Assembly: GCF_019972295.1 (NCBI RefSeq)
Contig: NZ_BLJA01000001.1
Coordinates: 900,049-964,048 of the forward strand
Length of the DNA stretch: 64,000 nt
Source of the DNA: Geobacter sp. AOG2
GTDB lineage: Bacteria; Desulfobacterota; Desulfuromonadia; Geobacterales; Pseudopelobacteraceae
Direction of reading: 5' to 3'
Part shown: positions 1 through 64,000 of the stretch, one piece after another
Numbering within the stretch: position 1 is the first letter of the stretch
How the letters are laid out: each line of letters opens with the position of its first letter
The notes under the pieces: model-generated
Database searches by the model: none
What the model saw: the letters and a program-made list of their open reading frames with translations, nothing else
What the model was told of the DNA's origin: nothing
Translations under genes and position numbers: made by a program

Positions 1-258
1 GACGCCGACGATGCGGGCCAGTTCCTTGGTCGAAACCTGCAGGTCGCCGTGCATCAGGATGACGAGCGGTTTCCTGGTTTCATCCTCCATGATCAGGGTC
101 TTGATCACGCAGTGCTCGTCAAGCCCCAACTCCCGGGCGGAGACGGCCGTGCCCCCTTTTTCCTCGTACGCATAGAGGTGGTCGGTGAATTCGACCTTTT
201 CGGCCCGCAATTGGCGGATGGCAGGGGTTATGGGTGTTTTTTCCTTTGCCATTTTCAT
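1..258 (-). CDS. YbaK/EbsC-type aminoacyl-tRNA deacylase, 5' part only (cut by window edge)
   Basis: The minus strand is open from an ATG at 258 (a second ATG is at 252) to base 1, giving the first 86 residues. The sequence starts MKMAKEKTPITPAIRQLRAE and includes the segments YAYEEKGGTAVSARELG and VIKTLIMED, which match the N-terminal half of the YbaK/EbsC family. These cytosolic proteins hydrolyse mischarged tRNA, typically Cys-tRNA(Pro). The C-terminal half lies beyond the window, so the specific subfamily (YbaK or ProX) cannot be decided. The gene lies 113 bp downstream of hypE on the same strand, and that gap is filled by a hairpin-forming repeat. Confidence 0.85.
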   Translation of the reverse strand, partial: MKMAKEKTPITPAIRQLRAEKVEFTDHLYAYEEKGGTAVSARELGLDEHCVIKTLIMEDETRKPLVILMHGDLQVSTKELARIVGV

Positions 259-270
259 AAACCTTGAATC

Positions 271-361
271 TGCCACAGAGACACGGAGACACAGAGAAAA
301 CCGGAAGAGTTTTGGTTTCTCGTCTGTCAGCCGTTCTCCGTGTCTCTGTGTCTCCGTGGCA
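271..361. repeat. CCACAGAGACAC-family inverted repeat, copy A
   Basis: The left arm (271-300, TGCCACAGAGACACGGAGAC then ACAGAGAAAA) is complementary to the right arm (331-361, ending TCTCCGTGGCA), so the RNA would fold into a long hairpin with a ~30-nt loop. Similar pairs occur at 30976-31099, 33723-33848 and 45067-45200. It lies between hypE and the deacylase gene. Confidence 0.85.
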
Positions 362-371
362 GGTGCTGAAT

Positions 372-1385
372 TTAGCAGATTCTGGGCAGTTGCTCCCCGG
401 CCAGCATCTCTACCGCCCTCGTGCCGCCCACGCTGGTTTCCATGCGGACGCGGCCCGCTTCTCCGTCGCCGACCTCCCCGATGATGGCGGCCTGGGCGCC
501 GAGGGGATGCCGCTTCATTGCCGCCACGACCCGTTCGGCGGCGTCGGGGGCGACAAAGGCCAGCAGCTTCCCTTCGTTGGCGACAAAGAGCGGGTCAAGG
601 CCAAGGATCGAGCAGACGCCGCGTACCGCCGGGTTCACAGGAATCAGCTCCTCGCGCAGGGTAATGGCCACGTTCGACTGCTGGGCGATCTCCTTGATGG
701 TGGTGGCGATGCCGCCGCGGGTCGGGTCGCGGAGCACATGCAGTTGATCTCCGGCCTCGGCGATGATGGCGGCCACCAGGCTGTTGAGGGCGGCCGAATC
801 GCTACGGATGTCGGTCCCGACGCTCAGCCCTTCGCGGTCGGCCATAACGGCAATGCCGTGGTCGCCCACGGTGCCGTTGATGATGATCTTGTCGCCCGGC
901 CGGGCGTTGGCGCCGTGAATGGCGATGTCATGTTCCACTGCGCCGATGCCGGCGGTGGTAATGAATATTTTGTCCGCCTTGCCGCGGGGGACGACCTTGG
1001 TGTCTCCGGTCACGATCCGTACTCCGGCCTTGTCGGCGGCCTGGCGCATGTCGTCCAGCACGGTTTTCAGGTCTGCCCGGCTGAACCCCTCTTCGATGAT
1101 CAGGCCGACGCTCAGGTAGAGCGGTCGCGCGCCCATCATCGCCAGGTCGTTGACCGTGCCGTGGACCGCCAGGCTCCCGATGGTCCCGCCGGGGAAAAAG
1201 ATCGGATCGACCACGAAGGAGTCGGTGGTGTAGGCCAACTGCCCCGCAAACGGAGGCAGGAGCGCCGCGTCATTCTGCCCGGAAGGGGCGATGCCGCTCA
1301 GGGCCGGAATTATCAGTTCATCCAAAAGTTGGTGGGAAAGTCGGCCGCCACTGCCGTGGCCGAGAAGGATGAGGTCGTTGTTCAC
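372..1385 (-). CDS. hypE: [NiFe]-hydrogenase maturation protein HypE
   Basis: HypE dehydrates the carbamoyl group delivered by HypF to a thiocyanate on its own C-terminal cysteine, from which cyanide is passed to iron on the HypC-HypD complex. The protein ends with the diagnostic tail EQLPRIC, the final Cys being the acceptor. The N-terminus carries LLGHGSGGRLSHQLLDELI, and the AIR-synthase-type ATP-binding region includes TGDTKVVPRG and RDPTRGGIATT. I chose the GTG at 1385 (337 aa). An AGGAG lies upstream of it, and the frame upstream to 1430 encodes a non-conserved extension. The other hyp genes of the window are 16 kb away (17.8-22.6 kb), so the maturation set is split. Confidence 0.95.
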   Translation of the reverse strand: MNNDLILLGHGSGGRLSHQLLDELIIPALSGIAPSGQNDAALLPPFAGQLAYTTDSFVVDPIFFPGGTIGSLAVHGTVNDLAMMGARPLYLSVGLIIEEGFSRADLKTVLDDMRQAADKAGVRIVTGDTKVVPRGKADKIFITTAGIGAVEHDIAIHGANARPGDKIIINGTVGDHGIAVMADREGLSVGTDIRSDSAALNSLVAAIIAEAGDQLHVLRDPTRGGIATTIKEIAQQSNVAITLREELIPVNPAVRGVCSILGLDPLFVANEGKLLAFVAPDAAERVVAAMKRHPLGAQAAIIGEVGDGEAGRVRMETSVGGTRAVEMLAGEQLPRIC

Positions 1386-1504
1386 GGTGGGATTGGGTCT
1401 CCTGCGGATAATTTTTATGCACGATAGCACGAAAGCCCCCCATTGTCACGGCAGCTTTTTCTGTTCACTTTGCCCGGCGGTTCATGGTAAGAGTAGCTTT
1501 TAGT

Positions 1505-1549
1505 GTCCCGTGCGGTCAGTCGTGCGAGTACGGACTGACCGCACGGGAC
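1505..1549. repeat. Perfect 17-bp inverted repeat (hairpin)
   Basis: GTCCCGTGCGGTCAGTC at 1505-1521 is the exact reverse complement of 1533-1549, with an 11-nt loop. It lies between the divergent hypE and FabMG-like genes. The flanking string TTAGTGTCCCGTGCG recurs on the minus strand at 4436-4450 near plsY, so this is part of a dispersed repeat. There is no T-run, so it is not a classical terminator. Confidence 0.8.
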
Positions 1550-1600
1550 GCTGGTTTTGAAAAATACCGCCATGAAGCGGGCGAGCAGGTGGAGGATTGG

Positions 1601-2929
1601 ATGACTGATTACAGACCGCTGGAAAAATTGCCGGATACGGCGGGATACAAGAAGGGCGATGTGCTGGTGCTGGTTGGGGAACTTTTCGGCCGCGGGTATG
1701 CCAACGGTCTGGTGGAGGAGGCCCGGCGCATCGGTATGGATGTGATCGGCACCACCGTGGGGCGGCGCGACAGCGACGGCGCCCTGCGGCCGTTGACCGC
1801 CGAGGAGTTGGCGGACGCCGAAGCGCTCTTGGGCGGGAGCATCATCAACGTGCCCCTTGAGGCGGGCTTCGATATGGAGCAGGTGGACGGGCAGCCGTCG
1901 GTGGCCGAGCAACTCAAGAAGGCCAAACCGGACGAGTGGGCCTCCATCGGTTTCAGCCCCGATTTCATCGATAAGGCCAGGGCCGCCGGAACGGCCCGTA
2001 TCCGCGCCGCGCTGGCGCAGGTGATGCAGCAGCTCGCCCCGCGCATTCCGGCCGGCGCCAATGTGCTTTTTGCCCATTCCATGGCCGGTGGCATCCCCCG
2101 GGCGCGGGTATTCATGCCGCTCCTCAACCGGGTGTTCAAGGGAACCGGCGACAAGTACCTCGCCTCGGAAGGCTTCTGGAACAGCGACCTGGGGCGTCTG
2201 TGCGACGCCAGCTTCAATGAGGTCACGGGCGATACCTTCCGTTACCTGATCGAGGAGTCGGCCACCCTGCGCGAGCGTCTCGGCGCGGCCGGCGGCCAGG
2301 TGCGTTACTCCGCTTACGGCTATCACGGCACCGCCGTGCTGGTGGGGGGCGAGTACCGCTGGCAGTCCTACACCCCCTATGTTCAGGGGTGGGCCAAGAT
2401 GCGCCTCGAAGACATCGCCGCCGAGGCTACCGCGAACGGTGTTGTCGCCACGGTCTTCAATTGCCCCGAGATCCAGACCAACTCCAGCGCCCTCTTTCTG
2501 GGGGTGGAGATCTCCCTCTACCCGCTGTTGACCGCCATCCGGAACGTGGGGGGGGAACAGGCCGCCGCACCGCTCTACGAGCGTTGCCAGGCGATGCTCA
2601 AGGAGGGTGAGACGGTCGGGCATCTGCTGGAGCGGGCCGACGTCTACCTGGCATCGCCGCTTTTGGGCGAAATCCTGGACCTGGCCACCTGGCCGCAACA
2701 CAGCACTCGGGAACAGATGGAACTGATGTTGGCCAGTTCCGCCGAATTGATGGGCATGCACGCCGACCAGAAGCAGTTGATCTGCGCGGAACTCTCGCGC
2801 ATCGTGTTCCTGTCCACCGGCCGGTTGATGGTGCATGCATCCTGGAGCCCCGGGGCTGCGACCCTGTGGCTGAACCATGACATCATTGCACGACTTTTGG
2901 CCGATGAGTTGGGGGCGGGGATCATCTGA
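1601..2929 (+). CDS. FabMG-like enoyl-ACP reductase family protein (putative)
   Basis: This 442-residue protein starts at ATG 1601 behind GGAGG; in-frame upstream sequence is only the 1505-1549 repeat. The N-terminus has a Rossmann-like stretch, VLVLVGELFGRGYANGLVEE, followed by IGTTVGRRDSDG. Around residues 265-290 the string PYVQGWAKMRLEDIA resembles the Tyr-(N)-Lys active-site helix of FabI-type enoyl-ACP reductases (YNVMGLAKASLEA). From memory, this family is named FabMG-like in recent annotations; I could not check that. If right, it would catalyse the last reduction of fatty-acid elongation. It lies upstream of bamD and plsY, so an envelope or lipid role fits. Other oxidoreductase roles remain possible. 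Confidence 0.6.
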   Translation: MTDYRPLEKLPDTAGYKKGDVLVLVGELFGRGYANGLVEEARRIGMDVIGTTVGRRDSDGALRPLTAEELADAEALLGGSIINVPLEAGFDMEQVDGQPSVAEQLKKAKPDEWASIGFSPDFIDKARAAGTARIRAALAQVMQQLAPRIPAGANVLFAHSMAGGIPRARVFMPLLNRVFKGTGDKYLASEGFWNSDLGRLCDASFNEVTGDTFRYLIEESATLRERLGAAGGQVRYSAYGYHGTAVLVGGEYRWQSYTPYVQGWAKMRLEDIAAEATANGVVATVFNCPEIQTNSSALFLGVEISLYPLLTAIRNVGGEQAAAPLYERCQAMLKEGETVGHLLERADVYLASPLLGEILDLATWPQHSTREQMELMLASSAELMGMHADQKQLICAELSRIVFLSTGRLMVHASWSPGAATLWLNHDIIARLLADELGAGII

Positions 2930-3000
2930 TCTCGGGACGCCACGGAACCGCCACATTTTGTTGAAACGAACGCCGACACCATGGCGTTACGAGGAAAACC

Positions 3001-3738
3001 ATGAAGAATTCCCCTAGTATCATCGTGATCTGCGTCATGTTCGCCTCCCTGCTGCAGGGGTGTGCGACGCCGCCGGTGAGCAAACTGCCCGACGATCTGT
3101 ACCGGGATGGCGAACGGTCCTTTCAGAAGGGCCGGTATGATGATGCCGTCGCAAACTGGAAAAAGGTCAAGGAGAGTTACAAGTCGCCGGAACTGTCCGC
3201 CAAGGCGGAGATCGGGATCGCCGATGCCTATTACCTCAACAAGGACTACATCGAGGCCGCTGCCGCCTACGAGGATTTTCGCAAGCTTCATCCCCGGCAT
3301 GAACAGGCCGATTACGCCCTTTACCGGCAGGGTCTGAGTTATTTCAGGCAGATCAACGGCATCGACACGGACCAGACGCCGGTCAAGAACGCTCTGGCGA
3401 TCTTTGAGTCGTACCTGAAACTATATCCCTCTGGTGCATATATCCAGGAGGCCCAGGAGAAAATCCGCAACTGCCGGGAAAAACAGCTCCAGTACGAGAT
3501 CTACGTCGGCCACTTTTACCTGAAAACCGGCAAATATTCGGCTGCCGCCGCCCGTTTTGAAGAGGCGCTCAAGACGTTTCCGGGTCTTCGACATGATGAC
3601 GAGTTGTTGTACTACCTCGGGGTGACCTACCGTGAGGCGGACCAGAAGGAGAAGAGCCGTGAGACGTTTGACAGGCTGGTGCGCGAGTTTCCCGACAGCG
3701 CCTATGCAGCCGAAGCCCGGAAGGCCGCGGGCAAGTAA
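3001..3738 (+). CDS. bamD: Outer-membrane assembly lipoprotein BamD
   Basis: BamD is a periplasmic TPR lipoprotein of the BAM complex that inserts beta-barrel proteins into the outer membrane. The 245-aa product begins with a lipoprotein signal peptide ending in the lipobox LLQGC (Cys21), then DLYRDGERSFQKGRYDDAV, which is the usual first TPR of BamD. Further TPRs run through the whole chain, including SYLKLYPSGAYIQEAQEKI and HFYLKTGKYSAAAARFEEAL. The length is typical. ATG 3001 follows GAGGAAAACC. It lies 71 bp downstream of the FabMG-like gene and 26 bp upstream of plsY, suggesting one transcription unit. A generic YfgL/YfiO-type TPR lipoprotein is the only serious alternative. Confidence 0.88.
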   Translation: MKNSPSIIVICVMFASLLQGCATPPVSKLPDDLYRDGERSFQKGRYDDAVANWKKVKESYKSPELSAKAEIGIADAYYLNKDYIEAAAAYEDFRKLHPRHEQADYALYRQGLSYFRQINGIDTDQTPVKNALAIFESYLKLYPSGAYIQEAQEKIRNCREKQLQYEIYVGHFYLKTGKYSAAAARFEEALKTFPGLRHDDELLYYLGVTYREADQKEKSRETFDRLVREFPDSAYAAEARKAAGK

Positions 3739-3764
3739 TTCCAGGGCGTGACGGGATCGTGGCT

Positions 3765-4364
3765 ATGATGGCATCACCGGAGATCATACTGGCCGTCGCC
3801 TGCGGGGCGGCCTACCTGCTGGGGTCAATCCCTACGGGACTCCTTTTGGGCAAGCTCTACGGCATCGATGTGCGGCAGGAGGGCAGCGGCAATATCGGCG
3901 CCACCAATCTGTACCGTACCGTTGGGCGCAAGGTCGGGGTGCTTACCCTGATCGGCGACTGTCTCAAGGGGCTCGCGCCGGTGCTGGTTGCCCATTATTT
4001 TGCCCCGGCAACGGATCTGGCGGCCTGGGTTGGGCTGGCGGCCTTCTGCGGTCATGTGTTTTCGGTGTTCCTGCGGTTTAAAGGGGGCAAGGGGGTCGCG
4101 ACCGCACTGGGGGTCTTCCTGGCGCTGTCGCCCTTGGCCGTGGCAATCGCTCTGGCGGTCTTTCTGGTCCTGGTCTTGAAGTGGCGCTACGTTTCCCTCG
4201 GCTCCGTGGCTGCGGCGGCGGTCATGCCGCTCGCCGTGTACGTGCTGCACGGCAGCCGTGCGATGCTGGTGGTGACGGCGCTTGTCGCGGTAATCGTGAT
4301 CATGCGGCATCGCGCGAATATCAGGCGGCTGGTGGACGGGACGGAGAACAAGTTCAAGGCGTAG
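3765..4364 (+). CDS. plsY: Acyl-phosphate:glycerol-3-phosphate acyltransferase PlsY
   Basis: PlsY is an inner-membrane enzyme that transfers an acyl group from acyl-phosphate to glycerol 3-phosphate, the first step of phospholipid synthesis. The roughly 200-residue, strongly hydrophobic chain has the three PlsY signatures: GSIPTGLLLGKLYG near the N-terminus, GSGNIGATNLYR in the first loop and FKGGKGVATALG in the second. Start choice is uncertain between GTG 3759, ATG 3765 and ATG 3768, because the ribosome-binding site is weak. It closes the plus-strand group FabMG-like, bamD, plsY and converges on ubiE, with a MITE-like repeat between them. Confidence 0.95.
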   Translation: MMASPEIILAVACGAAYLLGSIPTGLLLGKLYGIDVRQEGSGNIGATNLYRTVGRKVGVLTLIGDCLKGLAPVLVAHYFAPATDLAAWVGLAAFCGHVFSVFLRFKGGKGVATALGVFLALSPLAVAIALAVFLVLVLKWRYVSLGSVAAAAVMPLAVYVLHGSRAMLVVTALVAVIVIMRHRANIRRLVDGTENKFKA

Positions 4365-4469
4365 ATATGGCCCTGTGCGGTTGGACACACCTTGGCATCA
4401 GCCAAAATAGCGGGGGAACTGTTTTCCACGACTAGTCGCACGGGACACTAAGGGGCTGTTGAAAGATTC

Positions 4470-4590
4470 AGGTTGTTCAAAAATAGTCAGATCGTCGCAC
4501 CCGCAGATAGCCCCGCGGAGGCGTAGCAGCGCTACGCCGCACAAAGGGGCTTTCGAGGACGGTGGCGAGATGGCTGTTTTTCAATAACCT
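4470..4590 (+). repeat. MITE-like repeat, copy 1 (121 bp)
   Basis: The ends are imperfect terminal inverted repeats: AGGTTGTTCAAAAATAGTCA on the left and the complement of CGAGATGGCTGTTTTTCAAT on the right. The centre contains the palindromic GGCGTAGCAGCGCTACGCC. An outer partial duplicate of the left end (GGCTGTTGAAAGATTC) precedes it. It sits between the convergent plsY and ubiE genes, 1 bp from the ubiE stop codon. Seven further copies occur in the window. Confidence 0.9.
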
Positions 4591-4591
4591 G

Positions 4592-5302
4592 CTATTCCTT
4601 TTCGCCGGCGTAGATGGTGGCGATGCCGAAGGTCAGCGGATGGATGTGGATGTTGCGGAAACCGGCGTCGGCGACCATCTGGGAAAATTCCTCGTGGGAG
4701 GGGAATTCCAGCACCGAATCCGGCAGGTACTTGTAGGCGTTGTATCGTGAAAAGAGGCCGCCGATAACCGGCAGAAGGCGCCGGAAATAGAAGTAGTAGA
4801 CCTGTTTGAAGAACTGCGAGCGCGGAGTGGAAAACTCCAGGATGATCATTCGGCCTCCGGGCCGCAACACCCGCCACATCTCCGCCAACCCCAGCCTTCT
4901 GTCCACCACGTTCCTGATCCCGAAGGCAATGGTAATCGAATCGAAGGTGTTGTCCGGAAAGGGGAGGTCCTCGCACGGCGCCACCCTGAAGTCGATCCGC
5001 CCGGCATAGGGGGAGGTCGCCACCTTGGCCTGACCCAGGTCTACCATCTCGCGACAGAAGTCGGCCCCGGTGATCTTCACCGACGCAGGGGTCGATCTGG
5101 CTATCTCCAACGCCACATCGCCGGTGCCGGTCGCTACGTCCAGGATCCGGGAACCCTCCCGGTACTTGATAAGCCGTACGGCTTTTTTACGCCAGCGCCG
5201 GTCTATGCCGAAGCTGAGCAGGCGGTTGAGAAAGTCGTAACGCGGAGCGATACTTCCAAACATCACCTGGATCTTCTCGCCCTTTTCGGAAAGTCTGAAC
5301 AT
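4592..5302 (-). CDS. ubiE: Demethylmenaquinone methyltransferase (MenG/UbiE)
   Basis: This is a cytosolic SAM-dependent methyltransferase that methylates demethylmenaquinone in the last step of menaquinone synthesis. The 236-aa protein has SIAPRYDFLNRLLSFGIDRR, typical of the UbiE N-terminus, the SAM motif ILDVATGTGDVALEIA, the motif FPDNTFDSITIAFGIRNV and the family segment GGRMIILEFSTP. The C-terminus GIATIYAGEKE is also family-like. Geobacteraceae use menaquinone, so the MenG role is more likely than a ubiquinone role. It is a single gene, with MITE copy 1 immediately downstream, and diverges from the gene at 5408. Confidence 0.95.
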   Translation of the reverse strand: MFRLSEKGEKIQVMFGSIAPRYDFLNRLLSFGIDRRWRKKAVRLIKYREGSRILDVATGTGDVALEIARSTPASVKITGADFCREMVDLGQAKVATSPYAGRIDFRVAPCEDLPFPDNTFDSITIAFGIRNVVDRRLGLAEMWRVLRPGGRMIILEFSTPRSQFFKQVYYFYFRRLLPVIGGLFSRYNAYKYLPDSVLEFPSHEEFSQMVADAGFRNIHIHPLTFGIATIYAGEKE

Positions 5303-5407
5303 AAGTTTTATACTACCTTTTACGATGATTTACTGCTATAAACTACTATTTTGCCTTGTAGCACACTTTCGGGGCATAAACCAGAAAAAACCAACGGAGT
5401 GTTGTAC

Positions 5408-6679
5408 GTGAAAAACGTTGTCGCCCTTGCAGGCCGCGCCGTCCTGGCCATCGTGACCTGTTGCTGTCTTGTCTCCTGCCGGAATGAACAGAAGCCCGCC
5501 ACCTCTTCCACCGTTTCCACGCCGGCCCCCCCGGCGCCATCCAAGCGCCAGCAACTGCTGAACACGGAGGTCCGGGCTATCTATATCACCTCCTGGACCG
5601 CCGGGATCAGCCGTTTTCAGACCCTGATCGATATGGTGTCCCATTCCAATCTGAATGCCGTGGTGATCGATATCAAGGACAGTACCGGCAAGGTCGGCTA
5701 CGACTCCAAGGTACCGCTGGTGGCCCAGACCGGGGCCTACGAGAAACGCATCCGCGACCTGGATGCCATCCTCAAACAGTGCCGCGATAAAAAGATCTAC
5801 ACCATTGCCCGCATCGCGGTTTTTCAGGACCCCAACCTGGCCAAGGCGCGCCCGGACCTGGCAGTGGGAGGCGGCGGCCGGAAGATCTGGAAGGATCGTA
5901 AGGGGCTGTCCTGGGTCGATCCGGCGTCGAAGGATGTCTGGGACTACAATCTGGCCATTGCCAGGGAGGCGGCCGCCAAGGGCTTTGACGAGGTACAGTT
6001 CGATTACGTCCGTTTCCCCACCGATGGGAAGCTGAAGACCATGACCTATCCGGTCTACAAACACGATGTGCCGAAGCATGAGATCATTCGCCGCTTTTTC
6101 CAGTACGTCGACCAGCAAATGAAATCCGTGGACGTGCTGACCTCGGCTGACATTTTCGGTCTCACGACCATGGTGGACGACGATATGAATATCGGCCAGC
6201 GCATCCAGGATGTGGCCGATTACGTGGATTTCGTCTGCCCCATGATCTACCCGTCCCATTATCCCCACGGGCATCTGGGATTGAAGAATCCGGCCGAGCA
6301 CCCCTACCGCGTTATCTACGACGCCTCTTTGCGGGGTATGAGGCGCCTTGAAGGGAAGCGGGCCAGGATGCGCCCCTGGCTGCAGGACTTCAAGCTGGGG
6401 GCGGTCTACGACAAGAAGATGATCGTTGAGCAGATTCAGGCCGCCCGCGACGCCAAGGTGTTCGGTTTCAGCATGTGGAACGCCCGCAACGTGTACACCG
6501 ACGCGGCCTATCAGGAAAAACTGCCGGAAGCGAACCCGGCCCCGCCCCTGAGGGCTCAGGTGTTGGAGGAGATCCGCAGGCATGAGGCTGCCCGGCTCGC
6601 CATGCAGAACCGCTCCACCGCAATCAGGCAGGAAAAGCCGTCCATCAACAGGCCTCGCAGAAAGGCAAGGGTGAGCTAA
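5408..6679 (+). CDS. Putative glycoside-hydrolase-like lipoprotein (DUF4015 family)
   Basis: GTG 5408 preceded by CGGAG gives a 423-aa protein with a lipoprotein signal ending in CCCLVSC, followed by an Ala/Pro/Ser-rich linker of about 30 residues. The rest fits the DUF4015/GH13-like TIM-barrel family: EVRAIYITSWTAG, LNAVVIDIKDSTGKVGYDS, KQCRDKKIYTIARIAVFQDP, LSWVDPASKDVWDYN and FDEVQFDYVRFPTDG. Members are secreted or membrane-anchored and thought to act on cell-surface glycans, but substrate and mechanism are unknown. It ends 1 bp before the CdaA-YbbR gene, so the two are probably co-transcribed. The last 30 residues are basic and low-complexity. Confidence 0.85.
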   Translation: MKNVVALAGRAVLAIVTCCCLVSCRNEQKPATSSTVSTPAPPAPSKRQQLLNTEVRAIYITSWTAGISRFQTLIDMVSHSNLNAVVIDIKDSTGKVGYDSKVPLVAQTGAYEKRIRDLDAILKQCRDKKIYTIARIAVFQDPNLAKARPDLAVGGGGRKIWKDRKGLSWVDPASKDVWDYNLAIAREAAAKGFDEVQFDYVRFPTDGKLKTMTYPVYKHDVPKHEIIRRFFQYVDQQMKSVDVLTSADIFGLTTMVDDDMNIGQRIQDVADYVDFVCPMIYPSHYPHGHLGLKNPAEHPYRVIYDASLRGMRRLEGKRARMRPWLQDFKLGAVYDKKMIVEQIQAARDAKVFGFSMWNARNVYTDAAYQEKLPEANPAPPLRAQVLEEIRRHEAARLAMQNRSTAIRQEKPSINRPRRKARVS

Positions 6680-6680
6680 C

Positions 6681-8102
6681 GTGCCCTCTTTTGTGAGGAT
6701 ACAGGATATCGCCGACATCCTGATCATGACCGTGCTGCTCTACCAGCTCTATTCGTGGTTCCGCCGGACGCGCGCCATGCAGGTTCTGCTGGGGTTGGGG
6801 GTGGTGACCGTCATCTACTTCGTCACCCGCTTTCTTGGTCTTTACATGACCAGCTGGATTTTGCAGGAACTGGGGACGGTACTCATCGTCCTGATCATTG
6901 TCGTGTTCCAGGCCGAGATCCGGCAGGCGCTGTACCGTTTCAGCCTCATGCGGCATTTTTTCGGCAGCCGCCGGGAACCACAGCAACTCAGCCGGTTTCA
7001 CGAGATCGTCGACACCCTGTTCCGCCTGGCGGAGACGAGAACCGGGGCTATTGTCGTTTTTCAGCGGAGCGAATCGCTGACGGACCTGATGTTGAACGGC
7101 GTGAGTCTGGATTGCGAAATTACCCCGCAGATGCTGGAGGCGATCTTTTACGACGGAGCGCCTCTCCATGACGGTGCCGCTCTGATCAGGGCCGGAAGAA
7201 TTGCCTTGGCATCGTGCCATCTCCCCTTGTCCCAGAACCCGGAACTGCCCCAGTTTTACGGCACCCGGCACCGGGCCGCCCTTGGTCTTTCGGAGCGTAC
7301 CGACGCTGTCGTGGCGGTTGTATCGGAAGAGCGCGGCGAGGTGTCGCTGGCAGTGGGGGGGGAGTTGCGCCGCCTTGCGTCCGCCGGTGAGCTTGTTGCG
7401 ATCCTTGAAGAGTTGATCTCACCGGAGAAGGATAAACCCCGAGTGACGTTGCGGCAGCGGCTCTTTTCCGATCTGCTGGCGAAAGCGGCAGTCCTGCTGA
7501 TTGTTACGGCATTTTGGGCGTTGATCACCTCCCGCCAGGGGGAGGTCACCACGGTCACGGCTCCTGTCAGGCTGCACGGCATACCGCAAGACCAGGTTCT
7601 GATGCGGAGTTATCCTGAAGAAGTCGACGTTCAGGTAAAATCTTTTTCCAGCCTGACGCCAACGCCGGCGAAGCTTGACATCGCTGCCGATATCGATCTT
7701 TCACAGGTGCGTGAGGGACAGACCGTCGTCAGAATCAGGAGTTCGGACTTCAAGCTCCCTTCCGGTATGGTTGCCGGCAGTGTCACTCCGTCGTCGATTC
7801 GCATCGTAACGGAGAAAAAGGTGCGTAAAACCGTGCCGGTCAGGGTCGTGTTGCGGGGAAGGTTGCCGCGGGGCCTGGCGGCGTACCGGGTGGTTGCGTC
7901 GCCCGATACGGTTGAGGTGGAGGGGCCGTCCAGCCAGATAGCGCGGCTCGAATCGGTAGCGACGGAAGAAGTCGATGCCGCCAAGCTTGTCAGGGGAAAG
8001 GAATATCGGAAAAGCCTGCTGCCGCCGTACAAAAACGTCACCATTCTGCGGGACGAGCCGTTGACCCTGGAACTCGCGCTCCGTCATCCGGTTCGTCAAT
8101 AA
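6681..8102 (+). CDS. cdaA: Diadenylate cyclase CdaA fused to a YbbR-type domain
   Basis: The protein makes cyclic di-AMP from two ATP at the inner membrane. Three transmembrane helices occupy about residues 10-77. The DAC domain follows (about 105-245) with the catalytic motifs DGAPLHDGA (D164-G165-A166) and GTRHRAA (R196-H197-R198). A fourth membrane helix (about 266-283) leads into a YbbR/CdaR-like extracytoplasmic part (about 288-470) containing at least two repeats. In Firmicutes cdaA and its regulator cdaR are separate adjacent genes; here both are in one 473-residue chain. The start is a GTG just after the preceding gene. The downstream gene is a peptidoglycan hydrolase, in line with the wall-homeostasis role known for c-di-AMP. 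Confidence 0.92.
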   Translation: MPSFVRIQDIADILIMTVLLYQLYSWFRRTRAMQVLLGLGVVTVIYFVTRFLGLYMTSWILQELGTVLIVLIIVVFQAEIRQALYRFSLMRHFFGSRREPQQLSRFHEIVDTLFRLAETRTGAIVVFQRSESLTDLMLNGVSLDCEITPQMLEAIFYDGAPLHDGAALIRAGRIALASCHLPLSQNPELPQFYGTRHRAALGLSERTDAVVAVVSEERGEVSLAVGGELRRLASAGELVAILEELISPEKDKPRVTLRQRLFSDLLAKAAVLLIVTAFWALITSRQGEVTTVTAPVRLHGIPQDQVLMRSYPEEVDVQVKSFSSLTPTPAKLDIAADIDLSQVREGQTVVRIRSSDFKLPSGMVAGSVTPSSIRIVTEKKVRKTVPVRVVLRGRLPRGLAAYRVVASPDTVEVEGPSSQIARLESVATEEVDAAKLVRGKEYRKSLLPPYKNVTILRDEPLTLELALRHPVRQ

Positions 8103-8160
8103 TGTTGACTGGTTGGAGCATTTGTTGCATGCCGGAAAGGGCGTATCGGGCACTAAGGGA

Positions 8161-8189
8161 TTGACAAACGGGGTCCGTTGTTATATAAA
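8161..8189 (+). promoter_or_regulatory. Sigma-70-type promoter for the LysM-NlpC/P60 gene
   Basis: TTGACA (8161-8166), a 17-bp spacer and TATAAA (8184-8189) are close to the sigma-70 consensus. The predicted start is about 35 bp upstream of ATG 8233, so the hydrolase can be transcribed independently of cdaA. The leader is too short for a ydaO-type c-di-AMP riboswitch. Confidence 0.8.
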
Positions 8190-8232
8190 GCCAAAACCGC
8201 CGTATTAAAACTAGAACAGAATAGGAGGGGAA

Positions 8233-9270
8233 ATGATACATATCCGTACTCTTGCCGTGATCTGTCTCATCCTGCTTTCCTTCCCGCAACTGGTTCTGGC
8301 TTCCAAGACCCATGTGGCCCGCAGAAGCGAGTCGCTTCATTCCATCGCACGTAAATATCACGTTTCCGTAGACGAACTCAAATCGGTCAACAACCTGAGC
8401 AGCACCCGCATTGAGCGGGGAGCCCGCCTCATAATCCCCTCCCATGCCGAACAAAAATCATCGAAAACGGCGAGGCCACAATCGTACAAGGTCGTCAAGG
8501 GCGACACCCTGCCCAGGATTGCCAAGAAAACCGGAAGCAAGATGTCCGATCTGCGCCGGCTGAACGGTCTCAAAGGCAACAAGATCAAGGTCGGGCAAGT
8601 GCTGGCCCTGAGTGAACCCGCACCGGCCCCCGAGGAAAAGGCGACCGCCGCCGCTGCCTCCAACAGATTGCAACTGGTCAGCAAAGAGCTTTTGAACGAG
8701 CAGGAGCTTTCAGCCACCCTGGCTGAGTTGAGCGATATCGATGCCGACCGGCCGGTTGACCTTGCCAAAAATATCGAAGAGAACAACCAGGGCATCAACG
8801 GCCTGAAAAAAACAGCCTACGGCTTTTTAGGCGCCCGCTACCGTTTCGGCGGCAACAGTCGCGGCTCGCTCGACTGCTCAAGTTTCGTGCAACAGGTCTT
8901 TCGCGAACAGAAAATCAATCTTCCCCGCACCGCCCGCGAACAATTCAATGTGGGCAGTGAGGTCGTGCGGGGCGACCTGCGCAAGGGCGATCTGGTCTTC
9001 TTCCAAACCTATGCCCGCTTTCCGTCCCACGTCGGCATCTACCTCGGCAACCGCAAGATGATTCATGCCTCCTCCCGTGACCGTAAGGTGGTGATCTCCT
9101 CCATGGATACCCCCTATTATCTGTCGCGCTACCTGGGAGCCCGGCGTGTCAGCTCGGTTGCCAGCGGCGAGTCGATCAACTTCAGTGAATTGTTGCAGGG
9201 TGTAGAGGAAGAGCAGGACGGCGATGTCGTGGGTAACGATACGCTGGGGCTCTCCCTTAACGTGAACTAG
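8233..9270 (+). CDS. LysM-NlpC/P60 peptidoglycan endopeptidase
   Basis: This 345-aa exported protein starts at ATG 8233 behind AGGAGGGG. A signal peptide (about residues 1-23, ending PQLVLA) is followed by two LysM peptidoglycan-binding modules (about 26-73 and 84-131; HVARRSESLHSIARKYHVS and YKVVKGDTLPRIAKKTGS). A spacer leads to a C-terminal NlpC/P60 domain with the catalytic cysteine in LDCSSFVQQVF and the histidine in FPSHVGIYLG. Such enzymes cleave D-gamma-glutamyl-diaminopimelate bonds in stem peptides. It has its own strong promoter and a terminator just after the stop codon. The preceding c-di-AMP cyclase gene makes co-regulation plausible but unproven. Confidence 0.93.
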   Translation: MIHIRTLAVICLILLSFPQLVLASKTHVARRSESLHSIARKYHVSVDELKSVNNLSSTRIERGARLIIPSHAEQKSSKTARPQSYKVVKGDTLPRIAKKTGSKMSDLRRLNGLKGNKIKVGQVLALSEPAPAPEEKATAAAASNRLQLVSKELLNEQELSATLAELSDIDADRPVDLAKNIEENNQGINGLKKTAYGFLGARYRFGGNSRGSLDCSSFVQQVFREQKINLPRTAREQFNVGSEVVRGDLRKGDLVFFQTYARFPSHVGIYLGNRKMIHASSRDRKVVISSMDTPYYLSRYLGARRVSSVASGESINFSELLQGVEEEQDGDVVGNDTLGLSLNVN

Positions 9271-9293
9271 TATCCCCGCCGATCACCAGTAAG

Positions 9294-9326
9294 AAAAAAT
9301 CCGGGCTTCGTGTCCGGATTTTTTTT
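9294..9326 (+). terminator. Intrinsic terminator of the NlpC/P60 gene
   Basis: AAAAAATCCGG pairs with CCGGATTTTTT across a short loop and runs into a T tract. It starts 23 bp after the stop codon at 9270. Confidence 0.88.
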
Positions 9327-9334
9327 GTCCGACT

Positions 9335-10891
9335 ATGAAGATCCTTTTGACGTACATATCCGGGGAACCGGACCGTAGCGATCCGTATATCAACCTGCTT
9401 CCCAGCGGGCTTTGCTATCTGCATGCCGTGTTACGCGAAGCAGGTCACGATTCTCTCCTGGCCAACTTTTCCGGCTGGTCGCCCCAGGCAATCCGGAAAC
9501 AGCTCGCATCTTTCAAGCCCGACATCATCGGCATTTCCCAGTGGACCCACAACCGCCACGCATCTCTTGAGACGGCGCGCCTGGCGCGCCGGTCGAACCC
9601 GGCCAGCATAATCATCATGGGCGGGGGGCACGCCACCTTCCGGTACCATGAGATGCTTGCCGACGGCTCGCCGGTCGATATCGTTGTGCTGGGTGAAGGC
9701 GAAGAGACGTTGCGGGAACTGACCGACAGGCTTGCACAAGGCGTATCCTGGCGGGATGTGGCCGGGATTGCGTTTCGCGACAGCGGTCGCGTCGTGGTTA
9801 CAGAGCAACGCGTAGCGCGGTCGGCGCTGGATACGCTCCCGTTTCCCGCCCGCTACCTTGAGCACTCCGTCGGCGTTGATGGGGAACTCCAGCCCGAATT
9901 TGTCCTGACGGCCCGAGGTTGTCCCTCGGCGTGCAGTTTCTGTAGTTCGCCGGGCTTCTGGGGGCGTCGGGTGCGTTTTCGCTCCCCGGAAGACATCGTT
10001 GCCGAGATTCTGTACATCCGGGACAGATTTGGCCTGATCTACTTTTCGTTGCGGGACGACACCTTCACTGCCGACCGGGCCAGGGCCATCGAGTTTTGCC
10101 GTCTCATGATCGCGCATCGGGTTTCCGTACTCTGGAACTGTCAATCCCGCGTCACCGCCCTCGACGAGGAGGTCCTGACGTGGATGAAGCGTGCCGGCTG
10201 CGAATGCGTCCAACTCGGGGTCGAATCGGGGTCGCCGCGCATCCTGGCACAGTTGGACAAATCGATTCACCCCTGGCAGGTGGAACAGACGGCTGCGCTT
10301 GTCAGAAAGGTCGGCATCAATCTTTCCGTCTACCTGATCTCCGATGTGCCCGGTGAGGATGAAGACGATATCCGCATGACCATCGAACTTGTCCGGCGCA
10401 TCAAGCCGGATGACGGGTATGTCTCTCCGCTGGCGTACTATCCCGGCACCCGGCTGTTCGACCAGGCCGTTGCCGACGGCCTGGTACGCCCCGGCATCTT
10501 CGAAGAGGCGTCTGATGCGGCCCTCTATGCCGTGGGATCGTCGGGGCGCACATCGCACCGGATTCTGAGGGCGCTTGCGGCCGGGACCGCGAAGGGGGCG
10601 GAACAGCGTTTCCGGCACCAGAAAGCGCTGTTGGGGTATTGTGCCACCACCAATATTCTGGCGGGAGAGTGGTACCGGCAACAGGGCGACACCGATATGG
10701 CCGAGAGGGAGTTCCGGGAGATTACCGAACAGGAACCGTATCATCCGTGGGGGTGGTTGCTGCTGGGAGAGTTGCATGCCGAACGCGGCGAAGAACAAAG
10801 GGCCGGGGAATGTTATCGCAGGGTACTTGCCCTGGTACCGAACCATAAGGCGGCGCGCGCGGCGCTGGAGACAAAAAAAACGGGGCCTTGA
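9335..10891 (+). CDS. B12-binding-type radical SAM protein with C-terminal TPR
   Basis: The 518-aa chain has three parts. Residues 1-140 have a cobalamin-binding-like Rossmann fold (PDIIGISQWTHNRHAS, IIIMGGGHATF) but no DxHxxG base-off motif. Residues 185-400 form a radical SAM domain with the cluster motif CPSACSFC (Cx3Cx2C) after LTARG, then GCECVQLGVESGSPRIL. The C-terminus (about 445-515) has two TPR units (EWYRQQGDTDMAEREFREI, GELHAERGEEQRAGECYRRV). This architecture is found in methyltransferases and oxidoreductases of secondary and lipid metabolism; the substrate cannot be read from sequence. It lies alone between two terminators, and ATG 9335 has no evident Shine-Dalgarno. The stop codon lies in the loop of the downstream terminator. 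Confidence 0.85.
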   Translation: MKILLTYISGEPDRSDPYINLLPSGLCYLHAVLREAGHDSLLANFSGWSPQAIRKQLASFKPDIIGISQWTHNRHASLETARLARRSNPASIIIMGGGHATFRYHEMLADGSPVDIVVLGEGEETLRELTDRLAQGVSWRDVAGIAFRDSGRVVVTEQRVARSALDTLPFPARYLEHSVGVDGELQPEFVLTARGCPSACSFCSSPGFWGRRVRFRSPEDIVAEILYIRDRFGLIYFSLRDDTFTADRARAIEFCRLMIAHRVSVLWNCQSRVTALDEEVLTWMKRAGCECVQLGVESGSPRILAQLDKSIHPWQVEQTAALVRKVGINLSVYLISDVPGEDEDDIRMTIELVRRIKPDDGYVSPLAYYPGTRLFDQAVADGLVRPGIFEEASDAALYAVGSSGRTSHRILRALAAGTAKGAEQRFRHQKALLGYCATTNILAGEWYRQQGDTDMAEREFREITEQEPYHPWGWLLLGELHAERGEEQRAGECYRRVLALVPNHKAARAALETKKTGP

Positions 10892-10910
10892 AGGCCCCGT
10901 TTTTTTTGTC
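10870..10910. terminator. Bidirectional terminator between convergent genes
   Basis: ACGGGGCC and GGCCCCGT (10880-10900) flanked by an A tract and a T tract can terminate on both strands. It serves the radical SAM gene (plus) and the lipoprotein gene at 10929 (minus). It overlaps the end of the plus-strand coding sequence. Confidence 0.92.
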
Positions 10911-10928
10911 GGATGATCGAAAAGCTGC

Positions 10929-11369
10929 TTATTTCACGATCCTGATGCCGGGAATGAACATGATCTTGTCAAAGGTCTTGTTCAGGGTTTTGCTCTGGAA
11001 GTTCACCATCGGCGGAGCAACGGGATACTCGATGGTGTCGCCGACCTTGACCTTGAACTCGGGCAGCGCCATCCAAAGCTTCTCGCCCTTGTCGTTGGCC
11101 GCTTCCACGTAGGTGTAGCCGCCGGAATTCATGGTCTGGGTGACCTTGCCCTTCTGGCCGGCGCCGGCGGGGATTTCCTGTGCCTTCATGCCGGCGTGGG
11201 GATCAGCGCCCGGAGCGCCCGGAGCGCCAGTACTGGGATGTCCAGGAGGCATTTGCCCCTGTGCAGGCATGCCGGCGGGTTGTTGAGGAGCTTCGGTTTT
11301 TGGTTTCTCTTTGCACCCGGCAAAGGCGAGTGCAGCGATAACAAGAAGGAATAATGCTGTTTTTTTCAC
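10929..11369 (-). CDS. NrfJ-like OB-fold lipoprotein
   Basis: The GTG at 11369 behind AGGAGG gives 146 residues. A lipoprotein signal ends at ALAFAGC, followed by a Pro/Gly/Met/Ala-rich flexible region (about residues 22-65) and a compact C-terminal domain (about 70-146) with GGYTYVEAANDKGEKLWMAL, VKVGDTIEYP and LNKTFDKIMFIPG. The C-terminal module resembles the small OB-fold domain of NrfJ-like periplasmic proteins found in Epsilon- and Deltaproteobacteria, sometimes next to cytochrome genes. Its function is not established. It is transcribed alone, convergent with the radical SAM gene. Confidence 0.75.
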   Translation of the reverse strand: MKKTALFLLVIAALAFAGCKEKPKTEAPQQPAGMPAQGQMPPGHPSTGAPGAPGADPHAGMKAQEIPAGAGQKGKVTQTMNSGGYTYVEAANDKGEKLWMALPEFKVKVGDTIEYPVAPPMVNFQSKTLNKTFDKIMFIPGIRIVK

Positions 11370-11590
11370 CTGCAACCTCCTGATTTTTAGTAACAACCGT
11401 TTTTACCACATTTTAATCTCATGTTCCAATAAAAAAAGCAGGTGAATATACGGGATACGCTGCCCCCTCCTTGCGAGGTATGCTCATGCCCTGGCGTGAG
11501 CCTCCGCGGCACGCAACGGTACCCTGTGGTTAACGGCATGCGGCAACCACCATTGGGGCGGCCATGGGCCGGAAACTTGCGGGCCGTGCG

Positions 11591-12001
11591 TCAGCGATAC
11601 TGCCCGTTGACGGTGGCCATGGCCATGCGGTCCAACTCCCGCAGTTCCTTGACCGTGAGCGTGCGTCTCGGCAGGTTCTGGCACTCCGCCTGCAGCCGGT
11701 CGACCCGGTGGCTGTTGTCGGCGTTGTAGTACTTTACCGCCAGGATGTCGTAGCACGCATCGGCTACCCGCCCCTGTGCTACTTTGTCGAGCGGGGAGGT
11801 CTCCTTCGTGGCCCCGGAGGCCACCTCCGTCAGCTTAGTACTGGCCGTCGCGTGCACGGCACTGTTGAACCACTTCAGCAGATCGGCCTCGTCCGGAATC
11901 CCCGTTTTGTAAAAGGAGCCGGAAACCGCGATGGTTGCCACCACAGTGAACGACAGGAACGGCACGACCGACAACATCGTTATTTCGTTGCGCTTGGACA
12001 T
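11591..12001 (-). CDS. Hypothetical membrane-anchored protein
   Basis: This 136-aa protein starts at ATG 12001 after AGAGG. It begins MSKRNEITMLSVVPFLSFTV followed by VATIAVSGSF, a single N-terminal transmembrane or uncleaved signal segment. The remaining ~105 residues are hydrophilic and presumably extracytoplasmic. I do not recognise a family. It is conservatively called real because it has a ribosome-binding site, a coherent membrane segment and no better frame opposite it. It could be co-transcribed with the small frame at 12014-12091. Confidence 0.5.
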   Translation of the reverse strand: MSKRNEITMLSVVPFLSFTVVATIAVSGSFYKTGIPDEADLLKWFNSAVHATASTKLTEVASGATKETSPLDKVAQGRVADACYDILAVKYYNADNSHRVDRLQAECQNLPRRTLTVKELRELDRMAMATVNGQYR

Positions 12002-12013
12002 GGGATGCCTCTG

Positions 12014-12091
12014 TCACGTCTGCAACTCCTCGTTGCGGGTCAGCGGCAAGCAGCAGTACCTTCCGTAAACTATCAGAATTGTTTCAGCCAT
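12014..12091 (-). CDS. Possible 25-residue peptide
   Basis: ATG 12091 is preceded by GGGGAGAAGGAT, a strong ribosome-binding site, and opens a frame of 25 codons starting MAETILIVYGRYCCL and ending 12 bp before the next gene on the same strand. It could be a leader peptide for the 11591-12001 gene. There is no similarity I recognise. Confidence 0.25.
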   Translation of the reverse strand: MAETILIVYGRYCCLPLTRNEELQT

Positions 12092-12435
12092 ATCCTTCTC
12101 CCCCCGTTGCCGGTTGGTTGTTTTGTATACTAGTATAGCACCATACGCCGTTCCGGGGGTAATCATCTTGTTGCGCAGGCGGATCGGGCCGCGGCAGGAC
12201 GTTGGGGAGGGGGAGAGCTCCGTCACGGCCCGATGCGCTATAGCCTTCCCGCCGGGTGGAGAGAAATTTCAAAAGGGCGCTTTACGAGCAGGGTAAAGTC
12301 AAGTACACTTTTCAAAAAAAACGGCGACGGTAATTTTCTTTAAAATCGGAGGCTTTTCAAACACCGGTCGCGCCGGACCACGGTTTGCGGCAAGCCTCCA
12401 CCCGTATCCGCAGACAAAAAAGGGGGAACTGGAAT
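12092..12435. other. Intergenic region between divergent units
   Basis: About 340 bp with no convincing gene. It holds the short palindrome TATACTAGTATA (12125-12136), AT-rich stretches near 12305-12350 that could hold a promoter for the amino-acid transporter, and no recognised riboswitch or repeat. Confidence 0.5.
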
Positions 12436-13248
12436 ATGACGATGACACCCAGCCTTCGCCGCGTGGCGTGCTTCATGCTGGCAGCAATGCTTCTTGCCCT
12501 GGCCGCGTGCGTGAACAAACAGGAACCGGCAGCCAAAGATACCCTGGTCGTGGGGATGGAATTGGCCTATCCTCCCTTTGAAATGACCGACGAAAAGGGG
12601 GCGCCCACGGGGGTCAGCGTTGACCTTGCCAACGAACTGGGCAAGGCGCTCGGCAAGAAGATCGTTATCCAGAACACCGCCTTCGACGGTCTGATCCCGG
12701 CGCTCAAAACCGGTAAAATAGATCTGATCATCTCCTCCATGACCATCACCGACGAACGCCGGCAGTCGGTCGATTTTTCCGATCCCTATCTCTCCACCGG
12801 ACTCTGCCTGCTCGTGGGCAAAACGTCGCCGGTCAACTCGATCGCCGACCTGGACAAGCCGGGTATCACCGTAGCCGTGAAGAAGGGCACTACCGGCCAT
12901 ACCTATGCCGCCGGGAACATCAAGCATGCCAAGGTCCTCGTACTGGACAAGGAGGCCGCCGCCGTGCTCGAGGTCGTCCAGGGAAAGGCGGACGCCTTTA
13001 TCTACGACCAGATGTCCACCTATTCCAACTGGAAGAAGAACCAGGCGACCACCCGCGCCCTCCTGAACCCCTTCCAGCAGGAAAAGTGGGGTATTGCCCT
13101 GCGCAAGGGGGATGACCAACTCAAGGAGCAGATCAACCGGTTCCTGACGACGTTCCGTGGGCAGGGCGGTTTCGAGCGGCTGGGGGACACGTGGCTGAAG
13201 GAACAAAAAACCGCCTTCAAGGAGCTGAACTATCCTTTCTTTTTCTAG
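12436..13248 (+). CDS. Amino-acid ABC transporter substrate-binding lipoprotein
   Basis: ATG 12436, behind AGGGGGA, gives 270 residues. The lipoprotein signal ends LALAAC (Cys about 25). The mature part is a family-3 periplasmic binding protein: LVVGMELAYPPFEMTDEKG, VSVDLANELGKALGKKI, FDGLIPALKTGKIDLIISSM and TITDERRQSVDFSDPYLSTG are the standard motifs. Arg in the TDERR segment and the following Asp usually hold the ligand alpha-amino and carboxyl groups, so a polar amino acid is the likely substrate. It is the first gene of a unit with a permease (13259) and an ATPase (14037). Confidence 0.92.
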   Translation: MTMTPSLRRVACFMLAAMLLALAACVNKQEPAAKDTLVVGMELAYPPFEMTDEKGAPTGVSVDLANELGKALGKKIVIQNTAFDGLIPALKTGKIDLIISSMTITDERRQSVDFSDPYLSTGLCLLVGKTSPVNSIADLDKPGITVAVKKGTTGHTYAAGNIKHAKVLVLDKEAAAVLEVVQGKADAFIYDQMSTYSNWKKNQATTRALLNPFQQEKWGIALRKGDDQLKEQINRFLTTFRGQGGFERLGDTWLKEQKTAFKELNYPFFF

Positions 13249-13258
13249 CCGGGGCACG

Positions 13259-14047
13259 GTGCGACGATATTTCTTCATTACCTCCGACAGCCGGGGGGGC
13301 GGGGTTCCGGCCGCTGCCGTCGCAGCCAGCTGGCTGACGGTGTTTCTGCTCCTCTCCCTCCTGTTCTGGTTCGCCTTCAGTCAGGTCAAATTTGCCTGGG
13401 GCTGGGACGCGGTCTATGCCTACCGCTACAAGTTTCTGCAGGGATGGCTGGTGACGGTGGCCGTTTCCACGGCCGCCATGGCTTTAAGCCTGCTGGTCGG
13501 CCTGGCCACGGCCCTGGCCCAGCGCGCCCCATTCCTGCCGTTGCGCTATCTGGCGCGGGTCTATATGGAGATCATTCGCGGCACCCCCCTTCTGGTGCAG
13601 ATCCTGATCTTCTTTTACGTGGTGGCCGATGCCTTCGGGATCAACAATCGCTACCTGGTAGGCGTCATTATCCTGGCCATGTTCACCGGGGCCTACATCT
13701 CCGAGATCATCCGGGCCGGGATCGAAAGCGTCAGCGAAACGCAGTTGGAGTCGGCTCGGGCCATCGGTTTCACCCGCGCCCAGATCTACCGCTACGTCAT
13801 CTTTCCCCAGGTGACCCGGCAGATCCTGCCACCCATGGCGGGACAATTCGCGTCGCTCATCAAGGATTCGTCGTTGCTCTCCATCATTTCGGTCAATGAA
13901 TTCACCCTCAATGCCCAGGAGGTGAACGCCTTCACCTTCAGTACCCTGGAGAGCTACCTGCCGCTGGCGGTGGGTTACCTGATCCTTACCCTGCCCATCT
14001 CCCTTTGGACCAAGCGTCTGGAAAAAAGGTTCCGCTATGCGACTTGA
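13259..14047 (+). CDS. Amino-acid ABC transporter permease
   Basis: Inner-membrane permease of the importer, 262 aa from GTG 13259, 10 bp after the binding-protein gene. About five transmembrane helices are visible (near residues 20-42, 61-83, 97-115, 136-158 and 230-248). It has the HisM-type segment YMEIIRGTPLLVQILIFFYV and the cytoplasmic EAA loop ESARAIGFTRAQIYRYVIFP, which docks onto the ATPase. Only one permease gene is present, so the transporter probably works as a homodimer. It overlaps the ATPase gene by 11 bp. Confidence 0.93.
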   Translation: MRRYFFITSDSRGGGVPAAAVAASWLTVFLLLSLLFWFAFSQVKFAWGWDAVYAYRYKFLQGWLVTVAVSTAAMALSLLVGLATALAQRAPFLPLRYLARVYMEIIRGTPLLVQILIFFYVVADAFGINNRYLVGVIILAMFTGAYISEIIRAGIESVSETQLESARAIGFTRAQIYRYVIFPQVTRQILPPMAGQFASLIKDSSLLSIISVNEFTLNAQEVNAFTFSTLESYLPLAVGYLILTLPISLWTKRLEKRFRYAT

Positions 14048-14768
14048 GGCCAACGGCATCGTCAAATCCTACGGCGACCATCTGGCCCTGGACGGGGTGA
14101 CCCTTACCATACCCGCCATGCAGACCGTGGCCGTGCTGGGGCCGTCCGGCGGCGGGAAATCGACCCTGCTGCGCATACTGGCGGGCCTGGAGGCCCCGGA
14201 CGCGGGCGAGATCGCCCTGGACGGCGATCAGATACGGTTCAACGAGGAATACCTGCTGCGGCACCGGCGAAGTATCGGGACGGTGTTCCAGTCGTTTAAC
14301 CTGTTCCCGCACCTGACCGCCCTGGGCAACGTCTCGCTTCCCCTGGAAAAGGTGCACGGCTACGAGGCCTCCGAGGCGGCAACCTATGCCCTGCAACTCC
14401 TTGCGCGCTTTCATTTGGCCGGACACGCCCTCAAAATGCCGGCCCAACTTTCGGGAGGCCAGAAACAGCGGGTGGCCATCGCCCGGGCCGTGGCCATAAA
14501 GCCGCGCTTATTGCTGTTCGACGAGCCGACCTCGGCCCTTGACCCGGAGATGACCGTGGAGGTGCTGGACCTGATCGCCGAGTTGCGCCAGGAGGGGCGG
14601 CCGCTGGTGCTGGTGACCCACGAGATCGGTTTTGCCCGCAAGGTGGCCGACCAGGTGGTCTTTCTTCACGAGGGGCGGGTGCTGGAGTGGGGAGACGCCA
14701 CACGGCTGTTTGAACAACCATCAACCCCGGAAATGCGGGGTTTTCTTGACAAGGTACTGAGATACTGA
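14037..14768 (+). CDS. Amino-acid ABC transporter ATP-binding protein
   Basis: Cytosolic ATPase of the importer, 243 aa. Walker A is GPSGGGKST, the Q-loop is FQSFNLFPHLTA, the signature is [14 protein letters not shown], Walker B is [14 protein letters not shown] and the H-loop is LVTHEIGFA. This is the standard set of the GlnQ/HisP group. The 11-bp overlap with the permease suggests coupled translation. Polyphosphate:AMP phosphotransferase follows 12 bp downstream and may be in the same transcript. Confidence 0.95.
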   Translation: MRLEANGIVKSYGDHLALDGVTLTIPAMQTVAVLGPSGGGKSTLLRILAGLEAPDAGEIALDGDQIRFNEEYLLRHRRSIGTVFQSFNLFPHLTALGNVSLPLEKVHGYEASEAATYALQLLARFHLAGHALKMPAQLSGGQKQRVAIARAVAIKPRLLLFDEPTSALDPEMTVEVLDLIAELRQEGRPLVLVTHEIGFARKVADQVVFLHEGRVLEWGDATRLFEQPSTPEMRGFLDKVLRY

Positions 14769-14780
14769 AGGAGGAAGGCC

Positions 14781-16268
14781 ATGTTTGAGTCCGCCGAGTT
14801 GGGGCACAAGATCAGTAAAGCCGTCTGGAAAAAGGAGGTTCCCGAGCTGCGCGGGGCTCTGTTGGATGCCCAGCTCGATCTGCTCCAGTCGAAAAAATTT
14901 CCGGTCATCCTCCTGGTGGCCGGCGTGGACTGCGCCGGCAAGGGGGAAACGGTCAATCTCCTCAACGAGTGGATGGACCCGCGCCACATCGAGACCCACG
15001 CCCTGCGCGACCTGACCGACGAAGAACTGGAACGGCCCCAAATGTACCGCTACTGGCGGGTGCTGCCCCCCAGAGGGAAGATCGGCGTCTTCATCGGCAC
15101 CTGGTATTCCGCCCCTTTGCTGGAAAATGTCTACGGCACCATCAAGAATGCCGACCTGGACCAGCGGCTGGAACGGATCGTCCGCTTCGAGCGGATGCTC
15201 TGCAACGAAGGAGCATTGGTCCTCAAGTTCTGGCTGCACCTCTCCCGCGACGAACAGAAAAAACGCCTGAAGAGCCTGGAGAAGGACCCCAAAACCCGCT
15301 GGCGGGTTACGGATACCGATTGGGAGCATTACAAGCTCTACGACAAATTCCGCAAGGTCTCGGAACGGATGTTGCGCACCACCAGCACCGCCGAATCCCC
15401 CTGGACCATCGTGGAGGGGAGCGACCCCCATTACCGTTACCTGACCATCGGCAAGGCCCTGCTCGGCGCTCTGCGCCAGCGACTTGACGTCGTCGAGCCG
15501 CCACGGCACGACGAGCCGATCCCTCCCATCGTGTCGGCCATCGACAACCTGCTGATCCTCAGGACCCTGGACCTGTCGAAGAAATTGGCGAAGTCCGACT
15601 ACGAGGGTGAACTGGAGAAGTATCAGGGGCGGCTCAATCTGCTGACCCGCCATGCCGATTTCAGGAAGCTCTCCGTCGTGGTGGTCTTCGAAGGGAATGA
15701 CGCCGCCGGGAAGGGGGGGAGCATCCGTCGCGTCACCCAGGCCCTGGACGCCCGCCACTATCGCATCATCCCGGTGGCGGCGCCCACCGACGAGGAGCAG
15801 GCCCAGCCCTACCTGTGGCGCTTCTGGCGGAACATTCCCCGCAAGGGGCGCTTCGCCATCTTCGACCGTTCCTGGTACGGCCGGGTGCTGGTGGAGCGGG
15901 TGGAGGAACTGTGCGGCCGGGGCGACTGGATGCGGGCCTACGGCGAGATCAACGACTTCGAGGAACAACTCGTGCGCAACCATACGGTGGTGGTCAAGTT
16001 CTGGCTCTCCATCAGTCAGGATGAGCAGCTCAGGCGCTTCAAGGAACGGGAGAAGATCGGTTTCAAGCGTTTCAAGATCACGGACGAGGATTGGCGCAAC
16101 CGGGAGAAGTGGAGCGAGTACGAGGTTGCGGTCTGCGATATGATCGATCGCACCAGTACCGACATCGCCCCCTGGACCCTGGTGGAGGCCAACGACAAGC
16201 ACTATGCCCGGATCAAGATCCTGAAGACGCTCTGCGAGCAGATCGAGGCAGCGCTGGGGAAGCTCTGA
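14781..16268 (+). CDS. pap: Polyphosphate:AMP phosphotransferase (class II PPK2)
   Basis: The 495-aa protein is a tandem of two PPK2 domains (about 15-235 and 265-495), the arrangement of polyphosphate:AMP phosphotransferases, which make ADP from AMP using polyphosphate. Each domain has a Walker-A-like loop (VAGVDCAGKGETVNLLNEW and FEGNDAAGKGGSIRRVTQAL). The second half retains DRSWYGRVLVERVE, whereas the first has FIGTWYSAPLLENVYG, so the first half looks less catalytic, as known for this class. ATG 14781 follows GGAGGAAGG. Its place behind an ABC importer may be coincidental, although ATP regeneration would suit transport. Confidence 0.92.
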   Translation: MFESAELGHKISKAVWKKEVPELRGALLDAQLDLLQSKKFPVILLVAGVDCAGKGETVNLLNEWMDPRHIETHALRDLTDEELERPQMYRYWRVLPPRGKIGVFIGTWYSAPLLENVYGTIKNADLDQRLERIVRFERMLCNEGALVLKFWLHLSRDEQKKRLKSLEKDPKTRWRVTDTDWEHYKLYDKFRKVSERMLRTTSTAESPWTIVEGSDPHYRYLTIGKALLGALRQRLDVVEPPRHDEPIPPIVSAIDNLLILRTLDLSKKLAKSDYEGELEKYQGRLNLLTRHADFRKLSVVVVFEGNDAAGKGGSIRRVTQALDARHYRIIPVAAPTDEEQAQPYLWRFWRNIPRKGRFAIFDRSWYGRVLVERVEELCGRGDWMRAYGEINDFEEQLVRNHTVVVKFWLSISQDEQLRRFKEREKIGFKRFKITDEDWRNREKWSEYEVAVCDMIDRTSTDIAPWTLVEANDKHYARIKILKTLCEQIEAALGKL

Positions 16269-16294
16269 CGAACTAAACGGGCTTTTTTATTTAT

Positions 16295-16864
16295 TCAGAG
16301 AAAAAAGCGCTCTCCGGCCCTGAGCAGCGCGAAGAACAGCTCGGCCAGGGGGCGATGCCGGAAGGAACGGTAGGGACGGCGGATGTAGAGGGGGCGGGCG
16401 CCTGTGTTGAGGGCCGCCAGGCAGCCGGTCAGCAGGCGGTCGTCCACCATAAGGATGGCGGACAGGGGAACGTGGGCCAGTTCCTGCACCTTTTGGAGGC
16501 CGTCGGGGTAGGGTTTCTTGCGGACGCCGGAGATGAAGCGGATTCCGGGAAAATGTTCCCCGAACCAGGCCTTGCGGGCCTCGGTAGGCTTGTTGGAGAG
16601 GATGAAAATGCGGTCCGCGCCGAAAACGGCGCTACAGCGGGTCAGCCACTCCCGCGCCTCGGGGAGCGGCGCGGGGAACCCGTGGGGAGCCAGGACGCCG
16701 TCGAAATCCAGGGCCAGGGCGGCGATGCCGTCGGCGGCAAGCCGGGCCGGGTCGAGGCTCGCGATGGAGGAATCGGGCCGGGTCTCCCGCAGGACCCGGC
16801 CGAGTTCCTTCCGGAACGTGAACCCGAGGGTAAACCCGGCGAGAACGTGCGCGAGAGGGGGCAT
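16295..16864 (-). CDS. HAD-family phosphatase (YqeG-like, subfamily IIIA)
   Basis: The 189-residue cytosolic protein has the HAD motif I DFDGVLAP (nucleophile and acid/base Asp), motif II IFILSNKPTEARK, and motif III with KKPYPDG and ILMVDDRLLTGCLAALNTGA. This is a capless HAD IIIA enzyme like YqeG/PgpP, some of which dephosphorylate phosphatidylglycerophosphate. Here the substrate is unknown. The gene starts 3 bp after the stop codon of the globin-PsiE gene and is the last of the minus-strand hyp-linked series. Confidence 0.82.
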   Translation of the reverse strand: MPPLAHVLAGFTLGFTFRKELGRVLRETRPDSSIASLDPARLAADGIAALALDFDGVLAPHGFPAPLPEAREWLTRCSAVFGADRIFILSNKPTEARKAWFGEHFPGIRFISGVRKKPYPDGLQKVQELAHVPLSAILMVDDRLLTGCLAALNTGARPLYIRRPYRSFRHRPLAELFFALLRAGERFFL

Positions 16865-16867
16865 GCG

Positions 16868-17767
16868 TTACGCCCTGTCCAGGTCCTTCTGTGCCCGGGA
16901 GACCAGATAGTAGAGGATTCCCAGGATCAGCAGGGTACCGGCCAGGAAGGCCTGGGTGGCCAGGTCGTCGTGGCGCAGGGTGGAGATCAGGATCTCGCGG
17001 ATCATGGCGACGATGATGACGCCGATGAAGACCAGGATGTTAAATTTGCCGCCCTTCAGGTTCTTGATCTCGTTGTCCATCAACTCGATCATCATCCAGA
17101 GGATCAGCAGTTCGCCCAAAGCGCTGAGGATGCCTTTCTCCACGTCCCCCCGGAAGATGTTGATGAGATCCCAGCCGAACAGCAGGGCAACCGAGATGGA
17201 CACGCCGGCCAGGGCCAGCACCAGCACCAGGTTGAGACCGTAGGTGAAACGTTCGGCCAGCCTGATGAGGAGGGATTCCAGCTTGCGGGAGACGAAGACC
17301 TTCTTCAGCTCTTCCTCGCGGTAGGAGGAACTCATGACGTCCAGATTCATGTCGAGGATCTTCACGGTGGCCTCGCGCAGGGCGCGCCGCTCGTCTCGGT
17401 CCGGGTAGTTCTCGTCGATCAGGTTGAGCAGGAAGTGGCGGACCCGGTTCATGGCCACATTGACGAAATGGACGCTCAGGCCGACCTTGACGTGGGCGTG
17501 GCCGATGCGGGTCAGGTGGTTCAGGTAATGGTTATCGTAGGTGCCGCTGAAGAGCGACATGAACCAGTTGCCGTGCATTTCGCGAAGGCGCTGGCGTTTG
17601 CTGTTGTTGAGGATGGCGGTGGTTTCGGGCAGCCCGTAAAGGTAGTCGTAGAATTCCTTGGTGAAATGCTCCTGATGCTGGGCCGCCAGGGGCTGAAACG
17701 CTCTGAGGAGTTCTTCGTCGCCGTCGGTGAAACCGTAATGTTCTTTAAGATCCTGCATTGTCGTCAT
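16868..17767 (-). CDS. Protoglobin domain fused to a PsiE-type membrane domain
   Basis: The first ~165 of 299 residues read as a globin-coupled-sensor/protoglobin domain: HYGFTDGDEELLRAFQPLAA at the start, then GTYDNHYLNHLTRIGHAHVK, where His92 in HVKVGL is the expected haem-binding proximal histidine. The rest has four transmembrane helices (about 178-200, 213-231, 242-262 and 272-290) with ELLILWMMIELMDNEIKNLK and VGVIIVAMIREIL-like segments typical of the PsiE (phosphate-starvation-inducible) family. No known signalling output domain is present. It follows hypD by 21 bp, so it is probably co-transcribed with hydrogenase maturation genes. A sensor for O2, CO or NO at the membrane is an inference. 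Confidence 0.82.
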   Translation of the reverse strand: MTTMQDLKEHYGFTDGDEELLRAFQPLAAQHQEHFTKEFYDYLYGLPETTAILNNSKRQRLREMHGNWFMSLFSGTYDNHYLNHLTRIGHAHVKVGLSVHFVNVAMNRVRHFLLNLIDENYPDRDERRALREATVKILDMNLDVMSSSYREEELKKVFVSRKLESLLIRLAERFTYGLNLVLVLALAGVSISVALLFGWDLINIFRGDVEKGILSALGELLILWMMIELMDNEIKNLKGGKFNILVFIGVIIVAMIREILISTLRHDDLATQAFLAGTLLILGILYYLVSRAQKDLDRA

Positions 17768-17788
17768 GATGGAACCTTTGATATGAAG

Positions 17789-18880
17789 TTATCTTCCGTA
17801 CTTGTACGCCGCCGCGCAGGTCCCTTCGCTGGACACCATGCAGGCCCCCACCGGCGATTCCGGCGTGCAGGCCGTGGCAAAGAGCGGGCAGTCGAAGGGT
17901 GACAGTTTCCCCTTGAGCACCTCGCCGCAACGGCAGGCCGGATTCTCCCGTTCCTCGCCCGCCTCGATAGCCAACGCCTTTTCGGCATCGAACCGTGCAA
18001 GCTCGGGCTTGATGGCCAGGCCGCTGCCGGGGAGCATGCCCAGGCCGCGCCAGGAGGCGTCGCACGGCACGAAGACCCGCTCCATGATGGCCCGGGCTTT
18101 CGGATTGCCCTCCCAGTTCACGGCGCGGCTGTACTGGATTTCCACCCGGCTCTCCCCGGCCAGTACCTGGGCCAGGAGCATCTCGATGCCCTGCATGACG
18201 TCGGCGGGCTCGAAACCGGTCACCACACAGGGGATGCGGTATTTCTCCGCCAGCGGCTTGTAGGCGTTTCCACCGATCACCGTGCTGACGTGGGCGGGAC
18301 AGAGATAGCCGGAAAGGGCCAGCTCCGGGTCGGCGGTGAGGAGGTCCATGGCGACCGGCATGGTCTTGTGGGAGGCCAGAACGTAGTAGTTATCCAGGCC
18401 GAGCTTCGTCGCCTCCAGAATGCTGGCGGCAATGGTCGGCGCGGTGGTCTCGAAGCCCACCCCCAGGAAGATCACCCGGCGTGCGGGGTTGGACTTTGCC
18501 AGGACGACCGCATCCAGGGGTGAGTAGACGATGCGCACGTCGGCGCCCTTGGCCCTCTCCTCCATCAGGGACGAGCGGCTGCCGGGGACGCGCAGCATGT
18601 CGCCGAAGGTAGCCACGATATTGGCCGGATCGGCCGTGCAGGCCACGGCCTTGTCCACGTAGCCCACCGGGGTCACGCAGACCGGGCAGCCGGGACCGGA
18701 GACGAGCCGCACGTTCTCCGGCAGCAGCGAACGGATGCCGAACTGGTAGATGGACATGGTGTGGGTGCCGCACACCTCCATGAAGTTGACCGGCCCTGTC
18801 AGCCGCTCCGCCATGCGACGGATGTTGGCGGCCATGTTCCCGACCAGTTCGCGGTCGCGGAATTCATCCTGGAATTTCAT
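17789..18880 (-). CDS. hypD: [NiFe]-hydrogenase maturation protein HypD
   Basis: HypD is the iron-sulfur scaffold that with HypC assembles Fe(CN)2CO. The 363-aa product shows FMEVCGTHTMSIYQFGIR, SGPGCPVCVTPVGYVDKA and VIFLGVGFETTAPTIA. The C-terminal cluster ligands are in CRCGEVLKGKLSP and the segment CPLFATACTP through GTCAAAYKYG. ATG 18880 is preceded by GGAGGAGAG. It lies 37 bp after hypC and 21 bp before the globin-PsiE gene. All catalytic cysteines appear to be kept. Confidence 0.97.
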   Translation of the reverse strand: MKFQDEFRDRELVGNMAANIRRMAERLTGPVNFMEVCGTHTMSIYQFGIRSLLPENVRLVSGPGCPVCVTPVGYVDKAVACTADPANIVATFGDMLRVPGSRSSLMEERAKGADVRIVYSPLDAVVLAKSNPARRVIFLGVGFETTAPTIAASILEATKLGLDNYYVLASHKTMPVAMDLLTADPELALSGYLCPAHVSTVIGGNAYKPLAEKYRIPCVVTGFEPADVMQGIEMLLAQVLAGESRVEIQYSRAVNWEGNPKARAIMERVFVPCDASWRGLGMLPGSGLAIKPELARFDAEKALAIEAGEERENPACRCGEVLKGKLSPFDCPLFATACTPESPVGACMVSSEGTCAAAYKYGR

Positions 18881-18917
18881 TCTCTCTCCTCCGCGGCAGA
18901 GCCGGTTGCCCGCCCTT

Positions 18918-19148
18918 TCATCGCATATCCTCCGGGGTAAAGACCTCTTTCATTATCCGCAGGGTCTCCTCGGCATATTCCTCATCCAGGCGCGAGATGG
19001 CGAATCCGGCATGGACGATGACATAATCGCCCACCCCGACCTCCTCGCCCAGCAGCATGACGCTGGCTTCCTTTTGAACGCCGTCCACCTCGGCCACGAT
19101 GGTGTCGCCGTCCCTGCTGAGAATCTTCATGGGTACACCAAGACACAT
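18918..19148 (-). CDS. hypC: [NiFe]-hydrogenase maturation chaperone HypC
   Basis: This small (76 aa) chaperone binds HypD and the hydrogenase large-subunit precursor. The N-terminus MCLGVPMKILS carries the essential Cys2 (after Met processing), and VGDYVIVHAGFAISRLDEEY is the conserved core. An AAGGAG lies 9 bp before ATG 19148. It starts the hypC-hypD-globin-HAD group; the MITE copy with a nested insertion separates it from hypF upstream. Confidence 0.96.
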   Translation of the reverse strand: MCLGVPMKILSRDGDTIVAEVDGVQKEASVMLLGEEVGVGDYVIVHAGFAISRLDEEYAEETLRIMKEVFTPEDMR

Positions 19149-19302
19149 ACCTGTTTATCTCCTTTTCTCCGCGCCCGCCTTCAGGGCATCCTTGCCCCGG
19201 CCCCAAGCGCAAAATCCGTAGGCGTCGAGTTGCTGCGCCTGCGGTTTTGTTCAATCATCCAGTCCAAATCTGCCGCAAATCCGAACGCGGTCCTCGAGGT
19301 TG

Positions 19303-19503
19303 AGGTAGTTCAAAAATAGTCAGATCGTCGCACCCGCTAGACAAGCCCTGAGGAGGCGGGCCCTCTCTCTATCTCTCCCCCAGAGGGGGAGAGCATGCCT
19401 TGCCCTCTCCCTCTAGGAGAGGGATTGGGTGAGGGTTTGCAGCGCTACGCCGCACGAAAGGGCGTTCGAGGACGAAGGCCCGATGGCTGTTTTTCAACAA
19501 CCT
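19303..19503 (+). repeat. MITE-like repeat, copy 2, interrupted by a nested repeat
   Basis: The ends match the 121-bp family (AGGTAGTTCAAAAATAGTCA at left, GATGGCTGTTTTTCAACAAC at right), but the central GAGGCGTAGCAGCGCTACGCC is split by 80 bp (19359-19438). The right terminal repeat overlaps the 3' end of hypF and supplies its stop codon. Confidence 0.88.
19359..19438 (+). repeat. Nested CCCTCTCC/GGAGAGGG repeat inside MITE copy 2
   Basis: The 80 bp contain two inverted pairs: CTCTCCCCCAGAGGGGGAGAG-like (about 19374-19393) and CCCTCTCCCTCTAGGAGAGG (about 19403-19422), then GATTGGGTGAGGG. This is the type of dispersed CCCTCTCCC...GGGAGAGGG repeat seen in many high-GC genomes. Confidence 0.75.
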
Positions 19504-21797
19504 CGTTGCCATCCGGCGATTGCCGCCTGCCCGAGGGCGATGCCGCCGTCGTTGGGAGGGACCAGCCGGTGGGTGAATATTTGCAGCCCCTGGTCGAGCA
19601 GGCCAGTATATACCATTTCGGTCAAAAGGCGATTCTGAAATACGCCGCCGGAGAGAACCACCCTGTCGAGGCCGGATTGCCCGGCAATACGGACACAGGC
19701 CTCCACGGCGGCGCGCGCCACGGTGGCATGAAAGCGGTAGGCCATGGCGGCGGTATCGGCGCCGGCGGCGTGATCGGCCAGGAGGTCCGTAAAAAGGGAC
19801 GTGAAATCGATAACCAGCGGCTCGCCGTCGGCGATTCCGAATGAATAGGTTCCCGAAACCCCCGCCCCTTCGGCGAGGGCCTCCAGTTCGATGGCCGCCT
19901 GACCGTCGTAGGAGACAGCCTGCCGTACGTCCAGCACCGCCGCCGCGGCATCGAACAGCCGGCCGCAACTGGAGGTGAGCGGCGCGTTGATGCCGCGTTC
20001 CAGCATGGCGGCGAAGATGCCCTTCTCCGTATCGCTCAGATGCCGGGCAACCGGATGGTCAAGGTCGAAGGCGTCTTTTCCCAGGGAGCGGTACAGCCAC
20101 GCCAGGGCCATGCGCCAGGGCTCGCGCACCGCGGTGTCGCCCCCGGCCAGGGGCACGGGAAGGAAGTTCCCGGCCCGCCGGAAACCGTCGTAGCCGCCGA
20201 CCAGAAACTCGCCGCCCCAGATGGTGCCGTCCGTGCCGAGACCGGTGCCGTCGAAGATGATGCCGATCACCGCGCCATCCAGGCCGTTCTCGGCCATGCA
20301 GGCCGCCAGGTGGGCATGGTGGTGTTGGACCTTTGTCAGCGGTAGCCCCGATTCCGCGGCATGGACCGAGGAAAGGTAGTCGGGATGCAGATCGCAGGCG
20401 ACGATTTGCGGGGTTATCTCGAGAATGCCCGACAGGTGCCGGATGGTGTGGCGGAACGAGTCGCAGGTGGAGCTGTTCTGCAGATCGCCGATGTGCTGGC
20501 TCAGGAAGGCCTGTTCTCCCTGCACCAGGCAGACGGCCCCCTTCAATTCGGCTCCCACCGCCAGAAGCGGCGGCATCTTGAAGGGGAGGCGCACGGCCCG
20601 CGGCGCATAGCCCCTGGCCCGCCGGTAGAAGAGCGGCTTGCCCTGGAAGACGCGCATGACCGAATCGTCGCTCCGTATATGGATCGGCCGGTCGTGAACG
20701 AGAAAATAGTCGGCGATGGCGCTCAGGCGTTTGAGCGCATCGTTGTCCTCAAAGGCTACCGGTTCGTCGGACACGTTGCCGCTCGTCATCACCAGCGCCT
20801 GGAAGTGGTCGCGCATCAACAGGTGGTGGATCGGCGCGTAGGGGAGCATCAGGCCGAGCCAGCCGTTGGCCGGGGCTACCAGGGGCGAGACCGGACAGTT
20901 CTGGGCCTTGCGGGCGATAACGATCGGGCTTTCCGGTCCGGTGAGCAGCCGTTCCTCCATGTTTTCCAGCACCACCAGCCTGCGGGCGGTCGCCAGATCG
21001 GCGGCCATGACGGCAAAGGGTTTCTCGTCCCGCTTCTTGCGTTCGCGCAGGCGCCGGACCGCCTCCGGGTTGCAGGCGTCCACGGCCAGGTGATAGCCGC
21101 CGATCCCCTTGACCGCCAGGATCTGCCCCGCGCGCAGGAGTTCGACGGCCCGGGTGAGCGCATCGTCCCGTTCCGCGACCGGTTCGGCGGCGCCGTCCAG
21201 CAGGCGGAGCCGCGGGCCGCAGGCCGGGCAGGCGATGGGCTGGGCGTGGAAACGCCGGTCCAAGGGGTCGTCGTATTCCCGTTGGCAGTCGGGGCAGAGC
21301 GGGAAGCCGGCCATGGTGGTCCGGGGGCGGTCGTAGGGGATCGCGGTAATGATGCTGTAGCGGGGACCGCAGTTGGTGCAGGTGATGAACGGATAGCGGT
21401 AACGCCGGTCGGCCGGGTCGAACAGCTCGCGCAGGCAGTCGCCGCAGAGGGCCGAATCGGGGGCCACCTGGATGTTCTTCTCTCCGTCCGCGCTGGGGAG
21501 GATGGTGAAGCCGCGTTCGGGTATCGAGGGGATGTCCTCGACAACACTGGACGTGACGACGGCCAGGGGGGGGAGATCATGGGCCTGGGCGTGCTGGAAG
21601 GCATCCAGTGCCCCTGCCGTCCCTTGAACCTCCATTTCCACCCCGGCGGGGATATTGCGCACCCAGCCGCTCAGGCCGAGTTCGCAGGCCAGGCGGAACA
21701 CGAAGGGGCGAAACCCGACACCCTGGACGATGCCGCTGATGAGGAATCGCCTGCGGACTATGGTTTTTTCGTCCCCGTCGTAAGCCACTGATACCAC
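19494..21797 (-). CDS. hypF: Carbamoyltransferase HypF
   Basis: HypF makes carbamoyl-adenylate from carbamoyl phosphate and transfers it to HypE for cyanide synthesis. The 767 aa contain, in order, an acylphosphatase domain (FLISGIVQGVGFRPFVFRLA), two zinc-finger-like motifs (CGDCLRELFDP...CTNCGPRYS and CPDCQREYDDP...CPACGPRL), a YrdC-like domain (AVKGIGGYHLAVDACN) and a Kae1-like domain (VQHHHAHLAACMAENG, GTIWGGEFLVGG, VVLSGGVFQNRLL). I chose GTG 21797 because GAGGGG lies 8 bp upstream; this overlaps hypB by 40 bp. The last codons (GGT TGT TGA) are the terminal repeat of MITE copy 2, so the natural C-terminus may have been altered by a few residues. Confidence 0.96.
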   Translation of the reverse strand: MVSVAYDGDEKTIVRRRFLISGIVQGVGFRPFVFRLACELGLSGWVRNIPAGVEMEVQGTAGALDAFQHAQAHDLPPLAVVTSSVVEDIPSIPERGFTILPSADGEKNIQVAPDSALCGDCLRELFDPADRRYRYPFITCTNCGPRYSIITAIPYDRPRTTMAGFPLCPDCQREYDDPLDRRFHAQPIACPACGPRLRLLDGAAEPVAERDDALTRAVELLRAGQILAVKGIGGYHLAVDACNPEAVRRLRERKKRDEKPFAVMAADLATARRLVVLENMEERLLTGPESPIVIARKAQNCPVSPLVAPANGWLGLMLPYAPIHHLLMRDHFQALVMTSGNVSDEPVAFEDNDALKRLSAIADYFLVHDRPIHIRSDDSVMRVFQGKPLFYRRARGYAPRAVRLPFKMPPLLAVGAELKGAVCLVQGEQAFLSQHIGDLQNSSTCDSFRHTIRHLSGILEITPQIVACDLHPDYLSSVHAAESGLPLTKVQHHHAHLAACMAENGLDGAVIGIIFDGTGLGTDGTIWGGEFLVGGYDGFRRAGNFLPVPLAGGDTAVREPWRMALAWLYRSLGKDAFDLDHPVARHLSDTEKGIFAAMLERGINAPLTSSCGRLFDAAAAVLDVRQAVSYDGQAAIELEALAEGAGVSGTYSFGIADGEPLVIDFTSLFTDLLADHAAGADTAAMAYRFHATVARAAVEACVRIAGQSGLDRVVLSGGVFQNRLLTEMVYTGLLDQGLQIFTHRLVPPNDGGIALGQAAIAGWQRGC

Positions 21798-22603
21798 GCG
21801 TCCATCCCCTCGCCGGTGCGCGCCGACACTTCGAAGATCGTGATGTCGGGACTTACCCGGCGGGCGTATTCCTTGCATTTTTCCACATCGAAGTCCAGGT
21901 GCGGCAGCAGGTCGGTCTTGTTGAGCAGCATGACCGTCGAGTTGTGGAACATCTGGGGGTACTTGAGCGGCTTGTCCTCACCTTCGGTAACCGAGAGGAC
22001 CGCCACCTTGTGGTGCTCGCCCAGGTCGAAGGACGCCGGGCAGACCAGGTTGCCCACGTTTTCTATCAACAGGATATCCAGGTTGTCCAGGTCAAAGCCC
22101 TCGGTGCCGTGCATGACCATGTGGGCATCCAGGTGGCAACCGGCGCCGGTGTTGATCTGGCGGACCGCCACGCCGGTGGCGGCAATGCGCCGGGCATCGT
22201 TGTCGGTCTGCTGGTCGCCTTCGATCACGGCAAAGCGGAACCGGTCGGCCAGGTCCCGCAGGGTCCGTTCCAGAAGGGTGGTTTTGCCCGAGCCGGGAGA
22301 GCTTACCAGATTGAGGACGAAGATGCCCTTGTCCTTGAACAGGGCGCGGTTGAAGGAGGCCAGGCGGTTGTTTTTGGCCAGGATATCCTCTTCGATGGCA
22401 ATGACGGTACGTTTCCGGCTGCCGGAGACATTGTCGTGAGCATGATGATCATGGTCATGATCGTGGTGCTCGTGATCGTGGTGATCATGGTCATGGTGCT
22501 CGTGATCAGGGCTGTGGCTATGGCTGTGACTGTGGTGATGGTCGCCGTGGTGGTGGTCATGGTCGTGCGTATCGGTCGGGCCGCAGCCGCAAGTGGTGCA
22601 CAT
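21758..22603 (-). CDS. hypB: Nickel-inserting GTPase HypB with long His-rich region
   Basis: HypB is the GTPase that helps insert nickel into the hydrogenase large subunit. The 281-residue protein starts MCTTCGCGP, the high-affinity nickel motif (CxxCGC), followed by a His/Asp-rich segment (about residues 13-57) with about 25 histidines, which would store nickel. The GTPase part has the P-loop SSPGSGKTTLLE, the metal-site segment INTGAGCHLDAHM and NKTDLLPHLDFD. ATG 22603 is preceded by GGAGGAAAACC. hypA is not in the window, so its partner is encoded elsewhere. Confidence 0.97.
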   Translation of the reverse strand: MCTTCGCGPTDTHDHDHHHGDHHHSHSHSHSPDHEHHDHDHHDHEHHDHDHDHHAHDNVSGSRKRTVIAIEEDILAKNNRLASFNRALFKDKGIFVLNLVSSPGSGKTTLLERTLRDLADRFRFAVIEGDQQTDNDARRIAATGVAVRQINTGAGCHLDAHMVMHGTEGFDLDNLDILLIENVGNLVCPASFDLGEHHKVAVLSVTEGEDKPLKYPQMFHNSTVMLLNKTDLLPHLDFDVEKCKEYARRVSPDITIFEVSARTGEGMDAWYQWLTTGTKKP

Positions 22604-22639
22604 GGTTTTCCTCCGAAGGTGAGTCCTGATGATGGTGTA

Positions 22640-22668
22640 AAGGTAGCAGTTTCCACGCCGTTATGCAA
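22640..22668 (-). promoter_or_regulatory. Possible promoter of hypB
   Basis: On the minus strand TTGCAT (22663-22668), a 17-bp spacer and TACCTT (22640-22645) lie about 40 bp upstream of the hypB start. It is a moderate match only, between MITE copy 3 and hypB. Confidence 0.35.
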
Positions 22669-22673
22669 CAGAC

Positions 22674-22794
22674 AGGTCGTTGAAAAACAGCCATCTCGCC
22701 GCCATCCTCGAAAGCCCCTTTGTGCGGCGTAGCGCTGCTACGCCTCCGCGGGACTTTCTGCGGGTGCGGCGATCTGACTATTTTTGAACAACCT
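22674..22794 (-). repeat. MITE-like repeat, copy 3 (121 bp)
   Basis: Reverse orientation relative to copy 1, from AGGTCGTTGAAAAACAGCCA to TTTTTGAACAACCT, with the palindromic GGCGTAGCGCTGCTACGCC centre. An extra outer half-repeat (TTCAACAACCTGGTTA) follows. It lies between the 5' end of hypB and the 3' end of the ABC exporter gene. Confidence 0.9.
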
Positions 22795-22813
22795 GAATTT
22801 TTCAACAACCTGG

Positions 22814-24616
22814 TTAGAGGCCGTTGAACTGCAACTGGTGCAGCCGGTAGTAAAGTCCCTGCCCCTCCATGAGTTCCCGGTGCGTTCCCTCTTCCGATTT
22901 GCGGCCGCGGTGCACCACCACGATCCGGTCGGCATCCTGGATGGTGGAGAGCCGATGGGCGATGATCAGTGAGGTGCGCCCCCGCATCAGCCCTCTGATC
23001 CCTTCCTGGATCATCTGTTCCGACGCGGAATCGACGCTGGCGGTTGCCTCGTCCAGCACCAGGACCTCGGGGTCGAAGGCCACGGCCCGGGCAAAGGAGA
23101 TAAGCTGTTTTTCCCCCACGGAAAGGTTGCTGCCCCGCTCCCGGATCTCTTCTCCGTACCCGTGCGCCAGGCGCTCGATGAAGCGGTCGGCGCCGACGGC
23201 CGCCGCCGCCGTTCGGACCCGCGCCCGCACCTCCTCGTCGCCCAAACAGATGTTGAACTCGATACTGCCGGCAAACAGGCAGGGGTCCTGGAGGACGACG
23301 CCGATGCGCCTGCGCAGGTCGTTGACCCGCATGGCGCGCACATCCACGCCGTCCACGAGGATGCTGCCCCCGTCGACCTCGTAGAGCCGGGTCAAAAGCC
23401 GTGTGATGGTGGTCTTGCCGCCGCCGCTCTCGCCCACCAGCGCGATCCGTTCGCCGCGCCGGACGGTCATGCTGAACTCCTCAAGGGCGTTGTCCCCTTC
23501 ACGGTAGGCAAAGGAAACGTTCCGGAATTCGATCAGGGGGGCTTCTCCGGGTCCTGCTGGGGAACCTCCTTCGTCAAAGGCGGCCTGGGGGGCTTTTCCC
23601 TCTTCGGTCGCTCCGGCCGGCGTGTCCAGCAAGGCGAAGATCCGTTCCAGGGCCGCCATGGCGCCCTGCATGACCGAATACTTTGCCGACAGGTCGCGAA
23701 TGGGGGTGAAGAATTTTTCGATGTACTGGATAAAGGCCACCAGAACCCCGAAGGTCAGGACGCCCCGGAGGATCTCGCCGCCGCCGTACCAGATGATCAG
23801 CGCCACGGCGATGGATGAAAGGGCCTCCACGATGGCGTACAGCGACGCATCCCAGAATATGACCGGCATGTTGGCGTCCCGATAGGACGCGTTCAGGTCG
23901 CTGAAACGCCGCTCCTCGTCGCGTTCCCGCCCGAAGGCCTGGATGATGCTGATGCCGCCGATGCACTCGGCCAGAAAGGCGTTGAGGCGTCCCAGGCGCG
24001 CCCGCACCTCGCGGAAGGATTGGCGCATCCTGCGGCGAAAGGCCCAGGCGACGTACAGAAGCAGGGGGAGGATACTGAACGTCACCAGCGACAGCTTCAG
24101 GTTCATCCAGAGCATGACCGATATGATACCGGCCAGCAGCAGGACGTCGCCCACGATGGTGATGATCCCGGAGGCGAACATCTCGCCCAGAACCTCCACA
24201 TCGCTGGTCAGGCGGGTGACGGCGCTGCCCGTGGGGACCCGGTCGAACCAGGAAACCGGCAGGCTCATGACATGGCCGTAGAGTTCCTTGCGCATATCGG
24301 CCATGACCCGCTGTCCGACGGACTGGAGCAGATAGACCTGGAGAAAGGATAAGAGGGATTCCGACAGCAGGACCCCCAGGAAAGCCAGGGCGATCCCTTC
24401 CAGTCCGGCCAGCTTTCCGGTGGTGATATGGCCGTCGATGGCCTGTTTGATGATCCAGGGTTGGGCCAGGCGGCAGGCGGCGACCAGCGGTATGGTGACC
24501 AGCACCGCGGTGATCGCCGTGCGATGGGGCGCGACATAGCGGGCAAAGCGGGTCAAAAGGCGGGTGTCGTATGCCTTGCCCGCTATTTCTTCTTCATAGA
24601 TGCCGCCGTGGTGCAT
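22814..24616 (-). CDS. ABC transporter, fused permease/ATPase (MsbA/MdlB type)
   Basis: The 600-aa half-transporter starts at ATG 24616 behind GGAG; the open frame further upstream is not coding because it overlaps the neighbouring kinase gene. Residues 1-330 are the six-helix exporter domain (QVYLLQSVGQRVMADMRKEL, SLPVSWFDRVPTGSAVTRLT). Residues 355-600 are the ATPase with Walker A GESGGGKTTITRLL, the signature LSVGEKQL, Walker B VLVLDEATASVD and H-loop IIAHRLSTI. Such proteins export lipids, peptides or drugs as homo- or heterodimers. The partner, if any, is not adjacent, so the substrate cannot be told. It is a single gene flanked by MITE copy 3. Confidence 0.93.
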   Translation of the reverse strand: MHHGGIYEEEIAGKAYDTRLLTRFARYVAPHRTAITAVLVTIPLVAACRLAQPWIIKQAIDGHITTGKLAGLEGIALAFLGVLLSESLLSFLQVYLLQSVGQRVMADMRKELYGHVMSLPVSWFDRVPTGSAVTRLTSDVEVLGEMFASGIITIVGDVLLLAGIISVMLWMNLKLSLVTFSILPLLLYVAWAFRRRMRQSFREVRARLGRLNAFLAECIGGISIIQAFGRERDEERRFSDLNASYRDANMPVIFWDASLYAIVEALSSIAVALIIWYGGGEILRGVLTFGVLVAFIQYIEKFFTPIRDLSAKYSVMQGAMAALERIFALLDTPAGATEEGKAPQAAFDEGGSPAGPGEAPLIEFRNVSFAYREGDNALEEFSMTVRRGERIALVGESGGGKTTITRLLTRLYEVDGGSILVDGVDVRAMRVNDLRRRIGVVLQDPCLFAGSIEFNICLGDEEVRARVRTAAAAVGADRFIERLAHGYGEEIRERGSNLSVGEKQLISFARAVAFDPEVLVLDEATASVDSASEQMIQEGIRGLMRGRTSLIIAHRLSTIQDADRIVVVHRGRKSEEGTHRELMEGQGLYYRLHQLQFNGL

Positions 24617-24707
24617 TGATACTCCGAACGTGTGCTGGATGTATCCACGATACCAGAATCGGGGGCGGATGTGAAATGGTGTCTTGCTGCCAGGGTACAG
24701 CGTTTTT

Positions 24708-26225
24708 TTACGGAATGTCCGCCCCCTCCACGAGGGCCGGCAGGTAGATGTGGAACGTCGTCCCTGTGCCGGGGGTGGATTCGGCGATGATGGCGCCCCC
24801 GTGTTTGCGGATGATGGAGTGGCAGAGCGCCAGGCTGAGCCCCATGCCTTTTTGGTTGCCCATTTCCTTGGTCGTGAAATAGGGGTCGAAGATCCTGGGC
24901 AGGTTCTCGGGAGCGACGCCCCCTCCGGTGTCATGGAGGGCAATGTGCACGTACTCCCCTGCCGGGAGGGAGAGGGGTTCCTGCCCGGTTATGGCGACAT
25001 TTTCACCTTCCACCCGCAGATTCCCGCCGTGCGGCATGGCCTCGACGGCATTCTGCGTCAGGTTGGAAAAGGTCCGCGCCATCTGGGTGTCGTCCATTCT
25101 TACCAGCCGCAGGTCGGGTGCGATGCCGATTTCACTGGTAATGTCGGGCCGGTCCCGGAGCGCGGCCGTGACAACCGACGTGACCAGGGGGGCAAGGGGG
25201 GCGGGGTGCATGAAGGAGTCACCGCTCCGGGAAAATGCCAGCAGGCGCAGGCCCAGTTCCTTGGCGCGCTGGGAGGTCTGCTCGGCCACATCGAGCATCT
25301 CGGCGACGGCCTTGGGCACGTTGGCCTGTAGCTTGGCCAGGGAGATGTAGCCGAGGATCACCTGCAGCAGATTATTGAAGTCGTGGGCCATGCCGCCGGC
25401 AAGAATGCCGATGGCCTCCAGTTTCCTGGCCTTCAGGTTTTCCTCTTCCAGGATCTTCTGCCTGGTCACATCCTCTCCGCTCTTGATGAACTTGACCACT
25501 GAGCCGTCAGGCGCCTTGAGGGGCGATATGCTCATGTTTTCCCAGAAGAGGTCGCCGTTCTTTTTGCGGTTCAGCAAGCTGCCGTGCCATTCATTGCCTT
25601 GCAGGATGGTGGACCACAGTTGCCGGTAGACCTCGTCCGGGGTTTCGCCCGATTTGATGATGCGCGGCGTCTGCCCGACCGCTTCATCGACACTGAATCC
25701 GGTTGTCTCGCAGAACTTGCGGTTCACGTATTCGATGGTGCCCGCGGTATCGGTAATGAGCGCCATGCTCGGGCTTTGCTCAAGGGCGTTGGAGAGCAGG
25801 AGGATATGTTCGTTTTGCCGCTGGAGCTGCCGTTGCATCATCACAGCACTGATGCTGCGCTCAATGGCCTCGAAAAGCTTCTGGAAGGCGACCGGCTTGA
25901 GGACGAACTGGTTGATGCCGATGTCGATGGCCTGGAGCAGGTAATCCATGTCGTTGAAGGCGGTCATGACGATGATCTGGGTATCGGGCGTCATGGTACG
26001 GATCTCCCGGGCCATTTCCAGTCCGTTCATGAACGGCATCATGATATCGGTCAGTACGATCTCGGGGGTATGCGCCAGGTAGAGTTCAAGGCCGTCACGA
26101 CCGTTTTCGGCCACTATCAGCCGGTAGCCGCGCAGGTTGAGCATGCGCTTGACCTGCTCACGGGACGTGGGTTCATCCTCCACATACAGGATGGTGAGGT
26201 CGGCTGGCGAAGGGGGGGGTGTCAT
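24708..26225 (-). CDS. Receiver-PAS-histidine kinase
   Basis: The 505-aa cytosolic protein has three parts. The receiver domain (about 10-125) is complete, with phosphoacceptor Asp in VLTDIMMPFMNG and MTAFND and KPVAFQKL. A PAS/PAC domain follows (about 145-265; LITDTAGTIEYVNRKFCETT, GSLLNRKKNGDLFWEN). The kinase core (about 280-500) has the H-box GILAGGMAHDFNNLLQVI, the N-box NLTQNAVEAMPHGG, and G-boxes DTGGGVAPENL and KGMGLSLALCHSIIRKHGG. No membrane segment is seen. The receiver at the N-terminus suggests it acts inside a phosphorelay. It lies downstream of the Glt-like importer on the same strand, 318 bp away, so a regulatory link is only suggestive. Confidence 0.93.
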   Translation of the reverse strand: MTPPPSPADLTILYVEDEPTSREQVKRMLNLRGYRLIVAENGRDGLELYLAHTPEIVLTDIMMPFMNGLEMAREIRTMTPDTQIIVMTAFNDMDYLLQAIDIGINQFVLKPVAFQKLFEAIERSISAVMMQRQLQRQNEHILLLSNALEQSPSMALITDTAGTIEYVNRKFCETTGFSVDEAVGQTPRIIKSGETPDEVYRQLWSTILQGNEWHGSLLNRKKNGDLFWENMSISPLKAPDGSVVKFIKSGEDVTRQKILEEENLKARKLEAIGILAGGMAHDFNNLLQVILGYISLAKLQANVPKAVAEMLDVAEQTSQRAKELGLRLLAFSRSGDSFMHPAPLAPLVTSVVTAALRDRPDITSEIGIAPDLRLVRMDDTQMARTFSNLTQNAVEAMPHGGNLRVEGENVAITGQEPLSLPAGEYVHIALHDTGGGVAPENLPRIFDPYFTTKEMGNQKGMGLSLALCHSIIRKHGGAIIAESTPGTGTTFHIYLPALVEGADIP

Positions 26226-26543
26226 GTCACACCTCGAAGCGGAACTCCGCCTTGCTGCCGGGGCGAAGGCCGTCTGCCGGACAGGCGTATCCGGCGGAAA
26301 AGGAGGCTGGAAGCCGGAAGAAAAGGGTACTTTCCCGGCACAATGATCGTGGGTGCCGGAGAGGTGGTTTTCTCGGCAGGGGTGGGGCTGGGTTGAGCGG
26401 GACGCGACGGTTCACGATGTTCCCCAAACGAGAAAGAGGTCGTACGGTCCGATATGGCTGCGTGCGTCCGTACCGATACTATAAGCGTAACAAATATTCG
26501 GCTTGTGACAAGCCGCCTTGATGCGGGCGGAGCGCAGGAATCG
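26226..26543. other. Intergenic region without a recognised feature
   Basis: This separates the kinase gene from the last permease gene of the importer, both on the minus strand. Short open frames exist but none has a convincing start or composition. A promoter for the kinase is expected here; I did not find a clear one. Confidence 0.4.
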
Positions 26544-27242
26544 TCAAATGGCCTTGCGCCAGGCAAGCCGTTGTTCCAGCCAGCGCGAGAGGGAGGTGAA
26601 TGCGTAACAGATGATGAAATAGACCACGGCGATGAAAACGAAGATTTCCGTCGGATAGGCCATGGTGCGGTTGTTGATCTGGGTCCCCACGTGGGTCAGT
26701 TCGGATACGCCGACGATAAAGGCCAGGGAGGTGTCCTTGATCAGGGAGACGAACTGGTTGACGAAGGAGGGGATCATGTTGCGCAGTCCCTGGGGAAGCA
26801 CTATGTAGAGCATGGCCTGCCACGGCTTGAGGCCGGTGGAGATGGCCGCCTCGGTCTGTCCCTTCGGAATCCCCTCGATGCCGGCCACCACGATGCGGGA
26901 CATATAGGCCGACGTGAACAGGGTCAGCGCCATGATGACGGTCTGGCTTTCCGTTGCCTTGCCGAACAGGGCGGGCAAGAGGAAGTACATCCAGAAGATG
27001 ACCATCAGGAGGGGCATGCCGCGCACCAGGTTGATAAAGGCGATGGCGGGGTAACGTATGGCCGGGAAGCGGGTGATGCTGAGCAATCCCAGGATCAGGC
27101 CGCCGAAAAAGGAGAGAACGCAGGAGGTCGCCGCCAGGTACAGGGTCAGGCCCAGGCCGCCCAGGGGGCCGTGGGGAAAACGGCCGATCATGAAGTAGGT
27201 GAAGTTGTCGGTGATCACCGCTGTATTGAAAAATTGGTCCAT
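26544..27242 (-). CDS. Amino-acid ABC transporter permease (GltK-like)
   Basis: Inner-membrane permease, 232 aa, last gene of a four-gene importer. It has about five hydrophobic helices and the HisM-type motif FINLVRGMPLLMVIFWMYFL. The EAA loop AISTGLKPWQAMLYIVLPQG contacts the ATPase, and a terminal segment AYMSRIVVAGIEGIPKGQTE precedes it. The stop/start spacing to the upstream permease is 1 bp (27242/27244), which shows translational coupling. Together with the other permease it probably forms a GltJK-like heterodimer for acidic amino acids. Confidence 0.93.
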   Translation of the reverse strand: MDQFFNTAVITDNFTYFMIGRFPHGPLGGLGLTLYLAATSCVLSFFGGLILGLLSITRFPAIRYPAIAFINLVRGMPLLMVIFWMYFLLPALFGKATESQTVIMALTLFTSAYMSRIVVAGIEGIPKGQTEAAISTGLKPWQAMLYIVLPQGLRNMIPSFVNQFVSLIKDTSLAFIVGVSELTHVGTQINNRTMAYPTEIFVFIAVVYFIICYAFTSLSRWLEQRLAWRKAI

Positions 27243-27243
27243 G

Positions 27244-27951
27244 TCAGGCCGCCTTGTGAATGTTGAGGACTTTCTCGTTGTAGATGTTCACCAGGGCGGT
27301 GATGAAAAACGAAATGGCCACATAAACGACGGTTGCTGCGGTGAACGCCTCGAAACCCTTGAAGGTGTAGCTTTCCACCTGGCGGGCCTGGTAGGTCAGC
27401 TCCATAACGCCGATGGTCATGGCCAGGGACGAGTTCTTGGCCAGGTTGAGGAACTGGTTCACCAGCGGCGGCACCGTGAGCCGGACCGCCTGGGGCAGGA
27501 TGATGTACTGCATGGAGCGAATGTAGGAAAACCCTGCGCTGCGGGCCGCCTCCATCTGCTCCTTGGGGATGGCCAGCACGCCGGAACGGATATCCTCGGC
27601 GATGAAGGCCGAGGTGTAGATGGTCAGTGCGATCACGGCGGCCGCAAACTCGAAGTTGGAGTTGTTCAGCCAATCGTTGACGACGGTGGGAAGGATCTTG
27701 TACGAGCCGAAGTACCAGAAGAAGATCTGCACCAGAAGCGGGGTGTTGCGAAAGAATTCCAGGTAGGCATGGGCAAACCAGCGGACGGGCCTGTTGTTGC
27801 TCATGCGCATGACGGCGATCAAGAGCCCCAGCAGGAAGGCCAGCACGATGGAGAGCGCCGAGAGTTGCAAGGTAACCTTGAACCCCGAGACCAGCCATTC
27901 GAAATATTTACCCGAGGTTACGACCGACCAGTCGAAGTGATATTTAAGCAC
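27244..27951 (-). CDS. Amino-acid ABC transporter permease (GltJ-like)
   Basis: Second permease subunit, 235 aa. Features include the N-terminal GFKVTLQLSALSIVLAFLLG helix, YLEFFRNTPLLVQIFFWYFG and the EAA loop AARSAGFSYIRSMQYIILPQ. The wording FRNTPLLVQ and the paired permease architecture match the glutamate/aspartate type of family 3 importers. It follows the binding-protein gene across a 75-bp gap that contains a strong hairpin. Confidence 0.93.
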   Translation of the reverse strand: MLKYHFDWSVVTSGKYFEWLVSGFKVTLQLSALSIVLAFLLGLLIAVMRMSNNRPVRWFAHAYLEFFRNTPLLVQIFFWYFGSYKILPTVVNDWLNNSNFEFAAAVIALTIYTSAFIAEDIRSGVLAIPKEQMEAARSAGFSYIRSMQYIILPQAVRLTVPPLVNQFLNLAKNSSLAMTIGVMELTYQARQVESYTFKGFEAFTAATVVYVAISFFITALVNIYNEKVLNIHKAA

Positions 27952-27975
27952 GCAGAACCCTCATGACGTAGTGCA

Positions 27976-28014
27976 GGGGCGAGGGGTGAGGACCATTCTC
28001 CCCCCGTCGCCCCC
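27976..28014 (-). promoter_or_regulatory. Intercistronic hairpin between binding-protein and permease genes
   Basis: GGGGCGAGGGG (27976-27986) can pair with CCCCCGTCGCCCC (28002-28014), leaving a small internal loop. There is no T-run, so it is more likely an mRNA-stabilising or attenuating element that keeps binding-protein mRNA above permease mRNA, as known for other importers. Confidence 0.55.
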
Positions 28015-28026
28015 GCGTGTTACCTG

Positions 28027-28833
28027 TTACTTGTCGGCAGTGATCTTGAAAGTACGTTGCAGGTGATACGGACCGAACCATTTGTTGAAGATCCTGGCGG
28101 CTTCGCCGGATTTTTCCATCTCCAGGAGGGTCTTGTTGACGAAATCGACGAAATGCTTGTCTCCCTTGCGCATGCCGAGGCCATAGGGCTCGTCGGAAAT
28201 ACGGATGCTCGGGATTTCAAAGCTGCTCTTGTTCGGTGCTTTGTCCAGAATACCGATGAGTATGGATTCGTCGGTGGTTACCGCTTGAACCTTACCCTGC
28301 TCGAGGGCCAGCAGCGCCTGGGGGTAGTCGTCGAACGAGAGCACGGTGGCGGAAGGGATGGCCTTCTTCACGTTCTGCTCCGAGGTGGAACCCTTGGCGG
28401 TGCCGATCCTTTTGCCTTCCAGGTCCTTCAGGCTCTTGACGGCCCCTTTTCTGGTGATGAATTTCTGGCCGGTCAGAAAGTAGGTATGGCTGAAGTCGAT
28501 CTGTTTGGCCCGCTCGGGATTCTTGGTCATGGTGGCGGCGATGATGTCGATATGCCCTCCCTCCAGCTGGGGCATGCGGCTGGCCGAGGTGACCGGTTTG
28601 AGTTCAACCCTGACGCCCAGTTTTTTGGCGATGGCACGGATAAAATCGATGTCGTAGCCCACGATGGTGCGGGTCTTCTCATCCACATAGCCAAAGGGGG
28701 GCAGGGAGTCCTTGACCCCGGCAACCAGTACCCCTTTTTTCTTCACTTCAGCCAGCGTGTCGGCGGCCAGCACGGTTTTGGCGGCTATCGAGGCCAGCAC
28801 CGTGACCATGAGTAATGTTACCAGTTTTTTCAT
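28027..28833 (-). CDS. Amino-acid ABC transporter periplasmic binding protein (GltI-like)
   Basis: ATG 28833 behind GAAGGAGGAATG gives 268 residues with a Sec signal peptide (MKKLVTLLMVTVLASIAAKT, cleavage after VLA). It has no lipobox, so it should be a soluble periplasmic protein. Family-3 motifs: VLVAGVKDSLPPFGYVDEKT, GYDIDFIRAIAKKLGVRVEL, GHIDIIAATMTKNPERAKQI and DFSHTYFLTGQKF. The order ATPase, binding protein, permease, permease, and the sequence style, resemble acidic amino-acid importers of the Glt/PEB1 type. Ligand identity is inferred, not shown. Confidence 0.92.
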   Translation of the reverse strand: MKKLVTLLMVTVLASIAAKTVLAADTLAEVKKKGVLVAGVKDSLPPFGYVDEKTRTIVGYDIDFIRAIAKKLGVRVELKPVTSASRMPQLEGGHIDIIAATMTKNPERAKQIDFSHTYFLTGQKFITRKGAVKSLKDLEGKRIGTAKGSTSEQNVKKAIPSATVLSFDDYPQALLALEQGKVQAVTTDESILIGILDKAPNKSSFEIPSIRISDEPYGLGMRKGDKHFVDFVNKTLLEMEKSGEAARIFNKWFGPYHLQRTFKITADK

Positions 28834-28882
28834 GTCGCATTCCTCCTTCAATGAGTGGTGGTACAGACCGGGAATACCGGTT

Positions 28883-29629
28883 TTAGGGACATTCGCAGTG
28901 CATCGGCGTCAGGAGCTGGCGCAGGAACTGTTGGGCGCGCTCGTGCTTGGGCCTGCTGAAAAACTCTTCGGGCGGCGCCTCCTCCAGGACGGTGCCGGCG
29001 TCCATGAAGGCCACCCGGTGGGCAACCTCGCGGGCAAACCCCATCTCGTGGGTGACCACCACCATGGTCATGCCGCTCACGGCCAAATCCTTCATGACCG
29101 CCAGGACCTCGCCGATCATCTCCGGGTCAAGGGCCGAGGTAGGCTCGTCGAAGAGCATGATCCTCGGCTTCATCGCCAGGGCGCGGGCAATGGCCACGCG
29201 TTGCTGCTGGCCGCCGGAGAGCTGGGACGGGTACGCAGTGCGTTTCTCGGCCAGTCCGACCCGCTCCAGCAATGCCATGGCCTGTTCTTCGGCGTCTTTT
29301 TTCGCGGTCTTGCGGATCTTCATCGGGGCCAGGGTGATGTTGTTCAGGACGGAAAGGTGCGGGTACAGGTTGAACTGCTGGAAGACGAAGCCGACCTCGG
29401 CCCGCAGTTTGTTGATATCGGTTTTTTTGTCCAGGAGGTCCATGCCGTCCACCACCAGCGTCCCTTTGTCGATGGGTTCGAGCTGGTTGATGGTGCGGAT
29501 GAGGGTGGACTTGCCGGAACCGGACGGTCCGCAGACGACCAAAACCTCGCCGGGCGTTACGTGCAGGTTGATATCGTTGAGTACGTGCAGGCTCTTGAAC
29601 CACTTGTGCACGCCTTTGAAGGTAATCAT
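28883..29629 (-). CDS. Amino-acid ABC transporter ATP-binding protein (GltL-like)
   Basis: I chose ATG 29629 ([20 protein letters not shown]), preceded by AGGAGC, giving 248 aa; upstream frame is AT-rich leader. Walker A is [15 protein letters not shown]-loop [15 protein letters not shown], signature [16 protein letters not shown], Walker [21 protein letters not shown] and H-loop [13 protein letters not shown]. It is the first gene of the importer operon on the minus strand. Confidence 0.95.
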
Positions 29630-29679
29630 CGAGCGCTCCTGTCGGATTAGGGTGAAACGTTGGCGATAAACAGTGAATT

Positions 29680-29709
29680 TGTATAGCACAAAGCAACGGA
29701 GAGGGGCAA
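29680..29709 (-). promoter_or_regulatory. Candidate promoter of the Glt-like importer operon
   Basis: On the minus strand TTGCCC (29704-29709), an 18-bp spacer and TATACA (29680-29685) lie about 50 bp upstream of ATG 29629. Confidence 0.45.
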
Positions 29710-29963
29710 AGGAAAATTGGCCGATAAATGAGACAAAAATAATCTTATTGACGATGTTCAAGGTGGGCATATAATGGGAAATACTGAGGAAATAAATGAT
29801 ACTCCCGCATTGTATACGCTGCTCGGAAAAGGTGATGGAAGGAGGGGTTCCGGCAACGAAAGCCGCTGATTCCCGTTTTCCGGCGCATCGTCAGGATGGT
29901 TGCCCGGCGGGAGGCTAACCCGGCCGGGCGGCCGAGGGAACGGCGTTCGCGGGTGAAAGGTGT
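29710..29963. other. Divergent intergenic region
   Basis: This region separates the importer (minus) from the rhodanese-YceI gene (plus). It is AT-rich near 29735-29810 (including CATATAATG), then GC-rich. I see no gene, repeat or recognised RNA element. Confidence 0.4.
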
Positions 29964-30884
29964 GTGATAACCATGTTGTCCAGTATCTCTACAGGTGAAT
30001 TGAAATCTTTGCTGGACTCGGGCGGCCCGGTCTGTCTGATCGACGTGCTTCCCCCCGAATACTATGGGGACGGGCATATCCCGGGCGCGGGCAATGCCTG
30101 TGTTTATGAGGTGGCGTTTCTGGAAAACCTGACAGGCCTCGCCAGCGGCCGGGATCTGCCCCTGGTGGTATATGGCGCCAGCGCCCGCTCGCATGAGGCC
30201 GCGGTTGCGGCGGAAAAGCTGAGGCGCGCGGGATATCGCGACGTACGCGAACTGGCCGGGGGGCTGGCGGCCTGGCGGGCCGCCGGTTATGGACTTGAAA
30301 GCGGCGAAGGCCCGGCCGTCGTGGAAATGGCCCTCAAGGACGGGCTGTATGCCGTCGACACCTCCGCCAGCCGGCTGGAGTGGACGGGGCGCAACCTGAA
30401 CGGCAGGCACAACGGCACCATCGCCGTATCGGGCGGTGAGGTGGAAGTGAAAAAGGGGGTGCCGGCAGGCGGAAGCATTACCCTGGACATGCGGTCCATC
30501 GCAAATCTGGATCTGAAGGATGAAGGGTACAACAGCATGCTGGTGAGTCACCTGAAATCCGACGACTTCTTCGATGTGGGCAACTACCCGTCGGCGGTGT
30601 ATGCCATCGCCGGATCGGAACTCCTCCCGGAGGCGTCCAGCTCTTCTCTTGTCTACCAGGTGACGGGCAGTCTCGAACTGAAAGGCGTGCGCAGGGATCT
30701 GCCGCTCACGGCCGAGGTGGTGCTCCAGCCGGACGATCAGCTCAAGGCCAGGGTGTTGTGCGATCTCGACCGCACGCACTGGGGGGTCCTTTACGGCTCG
30801 GGGCGGTTTTTCGAAAAACTGGGCATGCACCTGGTGAACGAGATCGTAACCGTCGAACTCTTCCTGACAGCCAAGCTGCGTTAG
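29964..30884 (+). CDS. Rhodanese-like domain fused to YceI domain
   Basis: The 306-aa chain has an N-terminal rhodanese-like domain (about 8-115; VCLIDVLPPEYYGDGHIPGA, GGLAAWRAAGYGLE) and a C-terminal YceI lipocalin-like domain (about 127-306; YAVDTSASRLEWTGRN, DEGYNSMLVSHLKSDDFFDV, NYPSAVYAI). YceI proteins bind isoprenoid-like lipids. The rhodanese active-site loop reads VVYGASARS where an active rhodanese has VVYCAxxxRS, so the catalytic Cys is replaced by Gly and sulfur transfer is not expected. No signal peptide is seen. The start is GTG 29964 or ATG 29973; GAAAGG lies upstream of both. A terminator follows 30 bp after the stop. Confidence 0.88.
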   Translation: MITMLSSISTGELKSLLDSGGPVCLIDVLPPEYYGDGHIPGAGNACVYEVAFLENLTGLASGRDLPLVVYGASARSHEAAVAAEKLRRAGYRDVRELAGGLAAWRAAGYGLESGEGPAVVEMALKDGLYAVDTSASRLEWTGRNLNGRHNGTIAVSGGEVEVKKGVPAGGSITLDMRSIANLDLKDEGYNSMLVSHLKSDDFFDVGNYPSAVYAIAGSELLPEASSSSLVYQVTGSLELKGVRRDLPLTAEVVLQPDDQLKARVLCDLDRTHWGVLYGSGRFFEKLGMHLVNEIVTVELFLTAKLR

Positions 30885-30915
30885 AGTCGAATCTTCCGCA
30901 GCAGCCCATAATGCC

Positions 30916-30957
30916 AACGGCCTTTCCCGCACACGGAAGGGCCGTTTTTTTTTATTT
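30916..30957 (+). terminator. Intrinsic terminator after rhodanese-YceI gene
   Basis: ACGGCCTTTCC pairs with GGAAGGGCCGT (one bulge) and is followed by nine T residues. Confidence 0.88.
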
Positions 30958-30975
30958 AGACAGGCAGGCCGACAT

Positions 30976-31135
30976 CTGCCACAGAGACACAGAGACACTG
31001 AGAAAACCAGGGGTAAGGCAAGAAAAAAATCATTCTCAATGACGGCATTACCGAAAAATTGTTTCTGCTTTTCTCTGTGTCTCCGTGTCTCTGTGGCAGG
31101 TTTTGATTTTCTTTGTGTCTCTGCGTCTCTCTGCA
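30976..31135. repeat. CCACAGAGACAC-family repeat, copy B (three arms)
   Basis: Left arm 30976-31008 (CTGCCACAGAGACACAGAGA...), right arm 31069-31099 (...CTCTGTGGCAG) and an extra right-type arm at 31109-31135 (CTTTGTGTCTCTGCGTCTCT). It lies between the rhodanese-YceI terminator and the 3' end of priA. Confidence 0.85.
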
Positions 31136-31160
31136 GACTTGTCGGTTTTAGGCCCATCCG

Positions 31161-33398
31161 CTACATCATATCGACCGGATCGATATCCACGGATTCGCGG
31201 ATAGGTGAAGTCGCTGTGCGGTTCTGCCGCCAGGCGGCGATCAGGCGGCGCAGGTCGTTGCGGGTCGTGGCCTTGAGCAGGATCTGGCGGCGGAAGCGGC
31301 CCCGCAGGCGGTACAGGGGGGCCGGCGCCGGCCCCAGGATCTCCACGCGCAGACCCTTTTCCCGTTTCAGTTGCGAGAGCATCCGGGTCACGGCCTCGGC
31401 ATGCTCTTCCACCGGCTTCTCCGCCGTACCGGAAAAGCCGAGACACGCCAGGAAGGTGAAGGGGGGATAGCCGACCTCGCGGCGGAACTCCAATTCCTGA
31501 CGGTAGAAAGCGTCGCCGTCGTGCCGTACGGCATGTTGGATGGCGTAGTGGTCGCTGCTCTGCGCCTGGACGACCACCCTGCCGGGGGTATCGCCCCGGC
31601 CTGCCCGGCCGATGACCTGGGACAGGAGTTGAAAGGTGCGTTCGGCCGCGCGGAAGTCGGGCATGGCCAGGCTGGCTTCGGCGTTGACGACCCCCACCAG
31701 GGTCACGCCGGGGAAGTCGTGTCCCTTGGCGATCATCTGGGTCCCCACCAGGATGTCGGCGCTGCCGTCGGACATGCGGGCCAGCAGGCGCCCGTGGCTT
31801 CCCTTGCCGCCGGTGGTGTCGCTGTCCATGCGCAGGATGCGCGCCTGGGGCAGGAGTTCGCGCAGGTCATGCTCCAGCCGTTCGGTGCCCGCCCCCAGCT
31901 CCTTCAACTCCTGGCAGCCGCAGGCCGGACAGATGCCGGGGGCGGGGATGGCGTAATCGCAGTAGTGGCAGACACTCTGGCCCCGCTGGCGATGGTAGGT
32001 GAGGGACACGGAGCAGTTGGGGCACGCCAGGGGCGCGCCGCACTCCGCGCAGACCAGGTAGGTGGCGAAGCCGCGCCGGTTGAGAAAGATGATCGCCTGC
32101 TCTCCGGCGGCCAGGGTCGCCTCCAGGGCCGGGGCCAGAAGTGGGCTGATGGCCGTGGCAACCCCCTTCATGGGGGCCAGTTCAACGGTGGGCATGGGGC
32201 GCTGTTCGACCCGCTCCGGCAGGGTAAGGAGGCCCAGCTTGCCGTGCTCCGCGGCATAGAGGCTGGTGATCAGCGGCGTGGCCGATCCGAGCAGGACCAC
32301 GGCGTGCTCCATCCTGCCCCGGACCAGGGCCAGGTCGCGGGCGTTGTACCGCAGGCCGTCGGCCTGTTTGAAGGACGATTCGTGCTCTTCGTCGACGATG
32401 ATGATGCCGATCCCGGCCAGGGGGGCGAAGATGGCCGAGCGGGCGCCGATGACGATGCGGGCCTGGCCGCGCCTGATGCGCCGCCACTCGTCGTAGCGCT
32501 CGCCGTCGGAAAGGCCGCTGTGCAGGATGGCGATGCCGTGACCGAAGCGGGCGCGGAAACGCTGTACCAGTTGCGGGGTCAGCGCGATCTCCGGTACCAG
32601 CACCAGGGCGTTTTTGCCCTGTTCCAGAACCCTGGCGATGGCCTGAAGATAGACCTCGGTCTTGCCGCTGCCGGTTACGCCGTGCAGCAGGAACGGGGCG
32701 AAGGCGTGCCGGTCCAGGGCCGTGCAGAGGGTATCCAGGGCCGTCTGCTGGTGGGGGGAGAGGAGCCGCGGGGTATCGCGTTCCACCGTGTCGTCCCCGA
32801 ACGGGTTGCGATAGACCTCCCGTGTTTCGCCCGTCACGAGGCCCAATTCCGCCAGCCGTTTGAGCTGCGGCGAACAGGTGCCGAAACGCCGCCGCAATTC
32901 GGCGGCCGGGATGTCGCCCGCCTCCCCGATCACCTCCAGGATGGCGGCCGCCTTGTTGCCCAGGTGGTGCGCAGACTCGGCCGGCGTTGCGGCGCGGTAG
33001 ACGACCTCCGTCTTGACGGCCCTTCCGCCGCTGACGTCGCCCGACCGGCTCCCTCCCTTGCGGTCCTGGATATTGATGCCGGCGGGGAGTGCCGTTTTGA
33101 GAACTTCACCCAGGGGGTGCAGATAGTAGGCCGCCACCCAGCGGAAAAACTCCAGTTCATTGTCCGTCCAGAGCGGGTCCGGGTCCAGCACCTCCAGGAT
33201 ATCTTTCAGCTCGTGGGATGGGGGTTCCGTTGCATCGCCCAGGATGTAGCCGGTCAACCGGCGGCGGCCGAAGGGGACGAAGGCGCGCCGCCCGGCAAGG
33301 ATCTGTCCCTCCAGGCCCGGAGGGACGCGGTAGTGGAAGGTGCGGTCCAGGTGGAGCGGGATGGCAACCTCTATGATGTGGGGCGGACGGGCGGACAT
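31161..33398 (-). CDS. priA: Primosomal protein N' (PriA helicase)
   Basis: PriA is the superfamily-2 3'-5' helicase that restarts stalled replication forks. The 745-aa protein has the N-terminal 3'BD segment VAIPLHLDRTFHYRVPPGLE, Walker A GVTGSGKTEVYLQAI, Walker B IIVDEEHESSFKQ, the zinc-binding Cys pairs (CAECGAPLACPNC and CHYCDYAIPAPGICPACGC) and motif VIGRAGRGDTPGRVVVQ. The chosen ATG 33398 precedes the family's N-terminal strand, but no good ribosome-binding site is visible, and ATG/GTG alternatives upstream to 33425 exist. Gene-size and all motifs are standard. Confidence 0.95.
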   Translation of the reverse strand: MSARPPHIIEVAIPLHLDRTFHYRVPPGLEGQILAGRRAFVPFGRRRLTGYILGDATEPPSHELKDILEVLDPDPLWTDNELEFFRWVAAYYLHPLGEVLKTALPAGINIQDRKGGSRSGDVSGGRAVKTEVVYRAATPAESAHHLGNKAAAILEVIGEAGDIPAAELRRRFGTCSPQLKRLAELGLVTGETREVYRNPFGDDTVERDTPRLLSPHQQTALDTLCTALDRHAFAPFLLHGVTGSGKTEVYLQAIARVLEQGKNALVLVPEIALTPQLVQRFRARFGHGIAILHSGLSDGERYDEWRRIRRGQARIVIGARSAIFAPLAGIGIIIVDEEHESSFKQADGLRYNARDLALVRGRMEHAVVLLGSATPLITSLYAAEHGKLGLLTLPERVEQRPMPTVELAPMKGVATAISPLLAPALEATLAAGEQAIIFLNRRGFATYLVCAECGAPLACPNCSVSLTYHRQRGQSVCHYCDYAIPAPGICPACGCQELKELGAGTERLEHDLRELLPQARILRMDSDTTGGKGSHGRLLARMSDGSADILVGTQMIAKGHDFPGVTLVGVVNAEASLAMPDFRAAERTFQLLSQVIGRAGRGDTPGRVVVQAQSSDHYAIQHAVRHDGDAFYRQELEFRREVGYPPFTFLACLGFSGTAEKPVEEHAEAVTRMLSQLKREKGLRVEILGPAPAPLYRLRGRFRRQILLKATTRNDLRRLIAAWRQNRTATSPIRESVDIDPVDMM

Positions 33399-33483
33399 GG
33401 GATGGTGATAGCAGAGCGCCGACACGAAGTAAAGCGCGGAGACGCGAAAAGAAGGGAAGGGCGGGAACTCCGCCCTTCGCAGC

Positions 33484-33693
33484 CTACCAGAACTTCCGGG
33501 GGGGCTCGGTTTTTCCCATCAGGCGGATCTCGCCGTCAATGACCTTGAACATGTCGCCGATCTCGGTGGTCCACTCGTCCCCCTCCTCCAGGGGATTGGG
33601 GAAGGAACGTTGGCCGAGGAACATCTCCTGGTCGCCTATATAGCCGTACCACTCCAGCGCGCCGGTCATCCATATTCTCGTTTTCAGTTCCAT
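33484..33693 (-). CDS. Small conserved-looking acidic protein, unknown function
   Basis: ATG 33693, behind GAGGT, gives 69 residues beginning MELKTRIWMTGALEWYGYIG and ending MGKTEPPRKFW. It is rich in Glu, Asp, Trp and Gly, has no signal peptide or membrane segment and no family I recognise. The composition and clear start argue for a real gene. It lies upstream of priA on the same strand (85 bp), with the CCACAGAG repeat on its other side. Confidence 0.6.
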   Translation of the reverse strand: MELKTRIWMTGALEWYGYIGDQEMFLGQRSFPNPLEEGDEWTTEIGDMFKVIDGEIRLMGKTEPPRKFW

Positions 33694-33722
33694 GTGATAC
33701 CTCGTGATAATCAAAGTCTGGT

Positions 33723-33848
33723 TTGCCACAGAGCCACAGAGGCTCAGAGAAAATCTTACATCGAGGAAAACCGGCGGCAGTCAATAACCCCGGAATTATT
33801 CAATAATCTTGTTTCTGGTTTTCTCCGCGTCTCTGTGGCTCCGTGGCA
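33723..33848. repeat. CCACAGAGACAC-family repeat, copy C
   Basis: Left arm 33723-33753 (TTGCCACAGAGCCACAGAGG...) and right arm 33818-33848 (TTTTCTCCGCGTCTCTGTGG...). The internal ~64 bp have no coding signal. It lies between the small protein gene and nspC. Confidence 0.85.
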
Positions 33849-33864
33849 AAAATGATGTGGTGAT

Positions 33865-35040
33865 TTATGATAGCCGCGACTTGAAATCCGCGTAGTCGAA
33901 GCTCCGCACGACCTTCAGTTGGCCGGTCTGCGGCTCAAAGGTGCAGATGGCCGGGTGCTGGATACCGTTGAAGGTGGTGGTCTTGACCATGGTGTAGTGG
34001 GCCATGTCCAAAAAGGCCAACCGGTCGCCCGTCTTCAGCGGCCGGTCGAAGGACCAGTCGCCGATGATGTCCCCCGCCAGGCAGGACGGACCGCCCAGAC
34101 GGTAGGTGTGGGCCTTTTCACCGGGATCGAAGCCGCCCTCGATATCGGGACGGTAGGGCATCTCCAGGATGTCCGGCATGTGGCAGGTGGCCGAGACGTC
34201 CAGGATGGCAATGTCCATCTGGTTGTGCACCACGTCCAGAACCTCGCCCACCAGGACGCCGGTGCCGATGGCGATGGCCTCGCCCGGCTCCAGATAGACA
34301 TCCAGGCCGTACTTCTCGCGGAAATACGTCACCAGTTCCACCAGGCCGTCGATGTCGTACCCTTCGCGGGTGATGTGGTGGCCGCCCCCCAGGTTGAGCC
34401 ACTTCATGCGGGGCAGGAACTCACCGAACTTTTCCTCGAACGCCCGTGCCGTCCGCTCCAGCGGTTCGAACAACTGCTCGCAGAGGGTATGGAAGTGCAG
34501 CCCCTCCACCCCTTCCAGGGACCGCCCCTCGAATTCCGCCCGCGGGATGCCCAACCGCGACGTCGGTGCACAGGGGTCGTAGATGGGGGTGTGTCCCTCG
34601 GAGTGTTCGGGATTGACCCGCAGGCCGATGGAAACCCGTCCCCGTTCCTTCTCCCACAGGGGCCGGAAGCGCTCCAACTGGTTGAAAGAATTGAAGACCA
34701 GATGGTTGGAGATGGGCAGCAGTTCCGCAACGTCGCTCAACTTAAAGGCCGCGGCGAAGCTGTGCACCTCGCGTCCGAACTCCTCCCGCCCCAGGCGCGC
34801 CTCCCAGGGGGAACTGGCGCAGACGCCATGCAGGGTTTCACGGATGATGGGGAACACGCTCCACATGGAGAAGGCCTTCATCGCCATGAGGATCTTGGCC
34901 CCGCTGCGCTTCTGCACCTCGTCCAGAATGGCCAGGTTGTGGCGCAGCCTGCCCAGGTCCACCACATAGGCCGGGGAGGGGGCGAGTTCAAGGATTTTGT
35001 CGATGTCGATACCGGTCACAGTATAAACCTTTTTTGACAT
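33865..35040 (-). CDS. nspC: Carboxynorspermidine/carboxyspermidine decarboxylase
   Basis: This PLP enzyme of the alanine-racemase-like fold removes CO2 from carboxy(nor)spermidine to form (nor)spermidine. The 391 aa from ATG 35040 start MSKKVYTVTGIDIDKILELA. The PLP lysine is in ILMAMKAFSMWSVFP. Other family segments are VCASSPWEARLGREEFG, FHTLCEQLFEPLERTARAFE, KWLNLGGGHHITREGYDID and YLEPGEAIAIGTGVLVGEVL. It is the third gene of the minus-strand set speA, carboxynorspermidine synthase, nspC. With only putrescine as likely acceptor, spermidine via carboxyspermidine is the more probable product. Confidence 0.94.
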   Translation of the reverse strand: MSKKVYTVTGIDIDKILELAPSPAYVVDLGRLRHNLAILDEVQKRSGAKILMAMKAFSMWSVFPIIRETLHGVCASSPWEARLGREEFGREVHSFAAAFKLSDVAELLPISNHLVFNSFNQLERFRPLWEKERGRVSIGLRVNPEHSEGHTPIYDPCAPTSRLGIPRAEFEGRSLEGVEGLHFHTLCEQLFEPLERTARAFEEKFGEFLPRMKWLNLGGGHHITREGYDIDGLVELVTYFREKYGLDVYLEPGEAIAIGTGVLVGEVLDVVHNQMDIAILDVSATCHMPDILEMPYRPDIEGGFDPGEKAHTYRLGGPSCLAGDIIGDWSFDRPLKTGDRLAFLDMAHYTMVKTTTFNGIQHPAICTFEPQTGQLKVVRSFDYADFKSRLS

Positions 35041-35100
35041 GAAGGCGTTGAAGCCAAAAGATGCCCGTTGTTGATAAGATCGGTTTTTTCCACAAGAAAT

Positions 35101-35215
35101 GTCAGATTTGCGATGATGACGGTGCCGGCGACGAGGAGGCGAGAGAGGCGTAGCAGCGCTACGTCGATGAGCCTCCGCAGGAGCCGGTGCCGTCAGGGCG
35201 CAAATATGGCGTTTC
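35101..35215 (+). repeat. Third repeat family, copy 1 (~115 bp)
   Basis: The sequence runs from GTCAGATTTGCGATGATGAC to AGGGCGCAAATATGGCGTT, with the palindromic GGCGTAGCAGCGCTACG in the centre. It matches the reverse complement of 36430-36548. It abuts the stop codon of the carboxynorspermidine synthase gene. Confidence 0.85.
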
Positions 35216-36412
35216 TCACAGTTCCGGCCAATCTCCCCCGTCCACGACCACCGTCGGCAGTCCCATGGGTCCCAACACATCAAGGAACAACTCCGGGTCG
35301 AACTGCTCCATGTTCCAGACGCCGGGGCTGTGCCATTTGCCGGTGAGCATCATGATGGCGCCCACCACGGCCGGCACGCCGGTGGTGTAGCTGATGGCCT
35401 GGGATTGCACTTCCTTGTAGCAGGCCTCGTGGTCGCAGATGTTGTAGATATAGACCTGTTTGCGTTTGCCGTCCTTGAGGCCCCGGGCGATGACGCCGAT
35501 GCAGGTTTTGCCCTTGGTCAAGGGACCCAGGGAACCGGGGTCGGGCAGGAGCGCCTTCAAGAACTGGATCGGCACGATCTTCTGGCCGTTGTACTCAACC
35601 TCGTCGATGCGGGTCATCCCTACATTCTGCAGCACCTCCAGATGCTTCAGGTAGTTGTCCGAGAAGGTCATCCAGAACTGGGCCTTTTTGATGGTGGGGA
35701 TATGCTTGACCAGGGACTCCATCTCCTCGTGATAGAGACGATAGATGTTCATGGGGCCGATGCCGTCGGGAAAGTCGAAGACCCGCTTGGTGGAGAGCGG
35801 CGGCGTCTCCATGAAGCGGCCGTTTTCCCAGTGGCGGCAGGTGGCGGTCACCTCGCGGATGTTGATCTCCGGGTTGAAGTTGGTGGCGAAGGGCTGGCCG
35901 TGGGACCCGGCGTTGGCGTCGATGATGTCGATCTCCAGGACCTCGTCCAGATATTTTTTGGCCGCCAGGGCGGTGTAGACGTTGGTCACGCCCGGATCGA
36001 AGCCGGAGCCCAAAAGCGCCATGATCCCGGCCTGCTTGAACCGCTCCTGGTAGGCCCACTGCCAGGAGTATTCGAATTTGGCGGTGTCCAGCGGTTCGTA
36101 GTTGGCGGTGTCCAGGTAATCCACGCCGGTCTCCAGGCAGGCATCCATGATGTGCAGGTCCTGGTAAGGCAGGGCAACGTTGATTACCAGTTTCGGCTGT
36201 TCCTTTTTGATCAACGCGACCAGTTCGGGCACGTTGTCGGCGTCTACTTGGGCGGTGGCCACCGGCGTCGCTATCTGGGCCGCAATGGCGTCGCATTTGG
36301 ACTTGGTGCGGGAGGCCAGGGTGATCTCGCTGAAGATGTCCCGACGCTGGGCGCATTTGTGGGTCACAACCTGGCCGACGCCGCCGGCGCCGATGATGAG
36401 GACTTTGCTCAT
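35216..36412 (-). CDS. Carboxynorspermidine synthase (saccharopine dehydrogenase family)
   Basis: This NADPH-dependent enzyme condenses aspartate semialdehyde with a diamine (putrescine or diaminopropane) to carboxy(nor)spermidine. The 398 aa begin with the Rossmann motif MSKVLIIGAGGVGQVVTHKC and contain LVINVALPYQDLHIMDACLE, DYLDTANYEPLDTAKFEYSW, GSGFDPGVTNVYTALAAKKY and DIIDANAGSHGQPFATNFNP, typical of the Lys9-like carboxynorspermidine dehydrogenase group. Lysine-pathway saccharopine reductase is a possible alternative, but the neighbours speA and nspC favour the polyamine role. It is bracketed by two inverted copies of a ~115-bp repeat. Confidence 0.92.
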   Translation of the reverse strand: MSKVLIIGAGGVGQVVTHKCAQRRDIFSEITLASRTKSKCDAIAAQIATPVATAQVDADNVPELVALIKKEQPKLVINVALPYQDLHIMDACLETGVDYLDTANYEPLDTAKFEYSWQWAYQERFKQAGIMALLGSGFDPGVTNVYTALAAKKYLDEVLEIDIIDANAGSHGQPFATNFNPEINIREVTATCRHWENGRFMETPPLSTKRVFDFPDGIGPMNIYRLYHEEMESLVKHIPTIKKAQFWMTFSDNYLKHLEVLQNVGMTRIDEVEYNGQKIVPIQFLKALLPDPGSLGPLTKGKTCIGVIARGLKDGKRKQVYIYNICDHEACYKEVQSQAISYTTGVPAVVGAIMMLTGKWHSPGVWNMEQFDPELFLDVLGPMGLPTVVVDGGDWPEL

Positions 36413-36429
36413 GTAAATCTCCTTCCTGG

Positions 36430-36548
36430 GGGCGCAACGCCATATTCGCGCCCTAACGACACCGGTTCGTCGGCCTGCTCCTCGACGTAGCGCTGCTACG
36501 CCTGCGGGCCTGCCTCCTTACCATCGCCGTTATCATCGCGAATCTGAC
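36430..36548 (-). repeat. Third repeat family, copy 2 (inverted relative to copy 1)
   Basis: On the minus strand it reads GTCAGATTCGCGATGATAAC through to AGGGCGCGAATATGGCGTT. It is 18 bp upstream of the carboxynorspermidine synthase start, in the leader of that gene. Confidence 0.85.
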
Positions 36549-36583
36549 GCTGCTCAGCTTGGTTACATAGTGAAAAATGATAC

Positions 36584-36615
36584 TACGGGCATTCGCCGGC
36601 CGGCGCAATGCCCGT
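36584..36615 (-). terminator. Strong hairpin, possible terminator of speA
   Basis: ACGGGCATTCGCCGG and CCGGCGCAATGCCCGT form a near-perfect hairpin with one bulge. On the minus strand it is followed by an AT-rich stretch with five T residues. It lies between speA and the next gene, beyond MITE copy 4. Confidence 0.5.
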
Positions 36616-36722
36616 AACAAAACTTTAACATTAACATGAATTCGTGATGCCGGGATGTCACAGTGTCCGACGGAGGCGTCACGAATTCAGAATTTAGTGT
36701 ATTAAGAGGTTGTTGAATGCTC

Positions 36723-36843
36723 AGGTTGTTCAAAAATAGTCAGATCGTCGCACCCGCAGAAAGACCCGCGGAGGCGTAGCAGCGCTACGCCGCACAAGGC
36801 GGCTTTCGAGGATGGCGGCGAGATGGCTGTTTTTCAACAACCT
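36723..36843 (+). repeat. MITE-like repeat, copy 4 (121 bp)
   Basis: AGGTTGTTCAAAAATAGTCA to GGCTGTTTTTCAACAACCT with the GGCGTAGCAGCGCTACGCC centre. An outer half-repeat (AGAGGTTGTTGAATGCTC, about 36705-36722) lies to the left. It ends 8 bp after (below) the speA stop codon. Confidence 0.92.
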
Positions 36844-36851
36844 GTCAAACG

Positions 36852-38759
36852 TTATTCGCCCAGATAGGTATAGCCCAAAAGCGTCCGGTCCAGAAGTTCG
36901 ATGAAGTGGCTGCTCTCCTCGATGGAGATCTTCCGCAGGGCGACGCTCTTCTCCAGATTGTCCCTGACATGCTTGAGGATCTCCGGCCCCTTGTACTGGA
37001 CGTACTTCAAACTCTCCCAGCAGGCATCGCCGTTGATCACGGTGTCGATCATGTAGCCGGTTTTCTTGTTGAAGGTGATGTGCACGGCATTGGTGTCGCC
37101 GAACAGGTTGTGCATGTCCCCCAGGATCTCCTGGTAGGCGCCGATGAGGAAGAAGCCGATGAAGTAGTCCTCTTCCTTGCGGATGCGGTGGAGCGGGAGG
37201 AACTTGGTTCTGCCGTTCTCGCCGACGAAACTGGTGATCTCGCCGTCCGAGTCGCAGGTGATATCGGCGATGGAGGCCATGACGTCCGGTTTCTGGTTGA
37301 GCCGTTGCAGCGGCATGATGGGGAAGAGCTGATCGATGGCCCAGGAGTCCGGGATCGACTGGAACAGGGAAAAATTGGCGAAATAGGTCTGGCGCAGGGC
37401 CAGCTGGAAGTTCTGCAACTCCTCGGGGATCGGCTTGATCTTCTCGACGATGCTGTTGATCTTTTTGATGATCTTGGAGTAGAGCCACTCGGCGATGGCG
37501 CGATCGTTGAGCGTCAGGTAGCCCAGGTTGAACAGGCTGACCGCCTCGTTGATCAGTTGCAGGGTGTCGTGGTAGTCCTCGCGCAGGGAGTAGCGGTCGA
37601 TGCTCTTGTAGATGTCCATGAGTTTCTTGACCGTGGGAGCCAGGTTTTCGGCCTGGGCCAGGATCTCCTCGAAATCGGGCATCAGGTTCTGGGTGTTGGT
37701 ATTGAGAACGTTGGTGACCAGCACCGAATAGTGGGCAACCGTGGCGCGGCCCGACTCGGAGATGATGTTGGGGCATTCGACCCCGGCCTCGTCGCAGATG
37801 TTCTTGATCTGGTAGATGACGTCGTTGGCGTACTCCTCCACGGTGTAGTTGACGCTGGAGAAGTAGCTGGACTTGGAGCCGTCGTAGTCGACCCCCAGGC
37901 CGCCGCCGATGTCGAGGAAGTCGATGCCGACTCCCAGTTTGCGCATCTCGGTGTAGATGCGGGTCCCCTCGATCAGGGCGGTCTTGATCTTGTCGATCTT
38001 GGTGATCTGGCTGCCGATGTGGAAATGGAGCAGCTTGACGCAGCCGAGCAGCCCGTTTTCCTCCAGCATGCGGATGGCGGCGATGATCTCGGACATGCGC
38101 AGGCCGAACTTGGCGTCCTCGCCGCCGGAGGTGGCCCATTTGCCGGTCCCCTTGGAGGAGAGCTTCACCCGGATGCCGAGTTTGGGCTGGATGCCGGTTT
38201 TTTTCGACAGCTCAATGATCTTTTCCAACTCGAACAGCTTTTCCACCGTCAGGGTGATGTCGTAGCCGATCTTGGTGGCGTAGAGTACGGTCTCTATATA
38301 TTCGGTATCCTTGTAGCCGTTGCAGAGGATCGGCAGGCCGTTGCCGGTGGAGATGGAGATGCCGGCGACCAACTCCGGCTTCGAGCCCACTTCCAGGCCG
38401 ATGTTGTAGCGTTTGCCGAAGTTGGCGATAGCCTCGACCACCTGGCGTTGCTGGTTGACCTTGATGGGGAAGAAGGTCTGGTACTTGGCCGGATAGTCGT
38501 TTTCCTGGATGGCGCTCTTGAACACGCGGTTGATGCTGGCGATCCGCCCCTGGAGCACGTCCATGAAGCGCAGCAGGATCGGGGGCTTGATCTTGCGCTT
38601 GATCAGGTCGTCGACCAGGGCGCGCAGGTCGATGGATTGCTTGGAACTGGAGGATGGGTGGACGCAGATGTTCCCCTTCTTGTTGACGGAGAACAGGTCG
38701 GCGCCCCAGTTGTCCATATTGTAGAGTTTTACGGACTCGTTAATTGACCAGCGTTCCAT
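36852..38759 (-). CDS. speA: Biosynthetic arginine decarboxylase
   Basis: PLP-dependent decarboxylase converting arginine to agmatine, the entry step of polyamine synthesis. The 635-aa protein is full-length for SpeA. Motifs: the N-terminal INESVKLYNMDNWGADLFSV, the PLP lysine in KYQTFFPIKVNQQRQVVEAI, FLDIGGGLGVDYDGS and SIPDSWAIDQLFPIMPLQRL. The downstream genes on the same strand, carboxynorspermidine synthase and nspC, continue the pathway after agmatine is converted to putrescine (agmatine deiminase and amidohydrolase are not in this window). It is separated from those genes by MITE copy 4, a hairpin and a third-family repeat. Confidence 0.96.
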   Translation of the reverse strand: MERWSINESVKLYNMDNWGADLFSVNKKGNICVHPSSSSKQSIDLRALVDDLIKRKIKPPILLRFMDVLQGRIASINRVFKSAIQENDYPAKYQTFFPIKVNQQRQVVEAIANFGKRYNIGLEVGSKPELVAGISISTGNGLPILCNGYKDTEYIETVLYATKIGYDITLTVEKLFELEKIIELSKKTGIQPKLGIRVKLSSKGTGKWATSGGEDAKFGLRMSEIIAAIRMLEENGLLGCVKLLHFHIGSQITKIDKIKTALIEGTRIYTEMRKLGVGIDFLDIGGGLGVDYDGSKSSYFSSVNYTVEEYANDVIYQIKNICDEAGVECPNIISESGRATVAHYSVLVTNVLNTNTQNLMPDFEEILAQAENLAPTVKKLMDIYKSIDRYSLREDYHDTLQLINEAVSLFNLGYLTLNDRAIAEWLYSKIIKKINSIVEKIKPIPEELQNFQLALRQTYFANFSLFQSIPDSWAIDQLFPIMPLQRLNQKPDVMASIADITCDSDGEITSFVGENGRTKFLPLHRIRKEEDYFIGFFLIGAYQEILGDMHNLFGDTNAVHITFNKKTGYMIDTVINGDACWESLKYVQYKGPEILKHVRDNLEKSVALRKISIEESSHFIELLDRTLLGYTYLGE

Positions 38760-38870
38760 AGGCCGTTTACCAACTTTCGTCGTTATTTGCAGGTACCCAT
38801 CGTACGTAACGGGATAGATAGCTCTTTACCCTAGTAATGTGTCGGCTGAGCGCGGATTTCAAAACAGATC

Positions 38871-38884
38871 GAACAAATTTGTTC
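38871..38884. promoter_or_regulatory. 14-bp perfect palindrome upstream of speA
   Basis: GAACAAATTTGTTC lies about 112 bp upstream of the speA start. The arms GAAC-N6-GTTC look like an operator for a dimeric regulator. It resembles but does not fit Gram-positive LexA boxes (GAAC-N4-GTTC). The function is unproven. Confidence 0.35.
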
Positions 38885-38933
38885 TTCTATTGAATATTCC
38901 TGCGTAAGTCAATCAAATAAAAAAATACGTGGG

Positions 38934-38990
38934 GCGGGGGACGAACCCGGGCCGCTTTCAAGGCGCCCGCTGCCCCGGATACCGCGAACT
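38934..38990 (-). other. Possible degenerate tRNA-Ser-like remnant
   Basis: On the minus strand the segment contains GGGCGCCTTGAAAGCGGCCC, like a tRNA-Ser(UGA) anticodon arm (loop CTTGAAA), followed by GGGTTCGTCCC and CCGCCCC. It lacks a 5' acceptor strand, a normal T-loop and CCA, so it is not a functional tRNA. The rest of 38760-39104 holds only the palindrome and the promoter listed separately. Confidence 0.25.
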
Positions 38991-39025
38991 TGGCCCGTGA
39001 TTGTGTCTACGCTCGAATGTGTGCC

Positions 39026-39054
39026 TTGACTTTGTCGTGGGGAATGTTTACCTT
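39026..39054 (+). promoter_or_regulatory. Candidate promoter of hsp20-lon
   Basis: TTGACT (39026-39031), a 17-bp spacer and TACCTT (39049-39054), about 50 bp upstream of the hsp20 start. The CCTTGAC could also be part of a heat-shock sigma-32 type -35 element, but no CCCCAT-type -10 is seen. Confidence 0.45.
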
Positions 39055-39104
39055 TCCAACAGTCAAAAAGTCCGTCCTATTAACGATGTGCGCAAGGTGG
39101 TTAT

Positions 39105-39545
39105 ATGCCGCGCTTTTCCCGCAGGCAACCGTTCCAGCAGGAACTCTTCGGTCGGCATCTCGGTGAGATTCGCGATCTGCTGGATGCCCTTGAACTTCGC
39201 GATGTCTTTGGCGAGGGTGAGAATCATCCGCCGGTGGATATGTACGAGACCTGCGACGAGATTGTCCTGGAATTCGATCTGCCCGGTTTCCGCGTCGAGG
39301 ACATCAGTCTGACGCAGCATGGCACGACCCTGGTGCTTGAGGCGCAGCGCCCTTGCGAGCAGGCCGACGACGGCGCCCGCTATGTCTGCCTCGAACGGAG
39401 TTACGGCCGTTTCCATCATGCGCTTCATATTCCCGGCTGTATTGATACATGCGCCATCAGGGCCGAATACCGCAACGGTGTTCTGCGGGTGAGATACCCC
39501 AAGTCCGGCGACCGGCAGGTAACGATAAAGGAGATACGAGATTGA
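39105..39545 (+). CDS. Small heat-shock protein (Hsp20/alpha-crystallin)
   Basis: The 146-aa chaperone starts at ATG 39105 after AAGGTGG. The alpha-crystallin domain (about residues 42-140) contains PPVDMYETCDEIVLEFDLPG, FRVEDISLTQHGTTLVLEAQ, ERSYGRFHHALHIPG and AEYRNGVLRVRYPK. It binds unfolded proteins as oligomers in the cytosol. Its TGA stop overlaps the TTG start of lon (TTGA), so chaperone and protease translation are coupled, which makes sense for protein quality control under stress. Confidence 0.95.
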   Translation: MPRFSRRQPFQQELFGRHLGEIRDLLDALELRDVFGEGENHPPVDMYETCDEIVLEFDLPGFRVEDISLTQHGTTLVLEAQRPCEQADDGARYVCLERSYGRFHHALHIPGCIDTCAIRAEYRNGVLRVRYPKSGDRQVTIKEIRD

Positions 39546-42016
39546 GCGAGATAGATAAAGACATGGAAAAAACTGATTCGGAGGACCTGAAGATCCCCGA
39601 GGTGCTGCCGCTTTTGCCGGTGCGCGATGTGGTGGTCTATCCCTTCATGATTATCCCGCTCTTCGTGGGGCGCGAGATGTCGGTCAAGGCCGTCGACAGC
39701 GCCCTGGCCGGAGACCGCATGATCCTCCTGGCCACCCAGCACGAGATCGGCGAGGAAGACCCCACGCCGGACAAGATCTATGAGGTCGGTACGGTCGCCA
39801 TGATCATGCGCATGCTCAAACTGCCGGACGGCAGGGTGAAGATCCTCGTCCAGGGGTTGAGCAAGGCCCGCATCACCGAGTATGTTACGGAGAAGCCGTT
39901 TCACACGGTACGGGTCGAGAAGATGGTCGATGCCCCCCTCCAGGACATCTCCCTGGAGACGGAGGCGTTGGTGCGCACCGTGCGCGAGCAGTTGACCAAG
40001 GTCATCGAGCTGGGCAAGCAGGTCTCCCCCGAGGTTATGGTGATTCTGGAGAATATCCAGGACCCCGGCAGCATGGCCGACCTGATCGCCAGCAACCTGG
40101 GATTGAAGGTGGCCGATGCCCAACAACTGCTGGAGATGAGCAACCCGATCCTGCGTCTGACCAAGGTCAACGACTTCCTGAACCGCGAGGTGGAACTGCT
40201 CAGCGTACAGGCGAAGATCCAGAGCGCCGCCCGCGAGGAGATGGGCAAGAACCAGCGGGAATACTATCTGCGGGAGCAGATGCGCGCCATTCAGCAGGAG
40301 TTGGGGGATGGTGAAGGCAAGGAGGAGATCGCCGAGATCAAAAAGGCCATCGAGACCGCCAAGATGCCCGAAGCGGCCCAGAAGGAAGCCCTCAAGCAAC
40401 TGAGCCGCCTGGAGAACATGCATCCGGACGCCGGTGAGGCGGGCATCATCCGCAGCTATCTGGACTGGCTGGTGGAACTCCCCTGGAGCAAGTCCAGCCG
40501 GGACAGCCTGGACATCGTCCGCGCCAAGGAGATCCTGGACGACGACCACTACTACCTGGACAAGATCAAGGAGCGCATCCTGGAGTTCCTGGCGGTGCGC
40601 AAGCTGAAGAAGAAGATGAAGGGGCCGATCCTGTGCTTCGTGGGCCCTCCGGGGGTCGGCAAGACCTCCCTGGGCAAATCCATCGCCCGGGCCATGAACC
40701 GCAAGTTCGTGCGCATATCCCTGGGCGGAGTGCGGGATGAGGCCGAGATCCGCGGCCACCGCCGGACCTACATCGGCGCCCTGCCGGGGCGCATCATCCA
40801 GGGGATGAAACAGGCGGGCACCAATAACCCGGTATTCATGCTGGACGAGTTGGACAAGTTGGGCTACGACTACAAGGGCGACCCGTCGTCGGCGCTGCTG
40901 GAGGTCTTGGACCCGGAGCAGAACCACTCGTTCTCCGACCACTACATCAATATGCCGTTCAACCTCTCCAACGTCATGTTCATCGCCACGGCCAACCAGA
41001 TCGACCCGGTGCCGTCGGCCCTGCGCGACCGCATGGAGGTCATCAACCTGGCCGGGTACACCGAGGAGGAGAAGCTGGAGATCGCCCGCCGCTACCTGGT
41101 GCCGCGCCAGATGAAGGAAAACGGCCTCAAGGCGAAGCATATCAGCTTCGATGACGACGCCATCAGCGAGATCATCTCCAAGTACACCCGTGAGGCCGGC
41201 TTGCGCAACCTGGAGCGGCAGATCGGCACGGTGTGCCGCAAGGTGGCGCGCAAAGTGGCCGAAGGAAGCTCGCGAGCCATCAAGGTCGGGGCCAAGAACC
41301 TGCACTCCTTCCTGGGCGCGCCCAAGTATCTGAGGGAAGAGGACCTGGACAAGAACGAGGTCGGCGTGGTCAACGGTTTGGCCTGGACGCCGGTGGGGGG
41401 CGAGATCCTGCATATCGAGGCCACCCTGATGAAGGGCAAGAGCGCCCTGACCCTGACCGGGCAGTTGGGGGACGTGATGAAGGAGTCGGTCCAGGCGGCT
41501 CACTCCTATATCCGCGCCCATGCAGACAACCTGCGCATCAACCCGGAGTTTTTTCAGGAGCACGAGATCCACGTCCATGTTCCGGCCGGCGCCATCCCCA
41601 AGGACGGCCCGTCGGCGGGCATCGCCATGACCACGGCGCTGGTGTCGGTCCTGACGCGCATCCCGGTCAAAAAGGACGTGGCCATGACCGGAGAGGTCAC
41701 CTTGCGGGGCAAGGTGCTTCCCATCGGCGGGCTCAAGGAAAAGATCCTGGCGGCGGTGCGCGCGCGGATGCGCATGGTCATCATCCCTGAACAGAACAAG
41801 AAGGATCTGGAGGATATCCCGGCCGAGATCCTCAAGAAGGTAAAGATCGTCCCGGTGCATGAGGTGGGCGAGGTCCTGAAGCTGGCCCTGGAGAAGTTTC
41901 CGCCGCCTGCGCCGTCAACCCCCAAGGAGCCTGCGAAAAAGTCGCGCACCGGCGAAGCCACCCCCAAGGTGCTGATGCGGCCCCGTAAGGAAATTTCGGC
42001 CGGGGCCCGGGGGTGA
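39542..42016 (+). CDS. lon: ATP-dependent protease La (Lon)
   Basis: TTG 39542 with AAGGAG 8 bp upstream gives 824 aa; ATG 39563 is the alternative, with a weaker site. The N-terminal LON substrate-binding domain begins LPLLPVRDVVVYPFMIIPLF. The AAA+ module has Walker A FVGPPGVGKTSLGKSIARAM and Walker B VFMLDELDKLG. The C-terminal protease has the catalytic Ser in PKDGPSAGIAMTTAL and Lys in LPIGGLKEKILAA. It degrades damaged and regulatory proteins in the cytosol. A Pro/Lys-rich tail of about 40 residues follows the protease domain. The stop overlaps thiL by 4 bp. Confidence 0.97.
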   Translation: MSEIDKDMEKTDSEDLKIPEVLPLLPVRDVVVYPFMIIPLFVGREMSVKAVDSALAGDRMILLATQHEIGEEDPTPDKIYEVGTVAMIMRMLKLPDGRVKILVQGLSKARITEYVTEKPFHTVRVEKMVDAPLQDISLETEALVRTVREQLTKVIELGKQVSPEVMVILENIQDPGSMADLIASNLGLKVADAQQLLEMSNPILRLTKVNDFLNREVELLSVQAKIQSAAREEMGKNQREYYLREQMRAIQQELGDGEGKEEIAEIKKAIETAKMPEAAQKEALKQLSRLENMHPDAGEAGIIRSYLDWLVELPWSKSSRDSLDIVRAKEILDDDHYYLDKIKERILEFLAVRKLKKKMKGPILCFVGPPGVGKTSLGKSIARAMNRKFVRISLGGVRDEAEIRGHRRTYIGALPGRIIQGMKQAGTNNPVFMLDELDKLGYDYKGDPSSALLEVLDPEQNHSFSDHYINMPFNLSNVMFIATANQIDPVPSALRDRMEVINLAGYTEEEKLEIARRYLVPRQMKENGLKAKHISFDDDAISEIISKYTREAGLRNLERQIGTVCRKVARKVAEGSSRAIKVGAKNLHSFLGAPKYLREEDLDKNEVGVVNGLAWTPVGGEILHIEATLMKGKSALTLTGQLGDVMKESVQAAHSYIRAHADNLRINPEFFQEHEIHVHVPAGAIPKDGPSAGIAMTTALVSVLTRIPVKKDVAMTGEVTLRGKVLPIGGLKEKILAAVRARMRMVIIPEQNKKDLEDIPAEILKKVKIVPVHEVGEVLKLALEKFPPPAPSTPKEPAKKSRTGEATPKVLMRPRKEISAGARG

Positions 42017-43020
42017 AGATCGGAGAGTTGGGCGAATTCGGCCTGATCTCCCGTATCGCTTCCGGCGTGACCGACGGTAGAGGCGTCATCACCGGTATCG
42101 GTGATGACGCCGCCGTAACCGCCCTTTCCCCCGGCATGCAGTTGTTGACCTCAACCGACATGCTGGTGGAGGATGTGCACTTTCGCCGCCTGTGGCACGA
42201 CCCCTATCGCCTGGGGCGCAAATCCCTGGCGGTCAGCATCTCCGATATCGCCGCCATGGGGGGCATCCCCCGCTGGGCGCTCCTTTCCCTTGCCGTTCCT
42301 CCCGATACCCCACTGGAATTTCTGGACGCATTCAGCCGCGGTTTTCTGGCCATGGCCGCGGAACACGGCGTGGCGCTGATCGGTGGCGATACCTGTTCCT
42401 CCCGCGCCGGGCTGACCATCTCCGTCACCATCATGGGAGAACAGGAACCGGGAATGATCGTGCGCCGTTCCGGCGCGCGTCCCGATGACGACATCTGGGT
42501 GACCGGAACCCTGGGAGACGCCGCCCTGGGGCTGGAATTGCTGGAGAAAGGGGAAACGGCCTCCCCCTTGACGGCGGAGGATAAGGAATGCCTCCTCTCC
42601 CGCCTGCTCGATCCGTCCCCGCGGGCTGCCGTCGGCCGGGCATTGGCGGAGGCAGGGCTGGTGTCGGCCATGATCGACATCAGCGACGGACTCTTGGCCG
42701 ATTTCGGCCATATTGCCGAGCAATCCGCGTGCGGCGGCACGATTCGCCTCGACACCCTCCCGCTTTCGCCGGCCTTTCGCACCGTCCTCCTCTCCCATCC
42801 CACCCCCCGGCATGATCTGGCCCTGGCCGGCGGCGAAGACTACGAACTGGCCTTTACCGCCCCCGCAGCCAATCGGGAAAAAATTGCCCAACTTATGAAA
42901 AAAAGTGGCATTGATGCTCGGCCTGTTGGTATAGTAACAGCCTTGCCCGAGGTAAGGGCCGTTTCGACCGACGGCGGCAGCTATGCCCCGCACAACAAGG
43001 GATTCAATCATTTTACATAA
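42013..43020 (+). CDS. thiL: Thiamine-monophosphate kinase
   Basis: ThiL phosphorylates thiamine monophosphate to the active cofactor thiamine diphosphate. The 335-aa protein starts at GTG 42013 overlapping the lon stop codon (GTGA). It has the N-terminal [12 protein letters not shown], the ATP/Mg site [67 protein letters not shown] and LPLSPAF. The following gene is transketolase, a ThDP enzyme, so cofactor and consumer are neighbours (25 bp gap). Confidence 0.95.
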
Positions 43021-43045
43021 ATTTCCGAAAGGAGCATCACACGAT

Positions 43046-45052
43046 ATGCAGCAGGCAGTTATTCCAGCAGACAAGGCCCGGCTCTGTGCCGACGCCATCC
43101 GTTTTCTCGCCGTCGACGCGGTTGAAAAGGCCAATTCCGGCCACCCCGGATTGCCCATGGGGGCCGCGGACTACGCCTTCGCGCTGTGGGGCAATTACCT
43201 CTCCTTCAACCCCGAAGACCCCCGCTGGCCCAACCGCGACCGTTTCATCCTCTCGGCCGGCCACGGTTCGATGCTGCTCTATTCGCTTCTGCACCTGTTC
43301 GGCTATGACCTGCCGCTGGAGGAGTTGAAAAACTTCCGCCAGTGGGGCAGCAAAACCCCCGGCCACCCCGAGTACGGCCATACCGTCGGGGTCGAGGTAA
43401 CCACCGGGCCGTTGGGGCAGGGCTTCGCCAATGGCGTCGGCATGGCCATCGCCAGCCGCATGGCGGCGGAACGTTTCAACACCGCCGACTTCAGCCCCAT
43501 CGATCATACCATCTATGCCCTGGTGGGCGACGGCGACCTGCAGGAGGGAATCAGCTACGAAGCCGCTGCGCTGGCCGGACACCTCAAGCTGGGCAACATG
43601 GTGTACCTCTACGACGACAACGGCATCACCATCGAAGGCAAGACCAATCTGGCCTGGTCCGAGGATGTGGCCGGACGTTTTACCGCCTGCGGCTGGCATG
43701 TTCAAAAGATCGACGGTCACGACTACACGCAGATCATGGCCGCCATCGCCGCTGCCAAGGCCGAGACCGGCCGCCCGTCGATCATCATCGCCACCACGCA
43801 CATCGCTTTCGGCAGTCCCGGCAAGCAGGATTCCTCCGGGGCTCACGGCTCGCCTCTGGGCAAGGACGAAATCGCCGCCACGCGGGCCAATCTGGGATGG
43901 CACTATGGCCCCTTCGAGGTGCCGGAAGAGGTCCGTGCCATCTGCCGCGAACGGGTCGAGGCGCTCAAGCGGCGTTACACCTCCTGGCAGCGCGGCTTCT
44001 CCGCCTGGCATGCCGCCAACCCCGAAAAGGCCAAGCTGTGGGACGAGATGTGGAACAAGAGGATTCCGGCCACCCTGGCCGAAGAACTGATCGCCGCGGT
44101 GGACGGCAAGGACGGCGCCACCCGCGCCCTTTCCGGCACGGTCCTCCAGAAGGCGGCCGCCCTCATTCCGGCCCTGGTGGGCGGATCGGCCGACCTGTCG
44201 CCTTCCAACAACAGCGATATCAAGGGAGCCGCATCCGTACAGGCGGACGCGTTCGCCGGCCGCAACCTGCATTTCGGCGTCCGCGAACACGCCATGGGAG
44301 CGGTGGTGAACGGCATGGCCCTGTACGGCTGCTTTATCCCCTACGGCGCCACGTTCCTGGTCTTTTCCGACTACTGCCGTCCGTCCATCCGTCTCTCCGC
44401 CCTGATGAACCTGCAGGCGATCTATATCTTTACCCACGACTCCTTTTTTGTCGGCGAGGACGGCCCCACCCACCAGCCGATCGAGCATGTGGGCTCCCTC
44501 CGCATGATTCCGGGCCTCCAGGTAATCCGCCCGGCCGACGGCCTGGAAACGGCGCTGGCCTGGCAAGCGGCCCTGCAGCACGGCAACGGGCCGACAGTCC
44601 TGGTCCTTACCCGCCAGAAACTTCCGGTCATCGCCCGTCCCGCCTCCTTTACCGCCGCCGATGCGCTCAAGGGCGGGTATGTCGCCGTTTCTCCGGCCGG
44701 AAAGCCCGACGTGGTCGTCATGGCCAGCGGCTCCGAGGTGCATGTGGCGGCTGAGGCGGCAAACCTCCTGGCGGCACGGGGCATCGCAGCCCGCATCGTC
44801 TCCGTGCCCAACCTGGGAGAGTTCCTGGCCCAACCGGCGGCCTACCGCGACGAGGTGCTCCCGGCCGGCGTTCCCCGCGTGGCCTTTGAAGCAGGCCGCG
44901 GCGAATCCTGGGGCAAGCTCCTGGGATGCGACGGCCTGTTCATCGGCATCGAGCACTTCGGCGCCTCGGCGCCGGACAAGGTGCTGGCGGAACAGTTCGG
45001 GTTCACCGCACCCCAGGTGGCGGAGAAGATCGCCGCGTTTTTGAAGAAATAG
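43046..45052 (+). CDS. tkt: Transketolase
   Basis: ThDP-dependent enzyme of the non-oxidative pentose phosphate pathway. ATG 43046 follows GAAAGGAGC and gives 668 aa. Diagnostic parts: [20 protein letters not shown] at the N-terminus, [20 protein letters not shown], the ThDP motif [40 protein letters not shown] and the pyrimidine-domain [17 protein letters not shown]. The length is typical of the single-chain form. It is the last gene of hsp20-lon-thiL-tkt and is followed by CCACAGAG repeat copy D. Confidence 0.97.
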
Positions 45053-45066
45053 GCTTGATTGAAAAT

Positions 45067-45200
45067 CTGCCACAGAGACACAGAGACTCAGAGGAAAGGC
45101 AGAATCGAGAAAACCAAAAAGCAAACCTTGTGGGGTTAGCCAAAAAGATTTTTGTTTCCTCGCTTGTGCCGTTCTCCGTGTCTCTGTGTCTCTGTGGCGG
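45067..45200. repeat. CCACAGAGACAC-family repeat, copy D
   Basis: Left arm 45067-45098 (CTGCCACAGAGACACAGAGA...) and right arm 45170-45200 (CCGTTCTCCGTGTCTCTGTG...). It lies between tkt and the Crp/Fnr regulator, close to the latter's start. Confidence 0.85.
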
Positions 45201-45221
45201 ATGTAAGGTTTTGGTGCCTGT

Positions 45222-45911
45222 ATGGAACTGATCGAGCTGCTCAAAAAATCCCTGCTCTTTTCCGGCCTGAACGACGACGATCTGGCCGAGCTGGCCGGTA
45301 TTACGGTGCGCCGCACGTTCCGGAAGGGCGAGTCCCTCTTCAGCGAGGGCGACGAAGCCACCGGTTTTTACCTGCTGGTATCCGGCAGCATCAAGCTCTG
45401 TCGCGTCTCCCATGATGGCCGGGAAAAGGTGCTGCATTTCGTCCAGCCGCGCGAGACCTTTGCCGAGGCGGCCTTTTTCGGCGACGGCCGCTATCCGGCC
45501 GAGGCCCGCGCCCTGGCGGCCGGTGAGGCGCTCTTTCTTCCCAAGGAGGGTTTTCTGGGGCTGATGGCCGGAAATCCCAACTTCGCCCTCAATCTGGTGG
45601 TCTCCCTGTCCCTCATGCTGCGGCAGTTCGCCCGCCAGATCGAGGAACTCTCCTTTGCCGACGTCACCTCGCGTCTGGCCTCCTACCTGGTTCGGCGATC
45701 CGCCGAAAAGTCGTCCAGTTACGGCGGCATCACCTACGTCGACCTGGGGGTCAGAAAGGGTGAGCTCGCCTCCCGGCTCGGCACCGCCAGCGAGACCATC
45801 TCCCGCACCCTGCGCAAGCTGAAGGACGAGGGGATCATCGAGGTGCAGGGCAGTCAGGTGGTGATCCTCCAGATGGAAAAGCTGCAAAAGCTGTCCGAGC
45901 GGCACGAATAG
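45222..45911 (+). CDS. Crp/Fnr-family transcriptional regulator
   Basis: The 229-aa cytosolic regulator has a cNMP-binding beta-roll (about 15-125; FRKGESLFSEGDEATGFYLL, VSGSIKLCRVSHDGREKVLH) and a winged helix (about 150-220; RLASYLVRRSA, KGELASRLGTASETISRTLR as the recognition helix). The beta-roll lacks the N-terminal FNR cysteines, so it is not an oxygen-sensing Fe-S FNR; the ligand is unknown. It resembles the Dnr/CooA-like subgroups more than CRP. It lies alone between repeat copies D and E; the ribosome-binding site of ATG 45222 is poor. Confidence 0.92.
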   Translation: MELIELLKKSLLFSGLNDDDLAELAGITVRRTFRKGESLFSEGDEATGFYLLVSGSIKLCRVSHDGREKVLHFVQPRETFAEAAFFGDGRYPAEARALAAGEALFLPKEGFLGLMAGNPNFALNLVVSLSLMLRQFARQIEELSFADVTSRLASYLVRRSAEKSSSYGGITYVDLGVRKGELASRLGTASETISRTLRKLKDEGIIEVQGSQVVILQMEKLQKLSERHE

Positions 45912-45931
45912 GGTCATACTATTTTTGCCCC

Positions 45932-45955
45932 CGAGCCACAGAGGCGCGGAGAACA
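45932..45955 (+). repeat. CCACAGAG-family repeat, single arm (copy E)
   Basis: CGAGCCACAGAGGCGCGGAG is a single left-type arm downstream of the regulator gene; no facing arm is seen before aroF. Confidence 0.55.
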
Positions 45956-46040
45956 ACAGGATCAAGAATACCTGAAACCGTAGTGGCGTACGGTCTCTCC
46001 AGAGTAAAATTTTGTCTGATCCGGCTAAAAGGAGCTATTC

Positions 46041-47054
46041 ATGCTGATCGTCATGAGTCATAATGCCACCACGGCGGATGTCGATGCCGTCGTCCGGGCC
46101 GTGAGCGAGATGGGCTTCACGGCGGCGCCGATCCCCGGCCGCGAACGGACCGCCATCGGCGTGCTGGGTAACCAGGGATACGTCGATGACAGCAAAATTC
46201 TGGAACTGGCGGGCGTACAACAGGTGATCCACGTTTCCAAACCATACAAGCTGGTTTCCCGGGATTTTCACCCCAAGGATACCATCGTCGATGTGCAGGG
46301 CGTCCGTGTCGGCCAGGGCTGCCGGCCGGTGATGGTGGCCGGTCCGTGTGCCGTGGAGAGCGAGGAGCAGATCGTCAAGACCGCCCTCTTCGTGAAACAG
46401 GCCGGGGCCGACATGCTGCGGGGAGGGGCGTTCAAGCCGCGCACCGGGCCGCACACCTTTCAGGGGCTGCGGGAGGAGGGGCTGAAACTGCTCGCCGTGG
46501 CGGGGAAGGAGAGCGGCCTGCCCATCGTTACCGAGGTCATGAGTCCGGACAACGTGGGACTGGTGGCCGAGTACGCCGACCTGCTCCAGGTGGGCGCGCG
46601 CAACATGCAAAACTTCGACCTGCTGCGGGAGTTGGGCAAGATCCGCAAGCCGGTGCTGCTCAAACGCGGCATGAGCGCCACGGTGGAGGAATTTCTGGCC
46701 GCGGCGGAGTATATCCTGGCCGAGGGAAACGACCAGGTCATCCTGTGCGAGCGGGGCATCCGCACCTACGAGACCGCCACCCGCAACACCCTGGATCTGG
46801 CCGTTGCGCCGTTGATCAAGGAGATGTCGCACCTGCCGATCATGGTCGATCCGTCCCACGCCACCGGCAAGCGCAGCCTGGTGCCGCCCATGGCGCTGGC
46901 GGCGTTGATGGCCGGTGCCCACGGGGTGCTGGTGGAGGTGCATCCCGAGCCGGAAAAGGCGCTTTCCGACGGTCCCCAGTCCCTCACCTTCCCCGGCTTC
47001 GGCCGTCTGATGGAAGATATCCGGCGGCTGACCGCCTTTCTGGGGTATGCCTGA
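46041..47054 (+). CDS. aroF: 3-deoxy-7-phosphoheptulonate synthase (DAHP synthase, type I-beta)
   Basis: This enzyme joins phosphoenolpyruvate and erythrose 4-phosphate, the first step of the shikimate pathway. The 337-aa protein has an N-terminal ferredoxin-like regulatory domain (about 1-70; MLIVMSHNATTADVDAVVRA) and the catalytic barrel (GPCAVESEEQI, RGGAFKPRTGPHTFQGL, SPDNVGLVAEYADLLQVGAR, KRGMSATVEEFLAAAEYIL and MVDPSHATGKRSLVPPMALA), which is the I-beta form. Such regulatory domains mediate feedback inhibition. ATG 46041 has AAAAGGAG 7 bp upstream. Confidence 0.95.
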   Translation: MLIVMSHNATTADVDAVVRAVSEMGFTAAPIPGRERTAIGVLGNQGYVDDSKILELAGVQQVIHVSKPYKLVSRDFHPKDTIVDVQGVRVGQGCRPVMVAGPCAVESEEQIVKTALFVKQAGADMLRGGAFKPRTGPHTFQGLREEGLKLLAVAGKESGLPIVTEVMSPDNVGLVAEYADLLQVGARNMQNFDLLRELGKIRKPVLLKRGMSATVEEFLAAAEYILAEGNDQVILCERGIRTYETATRNTLDLAVAPLIKEMSHLPIMVDPSHATGKRSLVPPMALAALMAGAHGVLVEVHPEPEKALSDGPQSLTFPGFGRLMEDIRRLTAFLGYA

Positions 47055-47070
47055 CCGGTTTACAAAAGTC

Positions 47071-47099
47071 TTGTAATACGTTAGCCGCAGGTGTAATAA
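47071..47099 (+). promoter_or_regulatory. Promoter of the 6S RNA gene
   Basis: TTGTAA (47071-47076), a 17-bp spacer and TAATAA (47094-47099) point to a start near 47106, exactly where the folded RNA begins. Confidence 0.7.
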
Positions 47100-47105
47100 T
47101 TGAAC

Positions 47106-47296
47106 CACCTGATCGTTCTCTCTACCCTGTTGGTCGGCGGTAGCACCCGGGCGGAATGCTAAACAAAACGGGGGTCGCTCCCTGCTGTGGTGTGCTGCCC
47201 CATTATGCGGGAATTGCCTGAAGCAGCATACTGACTCCCACGGTTGAGGAAACTCGCCGGAGGTCCTTTAAGCCGACGGCAGGGTGGAGAGAATGA
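47106..47296 (+). ncRNA. ssrS: 6S RNA (SsrS-like regulator of RNA polymerase)
   Basis: About 190 nt fold into one long hairpin. The closing stem pairs 5' TTCTCTCTACCCTG (47116-47129) with 3' CAGGGTGGAGAGAA (14 bp, including G-U pairs). After a small internal loop GTCGGC pairs with GCCGAC. A large asymmetric internal bubble follows, then a terminal stem with GTGTGCTGC/GCAGCATAC and GGGGTC/GACTCC. This is the open-promoter-like shape of 6S RNA, which binds sigma-70 RNA polymerase. No open reading frame is present, a promoter sits just upstream and a terminator just downstream. A cobalamin riboswitch was considered and rejected. Confidence 0.8.
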
Positions 47297-47334
47297 ATAA
47301 AAAAAGGGGAAGCCTCGCGCTTCCCCTTTTTTGT
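47297..47334 (+). terminator. Terminator of the 6S RNA gene
   Basis: AAAAAAGGGGAAG pairs with CTTCCCCTTTTTT around a CCTCGCG loop, immediately after the closing stem; the A and T tracts could also terminate the minus strand (nikR). Confidence 0.9.
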
Positions 47335-47387
47335 TAAGTTTTGATGTCCCTTAGCCCCGTTTCCATCTTGAAGCCCCGGATGTGAAG

Positions 47388-47807
47388 CTAGCCCAGTTCC
47401 CGCCCCGTGGTCGTCATTACCAGTTTACCGTGCTTGACCCCCTTGACGCCGATCAGCGAATCGGCTATGGCCTTGATCTGGCCGGCCCGGCCCCGGACGA
47501 TCAGCACTTCGAGGCAGTTGTGGTGGTCCAGATGCACGTGCAGGGTCGAGATGATGCGGTCGTGATGGTCGTGCTGGATGTCGGTCAGCCGGTCGGCCAG
47601 ATCATGGACGTGGTGGTCGTAGACCAGGGTCACGGTGCCGACCGTTTCCTCGTTGCCCGCTTCCCAGGTCTGCTCCACCAGGGCGTCGCGGATCAGGTCG
47701 CGTATGGCCTCCGAACGATTGATGTAGCCTTTTTCCGTAACCAACCGGTCGAAACGCTCCAACAGCCCGTCGTCGATGGATATGCCGAAACGTATGGTCT
47801 CCCCCAT
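47388..47807 (-). CDS. nikR: Nickel-responsive regulator NikR
   Basis: The 139-aa ribbon-helix-helix repressor begins [20 protein letters not shown] (DNA-binding part, with [13 protein letters not shown]) and has the ACT-like nickel-binding domain with the ligand motif [16 protein letters not shown] (two His and the Cys of the square-planar site) and an upstream YDHHVHDL histidine. ATG 47807 follows a GGGGGG site. It should control nickel uptake or nickel enzymes such as hydrogenase. It is on the same strand as cobD but separated by MITE copy 5. No NikR operator was recognised. Confidence 0.95.
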
Positions 47808-47823
47808 CACTCCCCCCTTTAGG

Positions 47824-47889
47824 AGGTTGTTGAAAAACAGCCATCAGGCCTTCTGCGGGTGCAGCGATCTGACTATTTTTGAACAACCT
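47824..47889 (-). repeat. MITE-like repeat, copy 5 (66-bp internal-deletion form)
   Basis: Both ends are present (AGGTTGTTGAAAAACAGCCA and ATTTTTGAACAACCT) but the GGCGTAGCGCTGCTACGCC centre is missing. It lies between nikR and cobD. Confidence 0.9.
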
Positions 47890-47907
47890 GAGTTTTTCAA
47901 AAGCCTG

Positions 47908-48984
47908 TTAGTGTAGTATCTTTTCCAAGCATGTGACAAGACGTTCGTTTTCTGCGCGCGTGCGCACCGCAATGCGGAAGAAGTGCGGCGTAAGGCCGTT
48001 GAAGGTGGCGCAGTCGCGGATGATGACCAATTCCTCCAGGAGTTTTCGTGCCAGGTCCCGGGCCGTCATCGGGCCGAGAATCTCCACCAGCAGGAAATTG
48101 GCGCGGGAGGGATAGACCTTGAGTTGGGAAAGCCCGTCCAAAAGGCCGCACAGGTAACCTCGCTCCCGGTCGATGAAGAGGGTGGTCCGCCGGTGGTACT
48201 CCCGGTCCGCCAGGGAGGCCGTGCCGGCCGCCAGCGCCAGGGTGTTGACGTTCCACGGCACGCCGCGGGCGTCGATGCTCCGGCACAACCGCTCGTGTGC
48301 CATGGCGTACCCCAGGCGCAGGCCGGGGATGCCGAAAAACTTGGTCATGGAGCGCAGAATAAGGACATTGTCGCTGGTGGCGACGGCATGCTTGGCCGAC
48401 GCCTCCTCGCAGAAATCCATAAACGCTTCATCCAGCACCAGAAAGGTGCCCGCGGCATTGCACAGCTCGCAGACCTGCTCGACCGTGTGCGGCGGGTAGA
48501 GCGTCCCGCTGGGGTTGCCGGGATTGCAGAGGTAGAAGGCATCGTACCCTTCGGCAAGTTTCGCTTCCAGTCTGCCCGCGTCCAGCGAGAAACCGTCCTC
48601 CGGCGAGAGCAGGAAATAGTCCGTTTCCCACTGCTGCCGCTTCAAGGCCCGTTCGTACTCGCTGAAACAGGGCGCGGCAAGCAGGGCGCGTCTCCCGGAG
48701 AGGACGGCCGGCAACTGGTAGATGAGCTCCGTCGAACCGTTTGCCACGACAAAGCGATCTGCGGGGAGCCCGTGGTAACGGCCCAGGGCCTCCTTCATCT
48801 CCTCATGGCCGGCGTCGGGGTAGTGCACCAGGCTGTCCAGGGCCCCATCGATGGCCGCTTTCACCGACGGCGCCAGCCCCAGCGGGTTTATGCTGGCCGA
48901 AAAATCGGTCAGGCTGGACAGCGGGACGCCCATGCGGCGGGCGGTGGCGAATACGGTGCCGCCGTGGTCATGGCTGCGGGACAT
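47908..48984 (-). CDS. cobD: L-threonine-O-3-phosphate decarboxylase (CobD/CobC)
   Basis: PLP enzyme of the aspartate-aminotransferase fold that produces (R)-1-amino-2-propanol phosphate for the cobalamin lower-ligand arm. The 358-aa protein starts with SHDHGGTVFATARRMGVPLS and LTDFSASINPLGLAPSVKAA, typical of CobD, and has FYLCNPGNPSGTLYPPHTVE and the PLP-lysine segment LRSMTKFFGIPGLRLGYAMA. It overlaps cbiB upstream by 17 bp on the same strand. A histidinol-phosphate aminotransferase paralogue is excluded by the N-terminus and neighbours. Confidence 0.94.
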   Translation of the reverse strand: MSRSHDHGGTVFATARRMGVPLSSLTDFSASINPLGLAPSVKAAIDGALDSLVHYPDAGHEEMKEALGRYHGLPADRFVVANGSTELIYQLPAVLSGRRALLAAPCFSEYERALKRQQWETDYFLLSPEDGFSLDAGRLEAKLAEGYDAFYLCNPGNPSGTLYPPHTVEQVCELCNAAGTFLVLDEAFMDFCEEASAKHAVATSDNVLILRSMTKFFGIPGLRLGYAMAHERLCRSIDARGVPWNVNTLALAAGTASLADREYHRRTTLFIDRERGYLCGLLDGLSQLKVYPSRANFLLVEILGPMTARDLARKLLEELVIIRDCATFNGLTPHFFRIAVRTRAENERLVTCLEKILH

Positions 48985-49939
48985 GAAAGCCTTTCAGCGC
49001 CCAGGCGGCGGCAATGCAAACAGCCGCCATGAGCAGGGTGGTGGCGTACATCAGTCTGATCATACTCCGGTATGCCCGCCCGTCAAGGGGGGCCAGCGGA
49101 TCGCCGATGTGTTCCTTCCAGGAGGGGCGGCCGCCGTAGCTGGCCGCACCCCCCAGGCGCACCCCCAGCGCCCCCGCTGCCGCAGCCTCCGGGTGGCCGC
49201 TGTTGGGCGAAGGGTGGTTGCGGCGGTCGCGCAGTGCGATTCGTGCGGCGTTTCGCCCGGAAAGCCCGGCCAGGGGGGCGGCCATGACCATCAACAGGGC
49301 GGTCAGGCGGGCAGGGATGAAATTCAGCAGGTCGTCCATGCGGGCCGATGCCCAGCCCATCCGCAGATAGCGTTCGTTTTGATAGCCCACCATGGAGTCC
49401 AGGGTGCTGACCGCCTTGAAGGCCATGCCGGCCACCGGACCGCCGAGGGTCAGCCAGAACAAGGGCGAAACAATGCCGTCGGCGGTGTTCTCGGCCACGG
49501 TTTCCACCAGTGCCCGCCAGATGTCGGCATCGCCGAGATCGCGGGTGTCGCGGCCGACGATATACGACAGATTACGTCGCGCCTCATCCCGGTTTCCCGC
49601 CGCCAGCGCGTCTGCGACCAGAGCCGATTCCCGGTGGAGGGAGCGGGCGGCCAGGCAGGTGTAGGAAATATATGCCGCGCCCAGGAAACCGGCAAAGGCA
49701 TTCAGTGTTGTGAGCCCGTACACCGCCAGCCAGGTTGTTGCCGCGCTCGTTCCCACGGTGAGGAGCAACAGGCCGATGCCGGCTGCCCGCTCATGGCGGG
49801 TGATCCTGCGCAGGCCCGATTCCAGAAGGGCGATCAACCGGCCGATCAGGACCACCGGGTGGGGCAGCCGGCGGGGGTCGCCCAGGGTCAGGTCCAGCAC
49901 CAGAGCCAGGATCAGCACTGCCGGTTCCGCGGAAGTCAC
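48968..49939 (-). CDS. cbiB: Adenosylcobinamide-phosphate synthase CbiB
   Basis: Inner-membrane enzyme that attaches aminopropanol (phosphate) to adenosylcobyric acid. The 323-aa protein has several hydrophobic helices and the family motifs LDLTLGDPRRLPHPVVLIGR, IVGRDTRDLGDADIWRALVE, VAENTADGIVSPLFW and GNHPSPNSG-like RRNHPSPNSGHPEAAAAGAL. It starts 4 bp inside the end of the CobJ-CobQ gene (ATGA overlap) and overlaps cobD, so the three cobalamin genes form a tight operon. The substrate comes from the CobQ half of the upstream protein. Confidence 0.96.
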   Translation of the reverse strand: MTSAEPAVLILALVLDLTLGDPRRLPHPVVLIGRLIALLESGLRRITRHERAAGIGLLLLTVGTSAATTWLAVYGLTTLNAFAGFLGAAYISYTCLAARSLHRESALVADALAAGNRDEARRNLSYIVGRDTRDLGDADIWRALVETVAENTADGIVSPLFWLTLGGPVAGMAFKAVSTLDSMVGYQNERYLRMGWASARMDDLLNFIPARLTALLMVMAAPLAGLSGRNAARIALRDRRNHPSPNSGHPEAAAAGALGVRLGGAASYGGRPSWKEHIGDPLAPLDGRAYRSMIRLMYATTLLMAAVCIAAAWALKGFHVPQP

Positions 49940-52431
49940 CGCTCCAGCCCGCAGATGTCCAGCATGAGGGGGATGTCCAGGTGGCGTTCCAGGTGATCGG
50001 CCAGCCGGTCGAACGGATCGCCGTGGTCCCGTTCATGGTTGTCGTGTCGCACCGGCAGGCCCTTGTCGCGGCGGATGCGGTTGAGATAGGCCTCCCGGAA
50101 GCGGGCGTTCTCGAAGAGCCCGTGGAGGTAGGTGCCGAAGACCCTGGCATCCGGGGAGACCGCGCCGTCCTCGACGGCCACCGGGTCGGCCCCGCGCCGG
50201 GAGATGCGGGCGAAAGGAGCCGCCGGGCCGATGGGAGTGGTGGCGCCCATGTGGATCTCGTAGCCGGACAGGTCGTCCCCGCAGCCGGGGGCTATCGCGA
50301 GCCCGGCCGCGTCGAGGCGGGCCATCGCCTGTTGCGTCGTCTTTTCCGGCAACAGCTCCGTTTCCACCGGGAGCAGGCCGAGCCCGGCCAGTTCCCGGAC
50401 GTCCGATTCCACACCGTGGGGGTCCAAAACGCGCCGGCCGAGCATCTGGTAGCCGCCGCAGATGCCCGCGATATGCCCCGTGAAACCTTGTATGGCCTCG
50501 AGGAAGCCGCGTTCTTCCAGGTAGCGGAGGTCGGGGATGGTCGATTTGCTGCCCGGGATGATGAGGACATCGATCCCGGCCATCTGGTGCGGCGATTCCA
50601 GATAGGTGAGGATACAGTCGGGCTCGTGACGGAAGGCGTCGAAATCGGTGAAGTTGGAGATGCGCGGCAGCCTGACTACCCCTATGCGGATGGCCTTCGG
50701 GTCGGGAACTCCTCCGGCCGGTTGCGAGGGGCGGCTGAGCGCCATGCTGTCCTCGGCGGGCAGGTCGAGGTCCGCCAGCCAGGGGAGGACGCCGATGATC
50801 GGGATGCCGGTCCGTTCCGCGATGAAGTCCAGGCCCGGCTTCAGAATGGCGGCGTCGCCGCGGAACCTGTTGATGATGATCCCGCGGATCATGGCTTTCT
50901 CATGGGGCTCCAGCAGGTCGATGGTGCCGACGATCTGGGCAAAGACGCCGCCGCGGTCGATATCGGCCACCAGGATGACGGGGCAGCGCGCCATGGCGGC
51001 CACCCGGAGGTTGGCGATGTCGCTGTGTTTGAGGTTGATCTCGGCAATGCTCCCGGCCCCCTCGATGGCGATGAACCCGTAAGCGTTCTTCAGGCGTTCG
51101 AAGCTCTCCGTCACCTTTTCGAAAGCCTGGGGTTTGTAGGCGTCGTAGTGCGCCACATCCATGTTGCCCACCGGCCGTCCCTGGACAATGATCTGGCTGC
51201 CGGTGTCGGAGTTGGGTTTCAGCAGCACCGGGTTCATGTCGGTATGGGCCTCGATCCGGCAGGCCTGGGCCTGCACGGCCTGGGCCCGGCCGATCTCGCC
51301 CCCCTCGGGGGTGACGCCGGAGTTGAGGGACATGTTCTGGGATTTGAAGGGAGCGACGCTGATGCCGCGTCTGACCAACAGGCGGCAAAACCCGGCCGTA
51401 ATGACCGATTTTCCCACGTCCGAGGCGGTGCCGCAAAACATGACGGCGCCCGGCGGGGAGACCTCCGGCGCATTCTTATCCGCCTGAAGCCGTGACGCCT
51501 CCATGCCTTCGTTTGGCCGGAAGACCTCCGCCTTTGCATGCATGGAGACAAGCGAGTGTTCGACGGAGGACCGGCATGGTGAGCTGTCTGCTGGGACATG
51601 GGTGGCGTGCGGGCTCCGGTTCTCCCGGACACTACGGCATTCCGGCGTCACGGCTTCAGGTTTCGAACCGGGGGCGTCGCCGTACTTGCCCGCGTAGCCG
51701 CGGGGCGTGACCATGCGTCCGTGGCGGTCCGCAAAGCTGCTGCCGTTGCCGATGACCACGATGGTGGACATGTCGATCCGGTGCTCCAGCATCTCCCCCA
51801 GGGTGGTGACGGTGCTCCATTCGTCGGGGCGGCAGGCGTTGCGCACGATGCCCGCGGGGGTCCCGGCCGGCCGGGAGGCCAGAATGATGCGGCGGGCCTC
51901 CTCGATCTGGGTGACGCGCTTCGTGCTGCGGGGGTTGAAGAGCACGATGACGAAATCGGCCCGGGCGGCCGCATCCAGCCGTGCGGCGATCCGGTCCCAG
52001 GGGGTGAGCAGGTCGGAAAGGGAGATGACGGCAAAGTCGTGCATGAGCGGTGCGCCCAGCACGGAGGCCGCCGCCTGGATGGCCGAGATGCCGGGTATGA
52101 CGCGAACGTCCGGTTGGGGCAGTCCGCTTTCGGCCTCGTTTTCCAGGAGTTCCAGCACCAGCCCGGCCATGCCGTAGATACCGGCGTCGCCACCGGAAAC
52201 CAGGGCAACCGCCTCGCCGGCGCGCGCCCTGGCGATAGCCTCGCGGCAGCGTTCCATCTCGCCCATCATACCGGTTGCCACCGTTGCCTTTCCGGCGATG
52301 AGCGGGCCGATCTGTTCCAGGTAGCTGGTGTAGCCGATAATGGTTGCGGATTGGGCTATGGCCTGACGGGCGGCATCGGTCAAGTGGACGATGTCGCCGG
52401 GGCCGGTGCCGACGATGTACAGGGGGGGCAT
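49936..52431 (-). CDS. CobJ-CobQ fusion: precorrin-3B C17-methyltransferase and cobyric acid synthase
   Basis: ATG 52431, preceded by AGGTGATTCC, opens an 831-residue frame with two enzymes. Residues 1-250 are a CobJ/CbiH methyltransferase (PLYIVGTGPGDIVHLTDAAR, VALVSGGDAGIYGMAGLVLE, VIPGISAIQAAASVLGAPLM, ending TPRGYAGKYGD). Residues 329-831 are CobQ/CbiP amidotransferase (MFCGTASDVGKSVITAGFCR, PFKSQNMSLNSGVTPEGGEI, GGVFAQIVGTIDLL and the glutaminase Cys in GHIAGICGGYQMLGRRV). The linker 251-328 is mostly (259-316) encoded by a 174-bp palindromic element. Both steps belong to the corrin ring pathway (C17 methylation; a,c-side chain amidation). Frame is unbroken; the frame upstream of 52431 (towards 53013) is not coding. 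Confidence 0.9.
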   Translation of the reverse strand: MPPLYIVGTGPGDIVHLTDAARQAIAQSATIIGYTSYLEQIGPLIAGKATVATGMMGEMERCREAIARARAGEAVALVSGGDAGIYGMAGLVLELLENEAESGLPQPDVRVIPGISAIQAAASVLGAPLMHDFAVISLSDLLTPWDRIAARLDAAARADFVIVLFNPRSTKRVTQIEEARRIILASRPAGTPAGIVRNACRPDEWSTVTTLGEMLEHRIDMSTIVVIGNGSSFADRHGRMVTPRGYAGKYGDAPGSKPEAVTPECRSVRENRSPHATHVPADSSPCRSSVEHSLVSMHAKAEVFRPNEGMEASRLQADKNAPEVSPPGAVMFCGTASDVGKSVITAGFCRLLVRRGISVAPFKSQNMSLNSGVTPEGGEIGRAQAVQAQACRIEAHTDMNPVLLKPNSDTGSQIIVQGRPVGNMDVAHYDAYKPQAFEKVTESFERLKNAYGFIAIEGAGSIAEINLKHSDIANLRVAAMARCPVILVADIDRGGVFAQIVGTIDLLEPHEKAMIRGIIINRFRGDAAILKPGLDFIAERTGIPIIGVLPWLADLDLPAEDSMALSRPSQPAGGVPDPKAIRIGVVRLPRISNFTDFDAFRHEPDCILTYLESPHQMAGIDVLIIPGSKSTIPDLRYLEERGFLEAIQGFTGHIAGICGGYQMLGRRVLDPHGVESDVRELAGLGLLPVETELLPEKTTQQAMARLDAAGLAIAPGCGDDLSGYEIHMGATTPIGPAAPFARISRRGADPVAVEDGAVSPDARVFGTYLHGLFENARFREAYLNRIRRDKGLPVRHDNHERDHGDPFDRLADHLERHLDIPLMLDICGLER
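51485..51658 (-). mobile_element. 174-bp element with 15-bp perfect inverted ends, in frame inside cobJ-cobQ
   Basis: TGAAGCCGTGACGCC at 51485-51499 is the exact complement of 51644-51658; a further 8 bp keep 5 identities. The length is 58 codons, with no stop in the coding frame, and it encodes residues 259-316 (E259 to Q316), Arg/Ser/Pro-rich and unlike either flanking enzyme. No transposase is present, so this is a passive palindromic element like a MITE or an RPE-type insert. Confidence 0.78.
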
Positions 52432-52447
52432 GGAATCACCTGTTAAC

Positions 52448-52570
52448 AGGTTGTTGAAAAACAGCCAGCTCGCCGCCGTCCTCGAAAGCCCTCTTGTGCG
52501 GCGTAGCGCTGCTACGCCTCCGCAGGGCTTGTCTAGCGGGTGCGACGATCTGACTATTTTTGAACAACCT
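52448..52570 (-). repeat. MITE-like repeat, copy 6 (123 bp)
   Basis: From AGGTTGTTGAAAAACAGCCA to TTTTTGAACAACCT, centre GGCGTAGCGCTGCTACGCC. The outer extension GAGTTTTTAAACAGCCTG lies at 52572-52589. It lies just upstream of the CobJ-CobQ start and downstream of the transglycosylase gene. Confidence 0.92.
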
Positions 52571-52634
52571 GAGTTTTTAAACAGCCTGTTAAGTGGATGC
52601 CGCACAGATTGTTGCGCGGTAAAGATGGCAGGAA

Positions 52635-53447
52635 TCAGGCGCTGTACGATGCGTAGAGCTGTTTGACCCGTGCCAGGTAATTTTGCGTTTCGCGGGGGAT
52701 GCGTTCCGGTCTTCTGTCCACGTTGCCCGGCCCCCAGTTGTAGGCGGCCAGCGCCGAATCCACGTCCCCGTTGTAGCGGTCGAGAAGGTCGCGCAGGAAG
52801 CGGGTCCCGGCCATGACGTTCTGTTCGGGGTCGAAGGAGTCGTTGACCCCAAGGGAGCGGGCAGTGCCGGGCATGAGTTGCATCAGACCCCGGGCGCCTG
52901 CGGAGGAAACGGCCGTGGGGTTGAAATTGCTCTCGGCCTTGATAACGGCCTTGATAAGCCCCGTCTCGACCCCGTAACGGCTGGAGGCCTTGGCGATGAT
53001 CGGCTCCAGCCATTCTTTTCCGCTTCCCAGCGACACTGAAGGCTGTGCGGGGAACGATGCGGGGGTGGGCTCTTCGGAAGAGAGTTCCATGGAGTCGCGG
53101 GCCGTCCGGGGTTGGCTCGCTTGCGCGGCGGCATCGGCATAGGCCTTGATGAGGGGTTGGAACGCTGAGGGTTGCTGTCCGAGCACCGGGGATGCCGATG
53201 CGTCGGCCGAACCGTCTCCCGCCAGGCTCAGGGTCGTATGGAGCATCTGCAGGCTGAGCGCCTCGGCAAGGTTTTGGGCGTTGGACGGTTCCACCCGTCC
53301 TGTCGCCGGGTCTCCCATGGCGTGATCGAGCCGTTCGGCGAAGACGCCGTCGGGCTGCCCGGCGGCGCCGTCCCGGCCGCTCTTGCGCGCTTCCAGCTCC
53401 AGGACCGACCTGAGCAGCGACAGATTGCCGTTGATGTCGATAGTCAT
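52635..53447 (-). CDS. Lytic transglycosylase (SLT domain)
   Basis: The 270-aa protein has a low-complexity N-terminal region (about 1-140, Ala/Ser/Gln-rich) and a C-terminal SLT domain (about 145-265) with LIKAVIKAESNFNPTAVSSA (catalytic Glu), GARGLMQLMPGTARSLGV, DPEQNVMAGTRFLRDLLDRY and ALAAYNWGPGNVDR. It cleaves the glycan strand of peptidoglycan. No Sec signal peptide is visible, which resembles flagellum-linked transglycosylases that are exported through the flagellar system. Its start overlaps the end of the sigma-54 activator gene by 4 bp, so the two are co-transcribed. Confidence 0.9.
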   Translation of the reverse strand: MTIDINGNLSLLRSVLELEARKSGRDGAAGQPDGVFAERLDHAMGDPATGRVEPSNAQNLAEALSLQMLHTTLSLAGDGSADASASPVLGQQPSAFQPLIKAYADAAAQASQPRTARDSMELSSEEPTPASFPAQPSVSLGSGKEWLEPIIAKASSRYGVETGLIKAVIKAESNFNPTAVSSAGARGLMQLMPGTARSLGVNDSFDPEQNVMAGTRFLRDLLDRYNGDVDSALAAYNWGPGNVDRRPERIPRETQNYLARVKQLYASYSA

Positions 53448-54841
53448 AGCGTTTCGTGCTCCCTGCCTAAGGCCAGGTTCTTCTTTTTCAGCTTCTCGAT
53501 CAGGGTCGTCCGTTTGAGATTCAACAGGATGGCCGCTTCTTTTTTGTTGCCCCCGGTCCGCTCCAGAGCCTGGAGGATCAGGCGGTTTTCGAACTCCTCA
53601 AGGGCCGAATTGAGACAGATGCCGATTTCCGGGAATTCGTCCCCGGGCGGCAGTGCCGGCGCCTTCACCTGGGTCTTCCGGGAAAGATATTTGTCGGGCA
53701 GATCTCCCGGAACGATGAGGCCGCTGTCCTTGAGGATCACCAGGCGTTCGACGAGGTTTTCCAATTCCCGGACGTTCCCCGGCCAGTCGTAGGCGCAGAG
53801 AATGTCCAGGGTATCCCTGGAAAAACCCGTCACCGCATGCCGTTTCTCGCTGTTGAAACGGCTCAGAAAAGATTCTATCAAAAGCGGTATGTCCTCACGC
53901 CGTTCCCGCAGGGGCGGGATGGTGATCGGGATGACCGAAAGCCGGTAAAAGAGGTCCTCGCGAAAGTCCTGGGATTCCACCAGGGCTTCCAGCTTCTTGT
54001 TGCTCGCCGCGATGATGCGGACATCCACTTTCTGGGATTTTGTCGACCCGACCGGTTCGAACTCCTTGCTCTGCAGGACCCGCAGAAGCTTGACCTGCAG
54101 ATTGGCCTTCATGTCGCCGATTTCGTCCAGAAAGAGGGTACCCTTGTCCGCCATCTCGAAACGCCCGACACGGTTGGCGTATGCGCCGGTAAAGGAACCT
54201 TTGACATGGCCGAACAACTCGCTTTCGATCAGGTCTTCCGGTATCGCCGCGCAGTTGATCGGGACAAAGTTTCTGTCGCTTCTGGAACTCAACTGGTGTA
54301 TGGCACGGGCTGCAAGTTCCTTGCCAGTCCCGGACTCGCCCTGGATCAAAACCGTGGCGCTGGACTCGGCCACCTTTTCGATCAGTTCGAACAGCGCAAC
54401 CATCCTGCTGCTTTTTCCGATTATGGAGGAACAGAGTTTGTGGGGGTGGTGCGCCGCGTCCGGGGTATCCTGGGACTTCATGGTCTGGAACTCCCTGGCG
54501 CGCATGACCAGGCTTTCCAACTCATCCAGGTTGAGGGGTTTGGACATGAGGAAGACGTTGTCTTCACTTAACGGGCTGATATGGGTGTTGTCGCCGTAAC
54601 CGATCAGGACGAGAAGAGGGGCTGTCTTTTTGGCCTGTTCCATGAAATCGGGTGCGATCCCGGCTAAAAACTTCAGATTGGCGATCACTATGCCGATATG
54701 TTTCTCACGGATCGTGTCAAAAATATTGGATGACGGTGCGGCGTGGACGATGTCGTATCCCTGATATTTCAGAAACGCCGATACGAGATCCCGGGTTTTG
54801 CGGTCGTCCTCAACTATGAAAATAGTGCCCAGCGTATCCAT
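53444..54841 (-). CDS. Sigma-54-dependent activator with degenerate receiver
   Basis: The 465-aa protein has an N-terminal receiver-like domain (1-110), AAA+ sigma-54 domain (about 140-370; GESGTGKELAARAIHQLSS, the sigma-54 loop GSFTGAYANR, LFLDEIGDMKANLQVKLLRV, REDLFYRLSVIPITIPPLRE) and a Fis-type helix-turn-helix (about 420-460; NKKEAAILLNLKRTTLIEKL). In the receiver the usual phosphoacceptor strand reads IVIANLKFL, with Asn where Asp is normally found, and the Thr is replaced (VLIGYGD), so phosphorylation is unlikely. The HTH wording is like FleQ/FlrA/FgrM flagellar regulators, which suits a transglycosylase partner and the adjacent che operon. Confidence 0.92.
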   Translation of the reverse strand: MDTLGTIFIVEDDRKTRDLVSAFLKYQGYDIVHAAPSSNIFDTIREKHIGIVIANLKFLAGIAPDFMEQAKKTAPLLVLIGYGDNTHISPLSEDNVFLMSKPLNLDELESLVMRAREFQTMKSQDTPDAAHHPHKLCSSIIGKSSRMVALFELIEKVAESSATVLIQGESGTGKELAARAIHQLSSRSDRNFVPINCAAIPEDLIESELFGHVKGSFTGAYANRVGRFEMADKGTLFLDEIGDMKANLQVKLLRVLQSKEFEPVGSTKSQKVDVRIIAASNKKLEALVESQDFREDLFYRLSVIPITIPPLRERREDIPLLIESFLSRFNSEKRHAVTGFSRDTLDILCAYDWPGNVRELENLVERLVILKDSGLIVPGDLPDKYLSRKTQVKAPALPPGDEFPEIGICLNSALEEFENRLILQALERTGGNKKEAAILLNLKRTTLIEKLKKKNLALGREHETL

Positions 54842-54908
54842 GAGTTATCCGTTGTTGCGAAGGGTTGCCCAGTTTGTCCGGAGTGTTTTTGAACGGTGTC
54901 GGATTCGA

Positions 54909-54937
54909 ATGATAGATGGTCTTGACACGAAAGTCAA
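54909..54937 (-). promoter_or_regulatory. Sigma-70-type promoter of the sigma-54 activator
   Basis: On the minus strand TTGACT (54932-54937), 17 bp and TATCAT (54909-54914), about 65 bp before ATG 54841. The -35 is part of a short inverted repeat CTTGAC-N6-GTCAAG (54921-54938). Confidence 0.6.
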
Positions 54938-55021
54938 GAAAATGACTCCATGCTTTTCAGCGGTTGCCAAACCCGCCGACCTATCCGGCGGCCTTGTCTT
55001 GGCGTTTACATTTTATCGTGC

Positions 55022-55050
55022 TTGATAAATACTGATCTGCATGGTAAATA
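55022..55050 (+). promoter_or_regulatory. Candidate promoter of the che operon
   Basis: TTGATA (55022-55027), 17 bp, TAAATA (55045-55050), about 105 bp before cheW. A GGGGGCTTTCGCCCC hairpin lies in the leader (55082-55097). No sigma-54 or clear sigma-28 element was found. Confidence 0.45.
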
Positions 55051-55158
55051 TTAGGCACAACTTAGTATTTTAATTTTTGTAGGGGGCTTTCGCCCCGACA
55101 AAATTTTCCGGATGTTTTGATTGATTTATGCGTGGTTATATATATAGAGGAGGGAGTA

Positions 55159-55653
55159 ATGAACGATGCACTCGTGCCGGTAAAATCCGATGAGTCCCGT
55201 GATAAACTGATTCAGTTGGTAAGTTTTAATCTTGACCAGGAAGAATACGGCGTGGACGTCCTCAAGGTTCGGGAAATTATTCGCATGCCGAACGTAACGC
55301 GCGTTCCCAATACCCCCCATTATGTCGATGGCGTCATAAACCTGCGCGGCAAGGTAATCCCGATCATTTCCATGCGCAAGAAATTCGGCCTGATGGAAGC
55401 GGAAAACGACAAGCAGACCCGCATCATGGTCATGGACGTGGAAGGCGAACTGATGGGGTTTATTGTCGATGCCGTTTCGGAAGTCATCCGTATTTCCGGC
55501 AGCGAGATCCAGCCCTCTCCCGCGGTGGTTGCCAGCGGTATCGACCAGGAGTGCATTGCCGGCGTGATCAACCAGGCCGAGCGCCTGCTGGTGCTGCTCG
55601 ATCTGGAGAAGATGTTCTCCGGCGACGAGAGGCGGCTTTTCGCCTCGATGTAG
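55159..55653 (+). CDS. cheW: Chemotaxis coupling protein CheW
   Basis: CheW links CheA to chemoreceptors at the membrane array. The 164 residues from ATG 55159 (GAGGAGGGAG upstream) contain LVSFNLDQEEYGVDVLKVRE, IIRMPNVTRVPNTPHYVDGV, INLRGKVIPIISMRKKFGLM and GVINQAERLLVLLDLEKMF, all standard for CheW. First gene of cheW-cheA-cheR-HDOD-cheB; the operon has no cheY or receptor gene in this window. Confidence 0.96.
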   Translation: MNDALVPVKSDESRDKLIQLVSFNLDQEEYGVDVLKVREIIRMPNVTRVPNTPHYVDGVINLRGKVIPIISMRKKFGLMEAENDKQTRIMVMDVEGELMGFIVDAVSEVIRISGSEIQPSPAVVASGIDQECIAGVINQAERLLVLLDLEKMFSGDERRLFASM

Positions 55654-55687
55654 TTCATAGTGCCCAGCTTTATCCAAGGAGAGTTTC

Positions 55688-57529
55688 ATGCCACCGTTTG
55701 ATAGCGAAGACCAGGAGCTGCTTGAAGGCTTCCTTACCGAGACGACCGAATTGCTCGAGAAACTCGATGACGACCTCGTTGCCCTGGAAAAGACGACGGA
55801 CGACCCCGAGCTTCTCAACCGCATATTCAGGTCCATCCACACCGTCAAGGGCGCCTCGAGTTTTCTGGGTTTCGACCTCCTGGTCAAGGTAACCCATAAG
55901 ACGGAGGATGTCTTGAATCGCCTGCGCAAGGGCGAATTGGCGGTCAATCCCGAGATCATGGATGTCATTCTCGAAGCCACCGACCTGGTCAAGATTCTGG
56001 TAAGCGATATCAAGGCCGGGGAAATTCAGGAACGCGAGATCGACGGCACCATAGCCAAACTGCTGCCGCTTCTTTCCGAGAACGCGGCCGCGGCGCCGCC
56101 GCCCCAGGCGGCCCAGGAACCGGCTTCCGCGGCACCGTCGCAAGCGGCCGCCGAGCCGGATGCCGCTCCCTCGCCGGACGCGGAAGCCACGGCATCATCC
56201 GAAGCGCCTGCGCCGTCATCCCCCAAGCAGGAAGTGGCGCCGGTGGCGCCGCAGAAGCCTGCCGGGGACGCGGTCGCCAAAAAGGCCCCGGTCCCCAAGC
56301 CGGCCGAAGGGAAGGGCGAGGACCTTTCCGACAACACAACCGTTCGCGTCGATGTCAAGCGCCTCGACGATCTGATGAACCAGGTGGGAGAGTTGGTGCT
56401 GGAGCGTAACCGCATGATCCAGCTCAACCAGGATCTGCAGCAGGGTGACGCCGAGCGGCTCGATTTTAACGAGGAATTCGGCAAGCTTACCAAACGGATG
56501 AATTTCGTCACCTCCGAACTGCAGATGCAGGTCCTCAAAATGCGCATGATCCCGGTGGACAAGGTCTTCAAGAAGTTCCCCCGCATTGTCCGCAGCCTGG
56601 CCCGGGACCTGGGCAAAGAGGTGGATCTGCAGATCTTCGGCGAAGAGACCGAACTGGACCGCTCCGTTGTGGACGAGATCGGCGATCCGCTCATCCACCT
56701 GATCCGCAATGCCATGGACCACGGCCTGGAGACCCCCGACGAACGCGTTGCCGCCGGAAAGCCGCGGGTGGGTACTCTTATCCTGGCGGCCGTCCACGAG
56801 GGCAACCAGATCATCATCAGCATCAAGGACGACGGCCGGGGCATCGACACCGACCGGGTCGGGCGCAAGGCGCTGGAAAAAGGGCTGGTGACCGAAGACC
56901 AACTGGCCGCCATGAGCCAGCGCGAGCTCTTCGACCTGATCTTCCTCCCCGGTTTCTCGACCAAGGAAAAGGCCTCCGACCTCTCGGGCCGGGGGGTCGG
57001 CATGGACGTGGTCAAGACCAACATCAAGAAGTTGAACGGCCTGATCGAGATCAAAAGCGAAAAAGGGCTGGGATCGGAATTCATCCTTCGTCTCCCCCTG
57101 ACCCTGGCCATCATCCAGTCGCTTCTGGTGGAGGTGGAAGGGGAGGTCTACTCCATTCCGCTCTCTTCCGTGCTCGAGACCTTGCGGGTCGAGCAGCGCC
57201 TGTTCCACATGGTCGGCGGCCAGGAGGTCCTCAAACTGCGGGAATCGGTGCTGCCGCTCATGCGCCTGCAACGCAAGTTCAACGTGCAGCAGCGCTACGA
57301 AAACGACGATTTCTGCTATGTGGTCGTCGTCGGCGCCGCCGACAAGCGCATGGGGTTGGTCGTCACGCGTCTGGTGGGCCAGCAGGAGGTCGCCATCAAG
57401 TCGCTCGGCAACTACCTGGCCAACATCCCCGGCATCGCCGGATCGACCATTCTCGGCGACGGCCGGGTTACCCTCATCGTCGATCCGGTCGGGCTCATCG
57501 ACGACGGCGAAGGCGCTTCGGGCCGGTAG
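55688..57529 (+). CDS. cheA: Chemotaxis histidine kinase CheA
   Basis: CheA autophosphorylates and passes phosphate to CheY/CheB. The 613 aa are HPt (His51 in RSIHTVKGASSFLGFD), an Ala/Pro/Ser-rich linker (about 130-210) in place of a clear P2 domain, dimerisation helices (RLDDLMNQVGELVLERNRMI), HATPase (LIRNAMDHGLETPDERVAAG, DDGRGIDTDRVG, GRGVGMDVVKTNI) and a CheW-like regulatory domain (YSIPLSSVLETLRVEQRLFH). ATG 55688 follows AAGGAG. The P2 region seems absent or very short. Confidence 0.96.
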   Translation: MPPFDSEDQELLEGFLTETTELLEKLDDDLVALEKTTDDPELLNRIFRSIHTVKGASSFLGFDLLVKVTHKTEDVLNRLRKGELAVNPEIMDVILEATDLVKILVSDIKAGEIQEREIDGTIAKLLPLLSENAAAAPPPQAAQEPASAAPSQAAAEPDAAPSPDAEATASSEAPAPSSPKQEVAPVAPQKPAGDAVAKKAPVPKPAEGKGEDLSDNTTVRVDVKRLDDLMNQVGELVLERNRMIQLNQDLQQGDAERLDFNEEFGKLTKRMNFVTSELQMQVLKMRMIPVDKVFKKFPRIVRSLARDLGKEVDLQIFGEETELDRSVVDEIGDPLIHLIRNAMDHGLETPDERVAAGKPRVGTLILAAVHEGNQIIISIKDDGRGIDTDRVGRKALEKGLVTEDQLAAMSQRELFDLIFLPGFSTKEKASDLSGRGVGMDVVKTNIKKLNGLIEIKSEKGLGSEFILRLPLTLAIIQSLLVEVEGEVYSIPLSSVLETLRVEQRLFHMVGGQEVLKLRESVLPLMRLQRKFNVQQRYENDDFCYVVVVGAADKRMGLVVTRLVGQQEVAIKSLGNYLANIPGIAGSTILGDGRVTLIVDPVGLIDDGEGASGR

Positions 57530-57697
57530 GCCGGCGGCCATCAGAAACATTTTTCCCAACACCGGGGTGTTGGCGCCTTGGCCCTGCCGAAAAGGCGGAT
57601 ATAACCAGCGGTATCATGGAACGCCCCCATTCGAACGCCGTCAAGGACGCGCCGGCGTTCCGGAGTAAGCCTAACCACAAGCTAAAAAGGACCGACC

Positions 57698-58525
57698 GTG
57701 TCAATATCAGATAACGATTTTTTACAACTGCGCGACTTTATCTACAACATTTGCGGAATGTACTTCCATACCACCAAGAAGTACTTTCTGGAGAGCCGTC
57801 TTGCCCGGAGAATGGAAGCCACCGGCACGAAGACGCATACGGAATATTATCAGCTCCTCAAATCGCCCCGCGGCGCCGAGGAGTTGAAGTACCTGATGGA
57901 TGAGATCACCACCAATGAAACCTATTTTTTCCGCAATGTGCCGCAACTGACGGCCCTGGAAACCAAGCTCCTGCCCGAAATCGTCGAGACCAAGAATAAA
58001 ATGGGATTCCGCAAGCTGCGCATCTGGAGCGCCGGCTCCTCCTCGGGGGAAGAGGCCTATACCATGTCCATGATGCTGCTGGAAAAACGGGCGACGCTCC
58101 TCAAGGACTGGATCATCGAGATCGTCGGCACCGACATCAATGAAACCGTCATCTCCCAGGCCAAGGAGGGCGTTTACAACGCCTATTCGGTCCGCAATAT
58201 CCCCGAGGTCTACAAGCGAAAGTACATCAAGGAGGAGAACGGCAAGTTCCTCCTGTCGCCGGAGGTCAAGAAGTTCGTTACGTTCAACAAGCTCAACCTG
58301 TACGACGACTCCAAGATGATCTTCATGAAAAGCTTCGATTTCATCTTTTGCGCCAACGTGCTGATCTATTTCGATACTGCCTCCAAATCCAAGGTCGTCC
58401 AGCACTTTTACAACAACCTGCAGCCATACGGTTACTTCTTTGTAGGCCAATCCGAGTCCCTGCACGGGGTCAACGACAAGTTCAAGACCGTCCATTTCCC
58501 CGGTGGCTTCACCTACAAAAAGTAG
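57698..58525 (+). CDS. cheR: Chemoreceptor methyltransferase CheR
   Basis: CheR methylates glutamates of chemoreceptors using SAM. The 275-aa protein starts at GTG 57698 after AAAAGGA. It has the N-terminal helical domain (DNDFLQLRDFIYNICGMYFH), DEITTNETYFFRNVPQL, the SAM motif LRIWSAGSSSGEEAYTMSMM, EIVGTDINETVISQAKEGVY and FDFIFCANVLIYFD. The 168-bp gap after cheA holds no gene or repeat that I can see. Confidence 0.97.
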   Translation: MSISDNDFLQLRDFIYNICGMYFHTTKKYFLESRLARRMEATGTKTHTEYYQLLKSPRGAEELKYLMDEITTNETYFFRNVPQLTALETKLLPEIVETKNKMGFRKLRIWSAGSSSGEEAYTMSMMLLEKRATLLKDWIIEIVGTDINETVISQAKEGVYNAYSVRNIPEVYKRKYIKEENGKFLLSPEVKKFVTFNKLNLYDDSKMIFMKSFDFIFCANVLIYFDTASKSKVVQHFYNNLQPYGYFFVGQSESLHGVNDKFKTVHFPGGFTYKK

Positions 58526-58542
58526 CCTGAAAGGTATATGAC

Positions 58543-59451
58543 ATGGACAAGCTCGCGATGATAAAGAGAGCGGAAGAATTGGTCGGCACGATCGAGGAAC
58601 TGCCGACGATTCCGGTGGTCGCCACCCAGGTGCTGCTCCTGCTTGACCAGCCCGATGTGCGCGTCGAGGATGTGGCCGACCTGATGCTGACCGACCAGGT
58701 CATGACCGCCCGGGTGATGAAGATGGTGAACTCGCCGGTTTTCAAGCCGGGCCACGAGATCACCTCCCTCAGGCTGGCGCTCGTCTATCTCGGTTTGAAG
58801 CACATCCGTGAACTGGCCCTCACCACGTCCCTGATCAATGCCTTTGACTCCGATACGGGTACTTTCGAGATCAGCGCTTTCTGGGAGCACTCCTTCGGGG
58901 TCGGGATGGTCTCCAAGATCATCGCCGGGAAGATCGGTTATCCGGATCTCGAAAAGGCCTACATCGGCGGCATCATCCACGACCTGGGCGTGGTCTTTCT
59001 GAGCCAGTACCAGCGCGAGGAGTTCCAGGCGGTGTTGGACAGCATCAAGGACAAGCCGGTCAAACTGGTGGATGCCGAGGCCGAACGGCTGGGCACGACC
59101 CACTGCGAGATCGGCCTGTGCATGGCCCGGAAATGGAATTTCCCCGAGGTGTACTGCGAACTGATTTCGTGCCATCATGCCCCTGCGGAGGCGACCATCG
59201 ACCCGGTCCTGTGCGCCATCGTCAACCTGTCCGACCTGTTCTGCAGCGTGCGGGAGCTCAACTACGGCGGGAGGGAGTGGGTCAGCTTCAATCTGTCCGA
59301 AGAAGAGGCCTGGCAGATACTCAGGAACGAGGCTCCGAACCTGGCGAACCTCGACGTGGAGCGGTTCTGCTATGAGCTGGACGACGCCATTCCCGACGTC
59401 AGGGAACTGGTCCGCTCGATTTTCAATTCACAAGAACAGGCGGGGGATTGA
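58543..59451 (+). CDS. HDOD-domain protein
   Basis: The 302-aa protein is an HDOD signalling domain (about 15-215: ELPTIPVVATQVLLLLDQPD, VEDVADLMLTDQVMTARVMK, SALRLAL-like SLRLALVYLGLKHIREL, GGIIHDLGVVFLSQY and THCEIGLCMARKWNFPE) with a C-terminal helical tail. HDOD proteins resemble HD phosphohydrolases but lack the full metal site, and usually act as scaffolds in c-di-GMP, chemotaxis or motility signalling. It sits between cheR and cheB, and its TGA overlaps the cheB ATG, so it is a translationally coupled part of the che operon. Confidence 0.9.
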   Translation: MDKLAMIKRAEELVGTIEELPTIPVVATQVLLLLDQPDVRVEDVADLMLTDQVMTARVMKMVNSPVFKPGHEITSLRLALVYLGLKHIRELALTTSLINAFDSDTGTFEISAFWEHSFGVGMVSKIIAGKIGYPDLEKAYIGGIIHDLGVVFLSQYQREEFQAVLDSIKDKPVKLVDAEAERLGTTHCEIGLCMARKWNFPEVYCELISCHHAPAEATIDPVLCAIVNLSDLFCSVRELNYGGREWVSFNLSEEEAWQILRNEAPNLANLDVERFCYELDDAIPDVRELVRSIFNSQEQAGD

Positions 59452-60542
59452 TGCTTACTTCCCGAACCGGAAAAACACGGGTACTGATCGTCGACGACTC
59501 TTCGTTCATGCGCATGGCGATTCGCAGCGTACTCTCCAAAGAGCCTACCTTCGATATCGTAGGTACGGCGGCAGACGGCATGGAAGGGGTGGAAAAGGCC
59601 ATCGCCCTCAAGCCGGACGTCATCACCATGGACGTCGAGATGCCCCGCATGGACGGTATCGCCGCCCTGCGGCAGATCATGGCCAAGGCGCCCACCAAGG
59701 TGCTCATGGTCTCCACCCTGACCAACGAAGGGGCCAGGGCCACCTTCGAGGCCCTTGACGCCGGTGCCATCGACTACATCCCCAAGAACGTCACCGACTC
59801 GACCGAGGCCCAGAACATCTTTCGCGAGGAATTGCTGCGCAAGGTCCGGGAGGCCGGCAAGTCGCACTTCGGCCGCATCGCACCCCCCTCCCCGACGCGG
59901 CCTGCCGGCGTCAGCCCCGTTGCCGCACCGCCGACCCGCCCCACGGTATCGCGGTTCACCGGCAAAAAGATCAATTACGTGGGGATCGGGGCCTCGACCG
60001 GGGGACCGGTGGCTCTCCAGGAAGTGCTGTCCCGCATCCCCGTCAACTTCCCCTACGGCATCATCGTCGGCATCCATATGCCCAAGGCGTTTACCGGCCC
60101 GTATGCCGATCGCCTGAACGCCAAATGTTCCATGACCATCCGCGAGGCGGTGGATGGCGATGTGCTGAAACCGGGGCTGGCGCTGATCGCTCCCGGCGGC
60201 ATGCATACCACCCTGGTCCGTCAGGGCACGAGCGTCATTGTCAAGACGGTCCCCACCAGCGCCTATCCGCAATACGTGTACATCCCCTCGGTGGACCTGA
60301 TGATGTCGAGCATGGCCGAGGCGACCAACGGCTCCATGCTGGGGGTCATCCTGACCGGCATGGGCAACGACGGGTTCAAGGGGATGCAGCTTTTGAAAAG
60401 CAAGGGCGGCCTGACCATCGCCCAGGACGAGGCGACGTCCACCATCTACGGCATGCCCAAGGCCTGCGTCGAAGGCGGGGTGGCCGATGAAGTGCTGCCT
60501 TTGGGGCAGATCGGGTTCGAGATATCCAAGTTCATGGGGTAG
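59451..60542 (+). CDS. cheB: Chemotaxis protein-glutamate methylesterase CheB
   Basis: CheB removes methyl groups from, and deamidates, chemoreceptors. The 363-aa protein has a receiver domain (RVLIVDDSSFMRMAIRSVLS, phosphoacceptor in ITMDVEMPRMDGIAALRQIM), a linker, and the methylesterase domain with catalytic Ser in IGASTGGPVALQEVLSRIP, His in GIIVGIHMPKAFTGPYADRL and Asp in ILTGMGNDGFKGMQLLK. ATG 59451 overlaps the stop of the HDOD gene by 1 bp and follows GGGGG. It ends the che operon; MITE copy 7 follows. Confidence 0.97.
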   Translation: MLTSRTGKTRVLIVDDSSFMRMAIRSVLSKEPTFDIVGTAADGMEGVEKAIALKPDVITMDVEMPRMDGIAALRQIMAKAPTKVLMVSTLTNEGARATFEALDAGAIDYIPKNVTDSTEAQNIFREELLRKVREAGKSHFGRIAPPSPTRPAGVSPVAAPPTRPTVSRFTGKKINYVGIGASTGGPVALQEVLSRIPVNFPYGIIVGIHMPKAFTGPYADRLNAKCSMTIREAVDGDVLKPGLALIAPGGMHTTLVRQGTSVIVKTVPTSAYPQYVYIPSVDLMMSSMAEATNGSMLGVILTGMGNDGFKGMQLLKSKGGLTIAQDEATSTIYGMPKACVEGGVADEVLPLGQIGFEISKFMG

Positions 60543-60550
60543 GCTCTAAG

Positions 60551-60671
60551 AGGTTGTTGAAAAACAGCCATCTCGCCGCCGTCCTCGAACGTCCTTTCGT
60601 GCGGCGTAGCGCTGCTACGCCTCCTCAGGTCATTCTGCGGGTGCGACGATCTGACTATTTTTGAACAACCT
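60551..60671 (-). repeat. MITE-like repeat, copy 7 (121 bp)
   Basis: From AGGTTGTTGAAAAACAGCCA to TTTTTGAACAACCT with the palindromic centre intact. It lies between the convergent cheB and prfC-side genes, and could act as a transcription end for both. Confidence 0.92.
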
Positions 60672-60702
60672 CAGTTATCCAACAGTCTGCTAAAAATTGG
60701 AA

Positions 60703-60742
60703 ACGACAAAGGGCGGCCCTATGATGGGTCGCCCTTTGTCGT
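60703..60742 (-). terminator. Intrinsic terminator of the prfC unit
   Basis: A 13-bp perfect stem (ACGACAAAGGGCG with CGCCCTTTGTCGT). On the minus strand it is followed by TTTCCAATTTTT. It starts 1 bp after the stop codon of the small frame 60744-60980. Confidence 0.75.
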
Positions 60743-60743
60743 C

Positions 60744-60980
60744 CTATTTCTGGGCGTGAACAACCAGGCCTTTGGAGGTGGTTGCGACCTTGCAGTTGGA
60801 GTATCCCAGGTGCTTCAGCCGCCGCAGGATAAAGAAGGCGGCGATGGGGTGGACCCCCGGCAGGAAAAGCGGAAAGTGCGATAGGGGGAATGCCCGGATC
60901 GCCCGGAGCGTTGCCCGAAACGAACGCCTGTCCCGCCGTTCTCCGTGATCCTGTGGCTCTGTAGCGGATTTCGGGATCAC
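60744..60980 (-). CDS. Possible short gene or gene remnant downstream of prfC
   Basis: A GTG at 60980 overlaps the prfC stop codon (GTGA) and opens 78 codons ending VVHAQK just before the terminator. The C-terminal half ([35 protein letters not shown]) looks like coherent protein, whereas residues about 5-18 ([14 protein letters not shown]) are what the CCACAGAG repeat arm at 60936-60966 encodes. This may be a truncated gene whose 5' part was replaced by the repeat. I recognise no family. Confidence 0.35.
60936..60966 (-). repeat. CCACAGAG-family repeat, single arm (copy F)
   Basis: CCGTTCTCCGTGATCCTGTG then GCTCTGTAGCGG is a right-type arm of the family, here inside the short frame behind prfC. 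Confidence 0.6.
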
Positions 60981-62560
60981 GAATGTTCGCTGGTTTCGTG
61001 GAACTCCAGCTCCTTCCAGTTTTCTATGGTGTTGTCCAGGCGCCATTGGCTGCCGGCCATGTAGGTCAGTTTCCCCTCTCCGTCGATATAGACGTGCATG
61101 ACCTCCTTCTTCTCGAACTCCTCGATCTTCTTCTTCTCGCCGGTGACCCAGCGGGCGGTCACATAGCTGACCGGCTCGAAGGCCACCTTGACGCCGTATT
61201 CGAACTCCAGGCGGTGCATGACCACCTCGAATTGCAAAAGGCCCACCGCTCCGATCACCCAGTCGGCTCCCATCAGCGGCTTGAACACCTGGGTGGCCCC
61301 CTCTTCGGCCAGTTGCACCAACCCCTTTTCCAGCGCCTTCGATTTCATGGGATTGAGCAGCCTGACCTTGCGGAAATGTTCCGGCGCAAAGCTGGGGATG
61401 CCGGTGAATTTCAGCTCCTCCCCCTGGGTGAAGGTATCGCCGATCTTGATGGTGCCGTGGTTGTGGATGCCGATGATGTCCCCCGGCCACGCCTCTTCCA
61501 CGTTGGTCCGGTCCTGGGCCATGAAGATGGTGGCGTTGGCGATCTGCACCTCCCGCCCCAGACGCACGTGCCTGACCTTCATACCGCGGGTGAACTTGCC
61601 GGAGCAGATGCGAAAGAAGGCGATCCGGTCCCGGTGGGCCGGGTCCATGTTCGCCTGGATCTTGAAGGTGAAGCCGCTGAAGGGCTCCTCGTAGGGGGAC
61701 ACCATCCGGCTGATCGTTTCGCGGGGCAGCGGCGCGGGGGCATACTCCACAAAGGCGTCCAGAAGCTGTTGCACGCCGAAGGTGTTGATGGCGCTGCCGA
61801 AGAAGACCGGCGTCTGCTGTCCCGCCAGGTAGGCCTCCTGGTCGAAAGGATGGGCGGCCCCCTCCAGCAGTTCCACATTATGGCGCAACTCGTCCACCTG
61901 ACTGCCCAATAACTCGTCCAGCAGCGGGTCGTCCAGGCCGGTGGCGGTCAGCACCCGCCCGGTGCCGTTGGCCGCATCGGGGTCGAAAAAGGTCAGTTCC
62001 TTGGTGTAGAGGTGGTAGGTCCCGCGGAAGCGCTTGCCCATCCCCACCGGCCAGGTGACCGGGGCGGTCTGCATGTGCAGGTTCTTCTCGATATCGTCCA
62101 GCAGGTCCAGGGGGTCCTGTCCCTCCCGGTCCAGCTTGTTCATGAAGGTCATGATGGGGGTATGGCGCAGGCGGCAGACCTCCAGCAGCTTCTTGGTCTG
62201 GCTCTCCACGCCCTTGACCGAATCGATGACCATCAGCACCGAGTCGACGGCGGTCAGGACCCGGTAGGTGTCCTCGGAAAAATCGTTGTGGCCGGGGGTA
62301 TCCAGCAGGTTGATCTCGCAGCCGGAATAGGTGAATTTCATGACCGACGAGGTAACGGAGATGCCGCGCTGTTTTTCCAGCTCCATCCAGTCGGAGGTGG
62401 CATGACGGGCGCTCTTCCGGGCGCGGACTTCCCCCGCCTGCTGGATGGCCCCGCCGAACAGCAGCAGCTTTTCGGTGATAGTGGTCTTGCCGGCGTCCGG
62501 GTGGCTGATGATGGCAAAAGTGCGGCGCTTGTCGACTTCCTGCTGGTTGTGCATTTCCAC
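60977..62560 (-). CDS. prfC: Peptide chain release factor 3
   Basis: RF3 is a translational GTPase that removes RF1/RF2 from the ribosome after termination. The 527-aa protein has G1 [19 protein letters not shown]2/G3 segments including [11 protein letters not shown] and [17 protein letters not shown]4 [16 protein letters not shown] and the RF3-type C-terminal region (LRPVNP-like [40 protein letters not shown]). The start is GTG 62560 or ATG 62554; GGGAG lies 6 bp upstream of the GTG. MITE copy 8 lies just upstream. Confidence 0.97.
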
Positions 62561-62582
62561 GTGTACTCCCTTATCAATCGAA

Positions 62583-62716
62583 ACGGTTGTTGAAAAACGG
62601 CCATCAGGCCTTCGTCCTCGAAAGCCACCTTGTGACTGAGGCCTCGGGCCTCACCCTTCGGGCGCCTTCGCAGGGCCTTCTGCGGGTGCGACGATCTGAC
62701 CATTTTTGAACAACCT
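62583..62716 (-). repeat. MITE-like repeat, copy 8 (134 bp, divergent centre)
   Basis: The ends match the family (GGTTGTTGAAAAACGGCCAT, CATTTTTGAACAACCT) but the GGCGTAGCGCTGCTACGCC centre is replaced by GAGGCCTCGGGCCTCACCCT-type sequence. It is the leader region of prfC. Confidence 0.88.
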
Positions 62717-62801
62717 GAATTTTTCAGCAGTCTGAGGCAGGCCAGGCTCACCTCGGTTCACCTCGCTCCTCCCAGGAGAGCGGGCATACTCTCATCTGCT
62801 C

Positions 62802-63248
62802 CTATGATCTGAATACCAGGCGGTCCAGGCACCAGCGGCCGCCGCCGGCGATCACCAGGTAGAGCGCCATGCCCAAGAGCGCGATGTTGAATTCGATACC
62901 GTGGCCGCGGCCCGGTACGCAGTAGGTGTTCAGGAAAAAACCGTTCACCCAGCTGACCTTGTAGATGGCAACCAGCATGACCGCGGAAATGCCGGCCGCC
63001 GACAACCGGGTCAGGAACCCGGTCAGCACGCCGAAGCCGCCGCCGAATTCGGCAATGATCGCCAGCAGGGCGAAGATCGGCGGGACTCCCAGTTTCAGTT
63101 CGAAGGTTTTCAGGGTGGCGGTCAGCCCCTGTCCGCCGAACAGCCCCAGCAGCTTCTGCGAGCCATGGGCCATGAAGATCAGGCCGAGCGGTATCCGCAA
63201 CATGAGCGGAGCCAACAGGTCGGTTGCGTCAAAACTTCCTTTTGCCAT
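62802..63248 (-). CDS. DoxX-family membrane protein
   Basis: The 148-aa protein has four hydrophobic segments: APLMLRIPLGLIFMAHGSQK, PIFALLAIIAEFGGGFGVLT, LSAAGISAVMLVAIYKVSWV and FNIALLGMALYLVIAGGGRW. The early motif LGLIFMAHGSQKLLGLFGG and the second-helix EFGGG are typical of DoxX/DoxD-like proteins, which are linked to thiosulfate:quinone oxidoreductase in archaea and to redox-stress complexes in mycobacteria. No partner gene is adjacent, so the role here is unknown. Confidence 0.88.
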   Translation of the reverse strand: MAKGSFDATDLLAPLMLRIPLGLIFMAHGSQKLLGLFGGQGLTATLKTFELKLGVPPIFALLAIIAEFGGGFGVLTGFLTRLSAAGISAVMLVAIYKVSWVNGFFLNTYCVPGRGHGIEFNIALLGMALYLVIAGGGRWCLDRLVFRS

Positions 63249-63925
63249 GAAGTCCCTCCGTGGGAAGCCGGATGTGCCGGTTATCCGGCCGCCGTGCGTG
63301 GTTTCAGGGCCGAGGCCGGAAGACGCATGATCGGCACAAGGATAAATGCGGCAAAAAATTCCAGTTGTGCAGCGATGAGCGGGAAAGCGGGGGTGGGAGG
63401 CCGGCCGGGAATGACCAACAGCACGCTGTTTGCGACGGAGATGGCGATGGGAGACGGGTGGAGCAAACCTTGGAGGTTGTCGGCGTGCCGTGCGTTGACA
63501 GGGGCTTCATGCGCGCCCTGGCTCCGTAAGCCGGCACTCTGTCCATCGGAGCTTGCCGGCCGTAATTTTTATACATTATCGCGCTGTTTCTCTTGGCTGC
63601 TCTCCGAATATCCCCTCTTGTCGCCTCGTTTTGTGTGTAAAAATATCGTCGAATATTAGCAGGCCGACGACGGGAAGTCCACAATTTTGAACCGGACGGG
63701 GCTGATGATCGTCCGGCGTTATGCCACCTTCCGGGCCTTCCCTGGCGCCCTTTGATTCCGTACCGTCCGCGCCCATGGAGGGCAGATTAATGTGAGGCCG
63801 GAATTATGTCAAAAACATGACAAAGCCATAAAGCCTATGCCAAATATTCATTGCAGTTAGTGAAAAACAATTGCATTAAATTCATAATTATCTGATATTG
63901 TGGCACATATCTATATTTGAAATTA
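63249..63925. other. Long region with no convincing gene
   Basis: About 680 bp upstream of doxX. Several short frames exist on both strands, but none has a good start site plus family-like sequence. From about 63790 the sequence turns AT-rich, as expected for a regulatory region of a gene outside the window. Confidence 0.45.
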
Positions 63926-63941
63926 TGGCACACAAGTTGCT
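63926..63941 (+). promoter_or_regulatory. Consensus sigma-54 promoter
   Basis: TGGCACACAAGTTGCT has GG at 63927-63928 and GC at 63939-63940 with exactly 10 bp between, matching the -24/-12 consensus TGGCAC-N5-TTGC. It reads to the right, out of the window. Transcription would start near 63952; the leader begins AATTTTGTCAG and ends with GGGACGGCAAC at the edge. Confidence 0.8.
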
Positions 63942-64000
63942 ATATAAAATTTTGTCAGTTTAATGACTCTGAGAGGGCGGATACCGCAAGGGACGGCAAC

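Follow-up and report, generated by a model that had tools for sequence, protein, structure and literature searches.

A transposed, MITE-like element very probably lies within the cobJ-cobQ gene of Geobacter sp. AOG2, where it would have landed in the tolerant linker of a pre-existing fusion and persisted as a near-neutral passenger. The fused gene (831 aa) occupies 49936..52431 on the minus strand of the window, by which we mean the whole 64,000-nucleotide stretch of DNA that was analysed, and a single open frame spans CobJ, the palindromic segment and CobQ, in agreement with the unbroken frame described in the initial annotation. Profile matches to the 831-aa protein, both of them full and above cut-off, place CobJ at residues 4-247 (TIGR01466) and CobQ at residues 329-826 (NF001989), so that the site does fall between two complete enzyme domains as had been claimed. 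The element itself covers 178 bp at 51483..51660 (no strand assigned), and its in-gene translation corresponds to residues about 258-317.

The perfect 15-bp inverted ends by which the segment was originally recognised are indeed present at 51485-51499 and 51644-51658, and alignment with other copies places the true element ends 2 bp further out on each side. The earlier length of 174 bp, equal to 58 codons, is therefore correct for the inner segment and not for the element, which measures 178 bp; the 58 codons are accidental, being set by the point at which the perfect match breaks off. The 17-bp terminal inverted repeats lie at 51483..51499 (left, CCTGAAGCCGTGACGCC, plus strand) and 51644..51660 (right, CCTGAAGCCGTGACGCC on the minus strand). 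They are flanked by a decayed target-site duplication, ATCCG at 51478..51482 (+) and TTTCG at 51661..51665 (+), in which three of five bases match, and in the cob copy of the related genome G002 the duplication is TTCCG with all five bases matching. Allowing up to 3 mismatches, we counted the end sequence 4 times in the window, which is not above shuffles (mean 3.25), and the end pattern alone hence proves little; we accept the segment as a real element because the whole element recurs elsewhere in the genome, where 15 other copies are complete or nearly so. At window 36635-36691 lies a 57-bp hairpin that shares the ends of the element and has a short middle; it probably derives from the element by internal deletion, and similar minis are found in the home genome (G000) at 859654-859731, 2488205-2488269 and 3275160-3275225.

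When the segment was searched at the DNA level against its own genome (3.92 Mb), we recovered 11 copies, the window copy included, one of which came out in two pieces. A family model built from the sequences of 23 copies found the same 11 together with five more distant ones, giving 16 full or nearly full copies, of which the 15 beside the window copy matched at E values from 3.3e-41 to 6.9e-9. The five distant copies (type B), aligned with three of the 11, share the ends and are of near-equal length with a different interior. At E <= 1e-8 and with stricter filters, 26 of the 141 genomes searched from the order, among them the own genome, contained family matches, while the five other genomes of the genus had 4-36 matches each at E <= 1e-4, with partial and possibly reverse-strand matches counted. 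In a collection of named genomes, exact end pairs at the right spacing occurred at 10 places, carried by Oryzomonas japonica Red96, one Oryzomonas MAG, two Geobacter MAGs and one Deltaproteobacteria MAG; these names suggest that the genus is Oryzomonas. We tabulated 106 copies, a set that leaves out the hits of G008, G009, G012, G015, G016, G023 and G024, along with 33 of the 42 matches in G019, partial hits and weak hits that were unlisted. Two cob copies, those of G002 and G005, stand outside this table and were added only for orthologue and flank comparisons. Clustering by flanks sorted the 106 copies, orthologues included, into 70 site groups, and was used instead of grouping by element similarity alone, which merged whole subfamilies and was dropped. 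Copies are 159-180 bp long, with 96 of the 106 at 172-178 bp. Being shorter than 500 bp and too short for a transposase gene, with 17-bp terminal inverted repeats, a 5-bp target-site duplication and multiple dispersed copies (16 in the own genome), the segment would be one copy of a non-autonomous MITE-like element of Geobacterales.

A second, younger repeat (~145 bp, core GGCGTAGCGCTGCTACGCC) is found directly upstream of cobJ at window 52448-52596. At least 39 further copies with 89-98% identity exist in the own genome among the 41 matches listed (165 candidates, 40 scored), and the core, with at most one mismatch, also occurs at window 4520, 22726, 35147, 36484, 36773 and 60603. It resembles GRCGTAGCGCTGCTACGCC, which the relevant section of PMC2700814 gives as the core of a 24-copy predicted RNA family of G. 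metallireducens.

Across the 106 copies, the five bases flanking each side agree at 0.558, compared with 0.28 (sd 0.02) when the sides are shuffled between copies, a spread that is too narrow because the copies include orthologues (70 site groups) and are not independent. Flank agreement at lags 2-4 and 6-9 ranges from 0.27 to 0.36, lags 2, 4 and 6 also being somewhat above their own controls. All five bases of the duplication match in 21 of the 106 copies and four of five in 21 more. This 5-bp agreement is the mark of transposition: the element moves, or once moved. Transposition with a 5-bp target duplication, as seen over the 106 copies, would presumably have been carried out by a transposase.

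We found no transposase and no longer element sharing these ends in the own genome, among the matches listed for relatives, or in plasmid, phage and viral sequences. The 58 ends with at most 3 mismatches in the own genome (9 in a backward-read control) did not lead to a transposase. One inward-facing pair 2.7 kb apart was rejected as a parent since it encloses genes with GTPase and DUF480 domains, the former of which we take to be HflX-like; three more pairs that face inward, at distances of 3.8, 5.3 and 7.5 kb, draw on ends of known copies or of a mini, and one pair 5.7 kb apart joins two ends with 3 mismatches each. In G002, G005, G016 and G023, no longer element with the same ends was seen among the matches listed; plasmid and phage records gave no element match up to E 0.01, and viral contigs yielded three single exact ends and no family-model match. 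Insertion sequences of the IS1380 family generate 4-5-bp duplications and have CC ends. A search for their transposase returned matches in 8 of 39 genomes, one of them over cut-off, and a parent of this family was discarded as there was no transposase match in the six genomes of the genus. The open frame at G000 849427-851235, which belongs to a GTPase gene with HflX-like Pfam domains and a predicted start, extends into a type B copy that sits just upstream of the gene.

The initial annotation had proposed that insertion of a passive element either created the fusion by removing the cobJ stop or struck a tolerant linker in a fusion that was already there. We searched the 831-residue protein in 39 genomes of the family and order and scored a locus as fused without the element when its CobJ and CobQ matches were assigned to an open frame of identical stated length, with less than 100 bp separating the two. 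In 30 of the 39 genomes the enzymes are fused without the inserted residues, across a gap too small for the element (in G037, one of the 30, the CobQ match contains a TAG), and five, all in the genus, have a fused frame with the element (G000, G001, G002, G003 and G005). The remaining four comprise G014, in which the parts lie apart, G016 and G020 with no match, and G025 with CobQ only. G004, which belongs to the same genus, has a fused frame with a short linker and an empty site in which no element remnant was seen. Among element-free loci the linker varies in length and sequence, as judged by a locating motif that missed 7 of the 30 loci. Since the fusion exists without the element in these 30 genomes, the element entered an old fusion. 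The element does sit exactly between the two enzymes, as expected if loss of the cobJ stop had fused them, but that account is highly improbable: most genomes, G004 included, are fused without it, the parts are apart only in G014, and the outgroups refute it unless all of them lost the element yet kept the fusion. The alternative, insertion into the linker of an existing fusion, is the one borne out. For a sequencing or assembly artefact, to which we attach practically no weight, no supporting point was found, and four other genomes carry an in-frame insert at this very site, which refutes it.

Domestication of the peptide as a functional linker or extra domain, and retention of the element for its hairpin, are the other accounts to be weighed against a near-neutral passenger. 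The cob copies of the five genomes measure 178, 178, 178, 175 and 175 bp and thus differ by whole codons only, while 18 of 25 other multi-species copy groups differ in length, 15 of the 18 by a non-multiple of three, with some of the lengths in these groups coming from copies with damaged ends. In ten pairs of the five genomes (NG86), dN/dS is 0.40-2.59 (mean 0.98) for the element, 0.08-0.21 (mean 0.15) for CobJ and 0.15-0.25 (mean 0.21) for CobQ. From whole-codon lengths combined with a dN/dS near 1 we conclude that the frame is guarded and the peptide hardly so; the element peptide looks tolerated rather than selected, and dN/dS suggests that it is a passive, near-neutrally evolving passenger. 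Domestication, as the initial annotation had it, could draw on the presence of the peptide in five genomes with only whole-codon length changes and on a dS inside the peptide that in 7 of 10 pairs falls below the values of CobJ and CobQ alike (in two pairs it lies between these values, and in G002-G005 above both). We nevertheless think it quite unlikely, given the dN/dS near 1 and the fact that G004, in the same genus, does without the peptide; moreover, conservation of the frame is expected without any peptide function because CobQ lies downstream. The element might instead be kept as an RNA or DNA hairpin (a regulatory RNA, an attenuator or a protein-binding site), its location in a gene being incidental. 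Changes common to both inverted arms (see below) and the near-constant length, which extends to copies with diverged interiors, would fit, but this too is unlikely, as a search of window 51000-52600 against Rfam gave nothing up to E = 1, the RNAalifold covariation term was about zero for representatives of type A (42) and of type B (17), and flank duplications and scattered sites point to mobility. A structured RNA was set aside, the Rfam and RNAalifold results lending it no support.

Under the preferred reading of a passive insertion, the element would have entered the short, variable linker of the already fused gene, most simply once, in the ancestor of the genus, and would have added 183 bp (61 codons) to it. 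As the 178 bp and the 5-bp target duplication together make up these 183 bp, the gene frame is kept, and the insertion would have survived because this sum is divisible by three, the element is read in frame 0, which its ends usually leave without stops, and the linker tolerates extra residues. In a tree of the enzyme parts, G004 groups with the element-bearing G001 (support 100), which means that a single insertion requires later loss or exchange. G004 probably lost the element or exchanged the site, the latter through recombination with an allele that lacks the element. The linker alignment of G001 and G004 is poor relative to its flanks. In a comparison of copies of at least 165 bp, the left flank of the G005 copy matches G003 at 98% and its closest relative G002 at 82%, and the interiors of the cob copies of G002 and G005 agree at 84% compared with 90-100% for 10 of 12 other shared copies (82 and 74% for the other two). 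In CobJ, G002 and G005 are 97% alike. Mosaic flanks surround the element in the cobJ-cobQ linkers of G002, G005 and G003 (L018, L019, L110). Local recombination or gene conversion at the cob site is likely, and since the divergence between the G002 and G005 copies and the mosaic flanks indicate that recombination probably touched the site, dN/dS there is a rough guide.

In cobJ-cobQ the element is read in frame 0 (CCT GAA TCC GTG). When the 106 copies were read on both strands (212 readings), a stop fell within the first 17 bases in 159 readings of frame 1, 183 of frame 2 and one of frame 0; on either strand, two of the three frames of the 17-bp ends usually contain TGA stops. No stop interrupts the element from end to end in 78 readings of frame 0, 31 of frame 1 and 16 of frame 2, and 34, 10 and 4 readings, respectively, are open and have a frame-keeping length. 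Length plus 5 bp is divisible by three in 39 of the 106 copies.

Insertion sites were placed inside genes in 3 of the 70 site groups, namely cobJ-cobQ and two genes of G001 in which the element splits a signal peptide and is likewise read in frame 0. In the TPM-domain gene (PF04536), the insertion separates MRVRRILL from LLAILVLLPLPLPA, relatives such as G002 reading MRLRNIFILALLVLLPLPLPA, and the junction repeat TCTTACTG on both sides exceeds 5 bp and is offset by a single base. In the outer-membrane efflux gene (PF02321), it separates MIDSKL from LLYRRCLTLAGAVMLLGGC with AAATTA on both sides, and G000 reads MIDRQSRYRRCRFLAGALMLLTGC. Both start codons are predicted. The two insertions (L178 and L181) part the signal peptides ahead of the hydrophobic core, and RHGFR, which is positively charged and encoded by the element end, could act as a new n-region. 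The in-gene screen took open frames of at least 150 aa that run across a copy and extend 20 aa or more beyond it in either direction, a design that is blind to frame-breaking insertions, and yielded 26 frames, three of them cob. In the 20 of 23 non-cob frames that were scanned with Pfam, domains were found on both sides in none and on one side in five.

The inverted arms of the element change together. Taking one copy per site group (68 of 70, with ends of at most 5 mismatches), we found that 42 of 151 departing end positions are common to both arms, compared with 5.7 (sd 2.3, maximum 18) in 5000 shuffles of arms between copies. Such shared departures can be inherited from the source copy. Among pairs of orthologous copies that both reach 170 bp and show no more than 6 end differences, a difference is present in both arms at 21 of 714 positions compared with 4.5 expected, 18 of them to the same base, although the pairs are non-independent and 10 of the 18 same-base changes come from the cob group. 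At position 7 of the cob copies, both arms have T in G001, G002 and G005 and G in G000 and G003, and on our reading of the enzyme tree this pattern requires at least two double changes. One-sided changes of the cob arms are seen at positions 1 (G001, G003, G005), 5 (G005), 14 (G002) and 15 (G003). Homogenisation of arms by template switching is described for yeast genes in the pertinent passages of PMC8604942. Template switching may act on the arms of this element as well, and replication template switching would be the simplest way in which the arms keep co-changing after insertion. A broader proposal strikes us as possible, if somewhat short of probable. Because the ends usually carry TGA stops in two frames, in-gene copies that survive would add the same kind of peptide, and the element would nearly always be translated in one way, from PESVTP... 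to ...RHGFR; the in-gene palindrome might then be a lasting local mutator, in which template switching keeps the arms alike and two protein segments ~50 residues apart co-change for a DNA reason rather than a protein one.

MITEs inserted in frame are already known from Rickettsia and Coxiella, and gene-internal repeats from other Geobacter families. The RPEs of Rickettsia are described, in the section of PMC10969869 devoted to them, as ~150-bp palindromes that lie in frame in unrelated metabolic genes and add peptides. The parallel with RPEs drawn in the initial annotation holds for behaviour, an in-frame palindromic insert in coding genes (here the cobJ-cobQ, TPM-domain and efflux genes), and the clear 5-bp target duplications of this element are a point of difference; RPEs are also reported there to be in frame unusually often (PMC10969869), whereas we count three in-gene sites among 70 site groups. 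According to the part of the same article that deals with it, Chunjie of Geobacter uraniireducens is a 178-235-bp MITE that has direct repeats as well as inverted ends; one copy disrupts a phosphate uptake operon, 37 more being said to be intergenic (PMC10969869). By description, it resembles our element in size, in the presence of inverted ends and direct repeats, and in coming from a Geobacter, but its copies lie in an operon or between genes, whereas the cob element is inside a gene and in frame. Multicopy sequences of G. bemidjiensis and G. metallireducens are located within protein-coding genes without frameshift, as the corresponding passages state (PMC2996986, PMC2700814). Those of G. 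bemidjiensis are said there to occur in genes in all reading frames (PMC2996986), whereas ours, compared by description only, is in frame 0 at three sites. QMITE2 of Coxiella burnetii, a MITE of 150-190 bp, is at times found in frame within an ORF, but has direct repeats of 7-11 nt and is mainly in 3' untranslated and intergenic regions, as given in the sections of PMC5896051 that treat it. Among the papers listed by literature searches, which covered open papers without their supplements, we recognised neither this element family nor an insert in cobJ-cobQ.

The insert of ~60 residues persists in most sampled species of the genus. It provides a clean case outside Rickettsia in which a mobile palindrome adds residues to a metabolic enzyme, with filled sites, an empty site, a target duplication and outgroups all available, and an instance of protein linker growth by transposition without evident benefit. 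It also allows one to test, in a natural setting, if copying from arm to arm gives rise to paired changes in a protein, which could be mistaken for coevolution or positive selection.
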